Of a DNA stretch of 38,025 bases, positions 1 through 38,025 are shown piece after piece (position 1 is the first letter of the stretch; every line of letters begins with the position of its first letter). The stretch covers positions 1 to 38,025 of the forward strand of contig JAGMBW010000079.1 in the NCBI GenBank assembly GCA_023129535.1, in the 5' to 3' direction. The notes below the pieces were generated by a model, which saw only the letters and a program-made list of their open reading frames with translations, was not told the DNA's origin and ran no database searches. The translations under genes and the position numbers were made by a program. This DNA is from Desulfobacterales bacterium (lineage in GTDB: Bacteria; Desulfobacterota; Desulfobacteria; Desulfobacterales; C00003060).

Positions 1-20
1 ATTATCATTGAGGTGTGAAA

Positions 21-356
21 ATGAATACGAACAAACTTCTGGACCCGATTACACCGGGTGAAATTTTGCGTGATGATTTCATGAAACCTATGGGCATAAG
101 CATTAATCGGCTAGCACGAGACCTCTCTGTACCTCCGAATAGGATAAGCGAGATTGTCAATGGGAAAAGAGCTATTACCGCAGACACAGCTTTGAGATTG
201 GAGCGATATTTTGGTGTCGAGGCTCAGTTTTGGCTGAATTTGGAGACCGAATATGATTTACGAATAATGAAGCGCAAAATTTGGTCCGACATTGAACAAC
301 GAATAATACCAGTTAAGCCCGCTGAAACAGGAATGGAACACGGCATTGGGGCATAA
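21..356 (+). CDS. higA: HigA-family antitoxin (XRE helix-turn-helix)
   Basis: 111-residue DNA-binding antitoxin of the HigA/VapI type. The order seen is the PGEIL motif, a helix-turn-helix (INRLARDLSVPPNRISEIVNG), then ITADTALRLERYFG and FWLNL, all characteristic of HigA. In this family the protein neutralises the HigB mRNA interferase and represses the operon. ATG at 21 is preferred over GTG at 15 because AGG at 11-13 is correctly spaced only for the ATG. A higB toxin gene would normally lie just upstream, outside the window, so pairing cannot be confirmed. The last codons overlap a stem-loop. Confidence 0.88.
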   Translation: MNTNKLLDPITPGEILRDDFMKPMGISINRLARDLSVPPNRISEIVNGKRAITADTALRLERYFGVEAQFWLNLETEYDLRIMKRKIWSDIEQRIIPVKPAETGMEHGIGA

Positions 357-412
357 CCACGGCATGAACTCTGACTGGGATTTCGCTGCGCTCAATCCCA
401 TCAGGTTATGCC
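350..412. repeat. Stem-loop with one-sided bulges, attC-like
   Basis: GGCATAACC at 350-358 is the exact reverse complement of 404-412. An alternative fold of 361-412 pairs almost completely, with only three single-base bulges (G, T, C), all on the left strand, and an 11-nt loop. Terminal inverted boxes plus extrahelical bases on one strand are what integron attC sites show. The boxes do not fit the RYYYAAC/GTTRRRY consensus exactly and the site is short. It lies between two toxin-antitoxin modules, a typical cassette cargo. It could equally be a REP-like hairpin. Confidence 0.4.
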
Positions 413-474
413 AATCGATTAGGCAGTGGAGAATATTACGGTCAAGCGCATAGTACAATTATCGGGAGAAGGCA

Positions 475-672
475 ATGAAATACAAAGTCATTTTGGAAAA
501 GTCTGAGGAAGGTTTTGCTGTCTCAGTACCCGGGTTGCCGGGTTGCCATTCCCAAGGAGCTACCGAGCGGGAAGCCTTGCAGAATATTGCCGAGGCTATC
601 TCAGAGTATTTGGATGTCGTTGTGGAACTGGGCCAAAACAAAATATTCCGTGAAGTCGAAGTGGGGGTGTAG
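475..672 (+). CDS. hicB: HicB-family antitoxin
   Basis: 65-residue protein of the HicB (UPF0150) fold. The opening strand pattern (YKVILEKSEEGFAVSVPGLPGC) and the EALQNIAEAISEYL helix are diagnostic. It is shorter than HicB proteins that carry an extra DNA-binding tail, so it is probably only the toxin-binding partial RNase-H-like domain. ATG follows a GGAGAAGG ribosome-binding site. The toxin hicA begins 2 nt after the stop, so the two are translationally linked. The antitoxin-first order seen here is one of the two common arrangements. Confidence 0.9.
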   Translation: MKYKVILEKSEEGFAVSVPGLPGCHSQGATEREALQNIAEAISEYLDVVVELGQNKIFREVEVGV

Positions 673-674
673 CT

Positions 675-887
675 GTGCCTAAGTTGCCTGGCGTTAATCA
701 CCTTAACGCTGTTCGCGCCTTAGAAAAAGTCGGTTTCTGGATTGCACGCCAGGGCAAGCATATCGTGATGACGGACGGAAGCCGAATCGTAACGATTCCA
801 CGACACAATCCAGTCAACGCAATCACGATGGGCAACATTATTCGGGATGCAGGGTTGACGAACGAGAATTTCCGCAAATTACTGTAG
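675..887 (+). CDS. hicA: HicA-family mRNA interferase toxin
   Basis: 70-residue YcfA/HicA toxin with a double-stranded-RNA-binding-like fold that cleaves mRNA. Family signatures seen are the N-terminal NAVRALEKVGF helix, the GKHIVM strand carrying the expected catalytic His (about residue 29), and a C-terminal segment (IPRHNPVNAITMGNIIRDAGLT) in which G-x-I-x-x-D-A-G-L is conserved. GTG start at 675, directly after hicB. Nothing suggests inactivation. GCCTAAC, resembling an integron attC R-box, starts 7 nt after the stop. Confidence 0.9.
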   Translation: MPKLPGVNHLNAVRALEKVGFWIARQGKHIVMTDGSRIVTIPRHNPVNAITMGNIIRDAGLTNENFRKLL

Positions 888-1332
888 GAGCTTGCCTAAC
901 AAAGGCGTCGAGAAAAATACCGGTGTCAGACCTACACAATTGACATGGGTCACATTTCATTTGTCATTTAGAATCCTGTCGATCCTTTTTCTCAGCTCGG
1001 TATGTGAACCGATATAGCCTTCGACCCTTTTCAAGGAACCCGAAATACTTGACGCATAAAGGGAGACGGCCATGTGTTTATGCGTTTTATTCGATGTCGA
1101 GAAACAGGTCCTCTTGGTAAGCATCACTGAATAAAGTTATTCCATAATATTCATAATCGCAAATGGATGCGGGAGAAATACTCTGACTTTGATTCCGATA
1201 AGAAGTCCCCTTTTGGTGAGGGTATAGGCCAGACATCCGGGATCAGGTATCAGGCGTCAGTCAGATAGGGATTTGAGGGCATGGGGTGAATTCACAATCT
1301 CCGAAAGAGAATCCGGGAATGCTCCCGTTCAG
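888..1332. other. 445-nt non-genic stretch with possible gene remnants
   Basis: No convincing gene. On the minus strand an open frame runs 1124-957 (55 codons, the last 38 starting at ATG 1071-1073) without a good ribosome-binding site. A second minus frame shows a plausible tail (GITLFSDAYQEDLFLDIE then stop) near 1145-1090. Both could be fragments of a decayed gene, but I recognise neither. Around 1239-1262 there is a short array of 7-nt words (GGATCAG type), the same family as at 19323-19423. A weak hairpin at 1314-1327 lies just past the murI stop. Confidence 0.35.
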
Positions 1333-2118
1333 CTACAGTTTAACGTGTTCCAATGTCACGGCTGTCTTGAGTATGTTTTTGGCAATTTTTTGAAACTGTT
1401 CGGTCACGTCTGACACGTAGAATCGGCAAATGCCGTCTTTTTTAAGCCTGCTGTCAACGTGGGGATTGTGGCGCAGAAAATCCACGACTGAATCAGACAG
1501 TGCCTCTGATGAGTCAATAATTTTCACACGTTTGCCAATTTTTGCCTGTATAATATCCTTTAAAAGGGGATAGTGGGTACAGCCAAGGATCAGGGTGTCG
1601 ATCTGTTTGAGTTTCAGGGGGTGAAGGTACTTTTTGACAATTTTTCTGGTTTCCCCCTTTTTAAGCCAACCTTCCTCCACGAGCGGCACCAAGAGCGGAC
1701 AGGGCTGAACATAGACCTTCATTTCTGGCCGTATGGCCTTGATCTTATCTTCATAGACTCCGCTATTCACAGTGGCCCTCGTTCCGATGACTCCAACACG
1801 GGTCCTTTTGGGATGTGAAACCGCCATGTTCACGGCAGGTGATATCACTTCAAAAATGGGCACATTTAGCCGATCCTTTAGAGGACCTGTGGCTACACTG
1901 GAGGCTGTGTTACATGCCACGACCACCATATGAGCCCCTTTCTGAAGCAGAAGCTCTGCGTCCTGGATAGCGTATCGGATGACGGTCTCAGGGCTTTTTG
2001 TGCCATAGGGGGTGCGTGCCGTATCCCCAAAATAGAGGATATCGTAGTCGGGCAGATGACGCTTTAGGGCCCTGACCACCGTCAGACCGCCAATACCGGA
2101 GTCAAATACGCCGATCAT
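1333..2118 (-). CDS. murI: Glutamate racemase
   Basis: 261-residue cofactor-independent racemase converting L-glutamate to D-glutamate for peptidoglycan. Both catalytic cysteines are visible: Cys69 in VACNTAS and Cys180 in GCTHYPLL, with the partner Asp in the N-terminal DSGIGGLTV (residues 6-14). Length is normal for the family. It is the last gene of the minus-strand group that includes recR-ybaB-dnaX, separated from the YkgJ-like gene by a repeat array. The 3' flank has only a weak hairpin (1314-1327). Confidence 0.96.
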   Translation of the reverse strand: MIGVFDSGIGGLTVVRALKRHLPDYDILYFGDTARTPYGTKSPETVIRYAIQDAELLLQKGAHMVVVACNTASSVATGPLKDRLNVPIFEVISPAVNMAVSHPKRTRVGVIGTRATVNSGVYEDKIKAIRPEMKVYVQPCPLLVPLVEEGWLKKGETRKIVKKYLHPLKLKQIDTLILGCTHYPLLKDIIQAKIGKRVKIIDSSEALSDSVVDFLRHNPHVDSRLKKDGICRFYVSDVTEQFQKIAKNILKTAVTLEHVKL

Positions 2119-2130
2119 GCGGCTCCTTCG

Positions 2131-2216
2131 TGGTTGGTTGAATAGTTGAATAGTCGATTAGTTGAGTGGTTTGATTGAAAACGACTCAACGACTCAACCA
2201 CTTAACGATTTAACCG
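2131..2216. repeat. Paired-arm 8-nt word array
   Basis: Left arm 2131-2176 is built of 8-nt words such as TTGAATAG and TTGAGTGG. Right arm 2179-2216 has the complementary words CGACTCAA and CCACTTAA in the same register. The transcript could fold as one long imperfect hairpin between the YkgJ-like gene and murI. Same word family as 9309-9431. Confidence 0.8.
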
Positions 2217-2257
2217 TGAATGGCGCCCAGACTATGCCCCGAGAACTAACTTGAATA

Positions 2258-2704
2258 CTACACCTTATCATATTCCGCATCAATTTTCGCGAGGACATTT
2301 GTGACGCACTCGGCAAGATCATCCATGTTTCCATTGTCACGAATTCCCGGACACATCGACTTAATAACGGCCCAGTTTGACGGATCCACCAGAATACTTT
2401 CAATAAAAGGCCAGATCTTACACATTCGAGGTTTAACTTCGTGGATGGTGCACACCTTGTCCCAAAAGATGCAATAACCCGATTCTACAGTTTTGATCAA
2501 GGGCCGTCCCCCTGACCAATCGCAGTAATCGCGAAGGAATCGCTCCGGATCTATGCCCAGATACCGCGAGATGCGCTCAATTTCATGATCATTTACGAAG
2601 GTGCCTCCATATCCTTTGCAGCATTCGCCACATTTTTGGCATTCAAAGAAATCTGAGGGCCTGGCCGCGTTCACGTTATAGATCTTCTCTCCTTTCCATG
2701 GCAC
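2258..2704 (-). CDS. YkgJ-family cysteine cluster protein (putative Zn/Fe chelator)
   Basis: 148-residue protein with the YkgJ/CxxCxxCC pattern: FECQKCGECCKG gives Cys22, 25, 28 and 29, followed by Cys61, 78, 85, 95 and 118. CTIHEVKPRMCKIWPF matches the family's conserved C-x-I-y-x-x-R-P-x-x-C-x-x-(F/W)-P block. The family is annotated as a zinc- or iron-chelating domain, with no established reaction for stand-alone members. Its 5' end overlaps the 3' end of recR by 29 nt, so translation is probably coupled. The link to RecR is positional only. Confidence 0.85.
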   Translation of the reverse strand: MPWKGEKIYNVNAARPSDFFECQKCGECCKGYGGTFVNDHEIERISRYLGIDPERFLRDYCDWSGGRPLIKTVESGYCIFWDKVCTIHEVKPRMCKIWPFIESILVDPSNWAVIKSMCPGIRDNGNMDDLAECVTNVLAKIDAEYDKV

Positions 2705-3275
2705 GCCTTAGTGTGACTTCATCGAGGTATTTCAAATCACCCCCCACGGGAACACCTGTAGCTATTCGTGTTGTCCGTACAGGATATTCCTTCAGGAGTT
2801 GAGCCAGATATGATGCCGTGGCCTCTCCTTCCACATTGGTGTTGGTGGCAAGGACCACCTCCTTAATCTCACCCTGCGTAACGTGCTCAATGAGTTCCTT
2901 GATCCTCAAGTCATCCGGTCCGATACCATTCATTGGGGAGAGCACGCCGTGAAGTACATGATACACCCCTTTAAAGGCACCTGACTTTTCGAGGGCGGCC
3001 AAATCGCTGGGCTGTTCAACCACACACACGATGGTATGGTCCCGATTCTTGTTGAGACAGATCGTGCAAGGGTCTGTCTCGGAAAGGCCAAAACACTTTG
3101 AGCAAAACCTTATCTTGTCTTTAATGTCAAGAATGCTTTCAGATAAAGATCTTGTGTACTCATCTGACGAGCGAAGGATGTGCAGGGCCAGACGCGTTGC
3201 GGTCTTGTCGCCAATGCCGGGAAGCTTTGATAGGTGTTTGATCAGGCGCACAAGAGATGAGGGATAGAACTCCAT
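2676..3275 (-). CDS. recR: Recombination mediator RecR
   Basis: 199-residue DNA repair protein that works with RecO (and RecF) to load RecA onto SSB-coated DNA. Seen in order: helix-hairpin-helix LPGIGDKTATRLA (18-30), four-Cys zinc finger (Cys58, 61, 70, 73), and a TOPRIM domain beginning CVVEQPSDL with Glu87. Length is standard. It follows ybaB by 4 nt, giving the widespread dnaX-ybaB-recR order. Confidence 0.97.
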   Translation of the reverse strand: MEFYPSSLVRLIKHLSKLPGIGDKTATRLALHILRSSDEYTRSLSESILDIKDKIRFCSKCFGLSETDPCTICLNKNRDHTIVCVVEQPSDLAALEKSGAFKGVYHVLHGVLSPMNGIGPDDLRIKELIEHVTQGEIKEVVLATNTNVEGEATASYLAQLLKEYPVRTTRIATGVPVGGDLKYLDEVTLRRAMERREDL

Positions 3276-3279
3276 TGCT

Positions 3280-3594
3280 TTAGGTTATGCCCGGGATCTT
3301 GAACCCGCCTGTGAGTTTTGTCATTTCTTCCGAGACCATATCTTGAGATTTCTTAAGGGCATCATTGACCGCAGCCACAATCAGGTCCTCAAGCATCTGC
3401 ACATCATCCGGATCCACGACTTCGCGTTCTATTTTGATGGACAGCAACTCCTGTTTTCCATTGGCAACAGCCTTCACCATGCCCCCACCGACTGTCGTCT
3501 CTACCGTTCTGTCGGCCAACTGCTCCTGGAGTTTAAAGATCCTGGACTGAAGTTTTTGCGCTTGCTTTAACATGTTTCCCATGCCTTTTGCCAT
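3280..3594 (-). CDS. ybaB: YbaB/EbfC nucleoid-associated protein
   Basis: 104-residue DNA-binding protein. The charged N-terminal helix (MLKQAQKLQSRIFKLQEQLA), the VETTVGGGMVKAVANGK hairpin and the DPDDVQMLEDLI segment are the family hallmarks. YbaB dimers bind DNA and decorate the nucleoid. It lies between dnaX (separated by a repeat array) and recR. The N-terminal run MAKGMGNM is normal for this family. Confidence 0.95.
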   Translation of the reverse strand: MAKGMGNMLKQAQKLQSRIFKLQEQLADRTVETTVGGGMVKAVANGKQELLSIKIEREVVDPDDVQMLEDLIVAAVNDALKKSQDMVSEEMTKLTGGFKIPGIT

Positions 3595-3640
3595 GTCGTA
3601 CCTCCATTTCGGGAACTGTTGTTCCTGCGAGTTTTACGTT

Positions 3641-3811
3641 AATGGAGTATTGGAGTAATGAAGTACCGGAGCAATGGGTATCTGAACAGGTATGCGGCGC
3701 AAAGCGTTAGACAAGATGTTTTTCGCCATACGCCTTGTGCCCTGAGCCATACGCCAGCTCTTCTGATCCAGCATTCCACTACTCCATTACTCCAATACTC
3801 CAACACTCCAA
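3641..3811. repeat. Nested arrays of 8-nt and 7-nt words
   Basis: Outer arms at about 3641-3680 and 3767-3811 consist of 8-nt words (ATTGGAGT, complementary ATACTCCA). Inside them, 3728-3757 carries 7-nt words (CATACGC, CTTGTGC) of the family seen at 6511-6580 and 25341-25410. The array fills the dnaX-ybaB gap on the minus strand. The outer family recurs at 8761-8851. Confidence 0.8.
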
Positions 3812-3821
3812 GTTTGCACCG

Positions 3822-5453
3822 TCACAGAATCTTCACATCCACGACCCTACCCTGAAAAACCTCTAAGGCTTCCGTAACAAGCGGGTGAGATAGGGCCTCC
3901 CTCTTCAGACGTCTTGCCCTGTCGCTTTCCTTCTGTTGACTCTTTGGTGAGGGCCCTTTTCCAGCTTGAACTATCTTGATTTTCATCTTGCGTTTAAAGA
4001 ACTGATCACAAACCTTCTGCAGCGTCGCCATGCTCTTCTTGTCGCGAAGCCTTGTCGTACAAAACGAGTTTCCGGTTACCGTGATTTCCAGGAGATCTTT
4101 GTCAATCCTGGTCAAAGCGGCGTTTTCAAGGTTAGGAATAAGAGCTGGATACCTCTTGCTGAAGACGGCAAAGAGTTGTTGCCAGGTCTCCGTGAGGTTT
4201 TCGGGTGACGCTGGCTCTTGCTCGGATCGAGTTGTGGGCTCAGGTGCTGGGGGTGTTTCGAAATGCAGTCCTTCGCGGACTTCTGTTACCTGAGCAAGAC
4301 TATCAGTCTTGATTTCTTTAGCAAGGTGGTCCAGTTTCTTGATGATTTCATCAAAGGATACTACAGGCTTTAACTGGCCGAGTTTAATGAAGAGCATCTC
4401 CATGGCCAGCTTTGGTTGAGGAGAAAGCCTTATGCCGGTCTCTGCCTGAAACAGGTTGTTGAAAACGTGGTTTACGGACTCTGAAGAAATGTTTTCAACC
4501 TGCTGTTCCATTAATGTCAGTTCGTGTGCGGGTACATCGACCAGAGGGCTGGCACCATGGCCCATCTTGACAATGAGAAGGTGTCTGAAGTGCTCCACCA
4601 TCTGCATTGAAAGGCGCTTGAGGTCGTGGCCATGGTTGTAGACTTCATCAAGCAGGTTAAGGGCCTTTACCACATCATGAGCAATAAGGGCGGAAGAGAG
4701 AGCAAATATCACCTTTCGATCTACTGCCCCTAAAATATCGAGTACCTGATCATCAGTGGCAGGTCCTTCAGAATAGGCATTGACCTGGTCGAGGAGGCTC
4801 AGGGCATCACGCATGCTCCCATCAGCTTCCTTAGCCAGGAGGCGGAGGCTCTCCTCACTGATTTCAAAGGATGTCCCCTGACAGATATATTTTAGGTGTT
4901 GAATTATGTCTTCAAGGCCAATGCGCCGGAAGTCGTGCCTCTGGCATCGCGACAATATTGTGACGGGAATTTTGTGGGACTCAGTTGTGGCAAAGATAAA
5001 AAGTACATGGGCTGGGGGCTCCTCCAGGGTCTTGAGAAGGGCATTGAACGCGGGTGCCGTGAGCATGTGGACCTCGTCGATGATATAGATCTTGTAGCGG
5101 CCGTGGCCAGGCATGTATTTTACGTTTTCTCGAAGCTCGCGGATTTCGTCAATGCCTCTATTGGAAGCGCCGTCGATTTCAAATACATCAACTGCAATAC
5201 CGTCTGTGATTTCTCTGCAGGATGAGCACACATTGCACGGCGTGGTGGTAGGACCCTCTTTACAGTTCATTGCCTTGGCAAGAATACGCGCAACCGAGGT
5301 CTTGCCGATACCTCTGGGACCCGCAAAAAGCAAGGCATGGGCAAGCCTGTCAGCCTTGATGGCATTTTTGAGGGTCTGGGTTATATGAGCCTGGTCAACG
5401 ACCTGCTCAAATGTTTGGGGCCGATATTTTCGTGCCAATACCAGATAGGACAT
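3822..5453 (-). CDS. dnaX: DNA polymerase III subunit gamma/tau
   Basis: 543-residue clamp-loader ATPase. Seen: N-terminal YRPQTFEQVV, Walker A GPRGIGKT (45-52), four-Cys zinc module (Cys64, 73, 76, 79), Walker B IIDEVHM (about 125-131), sensor ATTESHKIP, and the arginine-finger SRCQ (about 168-171). A Pro/Glu-rich linker near residue 400 leads to a tau-like C-terminal domain. No slippery A-rich heptamer of the E. coli type was noticed, so a separate gamma form is not supported. It begins the dnaX-ybaB-recR group downstream of two tRNA-Ser genes. Confidence 0.97.
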   Translation of the reverse strand: MSYLVLARKYRPQTFEQVVDQAHITQTLKNAIKADRLAHALLFAGPRGIGKTSVARILAKAMNCKEGPTTTPCNVCSSCREITDGIAVDVFEIDGASNRGIDEIRELRENVKYMPGHGRYKIYIIDEVHMLTAPAFNALLKTLEEPPAHVLFIFATTESHKIPVTILSRCQRHDFRRIGLEDIIQHLKYICQGTSFEISEESLRLLAKEADGSMRDALSLLDQVNAYSEGPATDDQVLDILGAVDRKVIFALSSALIAHDVVKALNLLDEVYNHGHDLKRLSMQMVEHFRHLLIVKMGHGASPLVDVPAHELTLMEQQVENISSESVNHVFNNLFQAETGIRLSPQPKLAMEMLFIKLGQLKPVVSFDEIIKKLDHLAKEIKTDSLAQVTEVREGLHFETPPAPEPTTRSEQEPASPENLTETWQQLFAVFSKRYPALIPNLENAALTRIDKDLLEITVTGNSFCTTRLRDKKSMATLQKVCDQFFKRKMKIKIVQAGKGPSPKSQQKESDRARRLKREALSHPLVTEALEVFQGRVVDVKIL

Positions 5454-5459
5454 AATGTT

Positions 5460-5515
5460 GATCCGTTGAGCCGGTTGTGCCCGTTGAGCCCGTTGAGCCG
5501 GTTAGACAGGTTAAG
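5460..5515. repeat. 9-nt word array, single arm
   Basis: Six consecutive 9-nt words of the type GTTGAGCCG or GTTGTGCCC lie immediately upstream of dnaX on the minus-strand transcript. No complementary arm is present, so this array cannot fold as the paired ones do. Confidence 0.75.
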
Positions 5516-5554
5516 CGGCCAGAGGCTACTGGTTATAAGTTAATTGTCAATTGT

Positions 5555-5577
5555 AAGATTTGACAACGTCAAATCTT
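5555..5577 (-). other. Perfect trailer hairpin of tRNA-Ser(GGA)
   Basis: AAGATTTGAC and GTCAAATCTT form a perfect 10-bp stem with a 3-nt loop, one nucleotide beyond the encoded CCA. It is probably a 3'-processing or termination signal. A different sequence sits in the same position at the other tRNA-Ser gene. Confidence 0.7.
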
Positions 5578-5578
5578 C

Positions 5579-5672
5579 TGGCGGAGAGAGAGGGATTCGA
5601 ACCCTCGGTACCGCTTTTGGCAGTACACACGATTTCCAGTCGTGCTCCTTCAGCCAGCTCGGACATCTCTCC
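5579..5672 (-). tRNA. tRNA-Ser(GGA)
   Basis: 94 nt including encoded CCA. Acceptor GGAGAGA pairs with TCTCTCC. The anticodon arm CGACT-GGAAA-TCGTG gives anticodon GGA (reads UCC/UCU). The long variable arm and GGTTCGAATCC T-arm are typical of class II tRNA-Ser. It lies 5' of dnaX on the same strand. Confidence 0.95.
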
Positions 5673-5675
5673 GGG

Positions 5676-5693
5676 ATTCCGCTAAAGCGGAAT
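5676..5693 (-). other. Leader hairpin of tRNA-Ser(GGA)
   Basis: ATTCCGC and GCGGAAT form a 7-bp stem with a 4-nt loop, three nucleotides upstream of the mature 5' end. The arrangement matches that of tRNA-Ser(CGA) although the stem sequence differs. The adjacent words AACCTGT and AACTTTT are array-like. Confidence 0.6.
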
Positions 5694-5718
5694 ACGATAA
5701 ACCTGTAACCTGTAACTT

Positions 5719-6099
5719 TTAACCCTTAACCTTCGCAGATCTGAGTGAGCTTCTAAATCCGCTTAACTGTTTTACCAACTGATGGGCATCGTCCTCTATT
5801 TTTTGATTCACGTTCTCACTGATTAGATCATACAATAATGCCAAATCAAACCCCGCTACAGTTTCATAAACTGACCTTATGGAGATACCTAAGAACCTCG
5901 CAAATTCGATATCGGAATTATCGGCTGAACCTTCAGCTATGTTTAGAACTATAGAGTTCAAAGCCCTCTGAATCTGACGAGCCAACCTCCCATCTTTTTT
6001 CCTTATTTCTCTTTCAATAATGTCCCGACAGAATTTGCAAAAGGCTTTTGAATCCTGATAAACTTTGAATTCCTTGAACCGGAACTTAGAATCCTTCAT
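5719..6099 (-). CDS. Four-helix-bundle protein (23S rRNA IVS type)
   Basis: 126-residue protein of the TIGR02436/S23 family. FKEFKVYQDSKAF, IQRALNSIVLNIAEGSA and FARFLGISIRSVYETV match the conserved helices, of which NIAEGSA is the most recognisable. Such genes were first found in intervening sequences of 23S rRNA but also occur alone in chromosomes; the function is unknown. Here it sits between two tRNA-Ser genes on the same strand and is likely co-transcribed from the promoter at 6388-6416. The last codons and stop (KVKG, TAA) fall in word-array sequence. No strong ribosome-binding site is seen. Confidence 0.85.
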   Translation of the reverse strand: MKDSKFRFKEFKVYQDSKAFCKFCRDIIEREIRKKDGRLARQIQRALNSIVLNIAEGSADNSDIEFARFLGISIRSVYETVAGFDLALLYDLISENVNQKIEDDAHQLVKQLSGFRSSLRSAKVKG

Positions 6100-6119
6100 C
6101 TAGTTACGAGTCTAGCGAT

Positions 6120-6175
6120 TGCTGGTATCCTGGTTACAGGTTACCATTTACAACCGGTTACAGGTTACCAGTTCG
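6120..6175. repeat. 7-nt word array between tRNA-Ser genes
   Basis: Words such as TTACAGG and TTACCAG repeat here. Their complements (AACCTGT) occur at 5701-5735 and 6327-6350, upstream of both tRNA-Ser genes, so the three blocks belong to one family. Confidence 0.65.
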
Positions 6176-6186
6176 AAGTTGTTAGT

Positions 6187-6301
<115 letters not shown>

Positions 6302-6304
6302 GGG

Positions 6305-6322
6305 ACCTCGCTTGCGCGGGGT
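6305..6322 (-). other. Leader hairpin of tRNA-Ser(CGA)
   Basis: ACCTCGC pairs with GCGGGGT (one G-T pair), 4-nt loop, three nucleotides upstream of the mature 5' end. Spacing equals that of the hairpin at 5676-5693. Confidence 0.55.
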
Positions 6323-6387
6323 ACGATTAACCTGTAACTTGTAACTGTTGAGACTAACAGAGCCATTATGAACATTGGGATACTCGT

Positions 6388-6416
6388 TTAATAACCCTTT
6401 TGAGGGGGTCTGTCAA
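6388..6416 (-). promoter_or_regulatory. Sigma70-type promoter for the tRNA-Ser/dnaX group
   Basis: On the minus strand TTGACA (6416-6411), a 17-nt spacer and TATTAA (6393-6388). Predicted start near 6381 gives an 80-nt leader before tRNA-Ser(CGA). It faces away from the DUF1015 gene. Confidence 0.65.
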
Positions 6417-6510
6417 TATACAGGGCACTTCCTATTTAGGGCTTGCGCAAGTTTTCTCTTTTTAGTATCGGTCAAAATTTGATTGGTGTGCGTTATTGCC
6501 AACTGGCGTA

Positions 6511-6580
6511 GGGCACAAGGCGTAAGGCGCAAGGCATAAGGCAAAAGGCCTTGCGCCCTTAGCCTTGCGCCTTGTGCCTT
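6511..6580. repeat. Paired-arm 7-nt word array
   Basis: Left words GCAAGGC and ATAAGGC meet right words CTTGCGC and CCTTAGC at 6549. The complement forms a hairpin of about 30 bp per arm in the leader of the DUF1015 gene. The same family recurs at 25341-25410. The rest of 6323-6602 holds the promoter and no other visible feature. Confidence 0.8.
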
Positions 6581-6602
6581 TATAAGAAAGGTTGGTATAG
6601 AT

Positions 6603-7934
6603 ATGGCCAGAGTTGTCCCTTTTAGAGGGATCCTTTATGATCCTGACAAGATACCGAACTTTAAAGCGGTAATCACACCGCCTCATGACGTAATTTCAGT
6701 AGACGAGCAGCAAGAATACTATGAGGCCCATCCTCAGAATATGATTCGCCTGGTCCTGGGGAAGATCTACCCGGAGGATACCAAACATGATAATCGTTAC
6801 ACACGCGCAGCGAAGCTTTTCCGCGATTGGCTTGATGAAGGGATACTGAAACAGGACAAAGAGCCGGCCTTCTATGTGACCGAGATCGACTACAGGATGG
6901 ACGGGGAGGTTCGTACCCGGTTTGGTTTCATTTCATTGGTAGGACTTGAAAGGTTTGAAAAAGGGGTCATACTGCCCCATGAAAAGACCTTCTCGGCTAC
7001 CAACGCAGACCGTCTTAAGCTCATCGAGGCGTGCAGGGCCAATTTGAGTCCCGTGTTTGCCCTATTTTCAGAACCTGACAATGAAATTTTCGGGTCACTC
7101 CGGACTGCTGTTGAAAGGCTTCCTGCGGATCTTGATTTTGAAGACCTTAAGGGGTATCGCCATCGGCTCTGGCGGGTAAAACATCATCAGATCCACAAGA
7201 AGATTGGACAAAAGTTGGCTGACCGCTCCCTGTACATTGCCGACGGACATCATCGATATAAGGCCGCTCTCGAGTACCGCAATCAAGTCATGTCGCGACA
7301 GCGTTCATTAGCCCCCAATGATCCGTGCAATTTTGTCATGATGTATCTGAGCAGCATGCACGACTCCGGCCTTGCGATTCGGCCGGTGCATCGCGTCCTT
7401 TGTGATGTAGAAAAAGGGGTTATAGAAACCTTTGTCCGTAGAGCCCGGGCCTATTTTGACATCGAAACACTTAACTTTGATAGTCTGAATCGCAAGCAGA
7501 TTGAAGAGGGATTTCTGGCCAAGGTGAGGGCAGGCGCCACCAACAAAGTTCTGGGCGCGGCCTTGCGAGACCTCAAAAGTTTTTACGTTCTTCGGGTAAA
7601 AGAGGGTGTCATGGAACACCTTTTTGGACAAGAAATCCCCCGCCCCCTCAGAGAGCTTGACGTCACCATGGTAACCAGGGTTATTCTTCAGGAGCTCATG
7701 GGCCTCGATGGCAATGCCCTGGATGATGAGCGTCGCATCCTGTATACCAGCAGAGTGGACAAGGCGCTGGATGCAGTTCACACGAGAAAATGCGCTATGG
7801 CCCTTATCCTTAACCCCACCAGACTTGACCAGATACAACAGGTTTCAGATGCAGGCCTTACCATGCCCAGGAAATCGACCTATTTCTATCCCAAGGTAAT
7901 GAGCGGCCTTGTTATCAATAAGATTGACGATTGA
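6603..7934 (+). CDS. DUF1015 family protein
   Basis: 443-residue soluble protein of DUF1015 (COG4198). Family features seen: VVPFRGILYDP at the start, the VITPPHDVIS segment, LPHEKTFSATNADRLKL, and the highly conserved YIADGHHRYKAALEYR (about residues 215-230). Members have no settled biochemical role that I can assert. In related genomes they often lie near serine or phosphoglycerate metabolism genes, which are absent here. ATG at 6603 follows an AAGAAAGG ribosome-binding site. The C-terminal KIDD and stop are already in word-array sequence. Confidence 0.9.
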   Translation: MARVVPFRGILYDPDKIPNFKAVITPPHDVISVDEQQEYYEAHPQNMIRLVLGKIYPEDTKHDNRYTRAAKLFRDWLDEGILKQDKEPAFYVTEIDYRMDGEVRTRFGFISLVGLERFEKGVILPHEKTFSATNADRLKLIEACRANLSPVFALFSEPDNEIFGSLRTAVERLPADLDFEDLKGYRHRLWRVKHHQIHKKIGQKLADRSLYIADGHHRYKAALEYRNQVMSRQRSLAPNDPCNFVMMYLSSMHDSGLAIRPVHRVLCDVEKGVIETFVRRARAYFDIETLNFDSLNRKQIEEGFLAKVRAGATNKVLGAALRDLKSFYVLRVKEGVMEHLFGQEIPRPLRELDVTMVTRVILQELMGLDGNALDDERRILYTSRVDKALDAVHTRKCAMALILNPTRLDQIQQVSDAGLTMPRKSTYFYPKVMSGLVINKIDD

Positions 7935-8036
7935 TTATTGTCGATTGAGGAATTGAGGAATTGAGGAATTCAGAAATTGATCGATATCCGTCTTTCAATA
8001 TTCAATCAACAATCGACAATCAACAATCAACTAGTG
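7935..8036. repeat. Paired-arm array of 8-nt and 7-nt words
   Basis: The left block repeats ATTGAGGA (8 nt). The right block repeats CAATCAA or CAATCGA (7 nt) and ends just before the methyltransferase ATG. Unequal periods in the two arms are unusual among the arrays here. Confidence 0.75.
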
Positions 8037-8040
8037 ACCA

Positions 8041-8757
8041 ATGGCGACAACAGACAGCCTGCTTTGGGGCCGGCTCAAGATCGTTCAGAAAAAGAAAGGT
8101 TATCGATTTTCCATTGATGCAGCCATCCTGGCAGAGCATGTCCGCTTGAGGTCCACCGACATCGCTGTTGATCTCGGGACCGGCTGCGGAATCATACCCG
8201 TGATCCTTTCCCTTCAGACCCCGTCGGCACACATTTATGGGATTGAGATCCAGAAGGACCTGGCAAAATTGGCCTCCAGGAATGTGCGGCTAAACCATAT
8301 GGAAGGAAGGATTTCCATTGTGCACGGAGACATGAAGGATTTCAGGTCATACCTGGCGCCCGAGATGGCTGATGTCGTGTTCAGTAACCCGCCGTACCGC
8401 AAGGTGCTTTCGGGACGTATCAATCCGGAGGCGGAGCGGGCTGTGGCACGGCATGAGATCAAGGCCTCTCTTTCGGATGTGGTTTCTGTTGCCGAAGGTC
8501 TGCTGAAACGCTCTGGTCGCTTAGTGGTGATTTATCCGGCCGAGCGGGTGATCGATCTGGTCCTGCGCATGCGAGCGTCCAGGCTGGAGCCCAAACGGCT
8601 CAGGTTCATTCATCCCAGGCAATGCTCAGAGGCTATACTGGCCATCGCAGAAGGGATAAAATACGGCAATCCAGGATTAGAGGTCGATCCTCCCCTTATC
8701 ATTTACAAACGAGAAGGAGGGTATACGGATGAAGTAAAAGAGATGATAGGGAAGTAA
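8041..8757 (+). CDS. TrmN6-like tRNA (adenine-N6) methyltransferase
   Basis: 238-residue class I SAM-dependent methyltransferase. The N-terminal GYRFSIDAAILA block is typical of TrmN6/YfiC, which makes m6A37 in tRNA1(Val). The SAM site DLGTGCG (44-50) and catalytic SNPPYRK (115-121) follow. The NPPY tetrapeptide implies methylation of an exocyclic amino group. Substrate assignment is by family only. No clear ribosome-binding site is visible; the ATG lies directly after a repeat array. Confidence 0.85.
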   Translation: MATTDSLLWGRLKIVQKKKGYRFSIDAAILAEHVRLRSTDIAVDLGTGCGIIPVILSLQTPSAHIYGIEIQKDLAKLASRNVRLNHMEGRISIVHGDMKDFRSYLAPEMADVVFSNPPYRKVLSGRINPEAERAVARHEIKASLSDVVSVAEGLLKRSGRLVVIYPAERVIDLVLRMRASRLEPKRLRFIHPRQCSEAILAIAEGIKYGNPGLEVDPPLIIYKREGGYTDEVKEMIGK

Positions 8758-8760
8758 AAA

Positions 8761-8851
8761 AATGGAATAATGGAGTACTGGAGCATTGGAGTACTGGGCA
8801 GCAAAAGAGGCAGATTTTCAACACTCCAGTACTCCATTGCTCCAATACTCC
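8761..8851. repeat. Paired-arm 8-nt word array
   Basis: Left words AATGGAGT and ATTGGAGT, right words GTACTCCA and ATACTCCC. It lies between convergent genes (methyltransferase plus, dciA minus) and could end transcription from both sides. Same family as the outer arms of 3641-3811. GGGGCGTAACCCC, a small palindrome, follows. Confidence 0.8.
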
Positions 8852-8867
8852 CTCCGGGGCGTAACCC

Positions 8868-9197
8868 CTAAGTTTGGTCTTGGTGCTCGTCAACCGGCCC
8901 GATTCTAAACCGTATATCCCGAACCACTTCTTTTCCAATGGTTTCGTTAAGTTTTCCAATCAGCTCAGACTTCAAGAATTGAAGCTGCTGCATCCATGGA
9001 GCACTCGATACATTAACCAGGAGCAATTTCCCTTTGATTGCTTCCGGCCGGGTATTCTGAGCAACTGCCGGCCCTACCACGTCTTTCCATTGCTGCCAGA
9101 GCCTGCAAGCTTTCAAATCAACATCAATCTTCGAGGCTTCTATGGCCTGCTGCAAGATTGTGCCTATGTGGACAGGTTCGTCCATCTTTTTTCTCAT
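8868..9197 (-). CDS. dciA: DciA-like protein (DUF721)
   Basis: 109-residue protein of DUF721. IGTILQQAIEASKI, LWQQWKDVVGPAVAQNTRP and LLLVNVSSAPWMQQLQFLKSEL carry the conserved W-x-x-V-V-G and S-x-x-W-x-x-(Q/E)-L features. DciA is the replicative helicase (DnaB) operator in most bacteria lacking DnaC. The start is placed at ATG 9195-9197 because AGGAG lies 4 nt upstream; an upstream TTG would add 12 residues without support. The direct N-terminal partner is not in the window. Confidence 0.8.
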   Translation of the reverse strand: MRKKMDEPVHIGTILQQAIEASKIDVDLKACRLWQQWKDVVGPAVAQNTRPEAIKGKLLLVNVSSAPWMQQLQFLKSELIGKLNETIGKEVVRDIRFRIGPVDEHQDQT

Positions 9198-9255
9198 ACA
9201 TCTCCTATACTTTGCCGGACTGTTAACTGTCAACCGGAACTATTTCCGATTTCCC

Positions 9256-9284
9256 TTGACTATGCAGGGCCGTGTCTCTATATT
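9256..9284 (+). promoter_or_regulatory. Sigma70-type promoter for hflKC
   Basis: TTGACT (9256-9261), 17-nt spacer, TATATT (9279-9284). Predicted start near 9291 puts the whole repeat array 9309-9431 into the hflKC leader RNA. Confidence 0.65.
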
Positions 9285-9308
9285 GCAATCCTAACTTGGT
9301 AGTATACT

Positions 9309-9431
9309 TTAGTCGAGTGGTTAAATAGTCGAGTCGTCGAGTCGTAAAGTTCTTGAACTACTCGACTAATCAACCACTTGACCACTCGACCATAGCAGGA
9401 CGGGCACTCGACTAATCAACCACTCGACCAA
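9309..9431. repeat. Paired-arm 8-nt word array in the hflKC leader
   Basis: Left words TCGAGTGG and TCGAGTCG, right words CTCGACTA, ATCAACCA and CTCGACCA. The right-arm pattern occurs twice, separated by a short spacer. Same family as 2131-2216. Confidence 0.8.
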
Positions 9432-9481
9432 TTGCGGAACGAAGCGGAGCTAGTTTAGACACCAAGCAATAGGAGGAACTG

Positions 9482-10519
9482 ATGGCCTGGGATTGGGATA
9501 AATTAAAACAACGGCAGGAAGGACCCGGTGGCGGTATGCCACCAGGGGTGGATGATGTGATTCAAAAATTTAAGAATTTGAAACTGCCTGGGGGGGGCTG
9601 GATTATCGTACTTGTTGCCATCGTTATTTATATTGGCAGCTCATGCTTTTATAGCGTGGCGGTGGATGCAGTGGGGGTTGTCCAGCGGTTTGGGAAACAT
9701 GTCCGCACGACCCAACCAGGACTCAGTTTTAAGCTTCCCAGGGGCATAGAGACGGTGACCAAGGTCAAGGTAAGGCATATCTACAAAGAAGAATTCGGTT
9801 TCCGGACTGTTGAAGCTCGCGTCCGCACTCAGTACGCAGTGAGCGATGCCTATGAGGGCGAATACCTTATGCTCACAGGTGATCTCAATGTGGCCATGGT
9901 TCCCTGGATTGTTCAGTACCGTGTGAAAGATCCTTACGAATTCTTGTTCAAGGTTCGCAACGTCAGGGATACACTTCGCGATTTGGCGGAGTCGACCATG
10001 CGGGGGGTGGTTGGTGACAGAAGTATTAATGAGGTCATCAGTAAGAGGGCGGAAATCGCTGATGAGGCCCGCTCGTTGTTACAAAAAGAGCTCGATGAGG
10101 CAGAGACAGGGATGTACGTTGTGACCATCGAGATGAAAAAGACAAATGTCCCCGAACCTGTCCAGCCATCTTTTAATGAGGTAAACCAGGCCGTACAGGA
10201 GAAGGAACGGATGGTCTATCAGGCCAGGGAGGAATATAATAAGGCCATTCCTGCTGCCAAGGGAAATGCTGAAAAAACCATCAAGTCTGCTGAGGGGTAT
10301 GGCCTTGACCGGATAAACCGGGCCAAGGGCGATGCTTCCAGGTTCGTGGCTCTGTACAATGAATATTCCAGGGCAAAGGATGTCACTCGCCGGCGTCTTT
10401 ATCTGGAGGCGCTGAAGGACCTTCTTCCCAAATTGGGCAGCAAATACATCATCGATGCCGATCAGAAAAATGTCCTTCCATTTCTCAATCTTGGCAAACA
10501 ACAGGAGGTGAAAAAATGA
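9482..10519 (+). CDS. hflK: HflK, membrane protease modulator
   Basis: 345-residue SPFH/band-7 protein. A Gly/Pro-rich N-terminus is followed by one transmembrane helix (about 38-57) and the band-7 domain (VVQRFGKHVRTTQPGLSFKLP onward). The C-terminal half is a charged helix typical of HflK. With HflC it forms the inner-membrane complex that surrounds FtsH and tempers its proteolysis. Strong AGGAGG ribosome-binding site 6 nt before the ATG. Overlaps hflC by 4 nt (ATGA). Confidence 0.95.
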   Translation: MAWDWDKLKQRQEGPGGGMPPGVDDVIQKFKNLKLPGGGWIIVLVAIVIYIGSSCFYSVAVDAVGVVQRFGKHVRTTQPGLSFKLPRGIETVTKVKVRHIYKEEFGFRTVEARVRTQYAVSDAYEGEYLMLTGDLNVAMVPWIVQYRVKDPYEFLFKVRNVRDTLRDLAESTMRGVVGDRSINEVISKRAEIADEARSLLQKELDEAETGMYVVTIEMKKTNVPEPVQPSFNEVNQAVQEKERMVYQAREEYNKAIPAAKGNAEKTIKSAEGYGLDRINRAKGDASRFVALYNEYSRAKDVTRRRLYLEALKDLLPKLGSKYIIDADQKNVLPFLNLGKQQEVKK

Positions 10520-11466
10520 CAAATAAAGTGCTATTGATTATTGTTCCGGTTATCGTTGCCCTCCTGCTTGCCTTTGGAGGTGTCTACACGGTGGATGAAA
10601 CTCAACAGGTGATTCTTACGCAATTCGGCAGGGCAGTTGGGGAACCGAAAAAAGACCCTGGCCTCTATTTCAAGATCCCTTTTATCCAGAATGTCAACTA
10701 TTTTCCCAGGAACCTCCAGGAGTGGGACGGGGATCCCGGGCAAATCCCGACCCTGGATAAGACATTTATCTGGGTGGACACTTTTGCCCGGTGGAAGATC
10801 GTTGATCCCCTCAAGTTCTTTCAGACCGTGAACAATGTGACAGGCGCTCTGGGTCGCCTTGATGATATCATTGACCCGGCTGTGCGTAATTTTATCACAT
10901 CCTACCCTCTGCTTGAAACCGTGCGCAGAACGAACCGGGAACTCGACACTTTTGAACCCGGTATGGAACGGGAAGACATCGGGGAGAGAAGACAACTGGG
11001 TATAGTCAAGGTTGGCCGGGAAAAGATAAGCAAGGGGATTATGGACCAGGCCCAGCCCAAGCTTGCCAAGTTCGGAATCGAGCTGGTTGATGTTAAGATC
11101 AAGCGGCTCAACTACGTGGAGGAGGTTCAGAGGTCGGTGTTTGGACGAATGATTGCGGAGCGGAAACAGATCGCTGAGAAATTCCGCTCCGAAGGCAAGG
11201 GAGAGGCCCGCAAGATCGAGGGAGAAAAGGAAAGGGAGATGAAACGGATTACCTCAGAGGCTTACAAAACAGCTCAGGTGATCAAGGGCAAAGCCGATGC
11301 CACGGCGACGAAGATATATGCTGAAGCCTATGGGCTTGATCCTGATTTCTATTCTTTTGTCAACACCCTGGATATGTACAGAGAGACCCTGGACAAAGAG
11401 AGTTCTCTGATTCTTTCCACAGACAGTGAGTTTTTCAAGTATTTGAAAGGCTATACAGGGAAATAG
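10516..11466 (+). CDS. hflC: HflC, membrane protease modulator
   Basis: 316-residue partner of HflK. A transmembrane helix (about 4-24), then the band-7 motif VDETQQVILTQFGRAVG and a long helical segment rich in Lys/Glu/Arg (RMIAERKQIAEKFRSEGKGEA), which is the HflC signature. The start codon overlaps the hflK stop, giving tight stoichiometric coupling. ftsH is not in the window. Confidence 0.95.
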   Translation: MTNKVLLIIVPVIVALLLAFGGVYTVDETQQVILTQFGRAVGEPKKDPGLYFKIPFIQNVNYFPRNLQEWDGDPGQIPTLDKTFIWVDTFARWKIVDPLKFFQTVNNVTGALGRLDDIIDPAVRNFITSYPLLETVRRTNRELDTFEPGMEREDIGERRQLGIVKVGREKISKGIMDQAQPKLAKFGIELVDVKIKRLNYVEEVQRSVFGRMIAERKQIAEKFRSEGKGEARKIEGEKEREMKRITSEAYKTAQVIKGKADATATKIYAEAYGLDPDFYSFVNTLDMYRETLDKESSLILSTDSEFFKYLKGYTGK

Positions 11467-11473
11467 GAACCCA

Positions 11474-11569
11474 TCATTTCTTCCTTCTTTGGTGACGGGT
11501 GCGAGCCAGCAACTTCTTGTGTTTGTGCTTTCGCATCTTTTTCTTGCGTTTCTTAATAACACTCCCCAC
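11474..11569 (-). CDS. COX24/AURKAIP1-type small basic protein
   Basis: 31-residue very basic peptide (MGSVIKKRKKKMRKHKHK and onward) on the strand opposite hflKC. KKRKKKMRKHKHKKLLARTR matches the COX24_C/AURKAIP1 domain (mitochondrial mS38-like), known in bacteria as a tiny ribosome-associated-looking protein. GTG start, with a near-perfect GGAGGTGAT ribosome-binding site 5 nt upstream, which strongly supports expression. Too short for usual gene callers. Function in bacteria is inferred from the domain only. Confidence 0.85.
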   Translation of the reverse strand: MGSVIKKRKKKMRKHKHKKLLARTRHQRRKK

Positions 11570-11742
11570 AGCATCACCTCCATTCTCTGAGATTTAGACC
11601 CTAAGTATTACATTACAGAAGGTCTGTCCAGAGTTTTTCGTGCTCATACTTCAGTGATCAGTCGAAAACAAGGGTGGCTATCGTTCCGACAATATGTTAA
11701 AGGGTTTTATATATTTTTCAGATCCGGGGACAAATAGGTGAC

Positions 11743-12285
11743 ATGCAAGAACTTCAGCGTTTCCAGGAAAGTGAGTTGGAGATTGTCAATGAGGCGGTGG
11801 CGATTGCCGAGGAGGTAACCAGCAATGCCTACAAGATGTCTTCGGCCGAATGGAGGGGCCAGCATTATGATGTCAAGACCCTGGCAGACCTGACTCCTGA
11901 TGAGGTAGTACACGGGCCGTTTGCGCAGATTATAAGGTATGTTGGGCGCAAGACCGAAACATCGCTCACTTCCTCAGAGTTCGATTTCTATAAGATATGT
12001 CTTCAGGATTATACCATACTTTCTGCCCTTGAGAGATTTCCCGACCTGGGCCTGTTTCCATTTGCGGTCTACATTGTATCCCACGAATTGATCCATGTCA
12101 TAAGATTCACAAAGTTTCTTCAAGCCTTTGACGCATCGGCAAAGGAGAAGATTTTAGAAGAGGCCCGGGTTCATGAAAAGACCCGGGCCATTTTGAGACC
12201 GGCACAAATTCCCGGTATGCGTGCAGTATTTGACTTTTACAGCGCCTGGCAGGGGCCGCTTGAAGATCTCAAGGATATGGAGTGA
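11743..12285 (+). CDS. Uncharacterised protein with HExxH motif
   Basis: 180-residue soluble protein I cannot place in a named family. It has HELIH at 114-118 inside a hydrophobic helix (FAVYIVSHELIHVIRF), followed by EEARVHEKT (139-147) that could give a third metal ligand. This is the layout of a gluzincin-like metalloprotease, but short length and lack of further motifs leave enzyme status open. Ribosome-binding AGGTG lies 3 nt before the ATG. It precedes the FmdB gene and groESL, with a promoter-like site between. Confidence 0.6.
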   Translation: MQELQRFQESELEIVNEAVAIAEEVTSNAYKMSSAEWRGQHYDVKTLADLTPDEVVHGPFAQIIRYVGRKTETSLTSSEFDFYKICLQDYTILSALERFPDLGLFPFAVYIVSHELIHVIRFTKFLQAFDASAKEKILEEARVHEKTRAILRPAQIPGMRAVFDFYSAWQGPLEDLKDME

Positions 12286-12319
12286 TGAAACAATTTTAGT
12301 TTGTGGCAATTTTGCTCCT

Positions 12320-12347
12320 TGACAAATGGGTCTGATTTATTATTTTA
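12320..12347 (+). promoter_or_regulatory. Promoter-like site before fmdB-groESL
   Basis: TTGACA at 12320-12325, 16-nt spacer, TATTTT at 12342-12347. It could drive the zinc-ribbon gene and groESL. No CIRCE operator is visible here or directly before groES. Confidence 0.45.
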
Positions 12348-12377
12348 TGAAAAGTTTCGATAGAGGGGGATGCTAAG

Positions 12378-12656
12378 ATGCCCATTTACGAATATGAGTG
12401 CACAAAATGCGGCAGGATTCAAGAAACCTGGCAGAAATTCTCGGATAAACCTCTGGAGACCTGTGACTACTGTTCCGGGAGACTGCACAAACTCATTTCT
12501 CAATGCACCTTTCACCTCAAAGGAACGGGCTGGTATGCGACCGACTATGCTAATAAGTCCGGAGCTTCGTCGTCCGGAAGTTCGTCGCCGAAAAAAAAGG
12601 ACAAAAAAACAGATACAAAGGCTAAATCTTCTACTCCATCATCTGACGGCTTATGA
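12378..12656 (+). CDS. FmdB-type zinc ribbon protein
   Basis: 92-residue protein. The N-terminal MPIYEYECTKCG zinc ribbon has Cys8, Cys11, Cys29 and Cys32, the FmdB/CxxC family pattern (putative regulatory protein). The C-terminal half is low-complexity Ser/Lys. The true role is unknown; the family was named for a gene near formamidase or amide genes. It sits immediately upstream of groESL. The second paralogue is at 25065. Confidence 0.85.
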   Translation: MPIYEYECTKCGRIQETWQKFSDKPLETCDYCSGRLHKLISQCTFHLKGTGWYATDYANKSGASSSGSSSPKKKDKKTDTKAKSSTPSSDGL

Positions 12657-12723
12657 TTTATCGCCGAAGGCGGATAGGATTTCGGAGATACTATATGTAT
12701 AAGTGTGATGAAAGGGGGTGACA

Positions 12724-12777
12724 ATGAGGCTCTTGTGGTTGGAGAGCCAACAGGGACCGCCTGAGGCGGATCAGTAA
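12724..12777 (+). CDS. Possible 17-residue leader ORF before groES
   Basis: ATG at 12724 is preceded by GGGGGTGACA, a strong ribosome-binding site, and reads 17 codons (MRLLWLESQQGPPEADQ) to TAA at 12777. Two small hairpins lie inside it: GGCTCT/AGAGCC (12728-12748) and CCGCC-TGA-GGCGG (12757-12769). It ends 42 nt before groES. It may be a leader peptide, or simply a structured 5' region with a chance ORF. Confidence 0.3.
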   Translation: MRLLWLESQQGPPEADQ

Positions 12778-12819
12778 TTGGCACATGAAAAATTCTTAGG
12801 AAGAAGGAGACTGAGCACT

Positions 12820-13110
12820 ATGAAGATTAGACCATTACAGGACCGAATTCTCGTGAAACGTCTTGAAGAGGAAGAAACGAGCAAGGGGGGCATTATCATA
12901 CCCGACACAGCCAAAGAAAAACCCTCTGAAGGTTTAGTTATTGCAGTTGGCAAGGGGAAGGTCTTGGAAAATGGCACCCAGTTACCTCTTGACGTGAAAA
13001 AAGATGACCGGATACTCTTTGGTAAATATGCGGGTACCGACATAAAGATCGAGGGTAAGGAGTACCTTATCATGCGGGAAGATGATGTGCTGGGAGTTAT
13101 TGAAAAGTAA
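12820..13110 (+). CDS. groES: Co-chaperonin GroES
   Basis: 96-residue lid protein. It starts [15 protein letters not shown], has the mobile-loop region [14 protein letters not shown] (residues 16-30), and ends with the DVLGVIE strand. The start is ATG 12820; an earlier in-frame TTG (12778) would add 14 non-conserved residues. AAGGAG is 10 nt upstream. It forms an operon with groEL 64 nt downstream. Confidence 0.97.
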
Positions 13111-13174
13111 GAAGACAGGACTATACCAGACATCGATCAAGCGTGACAAAAAATCTTAAGGAGGATGGATCAAT

Positions 13175-14812
13175 ATGGCTGCAAAAGAAATAAGGTATGA
13201 TATGAGGGCCAGGGAGGCTATTCTGAAAGGAATTAACATCTTGTCAGATGCGGTCAAGATTACCCTGGGCCCTCGTGGTAGAAACGCAATTCTGGAGAAA
13301 TCATGGGGTGCTCCCACTGTGACCAAAGATGGGGTTACCGTGGCCAAGGAGATCGAACTGGGAGACAAGTTTGAGAACATGGGCGCACAGATGGTCAAGG
13401 AGGTCGCCAGCAAGACCAGTGATGTGGCAGGCGATGGCACCACCACTGCTACGATACTTGCCCAGTCAATATACAGCGAGGGTCAGAAGCTGGTAGCCGC
13501 AGGGAACAATCCCATGGACATCAAGCGAGGTATTGATAAGGCAGTGGATGTAGTCGTTTCAGAATTGGCAAAGATGAGCAAACCGACTAAGGACCAACGA
13601 GAAATCGCCCAGGTGGGCACCATTTCGGCCAACAACGATGAAACCATTGGAAACATCATTGCAGAGGCCATGAACAAAGTCGGCAAAGAGGGTGTCATCA
13701 CGGTGGAAGAGGCAAAGGCCATGGAGACTACCCTGGAAGTGGTAGAGGGTATGCAGTTTGACCGTGGCTATCTCTCCCCATATTTTGTAACGGATCCCGA
13801 GAAGATGAATGCATCGCTGGAGGGTCCCTACATCTTAATTCATGAAAAGAAGATCACTGTAATGAAGGATCTGCTTCCCATACTTGAGCAGGTTGCCAAG
13901 ATGGGAAAACCTTTTGTGATAATTGCTGAGGATGTGGAAGGAGAAGCCTTAGCCACGCTGGTGGTCAACAAACTACGCGGAACACTGCAATGTGCGGCCA
14001 TCAAGGCTCCCGGTTTTGGCGATCGGAGAAAGGCCATGCTGGAAGATATCGCTATTTTAACCGGTGGGCAGGTGATTTCCGAAGACCTGGGTATCAAGCT
14101 GGAGAACATCGCGCTTTCTGATCTCGGAGGAGCCAAGCGGATGACAATTGATAAGGATAATACCACCATTGTGGACGGTGCCGGGTCACGCTCTGCTCTG
14201 GAAGGCCGTGTGCGCCAGATCAGGGCCCAGATCGATGAGACGACATCCGACTATGACCGGGAAAAGCTGCAGGAGCGTCTGGCCAAGCTGATTGGCGGCG
14301 TGGCTGTGATTAACGTTGGTGCGGCAACCGAGCCTGAAATGAAGGAAAAGAAGGCCCGTGTCGAGGATGCCCTGAACGCTACCCGCGCTGCAGTGGAGGA
14401 AGGGATTGTAGCCGGTGGCGGTGTGGCCCTTGTTCGGTGTATTCCGGCACTCGATAAGATAAAAATCAAGGCAGCCCAGAAAATCGGCGCCAGGGTTGTA
14501 CAGCGCGCCCTTGAAGAACCGTTGCGTCAGATTGTTCAAAACGCAGGCCAGGAAGGCTCCGTAGTAGTGGATAAAGTCAAGAACGAAAAGGGCGCGATTG
14601 GCTTCAACGCTGAAACGGAAAAATACGAAGACCTCATGGAGGCCGGGGTGATGGATCCTACAAAGGTCGTTCGTTATGCGATTCAGAATGCAGCCAGTGT
14701 GGCCGGGCTGATGGTGACTACCGAGGTCATGGTGGCCGAAAAGCCTGAAGAGAAGAAGGAGATGCCTGCCATGCCTCCGGGCGGCGGCGGTATGGGCGGT
14801 GGTATGTACTAA
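13175..14812 (+). CDS. groEL: Chaperonin GroEL
   Basis: 545-residue Hsp60 folding chaperone. Conserved segments seen include [13 protein letters not shown], the ATP-binding [10 protein letters not shown] (about residues 85-94), and a C-terminal Gly-Met tail (GGGMGGGMY). Full length with no disruption. Its start has a good AAGGAGG site. A strong terminator lies 28 nt past the stop. Confidence 0.98.
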
Positions 14813-14839
14813 GGCACGCTCCTTAAGCATACAGCTTGC

Positions 14840-14876
14840 AAAAAAGGCTCTCATGCAAATGCATGGGGGCTTTTTT
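14840..14876 (+). terminator. Rho-independent terminator of groESL
   Basis: A-rich 5' arm and GGCTC...TGCA pair with TGCAT...GGGGC, followed by TTTTTT. The stem is about 16 bp with short loop near 14859. It could function on both strands. Confidence 0.85.
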
Positions 14877-14888
14877 GTGCCCAATGTC

Positions 14889-15003
14889 ATAGTTTCTTGA
14901 GTTTGTTGAGTTTGTTGTGTCTGTTGTGTCTGTTGTGTTAACCCAATAAACTCAATAGACCCAACGAACCCAATGAACGCAACAAACACAATGAACACAA
15001 CAC
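14889..15003. repeat. Paired-arm 9-nt word array
   Basis: Left words TTGAGTTTG and TTGTGTCTG, right words CCCAATGAA and CACAATGAA, all with strict 9-nt period. The same family recurs at 28850-28970 and 31365-31484. Confidence 0.85.
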
Positions 15004-15067
15004 CCTTGAACAACAAGAGACGTTATGATATTTGCATCGTCAACCTCTTTGGACTGTGGAGAATCCT

Positions 15068-17869
15068 ATGGACTATAAACAGACCTTAAATCTTCCTAAG
15101 ACCGCCTTCCCCATGAAGGCCAACCTGTCACAGCGCGAACCGGAGGTTCTCAAGAAATGGAATACCATAGGACTCTATGATCAGATCAGGGAATCGTCTA
15201 AGGGTAACCCTCGGTTCATCCTCCATGATGGGCCGCCTTATGCCAACGGAAACATCCATATTGGCACAGCCCTTAATAAGATTTTGAAAGATATGGTAAT
15301 CCGATCCCGTCAGATGAACGGATTTGACGCGCCGTACGTGCCGGGTTGGGATTGTCATGGTCTTCCCATAGAACACCAGGTTGACCAGGAGCTTGGTGAC
15401 AGGAAAAAGGTAATGAGCCAGATTGAGGTCCGAAGGCACTGCCGGGCCTACGCTGAGAAATACATTGAAGTCCAGAAAGAAGAGTTCAGAAGACTTGGTG
15501 TGATGGGTGAGTGGGACAATCCTTATCTCACCATGAAGAAGGATTACGTGGCTACGATTGTAAGAGAGTTTGGCAAATTTGCCCTTGATGGAAGCATATA
15601 TAAGAGCAAAAAACCTATCTACTGGTGCAGCACGTGCAAAACTGCCCTTGCAGAAGCAGAAGTAGAATACGAGGTGCGCACGTCGCCCTCCATCTATGTA
15701 AAGTTTCCTTTCCTTTCTGACATCGGCGACACTTATTCTTTCCTGACAGGAAGAAAAGTCTTTCTGGTCATCTGGACAACGACTCCGTGGACCATTCCGG
15801 CCAACTTAGCCGTGGCTCTTCATCCCGATTTCCAGTATACGGCGGTGGACGTGGGAGCCGATCAGGTCTATGTGCTGGCGAGTAGTCTTCTGGAAAGGTG
15901 TATGGAGGCCCTTGGGATTGCCGATTACAAGGTATTGGGGCCCCTCGACCCAAAGACGCTGGAGGGGAGAAAGTGCCGTCACCCCATTTACGACCGGGAG
16001 TCGCTGATCATCCTGGCCCGCCACGTGACTCTGGACGCGGGAACGGGATGTGTCCACACCGCTCCGGGCCATGGCCGCGAGGACTACGAAGTAGGTTTGG
16101 ATTATAATCTCGAGATCTACTCACCAGTGGACGACAATGGCCGGTTTACCGATGTGGATTTCTTTGCACGCATGTTTGTTTTTGACGCCAACACCGCGGT
16201 TATTGCCAAACTTGCAGAACTCGGGACCCTCATTGGCAAAGGGACAATAGAACACACCTATCCGCACTGCTGGCGGTGTAAGGAGCCGGTGATCTTTCGG
16301 GCCACCGAACAGTGGTTTATCTCTATGGAAAAGGCGGGGCTGAGACAAAAGGCCCTGAGGTGTATTGACGAGGTTACCTGGATTCCGGCCTGGGGCCATG
16401 ACCGCATTTACGGAATGATTGAAAATCGTCCGGACTGGTGTATCTCGCGCCAGCGGTCATGGGGTGTGCCTATCGTGGCCTTTTACTGTACACGATGTGG
16501 CAGATGTCTCATCACCCGCGAAATCGTCGATCATGTGGCCAACCTTTTTGAACGCCACGGCGCTGACATCTGGTTTGAATCCGACAATACTGTGCTTCTG
16601 CCAGAAGGAACCACGTGTCCTGACTGCAAGGGCAACACATTTGAAAGGGAAAAGGATATCTTAGACGTATGGTTCGATTCTGGCGTGAGCCACACCGCCG
16701 TGCTTGAACAGAGGGATTATCTGCGCTGGCCTGCTGACATGTACTTAGAAGGGAGCGATCAGCACCGGGGATGGTTCCACAGCGCTCTTCTCACCGCAGC
16801 GGGCACCCGTGGCAAGGCCCCTTACAAAAGTGTGCTGACCCATGGTTTCGTCGTGGATGGCAAGGGCGAAAAGATGTCCAAATCCAAGGGGAATGTGATT
16901 GCGCCAGGCGAAGTCATCAACCGATACGGTGGTGAGATCCTACGATTGTGGGTTGCGGCTTCAGACTACCGGGAGGATATACGAATTTCGGAAAGGATCC
17001 TCGGACAGCTCACGGACGCCTACCGCAGGATTCGGAATACCAGCCGCTTCATCGTTGGAAACCTGGGTGATTTTGATTCTGAAGCAGATGCCATACCCTA
17101 CGGAGACATGCTGGAAATCGATCGCTTTGCCCTTCACCATCTTCAGGGGTTGGTCAGGAAAGCAAGAGCCGCCTATGATGCCTTTGAATTTCATGCGGTT
17201 TATCACGACTTGTATAATTATTGTACCGTGGACTTAGGCGCTTTTTACTTAGATGTTCTCAAGGACAGGCTCTATACCTTCCCTGCAAGGTCACATGATA
17301 GGCGCTCAGCTCAGACGGCGCTTAACGCCATACTGGACACGTTGGTACGCGTTATGGCTCCCATCCTGATCTTTACGGCTGAAGAGGTATGGACGCATAT
17401 GTCCCGCACCCGTGGCAGGCCAGCCAGTGTGCATCTGACTCAATTGCCAGAAGTAAACGAGAATTTTTTGGATGATGAATTGGCCGGAAGGTGGGAATCT
17501 ATCCTTCTCCTCAGAGGAGAGGTGAGTAAGGCCCTTGAAGAGGCCAGAGGTCAGAAAATCATTGGTCACGCTTTGGATGCAGCAGTAACTTTAGCCATAC
17601 CAGAGGAATTCAGCATGCTGGTGAAGCCGAATACCGAAGAATTGCGGGCGGTCTTCATCGTTTCCAGGGTAAACATTTTGGCCGAAGAAGGGCTTCCCGA
17701 CGCCTATGAGAGCAGCAAAATTCCAGGTCTTGCTATTCGCATCGATCCGGCACCTGGCCCAAAATGCGAGCGCTGCTGGATTCGTGATCCTTCAGTTGGC
17801 ACGGACGCCATACACAAGACCATTTGTGCCAAATGCGTGGAAGTGCTACGCAATATTGTTGATTGTTGA
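15068..17869 (+). CDS. ileS: Isoleucyl-tRNA synthetase
   Basis: 933-residue class I synthetase charging tRNA-Ile. Seen: HIGT (64-67) in the nucleotide-binding fold, a CP1 editing insert with [11 protein letters not shown], the KMSKS loop at 602-606, an anticodon-binding domain and a C-terminal zinc finger with paired Cys (CERC...CAKC). The start is ATG 15068, with GGAG 7 nt upstream; an upstream TTG would add 12 unsupported residues. The last codons (NIVDC) and stop lie in array-like sequence. Confidence 0.98.
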
Positions 17870-17872
17870 TTG

Positions 17873-18015
17873 AACCCAAATTTCGCAAGCATCCTGGAAT
17901 GTCATTGCGAGGAGCGGAGCGACGTGGCAATCTCGTCACCTGGAGATTGCTTCGCTATCGCTCGCAATGACACGCCTGGTACCGATTTTCAGATAACACT
18001 TGCGAAATTCGGGTT
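17873..18015. mobile_element. 143-bp nested inverted-repeat (MITE-like) element
   Basis: Outer arms 17873-17889 and 17999-18015 are inverted 17-mers matching at 16 of 17 bases. Inside, TGTCATTGCGAG (17900-17911) is the exact reverse complement of 17961-17972, and GGCAATCTC (17927-17935) nearly complements 17943-17950. The inner module has the sequence of a widespread bacterial repeat (often translated as HCEERSDVA). It carries no gene. Four nt past the ileS stop. Confidence 0.75.
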
Positions 18016-18026
18016 GAATAGAGTTT

Positions 18027-18061
18027 TCAATCATCAATCATCAATCATCAATCGTCAGTCG
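18027..18061. repeat. 7-nt word array before lspA
   Basis: Words AATCATC repeated about four times, single arm, ending 7 nt before the lspA start. A related word array is at 36750-36782. Confidence 0.65.
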
Positions 18062-18067
18062 TGCTCT

Positions 18068-18553
18068 ATGGTGACGAACTACAGCAAATATATGACTTTC
18101 CTGCTCATTGCCGCCGGCATACTCCTGGTCGATCAGGTAACCAAGGGGCTTGTCATGCAAAGGTTTTCGGTTTGCGAAAATTTGGAGGTCATTCCGGGAT
18201 TTTTTAATCTGACCCATATTCGAAATACAGGTGGCGCATTTGGACTTCTCGCAGGGGAGGCATCCCGCTTACGAACGGGATTATTTCTTGGGATTTCCTT
18301 CGTGGTCCTGGGAGTCATTTTTTTTCTTTATGCGAGAATTCCTCCCGGAAAACCATGGCTGGATGCTTGTCTTGCCATGACCTTCGGAGGGGCCCTGGGC
18401 AATCTCGTCGACCGCCTTCGTTTCGGAGAGGTTGTCGATTTTCTCGATTTTCATATCGGGACGTTACACTGGCCCGCTTTCAACGTGGCCGACAGCGCCA
18501 TCTCCGTAAGCGTTGGGATATTCTGTTTTTACTTCGTGTTCAAGAAAGTATGA
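18068..18553 (+). CDS. lspA: Lipoprotein signal peptidase (signal peptidase II)
   Basis: 161-residue inner-membrane aspartyl protease that removes lipoprotein signal peptides after lipidation. Motifs seen: VDQVTKGLV, the NTGGAFGLL segment (53-61), catalytic Asp115 in GNLVDRL and Asp142 in NVADSAI. Four membrane segments are expected and visible. The start is placed at ATG 18068; the open frame extends upstream through the 143-bp element, which is not coding. lgt begins 3 nt after its stop, a logical lipoprotein-maturation pair. Confidence 0.95.
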   Translation: MVTNYSKYMTFLLIAAGILLVDQVTKGLVMQRFSVCENLEVIPGFFNLTHIRNTGGAFGLLAGEASRLRTGLFLGISFVVLGVIFFLYARIPPGKPWLDACLAMTFGGALGNLVDRLRFGEVVDFLDFHIGTLHWPAFNVADSAISVSVGIFCFYFVFKKV

Positions 18554-18556
18554 ATT

Positions 18557-19315
18557 ATGTATCCTGTCTTATTCCGCATAGGTCCCTTTACCCTTCACAC
18601 TTATGGCGTTTTTATAGCCATGGCCTTCCTGTCAGCCATAGCCCTGGCCCTTCGGGAGGCGCGAAGGGAGGGCGAAGATGCTAATAAGATATTGGACCTG
18701 TGTTTCTATGTGCTGGTTGCGGCCATTGTCGGCTCCCGGATATTGTATGTCCTGATCAATTGGGCTACCTTCAGGCATGATCTTTTCGAGATTGTCCGTA
18801 TATGGCACGGGGGACTGGTATTCTATGGCGGCTTCATTGGTGCCCTGGTAACAGCGCTGTGGTATATGAAGAGAAAAGGGTTGCCACTTTTGAGAACTGC
18901 CGACATCATGGCCCCTTCCATAGCATTTGGACTGTTTGTGGGCCGGATTGGTTGTTTTTTTGCCGGATGCTGATATGGTAAAACCTGCGACCTGCCGTGG
19001 GCAGTGATCTTCACACATCCTGAGTCTTTAGCGCCCAAGGGGGTGTCCGTTCATCCCACACAGCTTTATTCATCCCTGAATGGCCTTTTGATTTTTTTGG
19101 CGCTCGTGGGGCTCAGGCGCATCAAAGGGTTTGAGGGTCAAATATTTTGGAGCTTTGTCCTCCTGTATGGTGTCACGCGTTCCATCATAGAGCACTTTCG
19201 CGGGGATGACCGCGGCATGTTTCTTGAGAGCATGCTTTCTACTTCTCAACTGATTGGGCTGATCACGGCAGTGATTGCCATAACCATGATGATCATTTTG
19301 AGGCGGCGGAAGTGA
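18557..19315 (+). CDS. lgt: Prolipoprotein diacylglyceryl transferase, probable selenoprotein
   Basis: 252-residue inner-membrane enzyme that transfers diacylglycerol to the lipobox Cys. Reading through one in-frame TGA (18971-18973, codon 139) gives GRIGCFFAGC-U-YGKTCDLPW, where relatives have a Cys-Cys pair. On both sides the family is intact: FRIGPFTLHTYG, HGGLVFYGGFIG, then HPTQLYSS and HFRGDDRG. Length is normal and no other stop or frameshift exists. A SECIS-like hairpin follows the TGA. Selenocysteine is therefore likely; a sequencing error of Cys TGC/TGT remains the alternative. Genes for Sec insertion are not in the window. Confidence 0.88.
18992..19004 (+). promoter_or_regulatory. 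SECIS-like hairpin in lgt
   Basis: CTGCC and GGCAG form a 5-bp stem with loop GTG. Two further base pairs (GA with TC) extend it below a small internal loop. The loop starts 24 nt after the TGA and begins G-U, as the bacterial SECIS model requires (loop 16-37 nt away, G among the first two bases). Confidence 0.55.
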
Positions 19316-19322
19316 AGAATGA

Positions 19323-19423
19323 CCGGATCCCGGATGCCTGATGCAGGATGCCAGTCCAAGATATCAGGCATCCGGCATCTGGCATCCGGCATCCGGGATC
19401 AGGGATCTGGCATCCGGCATCTG
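19323..19423. repeat. Paired-arm 7-nt word array
   Basis: Left words CCGGATG and CCTGATG, right words GGCATCC, GGCATCT and GGGATCA. It separates lgt from holA, ending just before the holA start. The same word family is at 1239-1262. Confidence 0.8.
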
Positions 19424-19427
19424 ACAA

Positions 19428-20792
19428 ATGACAAAAGAGATTAGTTATAAGGACTTGGCCAACCTCTTGGCCGAGATCAAAGGGGGTAGGATCTGTCCGG
19501 TTTATCTTTTATACGGGGATGAATTCCTACATAAATCAGCCTTCAAGTCTCTCCTGAATGCCCTCGTTCCGCCACATCATCAAAACCTCAACTATGAACC
19601 AATCGATGGTGAGAGCGAAAACGTCTACGAGATCATTGAACGCCTGAATACATTTCCGATGATTCCATCCGCCAAGGTGATTGCGGTTCATGGTACAAGA
19701 ATATTCTACTCTGCCGTAGCTGCTGATGATCTCCTCCATAAATCAAAAGAGGCATTTGAAAGACAAGACCTCAAAGAATCTGCTCGCTATCTCCTCCACA
19801 TGCTAAGTGTGGCTGGCATGTCACTCGATGATGTTAAGGATGGAGGCTGGACACGAGCCTCGGACAAGAAGCTGACAGAGAGCTTAACTAAAGATGCTGC
19901 CGAGGCATGGTTGGATCAGGTCGTCGCCTATTGCGTGCAGGAAAACATGACAGTGCCGGCCCATCAGGATGATGCTGACGTGTTGAACGATGCCATTCTC
20001 ACAGGGTATCCGGAGACAAACCATTTGGTCCTTACCACCGATCTTGTGGACAAGCGCCGGAAGCTGTATAAAACGATCAGTAAGATAGGGGCGGTCGTTG
20101 ACTGCTCTGTGGCAAAAGGTGAAAGGACAGCAGACAAGCGCCAGCGGCAAGAGGCATTGAAAGGTCAAATGAAAGAGACCTTGAGAAAGTTCGGAAAAAC
20201 CATGGCACCTGGCGGGTTCGAGGCACTGTATGAGAAGATCGGTCCTGACATGCGCAGTTTCAGCAATGAAGTGGAAAAGTTGATCTCCTTTGTCGGGGAC
20301 CGGAAAGAGATTTTACCTTCTGACGTTGAAACAGTCTCAAAGAGAACCAGGCAGGACCCTATCTACGAGATGACCAATGCGATCGTTCAAAAGGACACAC
20401 GCGGGGCTTTGTTCTTTTTAGACAGCGTATTGAAGAACAACTTCCATCCGCTTCAGGCGCTTTCATCTGCGGCCAATCAGATACGAAAGCTGATGTTAGC
20501 CAAAGATTTCATCCGCAACAGGTGTCGTAAGACCTGGAGGCAGGATCTAAGCTATCAGGCTTTCCAGAAAATGATCATGCCGGAGATTAAAAAGCGCGAA
20601 CCAGACTTCCTGACCAGCAATGCACACCCCTATTCCATTTATATGACCCTCAAGCAATCAGACAACTATACCCTTGAAGGGCTCATCAGGGCACTGGAGG
20701 TCCTGTTTGATACTGACATTCGACTGAAGCGTTCCGGCCAGGATGCCAAGATAGTGCTGGAACATGCAATCCTGCGCATCTGCGAGGCCTGA
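19428..20792 (+). CDS. holA: DNA polymerase III subunit delta
   Basis: 454-residue clamp-loader subunit that opens the beta clamp. The N-terminal PVYLLYGDEFL motif (24-34), NHLVLTTD and the C-terminal PIYEMTNAI/LKQSDNYTLEGL helices are typical. It is about 110 residues longer than usual HolA. The extra material lies at about residues 95-195, between VIAVHGTRIF and the NHLVLTTD strand, and is helical and charged. The reading frame is clean, so this is an insertion rather than a fusion artefact. Confidence 0.88.
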   Translation: MTKEISYKDLANLLAEIKGGRICPVYLLYGDEFLHKSAFKSLLNALVPPHHQNLNYEPIDGESENVYEIIERLNTFPMIPSAKVIAVHGTRIFYSAVAADDLLHKSKEAFERQDLKESARYLLHMLSVAGMSLDDVKDGGWTRASDKKLTESLTKDAAEAWLDQVVAYCVQENMTVPAHQDDADVLNDAILTGYPETNHLVLTTDLVDKRRKLYKTISKIGAVVDCSVAKGERTADKRQRQEALKGQMKETLRKFGKTMAPGGFEALYEKIGPDMRSFSNEVEKLISFVGDRKEILPSDVETVSKRTRQDPIYEMTNAIVQKDTRGALFFLDSVLKNNFHPLQALSSAANQIRKLMLAKDFIRNRCRKTWRQDLSYQAFQKMIMPEIKKREPDFLTSNAHPYSIYMTLKQSDNYTLEGLIRALEVLFDTDIRLKRSGQDAKIVLEHAILRICEA

Positions 20793-20812
20793 GAGTAAAG
20801 GTAAAATTCTAA

Positions 20813-23800
20813 TTGGAATTCATTGCTGATCTTCACATCCATTCCTATCTTTCACGGGCAACCGCCAGGAACCTTAATCTGGAACACCTGAATCTGTGGG
20901 CCCAGTTGAAAGGAATTACGGTTCTTGGCACAGGTGATTTTACCCACCCCCAGTGGTTTTCAGAGCTGTCACAGAAGCTGGAACCGGCCGAAGACTCCCT
21001 TTTCAAACTCAAGCCAGCGTTTGCATCGGAAACAGCCCACCTGGTTCCACCCTCCTGCACGGGCCCTGTCCGCTTCATGCTCAGCGTCGAGATTAGCAGC
21101 ATCTACAAAAAGGATGGGAAGACCCGCAAAGTCCACAATGTGATCCTGGCACCCACACTTGAGGTGGCTGAGAAAATCAACCACAGGCTTGGCCGGATAG
21201 GCAACATCGCCTCTGATGGGAGACCGATCCTCGGGCTCGATTGCAAGACACTCCTTCAAATTGTCCTTGAAACCTCAGAAGATGCGACCCTTATTCCGGC
21301 CCACATCTGGACTCCCTGGTTCTCCGTACTTGGCTCTAAATCAGGCTTCGACTCCCTTGAAGAATGTTTCGAAGATTTCACCCCCCATATCTTTGCCGTA
21401 GAGACAGGCCTTTCCTCTGACCCTGCCATGAACTGGCGGGTCTCGTCATTAGATGGCCTCACCCTGGTCTCAAATTCGGATGCCCATTCTCCGGCGAATT
21501 TAGGAAGGGAGGCAAACCTTTTTGATACAGACCTTTCGTATTTTGCGATAAAAGATGCACTGAAAACCGGTGACCCAGATCGTTTTCTGGGAACCCTTGA
21601 ATACTTTGCCGAGGAGGGGAAATATCATTTTGACGGCCACCGCAAATGTGGTGTCAGGCTTTCGCCTGCGGAAACAAAGCGTTACAAGGGACTGTGCCCG
21701 GTTTGTGGCAGGCCGCTCACCATTGGGGTCATGTACCGGGTACAAGAACTGGCCGACCGCAAAGCTGGCACAAAGCCAAAAGGGGCTCATCCATATACAA
21801 ATCTTCTTCCCCTGACCGATATATTATCACAGGTCTTTCAGGTCGGGCCAAAGAGCAAGAAGGTGACCGAGGCGTACGGCGCACTTCTTGAGAGGCTCGG
21901 CCCGGAATTTGAAATCCTCAGAAAGGCACCCCTGGATGCCCTTGACCGCCACGGACCACCCCTGCTCGCCGAGGCGATCAGCAGGATGCGAAAAAACCAG
22001 GTCCATATTGCCCCGGGATATGACGGGGAGTTTGGCACCATCTCACTTTTTGAAGAGCAGGAACGTAGCCAACTCCTCGGGCAAAAGAGTCTGTTTAACG
22101 GTTTGCCCACCCAGGCGTACCCCAATACTGTTGAGTCAAGGGCTTCGTTTGAAAAAAATCCCCCTAAATCCCCCTTTAGAAAAGGGGGACTTTCAATCCG
22201 CCCGCGGCCAAGCCGCTTTCCTAAAAGGGAACTTTCAAAAGCTGCACACTTTTCCAAAGGAGGACTCTCAAAAGCTCCCCCCTTTTTCAAAGGGGGGCTG
22301 GGGGGGGATTTTGCTCTGCCCGCCAACCTGAACCAGGCCCAGCAGGAGGCAGTGCAACACATTGGGGGACCGCTCTTGATTGTTGCAGGCCCCGGGACCG
22401 GCAAAACCTTCACGCTTGCGCATCGCATTGCTCATTTGCTTATAAAAAAGGTTGCCCGGCCTGAACAGATACTTGCTGTCACCTTTACAAACAAGGCCGC
22501 CCAGGAGATGGCCGAGCGGTTTGGGAAGACCCTTGGGGATTGGGACGCGGTGAAGAGGATCACTATCAAGACATTTCATGCCCTGTGTCTTGATATCCTC
22601 CGCCTTGAGGCCGGTGCGCTTAGAACAAAACAAACGGTATCCATATTAAATGAAGCCGACCGCATCCGGTTTGTGAAGGGAGCCATCCCCGGCGCGTATG
22701 ATGACCTTATTGTATCAAGATTTGACCCGGATGAAATTTCAGACCTCATTTGCAGGGTGAAACAGCTCTTGCTCTTGCCGGAGGACGATCTGTCCGAGCA
22801 TGTCCCGCCCCCCTTGTTGGATCGGTTTGCCTCCATTTATAAGGCATATCAGGAAATCCTTGATCAGAACCGTCTTCTTGACTTTGATGACCTGATTTTC
22901 AAAACAGTCAAGCTTTTTGAGACCAACCAGGCAATCCTGGAAAAATACCGGGAAAAATTTCGTTTTATATCCGTGGACGAATATCAGGACATCAATTATG
23001 CCCAGTACCGGCTTATCCGCCTCCTTTCCCCGCAAGGCCATGACATCTGTGTCATCGGTGACCCAGACCAGGCCATATACGGATTCAGGGGTGCAGACGT
23101 TAGATATTTTCATCGGTTTTGCGAAGATTATCCCTACGCGAAAAGAATTCACCTGGAGCAGAACTACCGCTCCACAGAAACAATTCTGCGGGCATCCGGG
23201 CAGCTCATCGGTGTTGACGACACAAAGAGCCCACAAAAAACTATCTGGTCGGGCATTCACGGCGCCAGGACCCTGACGGTAAACGAGCTTCCCACGGAAA
23301 GGGCAGAGGCCGAGTGCATAGTCAAGATCATTGAGCAGGAGGTTGGCGGGATCAGCCACTTTTCCGTGGACAGCGGGCGGATTGACGGGTTTAGCCACAA
23401 AAAGGAACGCAGTTTTTCGGATTTTGCTGTGCTTTACCGGATCAAGGAACAGGGAAAGGCCCTGGAGGAGGCATTTGCACGGTCTGGTATCCCCTTTCAG
23501 ATGCTTGGGAAGGAAAAGCTTCAAAACTGTAAGGGAATCATGGAGCTTATTGCCTACCTGAAGACGGGCTGGTCCCTTGCGTGGGATCTTGATGTAGAAC
23601 GGATTCTGAACTTCCCTTCACGGGGGATCGGCCATGGTACTATTCATGCGTTAAAGCAATGGTCTAAGACAAAAGGGTGTCCACTTATGACGGCTCTCGG
23701 ACACTCAGACCGGATCTCCGGCCTCAAACCACACCTGAGGAGAAAACTCAGGATCTTTTTAAAGGATTTGAATCAACTGAAAAGTCTTCTCAATGGCATG

Positions 23801-24334
23801 AGCGTGTATGAGCAAATTCACCGTATTCTGGATCAATTCGGTATCATGGATGCCATGTGCGGTAACAAAACCTTTAATGAGGACCTGACAGCCTTTTTGG
23901 ATCTGTCCAGATCCTTTGAGGATCGGGGCGTGGATTTCCTGGCCCACCTGGCCCTTGAGAGGGCACAGGACCGCTATGATCCTGTTGCAGAAAAGGTTTC
24001 CCTGATGACCATGCACGCCGCCAAAGGGCTTGAGTTTCCCGTGGTTTTCATCGCCGGTTGTGAAGACGGGCTGATCCCTTACAGGAGAAAACGCGGTGAA
24101 CAGGGAGATCTCCTCGAAGAAAGAAGGCTGTTTTATGTGGCCTTAACCCGTGCGCAGGAAAAGATCTATCTGACCCATGCCAAAAGGAGGCTATTGTTTG
24201 GGCAGAGAACTTTGCAGCATCCCTCGCCTTTTCTTGAGGCCGTTGAAGAAAATCTAAAAGAACACAGGAAACCTTTTTTACCAAGACAAGCAGTCAAGAA
24301 AAATGATCCACAACTGAGCCTTTTTGAGTTATAG
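20813..24334 (+). CDS. PHP domain - zinc ribbon - UvrD/Rep helicase fusion
   Basis: 1173-residue multidomain protein. The N-terminal PHP-type phosphoesterase (1-about 290) has FIADLHIHS with metal His8/His10, GTGDFTHP and NSDAHS. A zinc ribbon with CPVCG follows (about 305). After a linker (448-500) comes superfamily 1A helicase: GPGTGKT Walker A (525-531), VDEYQD motif II, QNYRSTE, GLEFPVVF, and YVALTRAQ motif VI. PHP-helicase fusions are known from this lineage. The combination suggests DNA end processing plus unwinding. TTG start with AAAGG 11 nt upstream. The linker is made of repeat DNA. Confidence 0.9.
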   Translation: MEFIADLHIHSYLSRATARNLNLEHLNLWAQLKGITVLGTGDFTHPQWFSELSQKLEPAEDSLFKLKPAFASETAHLVPPSCTGPVRFMLSVEISSIYKKDGKTRKVHNVILAPTLEVAEKINHRLGRIGNIASDGRPILGLDCKTLLQIVLETSEDATLIPAHIWTPWFSVLGSKSGFDSLEECFEDFTPHIFAVETGLSSDPAMNWRVSSLDGLTLVSNSDAHSPANLGREANLFDTDLSYFAIKDALKTGDPDRFLGTLEYFAEEGKYHFDGHRKCGVRLSPAETKRYKGLCPVCGRPLTIGVMYRVQELADRKAGTKPKGAHPYTNLLPLTDILSQVFQVGPKSKKVTEAYGALLERLGPEFEILRKAPLDALDRHGPPLLAEAISRMRKNQVHIAPGYDGEFGTISLFEEQERSQLLGQKSLFNGLPTQAYPNTVESRASFEKNPPKSPFRKGGLSIRPRPSRFPKRELSKAAHFSKGGLSKAPPFFKGGLGGDFALPANLNQAQQEAVQHIGGPLLIVAGPGTGKTFTLAHRIAHLLIKKVARPEQILAVTFTNKAAQEMAERFGKTLGDWDAVKRITIKTFHALCLDILRLEAGALRTKQTVSILNEADRIRFVKGAIPGAYDDLIVSRFDPDEISDLICRVKQLLLLPEDDLSEHVPPPLLDRFASIYKAYQEILDQNRLLDFDDLIFKTVKLFETNQAILEKYREKFRFISVDEYQDINYAQYRLIRLLSPQGHDICVIGDPDQAIYGFRGADVRYFHRFCEDYPYAKRIHLEQNYRSTETILRASGQLIGVDDTKSPQKTIWSGIHGARTLTVNELPTERAEAECIVKIIEQEVGGISHFSVDSGRIDGFSHKKERSFSDFAVLYRIKEQGKALEEAFARSGIPFQMLGKEKLQNCKGIMELIAYLKTGWSLAWDLDVERILNFPSRGIGHGTIHALKQWSKTKGCPLMTALGHSDRISGLKPHLRRKLRIFLKDLNQLKSLLNGMSVYEQIHRILDQFGIMDAMCGNKTFNEDLTAFLDLSRSFEDRGVDFLAHLALERAQDRYDPVAEKVSLMTMHAAKGLEFPVVFIAGCEDGLIPYRRKRGEQGDLLEERRLFYVALTRAQEKIYLTHAKRRLLFGQRTLQHPSPFLEAVEENLKEHRKPFLPRQAVKKNDPQLSLFEL
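22154..22314. repeat. In-frame inverted repeat element inside the helicase linker
   Basis: The C-run and G-run blocks (CCCCCTTT...AAAGGGGG type) repeat as several inverted pairs and encode NPPKSPFRKGG-like peptides (PPKSPF, SKGGL, PFFKGGLGG). This resembles a common dispersed G/C-run repeat that sits in intergenic DNA in other genomes. Here it lies inside an open frame with no loss of phase. Confidence 0.8.
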
Positions 24335-24351
24335 GAGAGTTGCGGGTCCTT

Positions 24352-24500
24352 CGATTTAGCGCGATCTTCACTTCGTGTCGAAATGCGGATAGCGGATTGA
24401 AAGCGCAGAGAGCAAAGGGCAGAGAGCATAGAGCAAAGAAACCCTATGCTCTATGCGCCATGCGCCATGCGGAGCGAAGCTCCAATGACCAATGACAGAC
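24352..24500. repeat. Composite word array, element A copy 1
   Basis: Blocks in order: GCGGAT words, GAAAGCGC, AGAGAGC words, AAGAAAC, CTATGCG words, GGAGCGAAGCTCC palindrome, AATGACC words. The same order occurs reversed at 36596-36745. It fills the gap before the gene at 24502. Confidence 0.8.
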
Positions 24501-24501
24501 A

Positions 24502-24972
24502 ATGGAAGAAAAACTGATTGACAAAATAAAGCTGGACAATGGCCTGACCCTCGAACTTTATGACCGATCAAGACCGGTAGCCGGAGACCATTGGCTGGTC
24601 TCGTTTGTTGTCCTCATACATGTTGAGGTCAGGCCGAAATACTTTGAAAACGAAGTGGCTGAAGGTCTTAGCTTTGATGAGATAAAAAGCACCCTGGGCC
24701 GTCAGGTTACTTACCACCATGAGAAGGAGAGAAACTTTATTGCTGAAACTAAAAAAGACGAAGTTTTCAAATCATTAAAGGAACGCTTTTTGGGCGCAAG
24801 TCTTAGCTACTTAGCGAGTCCTGACTTCCCTCGTAAGCTGATTCTAAGGGAATATGAAGAGGCTCTCAGACAACGTTCACGGTTCCCGGTTGAAGAGCCC
24901 TGTCAGAGATCAGAGGTCAGAGATCAGAGGTCAGAGAGCAAAGCCATGACTTCTGATAAGGGATGTCAATAG
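24502..24972 (+). CDS. Conserved-looking protein of unknown function
   Basis: 156-residue acidic/basic soluble protein with no recognised domain. IDKIKLDNGLTLELYDRSRP, VAGDHWLVSFVV and SFDEIKSTLGRQVTYHHEKERNFI look like structured, conserved sequence. The last 20 residues (SEVRDQRSESK and after) are translated from a 7-nt word array (TCAGAGG), so the natural C-terminus was probably shorter. No ribosome-binding site is evident. It precedes an FmdB zinc-ribbon gene. Confidence 0.6.
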   Translation: MEEKLIDKIKLDNGLTLELYDRSRPVAGDHWLVSFVVLIHVEVRPKYFENEVAEGLSFDEIKSTLGRQVTYHHEKERNFIAETKKDEVFKSLKERFLGASLSYLASPDFPRKLILREYEEALRQRSRFPVEEPCQRSEVRDQRSESKAMTSDKGCQ

Positions 24973-24974
24973 AT

Positions 24975-25045
24975 TATAACCTTTGAACCGTGAACCGTGA
25001 ACCATGAACCGTGAACCATGAACCGTGAACCTTGAACCTTGAAGC
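24975..25045. repeat. 7-nt word array, single arm
   Basis: Words GAACCGT, GAACCAT and GAACCTT in tandem, about nine copies. The complementary words (ACGGTTC) occur at 37968-38021. Confidence 0.8.
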
Positions 25046-25064
25046 AAATGAAAGGACGCCCGCC

Positions 25065-25313
25065 ATGCCTATATTTGAATTTCGCTGTCTGAAATGCAAT
25101 GAAGTCTTTGAGATGCTCATGTTGAGTACTGACGAAGAGATGGAGATGAGGTGTCCCCACTGTGGCTCCGGGGACTTTGAGCGTGTATTGAGCACCACCA
25201 CCTATACGGCAGGCTTTAGCCGGGGAGAATCTCGACGCCCCTCTGTTGAAACGAGAGAATGCGCTTCTGGAACCTGTACTACCTGGAATGTTCCTGGTTA
25301 CTCCAAGAGCTAA
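25065..25313 (+). CDS. FmdB-type zinc ribbon protein, second copy
   Basis: 82-residue protein. MPIFEFRCLKC and RCPHCG carry Cys8, 11, 30 and 33, forming the zinc ribbon. VLSTTTYTAGFSR is typical of the family. The tail has a further Cys pair (CASGTC). The start is at ATG 25065, 8 nt after AAAGGA; an upstream ATG would start inside a word array. Paralogue of the gene at 12378, function unknown. Confidence 0.85.
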   Translation: MPIFEFRCLKCNEVFEMLMLSTDEEMEMRCPHCGSGDFERVLSTTTYTAGFSRGESRRPSVETRECASGTCTTWNVPGYSKS

Positions 25314-25340
25314 GGGGGCCTATCCCTAGGTGATATACAC

Positions 25341-25410
25341 CAAGGCGCAAGGCTCAGGGCTAAAGGCTTAAGGTAGAACACCTTGTGCCCTGAGCCTTGC
25401 GCCTTGTGCC
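25341..25410. repeat. Paired-arm 7-nt word array
   Basis: Left words CAAGGCG and AAAGGCT, right words CCTTGTG and CCTTGCG. It lies between the convergent zinc-ribbon and histidine kinase genes. Same family as 6511-6580. Confidence 0.8.
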
Positions 25411-25471
25411 AGTGGTTGATTGCAAGAAAGAACGCAAAGGCAAGAGAGTGCCATACCCCCAAAACTTTATC

Positions 25472-26755
25472 TTAAAAACTATAGCCGCCAGAACGGGCCT
25501 GTTCGCTAAGCTGTATATCGTCCAGATAAAGGGGTAGCCGGATCTGGAACTCGGTACCCTCTCCCTGGGTGGATTTCACGGTGATCTCGCCATTGTGTTC
25601 GCTTACGATGCGGTGAACGGTGGTTAAACCCAATCCGGAACCGCGGGTCTTGGAGGTAAAAAAGGGATCAAATACTCGTGAGACGTGCTCGGGAGTGATT
25701 CCGCTTCCTGTATCCGCCACTTTGATGATTATCTGTCGTCCCTGAGGGTAGGCGGAAATGGAGAGGTCACCTCCGTTGGTCATAGCTTCTCCAGCGTTCT
25801 GAAACAGGTTCTTAAGCATCATGGAGAGAAGCCTCTCATCCCCGGGAAAGGCGATCCCCTCGGCTGGGAGGTAAAGATGCACTTGAGTATCGGGAGGTGC
25901 CAGGCTCTGGCGCCATTGCTCCAGGGCGTGTCTTATTAGCTTTTCAGGATTCACATCGCGGAACTCAGGCTCCCCCATGTTGGCGTAGTCCTCCACGTCG
26001 CTGACCATCTTCTCCAGGCGTGTGACCTCTTTGAGGATAATCTCGGCATACTTATAGGCAGGGTCCCCGGGGGGGAGCTTTTGCTTGATTCGTGTTGCAA
26101 AGCCTCCGATGGACATGACCGGATTGCGCACCTCGTGGGCCACGCCCTCGGAAAGCCGCGCCAGGGCCACCAGTCGTTCACTTTGAATAACCTTTTGCTG
26201 CGTTCTCTTGAGCTCCTCCGCTGTAAGGGCAAATTTTTCCCGCAGACGCTCGTATAGGCGGGCGTTCTCCATGGCAATACCGATCTGGTTGCTCACCACG
26301 GTAAGGAGGTCCAGATCCTCGTGATCAAAAGGCCCTCTCCGTTTATTCAAGACTTGCAGCACCCCGATCAGGCGCCCCTTGTGCTTGATGGGTACGCAGA
26401 TAATGGAGCGCGTTGTGAAGCCGGTGTGTTGATCCACCCGGGAGCTGAAGCGTTTGTCTCCATAGACATCGCTTACCAGCAAAGGTTTCCCCTCCCGGGC
26501 TACGCAGCCGGCAATGCCCTCACCGATTGACAGGCGGACCTCTCGCGCCTTATCTCCCTTCTTCCCTCGGGCTAATCGAAAGACGATTTCCTCTCTCTCA
26601 TGATCTACCTCGAAAATCGAGCTGGCCTCAGCATCCATCAATTCCTCCACATATTTCATGGCATTATTCAAAACCTCTATGAGGTCCAGAGAAGAGTTGA
26701 CCAGCGTTGACAATCGGCTGAGAGCCTTTATTTCGCCTTCAGAATTCTTAAACAT
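25472..26755 (-). CDS. GAF-domain sensor histidine kinase
   Basis: 427-residue soluble two-component kinase. A GAF domain (about 25-165) with GEGIAGCVAREGKPLLV is followed by a coiled segment, HisKA with His207 in EGVAHEVRNP, and HATPase_c with NLFQNAGEAM, DTGSGITPEH and GSGLGLTTV. No transmembrane segment is visible, so it probably senses an internal signal. No response regulator is adjacent, making it an orphan. It lies downstream of tRNA-Lys on the same strand and could be read from that promoter. Confidence 0.93.
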   Translation of the reverse strand: MFKNSEGEIKALSRLSTLVNSSLDLIEVLNNAMKYVEELMDAEASSIFEVDHEREEIVFRLARGKKGDKAREVRLSIGEGIAGCVAREGKPLLVSDVYGDKRFSSRVDQHTGFTTRSIICVPIKHKGRLIGVLQVLNKRRGPFDHEDLDLLTVVSNQIGIAMENARLYERLREKFALTAEELKRTQQKVIQSERLVALARLSEGVAHEVRNPVMSIGGFATRIKQKLPPGDPAYKYAEIILKEVTRLEKMVSDVEDYANMGEPEFRDVNPEKLIRHALEQWRQSLAPPDTQVHLYLPAEGIAFPGDERLLSMMLKNLFQNAGEAMTNGGDLSISAYPQGRQIIIKVADTGSGITPEHVSRVFDPFFTSKTRGSGLGLTTVHRIVSEHNGEITVKSTQGEGTEFQIRLPLYLDDIQLSEQARSGGYSF

Positions 26756-26837
26756 GAAAAACGGTGCTTCCTTCAGTAGCCTATCTCGAACCAGCCAAAA
26801 AAAGGGCCAGCCAAAATGACTAACCCCATGATTTTAT

Positions 26838-26914
26838 TGGTGGGCCGTACAGGAATCGAACCTGTAACCTCCTGATTAAGAGTCAGCTGCTCTGCCTGGT
26901 TGAGCTAACGGCCC
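26838..26914 (-). tRNA. tRNA-Lys(CUU)
   Basis: 77 nt with encoded CCA. Acceptor GGGCCGT pairs with ACGGCCC. Anticodon loop CTCTTAA gives anticodon CUU (reads AAG). D-arm and GGTTCGATTCC T-arm are standard. It lacks the flanking hairpins found at the tRNA-Ser genes. Confidence 0.94.
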
Positions 26915-26943
26915 CGATCACATATTTTTCAGCCTGCTTTTTT

Positions 26944-26971
26944 ATTTAACAATTTTGGAATGGCCTGTCAA
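26944..26971 (-). promoter_or_regulatory. Sigma70-type promoter of tRNA-Lys
   Basis: TTGACA (26971-26966), 16-nt spacer, TTAAAT (26949-26944), on the minus strand. The -35 overlaps the rtcA stop codon. Predicted start near 26937, about 23 nt before the tRNA. Confidence 0.55.
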
Positions 26972-28080
26972 TTTTTTTTGAAGCCCAGCCCTTCCACACT
27001 CACCCTTCCCGTTTCTCCATCCACCTCAAACCTTACCGGCAGAAACTGTTCAATTACCCATATGTTGGTCAGCAAGTGTTTTGTTATCGTGCCTGCAATC
27101 AAAGAAGACCGCCCCTTTGCCAGGGCCATGTAAAGGACCAACTGGTCGGCTAAATGATCGTCAACAACCGCCCTGGACGCCATGAATCTAAAAAAATCTG
27201 AGCAGGCATCGTCAGCAACCTTTTCAGCCGGCTTGCCTCTTTTGCCCAAAGACGTAAACGCGGCCACCCCATTCTCAAACCTCGCCCTTACAAAGACCAC
27301 AGTGCCAGTACCTGGTGAAGGACCTTCTAAAATCTCGATTCGGAATTGTTTCCGGGGGAGGGTTTCGATGGGGGTGAAGCCGTGTTCTTTGAAACGCTTG
27401 AGAACGTGATCTCGCTGCCTCTCCGCAATACTCATGGGAAGATTCGACACAGCCGAGAGCACATACATATCTTGCAGGTTACCCTGATAGCTGAGGTCAA
27501 CACCATTGAGTTCTGACACTGGCGATGTGGATGCAATGACCTTTCCACCACCCTTGGGATACCAGCCCCAACGCTCGATCTCCAGCCGTAGTGCTCCCCC
27601 CATTTGCTGGAGTGAAAGTACAAATACCTCCTTCAAGTAATGAAAGCAGGGGCTCCAGGGCACATGGGTGCCCCCAGTAATGACAATCCGGGATGCACCT
27701 TTGGCAAATAGCAGACCAGGAATCATGGTCTGGAGCACTAAGCTCGTTGAACCTGCTGTTCCTACATCAAGGGAATAGGACCCCGGCACGATCTGCCGAG
27801 GCTCGAAGCACAGGCGCATAGAGCCCGGTTCCGCACCCTCCACTTTCCCTGCAGTTATCAAGGCCATCGCCTTTACTGCCGTGAGGTGTTGAGGCCGCAA
27901 TCCCGGTTTCTTCCTGCCGCTGCGGACATTGTATATCTCCACAGGCCGCTGGAGTAAAGCTGCCAGGGCCAGGGCGGTTCTCAATATCTGCCCGCCCCCT
28001 TCACCGTGGCTACCGTCAATTTGGATTGCGGATTGCGGATTGCGGATTGCGGATTGCCGGGACATGCTCATTGTGCTCAT
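26968..28080 (-). CDS. rtcA: RNA 3'-terminal phosphate cyclase
   Basis: 370-residue (from the chosen ATG) enzyme that makes 2',3'-cyclic phosphate at RNA ends using ATP. IDGSHGEGGGQILRTALALA is the family signature, and the KHLLTNIWVIEQF helix carries the expected adenylated His near the C-terminus. rtcB and rtcR are absent, so it is not in the usual repair operon. The first residues (RQSAIRNPQSAIQ) come from a GCGGATT word array, so the start codon is uncertain: TTG 28098, ATG 28080 or ATG 28065. Confidence 0.88.
   Translation of the reverse strand: MSTMSMSRQSAIRNPQSAIQIDGSHGEGGGQILRTALALAALLQRPVEIYNVRSGRKKPGLRPQHLTAVKAMALITAGKVEGAEPGSMRLCFEPRQIVPGSYSLDVGTAGSTSLVLQTMIPGLLFAKGASRIVITGGTHVPWSPCFHYLKEVFVLSLQQMGGALRLEIERWGWYPKGGGKVIASTSPVSELNGVDLSYQGNLQDMYVLSAVSNLPMSIAERQRDHVLKRFKEHGFTPIETLPRKQFRIEILEGPSPGTGTVVFVRARFENGVAAFTSLGKRGKPAEKVADDACSDFFRFMASRAVVDDHLADQLVLYMALAKGRSSLIAGTITKHLLTNIWVIEQFLPVRFEVDGETGRVSVEGLGFKKN
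28021..28057. repeat. 7-nt word array inside the rtcA 5' coding end
   Basis: Word GCGGATT in about five tandem copies, coding RNPQSAI on the minus strand. The same words are in element A at 24370-24400 and 36712-36740. Confidence 0.8.
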
Positions 28081-28204
28081 TGACTTAAGGGTATTCAAGT
28101 TGTTCTGCCAAAAGCAGGTTCATCACAAGCTCCGACACCCCGAGAACGGTTACAGAAATTCAATTGGTTTCTTGGATTTTAATTCTGCATTAGCGCAGGC
28201 TTCA

Positions 28205-28232
28205 CTTCGTGTCCGAAATCCGAAATCCGAAA
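28205..28232. repeat. Short CCGAAAT array after engB
   Basis: Words CCGAAAT three times, preceded by CTTCACTTCGTGTC, which also occurs in element A at 24367-24380. It marks a third partial relative of that element. Confidence 0.65.
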
Positions 28233-28234
28233 TC

Positions 28235-28822
28235 TTACAACAATGCCTCAATGGCGGCCCACAGTTCGCGCTTACCCAGGCCCGTTGCTGCAGAAAAGAG
28301 TATAAGGGAGAAAGGATCTGTGGAAAGCTCCCGGGCAATCGCGTTTCGCTGTTTATCCTGCTTATGTTTTTTGAGCTTGTCTGCCTTTGTCAGGACCACA
28401 AGGGCCGGAATCTTGTAGTGCGCCAGCCAGGCAAGCAAATCATGATCCCCTTGGTTTGGAGACCTTCGAATGTCTAAGATCACCACAACCGCGCAAAGCC
28501 CCTGACTGGCCTTCAAGTATTTTTCCACCATCGGCCCCCAGCTCTTACGCACTGTCATGCGAACCTTAGCATAGCCATATCCAGGCAAATCCACAAAATA
28601 AAAACGATCGTTGACGAGAAAGAAATTAATGGTCTGGGTACGCCCTGGGGTAGAGCTGGTCTTTACCAGGTTCTTGCGACCTAACAAGGTATTCATCAAG
28701 GAAGATTTCCCTACGTTGGAGCGCCCGCCAAACGCGATTTCAGGACTGCCGGATGGAGGGTACTGGGATGGGTTCAAAGCGCTGGTGACAAATTCAGCAG
28801 ATTTAACGTTCATTGTGTTCAT
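28235..28822 (-). CDS. engB: Ribosome biogenesis GTPase EngB/YsxC
   Basis: 195-residue GTPase essential for large-subunit assembly. Seen: P-loop GGRSNVGKSS (32-41), TPGRTQTINFF switch I, DLPGYGYAK (78-86), and G4 TKAD. The gene starts in word-array sequence (MNTMNV), and ATG 28813 is also possible. It lies between the aminotransferase and rtcA on the same strand, the three separated by arrays. Confidence 0.95.
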   Translation of the reverse strand: MNTMNVKSAEFVTSALNPSQYPPSGSPEIAFGGRSNVGKSSLMNTLLGRKNLVKTSSTPGRTQTINFFLVNDRFYFVDLPGYGYAKVRMTVRKSWGPMVEKYLKASQGLCAVVVILDIRRSPNQGDHDLLAWLAHYKIPALVVLTKADKLKKHKQDKQRNAIARELSTDPFSLILFSAATGLGKRELWAAIEALL

Positions 28823-28849
28823 TGTGTGTGGTCGCTACGCTCGCGTTCT

Positions 28850-28970
28850 TTGTGTCTATCGTGTCTGTTGGGTCTGTTGTGTCAACTCAATAGACCCAAT
28901 GAACCCAATGGACCCAATGGACCCAATGAACCCAATGGACTCAATGAACCCAATGGACTCAATGGACTCA
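28850..28970. repeat. Paired-arm 9-nt word array
   Basis: Words CCCAATGGA, CTCAATGAA and their kin, about ten in phase, with a short complementary left arm (TTGTGTCTG, TTGGGTCTG). It reaches into the aminotransferase 3' end and supplies its last codons and TGA. Confidence 0.85.
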
Positions 28971-30116
28971 ACAAACGTTCAACTTGACAAGGTATCGCTC
29001 GATACGATCCATTGCCTCTGCAATGTTTTCCAGGGTATTTGCATAGGAAAACCGTAGATAGCCCTCGGCATTGCTCCCAAAATCGATTCCGGGGGTTACC
29101 CCCACATGGGCATTGTCAAGGATATCGAAAGCCAGTTTGTAGGAATCCTCTGAAAACCTCTTGGCATTGGCCAGGACGTAAAAGGCACCCGTGGGCTCCA
29201 CGGTGATGCCAAATCCCATATCCTTGAGGCGCTTGATCATAAACCGGCGGCGCTCATCATAAATCGCCCTCATCTTTGCTACGTCTGCAGCGGCTTCTTC
29301 AAGGGCCGCAATACCGGCCCATTGCACCATGGCATTGGCTGAAATGAAGAAATTCTGTTGAACCTTCTGGATGGCCCGCATAAAAGGCCTTGGCGCAATG
29401 AGATAGCCCAACCGCCACCCGGTCATGGCATAGACCTTGGAAAACCCGTTGAGGACAAAGGCCTTATCCGTATACTCCAGGATGGAATGTTCTTCGCCCT
29501 CGTAAACCAGGCCATGGTATATTTCGTCAGAAATAATGTATGGAGATAACCGGGCAATGGCCTCCATACGTTCGTGGCCAAGGAGGTTTCCTGTGGGATT
29601 GGATGGAGAGTTGATAAAAATGGCCTTGGTCCCGTCATCCATTTTTTCCTGGATCGCTTCTGGCAGGTACTGGAACCCGTCATCTTCGAAAACCGGAATC
29701 GTGACCGGCTCGCCACCTACGAACCTGATAAAGTTGGGATAGCATGGGTAATGGGGATCTGAAATGATCACCTTGTCTCCTGGATCCAGAAGGGCTGAAA
29801 AGAGCATGAACATGGCAGGTGAGGTGCCCGAAGTCACAATCACCTGGTCCGGTTGAATAAGCACACCGTAGCGTTCGTGATAGTGCCGACAGATTGCCTT
29901 GCGAAGCTCTATTAGTCCAAGACTGTGGGTATAATGGGTGTGTCCAGCATTCAGGGCGCGAATGGCAGCATCCTTGATACAGGCGGGGGTATCAAAGTCA
30001 GGCTCCCCTATCTCCAAATGGATAATATGGATGCCTGCTCGTTCCATACCGTGGGCCTTTTCCAGGACATCCATAACAATGAAGGGTTTGATTTCTTGCG
30101 TACGCCTGGAAATCAT
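28968..30116 (-). CDS. PLP-dependent class I/II aminotransferase
   Basis: 382-residue enzyme of fold type [10 protein letters not shown] (169-177), SDEIYHGL (196-203) and the PLP-binding Lys227 in [13 protein letters not shown] are clear, and the C-terminal RFSYAN Arg would bind substrate carboxylate. It is broadly aspartate- or aromatic-like; substrate cannot be told from sequence. Its start overlaps the hisG stop by 4 nt (ATGA), suggesting a histidine-linked role such as histidinol-phosphate transamination, but it lacks distinctive HisC motifs I can point to. Confidence 0.85.
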
Positions 30117-30988
30117 ATTACTTTGTTCAACGGATATTCGATAATCCCCTCAGCCCCGTTGTCGAGCAGTTTAGGGATTAGATCCCGCACCACAGAGGAC
30201 GCCACGACTGTCTCCACAGCAAACCAGTCCGACTGATAGAGCGGTGATACTGTAGGCGCATTGAGACTTGGAAGAAGTGTCACAATCTCATTTAACCTTG
30301 CCTGGGGCACGTTCATCTTGAGTCCCACCATCTTTTCAGCCAGGAGAGCGCCTTTCAGGAGAAGCGCCACCTGTTTTATCTTTTCTTGTTTCTGCGGGTT
30401 TTCCCATGCCGCATGATTGGCAATCAACTGGGTGTTGGTCTCCAGAAGTTCATGGATGATGCGCAGGCCGTGGGCTTTAATGGTACTGCCAGTCTCAGTC
30501 ACCTCCACAATAGCATCGGCCAAACCAGACACCACTTTGGCCTCCGTAGCTCCCCAGGAAAATTCCACCTTGACATCAATGCCCCGTCCCGCAAAATATT
30601 TTCTTGTAAAATCGACCAATTCAGTTGCGATCTTCTTCCCTGACAGATCCTCCAATCTTTTGATATCAGAATCGTAAGGGACTGCCAGGACCCAACGGGC
30701 CGGTCGCTGGCTTACTTTCGAGTAGACCAAATTTTCGACGACCCTTACATCGGACTCGTTTTCAAATATCCAGTCCTGTCCTGTGAGACCTGCATCCAGC
30801 GTCCCGCTTTCCACATAACGCGACATCTCCTGGGCACGGCAGATGGCGCACTCAATCGTGTCATCGTTGATATCCGGAAAATAGCTACGTCCGTTGATAT
30901 CAATCCTCCACCCGGACCGCTTAAACAGAGCAATTGTGGCATTCTGCAGGCTCCCTTTAGGAATCCCGAGCTTAAGTTTCTCTACCAT
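30113..30988 (-). CDS. hisG: ATP phosphoribosyltransferase, long form
   Basis: 291-residue first enzyme of histidine biosynthesis. [11 protein letters not shown] begins the catalytic domain, followed by [14 protein letters not shown] and the active EVTETGST segment. The last 80 residues form the ACT-like domain of the long HisG, which binds histidine and needs no HisZ. The start is ATG 30988, with AGGAGG 12 nt upstream inside the hisI end; the upstream in-frame codons are not conserved. Confidence 0.95.
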
Positions 30989-30989
30989 G

Positions 30990-31364
30990 TTATTTGTATA
31001 CCTCCTGGGGGTCAAAAATCTTCTCGCCCACGACTCGAACTGACTCCCCCTCCACCTTCTTAAAAAAACAACTCCGGTAGCCCATATGACAGGCAGCCTC
31101 GCCCACCTGGTCTACTTTCAACAGCACGGTATCGTCGTCGCAGTCAATCCGGATCTCCCTCACCCACTGGACGTGGCCGGACGTCTCACCCTTGACCCAG
31201 AGTTCCTGGCGCGTCCGGCTCCAGTATGTGGCCCTCCCTGTTTTTAGCGTTTCTCGCCAGGCCTCCTCGTTGATAAAAGCAAGCATCAAGACCTCGCCGG
31301 TTTCAAAATCCTGCACAATCGTTGGCACCAAGCCGCCGCATTTTTCAAAATTTAGGGCAATCAT
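30990..31364 (-). CDS. hisI: Phosphoribosyl-AMP cyclohydrolase
   Basis: 124-residue zinc enzyme of histidine synthesis, monofunctional (no HisE domain). DCDDDTVLL supplies the Mg/Zn ligands and [11 protein letters not shown] the conserved Cys pair. Also seen: [15 protein letters not shown] and ATYWSRTR. The start is ATG 31364; the open frame extends upstream in word-array sequence (STNPMNPT) that is not coding. hisG follows 1 nt after the stop. Confidence 0.95.
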
Positions 31365-31484
31365 TTTTGAGTTTTTTGAGTTTGTTGGGTTCATTGGGTT
31401 TGTTGAGTCAAACTCATAATACAAAAAGCACAACTAACACAATAACACAATAGACACAACAGACACAACAGACACAATAAACCC
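31365..31484. repeat. Paired-arm 9-nt word array between divergent genes
   Basis: Left words TTGAGTTTG and TTGGGTTCA, right words CACAACAGA and CACAATAGA. It separates divergent hisI and PBP1A, so both promoters must overlap or flank it. Same family as 14889-15003. Confidence 0.85.
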
Positions 31485-31527
31485 GATGGATGTTGCTTGT
31501 TAAATCCTTTTTTGTTACAAAGAAACC

Positions 31528-33918
31528 ATGGTGCATTCTCAGAGTCAATCTCAGGTCAAGGAGAGAAGGTCCGGACGGAGAGGAAGGCTTCTCCATTTTC
31601 TTTACGGGACTGTAATCGTCTTGTCCCTCCTAAGTGGGCTTTTTCTGGGGGGGACTTATTTCTACTTCACAAGAGATCTACCCAGGATATCCTCCTTAAA
31701 GGACTACCGTCCACCTATTATTACAACCGTTTATTCGGATGACAAGCGCAAGATTGCCGAGTTTTTCAAAGAACGAAGGATTGTCGTTCCGCTTTCCAAG
31801 ATACCAAAAACGCTCATAAGCGCCTTTGTTGCGGCCGAAGATGCCCGTTTTTTCAAACACGAAGGGATTGACCTTTTAAGCATTGCCCGAGCATTTTTGA
31901 AAAACATCAAAGCCGGCACCATTATTCAGGGGGGAAGCACGATAACCCAGCAAGTTGCCAGGTCTTTCTTTCTCTCGCCTGAAAAAAGCTATGCCCGTAA
32001 GGGTCGAGAGGCGATCCTCGCCTATCGTATAGATAAGGCCTTTACAAAGGACGAGATTCTGTTTCTCTATCTCAACCAGATATACTTAGGACACGGCGCT
32101 TATGGTGTTGAGGCCGCCGCCCAGAACTATTTTGGAAAATCAGCGGCCGATCTTAATCTAGCCGAATGCGCCATAATAGCTGGATTGCCCCAGGCGCCCA
32201 CTCGTTATTCTCCGTTTCTACATCCCAAAAAGGCCAAGCAACGCCAAATCTATGTCTTGAATCGAATGATCAATGAAGGACACATTACAAATGTTCAGGC
32301 AACCGAGGCCATCAATACGCCCCTTGATATCAAACCCAGACGCAACTGGTACCTTGAGGAAGTCCCTTATTACACTGAATACGTGAGGAAGTATGTGGAG
32401 GAAAAATATGGCAGGGATATGCTCTACAAGGAGGGGATTACAATACACACACCTGTCAACATCGAGATGCAAAAGGCAGCCCGGGCCGCACTAAATCATG
32501 GGCTACGAGCGCTGGATAAAAGGCAGGGGTATCGAGGCCCGCTTAAATGCTTAAAACCGGAACAGTTTGAGCGCTTTTCCCAGGAAATCCAAAGAAACCT
32601 TAAGAAACACCCACTGGAAGACGAAAGAATTATCCAGGGGGTCGTGATCGCAGTGGATGATGCTGAGCGAAAGGCCACGGTGCGCATAGGAGGGGAACAA
32701 GGAAACCTGTATCTCGAGGACATGAGATGGGCAAGGAAACCTGACCCAGAGGTTGCCTACTATGACGTCAGGGTGAAGAAGGTCAGTAATGTTCTCAAGG
32801 TAGGCGATGTGATCCTTGTAAGGGTAAAGGGTCATGACGATCCCACCGGTCAGTGGGATTTATCTCTGGAACAGAGGCCGGCTGTACAGGGAGCGCTCCT
32901 TTGCATGGAAGCTGAAACTGGTTACGTGAAGGCTATGATCGGCGGTCGAGACTTCAAGGTGAGCCAGTTTAATCGGGCTATACAAGCGAGACGCCAGCCC
33001 GGCTCGGCGTTTAAACCGATTATTTACGCCGCTGCCCTCGATAAGGGCTATACTCCTGCAACGATTATCATAGATGCCCCAATCGTGTTTGAAGATACGG
33101 AAAAGGATTTCACCTGGAAGCCCAGGAACTATGAGGAAAAATTTCACGGCCCCACTCTTTTCCGGACTGCACTGGCCCTGTCCCGAAACGTAGTTACTAT
33201 CAAGATTCTGAAAGATGTCGGCATAGGTTGTGTAATCGACTATGCCCGAAAACTGGGTATCGAATCGAGGCTAACTCAAGACCTCTCCCTGGCACTTGGC
33301 TCATCAGGAATCTCACTTCTTGAGCTGGTGCGCGCGTATGCCATTTTTACCAATGGAGGATATCGGGTAAGGCCATGTTTTGTCACTAAGATACTCGATC
33401 GAGATGGAAATGTTTTGGAGGAGAATCAGCCTGAAAGCGAAAAAGTCATTGATAAGAGCACGGCGTATATTATTACCAATCTCCTCCAGGGGGTGGTTCA
33501 GCACGGAACCGGCTGGCGTGTCAAGGCCCTTGATCGGCCTGTAGCGGGCAAGACCGGTACGACCAACGACCTGCACGATGCCTGGTTCGTAGGATATACG
33601 CCGCGCTACGCCACGGGGACCTGGGTAGGCTTTGATGAAGAGCAACCACTCGGCCTGGACGAAACGGGTTCGAGGGCTGCCAGTCCTATTTGGCTGGAGT
33701 TTATGCAGGCCATTCTTAAGGACAAGCCTGTAGAGGTCTTCCGGGTGCCGGACGGCGTGGTCTTTGCCAAGATAGATGCGGAGACCGGACTCCTGGCAAT
33801 TCCCGAATCAAAACAGACCATCTTTGAATCTTTTAAGGAAGGAACGGTTCCCACCGAATATACGAAAAAGCCCGGTTCTATCACTGAACCGGGCCAATTT
33901 TTCAAATCTGATATGTAA
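31528..33918 (+). CDS. mrcA: Penicillin-binding protein 1A
   Basis: 796-residue bifunctional peptidoglycan synthase. A basic N-terminus and one membrane anchor (about 24-46) are followed by GT51 transglycosylase with Glu104 in AAEDARFFKHEG and GGSTITQQ, an ODD-like region, and a transpeptidase with Ser493 (SAFK), SRN (552-554) and KTGT (675-678). All catalytic motifs are intact. The 3' end contains a GC hairpin (33870-33894). Confidence 0.96.
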   Translation: MVHSQSQSQVKERRSGRRGRLLHFLYGTVIVLSLLSGLFLGGTYFYFTRDLPRISSLKDYRPPIITTVYSDDKRKIAEFFKERRIVVPLSKIPKTLISAFVAAEDARFFKHEGIDLLSIARAFLKNIKAGTIIQGGSTITQQVARSFFLSPEKSYARKGREAILAYRIDKAFTKDEILFLYLNQIYLGHGAYGVEAAAQNYFGKSAADLNLAECAIIAGLPQAPTRYSPFLHPKKAKQRQIYVLNRMINEGHITNVQATEAINTPLDIKPRRNWYLEEVPYYTEYVRKYVEEKYGRDMLYKEGITIHTPVNIEMQKAARAALNHGLRALDKRQGYRGPLKCLKPEQFERFSQEIQRNLKKHPLEDERIIQGVVIAVDDAERKATVRIGGEQGNLYLEDMRWARKPDPEVAYYDVRVKKVSNVLKVGDVILVRVKGHDDPTGQWDLSLEQRPAVQGALLCMEAETGYVKAMIGGRDFKVSQFNRAIQARRQPGSAFKPIIYAAALDKGYTPATIIIDAPIVFEDTEKDFTWKPRNYEEKFHGPTLFRTALALSRNVVTIKILKDVGIGCVIDYARKLGIESRLTQDLSLALGSSGISLLELVRAYAIFTNGGYRVRPCFVTKILDRDGNVLEENQPESEKVIDKSTAYIITNLLQGVVQHGTGWRVKALDRPVAGKTGTTNDLHDAWFVGYTPRYATGTWVGFDEEQPLGLDETGSRAASPIWLEFMQAILKDKPVEVFRVPDGVVFAKIDAETGLLAIPESKQTIFESFKEGTVPTEYTKKPGSITEPGQFFKSDM
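33870..33894 (+). terminator. Terminator-like hairpin inside PBP1A 3' codons
   Basis: GCCCGGTTC and GAACCGGGC form a perfect 9-bp stem with a 7-nt loop, followed by CAATTTTTC. It sits 22 nt before the stop codon and encodes KPGSITEPG, so ribosomes would cover it until release. Confidence 0.5.
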
Positions 33919-34004
33919 GAGGCTTTCAGCCTACTGGTAACTTGTGGCCAGTAGCTATTAGCTGAATCGAAAAAAACTGATCGAAAAAACAAGGCTTTCA
34001 GCCT

Positions 34005-34700
34005 TTACGGAATCCTTACTCTTCGGTTTTCCACCTCCTCCAGTAAATCCTTGGACGTGTAAAGCACTATAAATTTCTCTTCCAGTTCTTTGACCAAATT
34101 CCTGAGCTTGTCATCTGGCAGGGCTCTACAGCGCACGTATACATTCCGGCGCCCCTCTTCAGCAGTCTCACGGGTTGACAGGATGCTCACAATCCGCCCA
34201 CCATAGGAGCGGATCACATCAGCAGTTTCTCCAATTGAACCCGAACGATCCTCAAGACTGAAAGCAAACTGAATACCACCGGTGTAAACCCCTGTAATAT
34301 TGATCAGGACCTTAAAAATGTCGGTCTGCGTGATCCACCCCACCAGGTTATCATTGTTGCTGATGACCGGAAGTGACGAGATCTTGTTCTCAAGCATCAA
34401 GATCGCAGCGAATTCCACAGTCTCATCGGGTCTGACAAAGACCACATTCCTGGTCATGATGTCCTTGATCTTCATAGAAGAAAGGAGATAATTCAATTCA
34501 TACACATCCAGGGTCGTTGCCTTGGACGGTGCAGCATCCCTCAAGTCCCGGTCGCTGACAATACCTGCCAGTTTGCCTTCTTTGTTCAGCACGGGCAGAG
34601 AGCGGATTTTCTTTTCCTTCATGATGATAGAAGCCTTCATTATGGATGTATCTTCATCTACGGTAATAACGTCGCTAATCATCCAGCCTTGTACTAACAT
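34005..34700 (-). CDS. CBS-pair plus ACT domain protein (AcuB-like)
   Basis: 231-residue soluble regulator. First CBS (MISDVITVDEDTSIMKA... GIVSDRDLRDA), second CBS (IKDIMTRNVVFVRPDETVEFAA), then an ACT domain (FSLEDRSGSIGETADVIRSYGG). CBS pairs bind adenine nucleotides; ACT domains bind amino acids. The target is not evident. The start is ATG 34700, with AGGGAGGG 6 nt upstream. Flanked by a word array upstream and by AAGGCTTTCAGCC repeats downstream (33919-34010). Confidence 0.88.
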   Translation of the reverse strand: MLVQGWMISDVITVDEDTSIMKASIIMKEKKIRSLPVLNKEGKLAGIVSDRDLRDAAPSKATTLDVYELNYLLSSMKIKDIMTRNVVFVRPDETVEFAAILMLENKISSLPVISNNDNLVGWITQTDIFKVLINITGVYTGGIQFAFSLEDRSGSIGETADVIRSYGGRIVSILSTRETAEEGRRNVYVRCRALPDDKLRNLVKELEEKFIVLYTSKDLLEEVENRRVRIP

Positions 34701-34732
34701 GGGAATTCCCTCCCTCATTGGTTAATAACGGA

Positions 34733-34858
34733 GTGCCTAAAGTGAACTAAAGTGAACTAAAGTGCCTAAAGTTAAAAGAACAAAACAAATATTAAAAAAG
34801 TTTCTTTGAGTCCTCAACTTTAGCTCACTTTAGACACTTTAGGCACTTTAGTTCACTT
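34733..34858. repeat. Paired-arm 9/10-nt word array
   Basis: Left words GTGAACTAAA (10) and GTGCCTAAA (9). Right words CTTTAGTTCA and CTTTAGGCA, arranged as their mirror complement. About 40 nt separates the arms. It lies between recN and the CBS gene. Confidence 0.85.
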
Positions 34859-34873
34859 CTCGACAGTCAATCG

Positions 34874-36580
34874 TCAATCATCTCGTCTTGCCATCATTTC
34901 ACGGGCGTGATCCACGGTCTTCTTCGTGATCTTCACGCCTCCCAGCATACGCGCCATCTCTTTCACACGGTCCTCTTTATACAACGGCGTGATCGTAGTC
35001 CGGGTACGCCCTTTGTGAATCCCTTTGGCAATCTTGAAATGTTGCTTGCCAAACTGAGCGATCTGGGGGAGGTGTGTGATGCAGATGACCTGATGAAAAC
35101 GGGCCAGGGAGTGGAGCTTCTGCCCCACTACTTCGGCTACTCCACCGCCGATGCCTGCATCGACCTCGTCAAAGATTAGCGTCTCCACGGATTCCTTTGT
35201 GGCCAGAATCGCCTTCAGTGCGAGGATAATCCGGGAGAGCTCACCGCCTGACGCGACCTGCGCAAGTGGCCTCAAATCTTCACCCACATTGGGAGCAATT
35301 AGAAAATCAACACGGTCTATACCCGTAGCCTCTATCACCCTGTTGTCTAACAAAAGATGAGGATCTGCACTCTGATCAACCGGGCCGGGTTTGATCCTCA
35401 CCTCAAACCGGGTCCCCGGCATCCCCAGGGAGGCCAACTCGTGCTGAACCTTCGCCGACAGTTGTTGAGCAGCTTTTCGTCTTTTGTCGGACAGCTCCCG
35501 GCACAGCTTGCAGAGTTTGTTATACAACTGATCAAGCTGCTCCTCCACCTCAGCGATTCGTTCTGGCAAGAACGATATACGTTTTAGTTCCTCTTCAGCC
35601 TCCTTGCCGTGGGCCAGGACCGATTCAAGGGAGCCCCCATACTTTCGCTCTAATTTCTGAAGCAGATCGAGCCGCAGTTCCACGGTCTCCAGCCTGTCGC
35701 TATCAAACACAATCTGTTGAAGATAGCCGCGCAGATCGTTGGTAATGTCTTCCAGTTGAAAAGAAACTTCCTGAACCCTTTCTGCCACAGGGCTCAACGA
35801 GGCATCAATGCCGCCAAGTGCTTGAAGCTCCCTTGCAACCTCGGTGACATGTTCCACCGCAGCGCCTTCTTCCCCGTAAAGCTGGTCTACACACCTGCTT
35901 AGCGTCTCGTACAATTGCCGGGCATGTTTGAGGCGTTGCCGTTCCTGCTCAAGCTCTTTATCTTCGTCGTGAACTATCCTTGCCTGCTGAATTTCATGAC
36001 ACTGGAACTCAAGGAGTTCTCTGTGTTCGGTTTGCTCAAGGTGTTGACTCTTTAAGCCAGCCTGTTCACTGATCAACGGAAGCATCTGTTCATAGCACGC
36101 TGAAACCCGGCCACGCAGCTCGTTCAGCCCTCCAAACTGGTCAAGCACTAAAAGGTGTTGTTCCGCTTTGAGCAAACCCTGATGGGCGTGCTGACCGGAA
36201 ATGCTGGCAAGGTGCTCGTTGATCTGAGAAAGCATCTGCACGGTGGCCAGCCGACCATTGATGTAGATCCTGTGGCGGCCGTTTCTCTGAATGACACGAC
36301 GCACCAACAGGCCTTCTGACAAATCGAATCCATGTGTCACTGCAACCTTTGCTGCCGGGTTTTCGGGCGGCACGTCAAACAGGGCTTCCAGTTCTGCCGT
36401 CTCTTCAGAGGTCCGGATCAGTTCTGGCGAGGCACGGCTTCCTAAGATCAGATTTACGGCGTTTATGATGATCGATTTGCCGGCGCCTGTCTCTCCAGTC
36501 AATACAGTGAACCCTTTTTGAAAAGCTATTGAAAGGTCATCAATAATTGCAAAGTTCTGGATGGAGAGTTCCTGAAGCAT
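34874..36580 (-). CDS. recN: DNA repair protein RecN
   Basis: 568-residue SMC-like repair ATPase for double-strand breaks. Walker A GETGAGKS (29-36), a long coiled-coil middle, signature SGGELSRIILALK and Walker B LIFDEVDAGIGG are all present. Length is standard. The final DD and stop lie in GTCAATC array words (34864-34882). Confidence 0.97.
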   Translation of the reverse strand: MLQELSIQNFAIIDDLSIAFQKGFTVLTGETGAGKSIIINAVNLILGSRASPELIRTSEETAELEALFDVPPENPAAKVAVTHGFDLSEGLLVRRVIQRNGRHRIYINGRLATVQMLSQINEHLASISGQHAHQGLLKAEQHLLVLDQFGGLNELRGRVSACYEQMLPLISEQAGLKSQHLEQTEHRELLEFQCHEIQQARIVHDEDKELEQERQRLKHARQLYETLSRCVDQLYGEEGAAVEHVTEVARELQALGGIDASLSPVAERVQEVSFQLEDITNDLRGYLQQIVFDSDRLETVELRLDLLQKLERKYGGSLESVLAHGKEAEEELKRISFLPERIAEVEEQLDQLYNKLCKLCRELSDKRRKAAQQLSAKVQHELASLGMPGTRFEVRIKPGPVDQSADPHLLLDNRVIEATGIDRVDFLIAPNVGEDLRPLAQVASGGELSRIILALKAILATKESVETLIFDEVDAGIGGGVAEVVGQKLHSLARFHQVICITHLPQIAQFGKQHFKIAKGIHKGRTRTTITPLYKEDRVKEMARMLGGVKITKKTVDHAREMMARRDD

Positions 36581-36589
36581 TTACTTATG

Positions 36590-36782
36590 GATTGTTAATT
36601 GAAGATTGTCGATTGTCAATTGTCAATTGTCATTGGTCATTGCTCACTGGTCATTGGAGCTTCGCTCCGCATAGCGCATAGCGTTTCTTTGCTCTATTCT
36701 CTTTGCGCTTTCAATCCGCAATCCGCATTCCGCATTCCGAAATCGAAGGTCAATCATCAATCCCTCAATTCCTCAATTCCCC
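36590..36782. repeat. Composite word array, element A copy 2
   Basis: Reverse orientation copy of the array at 24352-24500: AATTGAC words, AATGACC words, GGAGCGAAGCTCC, GCTATGC words, AGAGAGC-like words, GCGGATT words. A CCTCAATT array continues to 36782 and supplies the stop of the cytochrome gene. Confidence 0.8.
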
Positions 36783-37570
36783 CAAACCGTTTCTAACAAG
36801 CGGGAAAATTCATCGGGGGTAAGTCTTATGGGTGCCATTTGTGTTTTTTTGCGAACTTCTCTTGGGTTTTTCAGCCATTTTTTAAGACCCTCAGAAGACC
36901 ACGGCTCCTTGTCGTAGTAAATTCCCGGATAATGCTCTGAAAACAGGCCTGAGAGATTCGGCCCTATATCTCCTTTTCCCAGCCCCCCAAACCGGGCGGT
37001 GAGTACCCTGTGACAGGTACCGCAGTGGCTCACAAAGTCGTTCTCTTTTGCCTCTTTTTCGTCTTCAAAATGAATTACCAGGGGTATTTCTCCTGCTTCC
37101 GGTTCCACCCGGGCGGCCCCCGCCAGGATCGCGTTGACCAGCTCTGTTATGTGCTCCTCTTTGAAACAAAAATCGGGCATGAAGAGGACCGGTCTCTTTA
37201 TCGTATCGAAAAGCCCTTGGGGCCGGGCCAGGACGAGCGCTTTGTCAAGATTGGTGGCAAGGCGATTCCCCTTCGCCCCTGTAACATGACATCTCCTACA
37301 GCCGGAGGTCTCAACAAGCTTCTCGCCCCGCTTTACCACCGGGCTCGCTTCCATTGTAAAGTGCGCGAACTTAGCCGGGACCAGGTTGTGATGGGCGATT
37401 TCGATTCTGTCCGTCCTGCTATTGCCCCTGTGACAACTGACGCACGCCCCCCTTTCCTGGTGATTCGGCTGGTGGCACTTAAGGCAACCTGACCCGCCGG
37501 CCAGAGCGATTGTGACCTGGAAGAAAAAAACACCGGCAAGGATCGTCACAAATTGAAGACGAGGGCCCAA
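36773..37570 (-). CDS. Tetraheme cytochrome c
   Basis: 265-residue secreted cytochrome. A hydrophobic signal peptide (about residues 8-24) is followed by CxxCH motifs CLKCH (29-33), CVSCH (43-47), CRRCH (91-95) and CGTCH (182-186), so four hemes are expected. Distal Met is possible at MPDF or MAPI. It overlaps the cytochrome b-like gene by 25 nt, so both probably form one quinol-oxidising complex. The start is uncertain: TTG 37570 keeps an Arg in the signal peptide, GTG 37549 overlaps the upstream TGA. The stop lies in array sequence. Confidence 0.85.
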   Translation of the reverse strand: MGPRLQFVTILAGVFFFQVTIALAGGSGCLKCHQPNHQERGACVSCHRGNSRTDRIEIAHHNLVPAKFAHFTMEASPVVKRGEKLVETSGCRRCHVTGAKGNRLATNLDKALVLARPQGLFDTIKRPVLFMPDFCFKEEHITELVNAILAGAARVEPEAGEIPLVIHFEDEKEAKENDFVSHCGTCHRVLTARFGGLGKGDIGPNLSGLFSEHYPGIYYDKEPWSSEGLKKWLKNPREVRKKTQMAPIRLTPDEFSRLLETVWGN

Positions 37571-37959
37571 TTCTCACCCCTGAAAAACATGGCGACAAGA
37601 GTCAGGGTAATGATCGCGAAAAAGACGATTAGCGTCACAATAGTCATCAACAACTGATCTTTCTGAACCCATCTTGCTCTCTTGCATTCAGGGCTACCCG
37701 GCAGATAGGGGAGCAACAAGAAATAGAGCCCAAGGAAGATAATCAGATAGACTAAGTACTTGGAATAACTGACCAGCTCCTGGGTCCACAAGAGAAACCA
37801 TGCGGATTTCATCGGGTTCGGCACGCTGGCGATATCGGCCGGGCCATTGAGCGGTGCGGGGATGAAGAGCGCCAGAATTATCAGAAGGGCAACCAGCAGG
37901 GCCATTGAGATCGCTATCAGCCGGAAAAAAAACGGAGAACTCTGTACATAACCTTTCAT
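37546..37959 (-). CDS. Cytochrome b C-terminal (PetD-like) membrane subunit
   Basis: 137-residue membrane protein with three hydrophobic segments. PAPLNGPADIASVPNPMKSAWFLLWTQEL resembles the C-terminal cytochrome b/PetD region (PAPL...PNP...WYFLWLQEL), though the quinol-site PEWY is not present. It is inferred to be part of a bc-type menaquinol-oxidising complex with the following cytochrome c. The Rieske and cytochrome b N-terminal genes would be expected upstream, beyond 38025. ATG 37957 has AGAGGTG 4 nt upstream. Confidence 0.65.
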   Translation of the reverse strand: MKGYVQSSPFFFRLIAISMALLVALLIILALFIPAPLNGPADIASVPNPMKSAWFLLWTQELVSYSKYLVYLIIFLGLYFLLLPYLPGSPECKRARWVQKDQLLMTIVTLIVFFAIITLTLVAMFFRGENWALVFNL

Positions 37960-37967
37960 TTACACCT

Positions 37968-38021
37968 CTCACGGTTCACAGTTCACGGTTCAACGGTTCA
38001 ACGGTTCACGGTTTTAACCTC
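37968..38021. repeat. 7/8-nt word array at the window edge
   Basis: Words CACGGTT, CACAGTT and CAACGGTT in tandem. They complement the GAACCGT words at 24975-25045. A second arm may lie beyond the window. Confidence 0.7.
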
Positions 38022-38025
38022 TGAA

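Follow-up and report, generated by a model that had tools for sequence, protein, structure and literature searches.

The lgt gene in the window, by which we mean the whole 38,025-nucleotide stretch of DNA analysed here, in all likelihood encodes a selenoprotein form of prolipoprotein diacylglyceryl transferase (Lgt), with insertion of selenocysteine (Sec) predicted at a single in-frame TGA. A preliminary description of the DNA, made from its letters, had proposed selenocysteine at this codon, and the proposal is now supported by the Sec machinery of the genome, by an invariant Cys at the corresponding position of homologues and by the recurrence of the TGA in other genomes. The features around which the argument is built are these.

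18557..19315, + strand: lgt, prolipoprotein diacylglyceryl transferase, 252 residues if the TGA at codon 139 is Sec
18941..18979, + strand: Lgt signature motif GRIGCFFAGCUYG, residues 129-141, placed by alignment to 5AZB and matching E. coli G142-G154
18971..18973, + strand: in-frame TGA at codon 139, the proposed Sec codon, likewise TGA in three other genomes (G207, G771 and G526)
18992..19004, + strand: SECIS-like hairpin core CUGCC-GUG-GGCAG, whose loop follows the TGA by 23 nt and starts with G
17870..18553, + strand: lspA, signal peptidase II, directly upstream of lgt, named from its sequence, an ORF from a TTG
19428..20792, + strand: putative holA-like ORF (DNA polymerase III delta subunit), downstream of lgt, named from its sequence

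When the frame from 18557 to 19315 on the + strand was read again, the TGA at codon 139 was its sole interruption, just as first described, and it is located at the second Cys of the Cys-Cys pair, in GRIGCFFAGC(C)YG, where that description had put it. The read-through product scores 159.8 bits against the NCBIfam model TIGR00544 (curated cut-off 118.9) and aligns over residues 3-251 with the E. coli Lgt of 5AZB at an E-value of 2e-28. Its AlphaFold model has a mean pLDDT of 87.4, and the sole significant match of this model in the PDB is 5azb (E 3.4e-12, TM 0.83). Judged by homology and predicted structure, this protein is an Lgt of full length with the Lgt fold, and diacylglyceryl transfer is its predicted activity. 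The gene closes with a TGA of its own at 19313-19315, so TGA also functions as a stop here, and for this reason a global reassignment of the codon was ruled out. A related explanation, in which TGA has been reassigned to an ordinary amino acid or a near-cognate tRNA carries translation past it without selenium, would account for the frame staying open beyond the codon; it is nonetheless exceedingly unlikely in view of the TGA that ends the same gene, the ordinary appearance of the window's ORFs under table 11, and a Sec machinery that includes a TGA-bearing SelD.

That machinery was found in the genome of the window (G000), which is a draft of 230 contigs. Both selA and selB are present, and selD carries an in-frame TGA of its own in AGSG*ASK; SelD is a known selenoprotein family. 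No complete tRNA-Sec was found in the draft, where a strict pattern matched nothing and the search gave other tRNAs below the cut-off. When the tRNA-Sec region of a congener (G264) was mapped onto the draft, it identified a contig (C134) that opens with the 5' 22 nt of a tRNA-Sec gene followed by conserved flank; the full tRNA-Sec is thus missing from the assembly because selC is cut at the end of this contig. Intact tRNA-Sec genes occur in congeners, G207 among them. The four sel genes to which the preliminary description had pointed are therefore all represented, selA, selB and selD by genes and selC by its contig-cut 5' 22 nt, and an absence of Sec machinery, one of the findings it had named as speaking against selenocysteine, is not the case.

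The conservation of Cys at codon 139 was surveyed with some care for how the homologues were chosen. Since the first set of homologues had been picked in part by the motif CFFAGCCY, the survey was redone as an unbiased search of whole genomes, 291 from the order. In all the CC-type homologues inspected, including those from the motif-unbiased search, codon 139 is TGC or TGT, and the column of this residue is invariant in our alignment (A1), as had been anticipated for Lgt homologues. Among the Lgt matches listed in the order-wide search, an in-frame stop occurs in two only, the window gene and that of the congener G207 (73% identity); both stops are TGA at codon 139, so the expectation of a TGA in close relatives was borne out too, and there is no TAA or TAG among the matches listed. 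With about 72 single-base changes able to make a stop in the window lgt, the placement of both stops at the very same codon goes beyond chance.

Purifying selection acts on the part of lgt that lies 3' of the TGA. The dN/dS values of this part are 0.12-0.13 between the window gene and its Cys-bearing sisters and 0.09-0.18 for G207, and pairs of Cys-Cys genes give 0.14-0.16. Decay of the gene is disfavoured because the downstream values resemble those of the Cys-Cys pairs, with the reservation that a very recent stop would look identical. This reservation belongs to the explanation in which the window lgt is a young pseudogene made by a recent nonsense mutation and tolerated thanks to a second, canonical Lgt. 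The TGA did arise after the split from the Cys-bearing sisters (dS about 0.5), a very recent stop leaves no trace of decay, the hairpin of the window gene is borderline, and the genome does hold a second Lgt, lacking the CC motif (L001, contig C135:18657-19388). The loss of the window copy would be tolerable because of this canonical second Lgt, which lacks the Cys cluster. Two of the congeners (G293 and G130, as L159 and L160) also have such a second Lgt; it was not found in most congeners, and is seen as a piece beside a scaffold gap in G771. No Lgt besides the Sec form was found in G207, in a genome that is 89% complete. This last result counts against a pseudogene, as do the Sec machinery of the window genome, the restriction to TGA among the Lgt matches listed for the order, and the identical-codon TGA in three other lineages whose frames are otherwise intact. 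We consider the pseudogene very unlikely.

The recurrence of the TGA was followed beyond the order. When 389 genomes of the class were scanned for the TGA form of the motif, only the window and G207 came up, the reversed control pattern giving one match; a phylum scan, over 395 genomes, picked out the window together with the Lgts of G771 and G526, and here the control pattern matched nothing. These two genomes belong to two other families; their lgt genes have the TGA at the same codon as the window, are otherwise intact, and lie behind lspA and ileS. Four changes on the tree are required to account for the four TGA genes, and the constraint of a single clade is rejected (p-AU 0.0088), a result to be read with caution because L179 and L180 are long branches. 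In a tree built without L179 and L180, the window and G207 fall in different subclades among rows with Cys. A Sec-type Lgt seems to be present in four distinct bacterial lineages. Viral contigs match the TGA motif at 35 places, which are put down to chance because none is near an Lgt; a protein search of these contigs found no relative. The recurrence also bears on a one-base sequencing or assembly error, which might be suspected in a 230-contig draft whose close sisters have TGC. The same TGA was, however, assembled independently in G207, G771 and G526, and the remainder of the window frame is clean, which leaves an error of this kind with hardly any probability.

Sec machinery was looked for in these two genomes of other families as well. 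G771, a single scaffold of 2.07 Mb with gaps, has selA, selB, a TGA-bearing selD of which a gap conceals the 3' part, and part of a tRNA-Sec. The 3' part of this tRNA, with anticodon TCA, was found by pattern; ARAGORN missed the gene because its 5' half falls in a run of Ns. No sel gene and no tRNA-Sec were found in the roughly 400 kb of G526 that were read.

A bacterial selenocysteine codon is expected to be followed by a SECIS hairpin. According to the rules in a 2026 review, the loop has 3-9 nt with a G in its first two positions, the stem has 4-16 bp, the element lies 16-37 nt after the UGA, and the energy is -7.5 kcal/mol or lower (PMC13188914). A hairpin does follow the TGA of the window gene at the expected spacing, as the preliminary description had suggested one should look for; its energy is borderline, the best constrained value being -7.2 kcal/mol, slightly short of the -7.5 rule (PMC13188914). 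G207 shares the core of the window hairpin, on a longer, bulged stem with -8.6 kcal/mol, and the hairpins of G771 (-13.3 kcal/mol) and G526 (-12.2 kcal/mol) rank first and second of 94. All four TGA genes show the bSECIS geometry, and the hairpins of G207, G771 and G526 also reach the energy in the rule. As a group, the four TGA-gene hairpins are stronger than those in 90 Cys homologues (Mann-Whitney p 0.0014, in rows that are related to one another). We treat this comparison as supporting evidence only, because the rows are related, coding constraint is common to them, and 12 of the 90 Cys homologues also reach -7.5 kcal/mol or better.

In E. coli Lgt the G142-G154 motif covers the last part of TM4 and the loop after it, on the periplasmic side; a role in recognising phosphatidylglycerol has been proposed for it, with E151 binding at a first site and R143 at a second (PMC4728403). 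In the alignment to E. coli Lgt, C133 of the window protein corresponds to N146, C138 to E151 and Sec139 to L152; the essential R143 and G154 of E. coli are matched by R130 and G141 (5AZB alignment), the region of R208, invariant in our alignment, aligns with the likewise essential R239, and the HGGL-aligned region is retained. E. coli N146 is not kept, its place being taken by Cys133. N146 is essential in E. coli; the two studies differ on E151A, which still allowed growth in one of them and was inactive in the other (PMC4728403, PMC13251419). In distant Lgts both N146 and E151 are replaced by Cys, so Cys133 is characteristic of a subfamily and does not define Lgts at large; for the Lgt of Leptospira interrogans, a Cys pair in the signature motif was suggested to form a disulfide (PMC13251419).

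On these grounds a mechanism can be proposed. SelB with Sec-tRNA-Sec would decode UGA-139 as selenocysteine, aided by the downstream hairpin, and the outcome would be a full-length enzyme of 252 residues with the signature motif GRIGCFFAGCUYG. Such an enzyme should still transfer the diacylglyceryl group of phosphatidylglycerol onto lipoprotein precursors, given R130 in the place of the essential R143 and the retained HGGL-aligned region. TM4 ends at residue 136 in the predicted model, and Sec139 would be placed at the periplasmic end of this helix, beside C138 and near C133, where it would most likely take the place of one of the two thiols in a structural or redox pair. We infer a Cys/Sec pair that holds or controls the site from its place in the motif, the Cys replacements in distant Lgts and the disulfide suggested for Leptospira. 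The most likely role of Sec139 would be a selenenylsulfide with C133 or C138, or else an oxidation-resistant selenol; metal binding by the Cys/Sec cluster is possible.

The surroundings of lgt deserve a brief account. The gene row of the window, named from reading the sequences, is ileS, lspA, lgt and the holA-like ORF, and the order lspA-lgt is also seen at the G771 and G526 loci. The true start of lspA is likely an ATG near 18068. The sequence ahead of it, 17870-18067, is readable as CHCEERSDVAI, a peptide that we take to be typical of dispersed bacterial repeat elements. Many of the intergenic gaps contain short tandem arrays with units of 7, 8 or 9 bases, the unit differing from gap to gap, and few such arrays are found in coding DNA.

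3640-3682, 3767-3811, 5463-5503, 6505-6580, 7944-8031, 14891-15002, 18027-18062 and 19363-19423: tandem arrays of the window
24400-24439, 24984-25043, 28888-28971, 31367-31480, 34737-34858, 36590-36744 and 37969-38013: further tandem arrays of the window

Comparable arrays are found upstream of the lgt of G207 (L119) and beside the tRNA-Sec on contig C134, and similar heptamer arrays (STRR) occur in cyanobacteria. A helicase-like ORF (20813-24334) contains an FKGGLGG-like peptide repeat at 22156-22294 that has the look of an in-frame repeat-element insertion. There are also two small FmdB-type zinc-ribbon ORFs in the window (12378-12656 and 25032-25313) with CxxC motifs, and both have Cys codons there; an FmdB-family selenoprotein with UxxU is listed in the review (PMC13188914).

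It remains to place the Sec-type Lgt among known proteins. To the canonical Lgt (E. coli, 5AZB/5AZC; TIGR00544) it is alike in full-length homology, fold, the essential arginine of the motif and the lspA neighbour, but the E. coli enzyme has L152, E151 and N146 where the window has Sec139, C138 and C133, and is without Sec or TGA. The CFFAGCCYG-type Lgts of Desulfobacterota, Nitrospinota and Nitrospirota are direct orthologues, up to 91% identical, and differ in having Cys (TGC/TGT) at position 139 where the window has TGA. Selenoproteins with a Cys-Sec pair are known in HgcA, SaoL, SaoC and a CopZ-like 2Fe-2S protein (Table 1, PMC13188914). They share with the window Lgt a vicinal CU motif derived by Cys-to-Sec exchange, with UGA and SECIS, but have other folds and include, by their names in that table, corrinoid, organometal and iron-sulfur proteins (PMC13188914), whereas Lgt is a membrane lipid transferase. 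Lgt is not among the 119 prokaryotic selenoprotein families of the main table of the 2026 review (PMC13188914), no Sec-specific Lgt model is among the NCBIfam matches, and among the main texts of the open-access papers searched, none links Lgt with selenocysteine. What we describe is very probably a genuine selenoprotein form of Lgt, and one that seems not to have been catalogued, with both the insertion and the role of Sec as predictions. The fullest version of this reading joins several claims, namely that Lgt constitutes a new selenoprotein family with several origins in the phylum, that selenium sits at the phosphatidylglycerol-binding motif, that C133, C138 and U139 form a redox switch or metal site, and that maturation is selenium-dependent where there is no other Lgt; that every part of it holds is a tentative and rather doubtful proposition.

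Redox functions are ascribed to most of the selenoproteins characterised so far, and we know of no redox step in Lgt. If the reading of the TGA as Sec is true, this widespread subfamily of Lgt has in its Cys cluster a reactive role for which no explanation has been given, and one that could be tested by exchange of Cys, Sec and Ser. The lgt genes of such genomes are likely annotated as broken or truncated.
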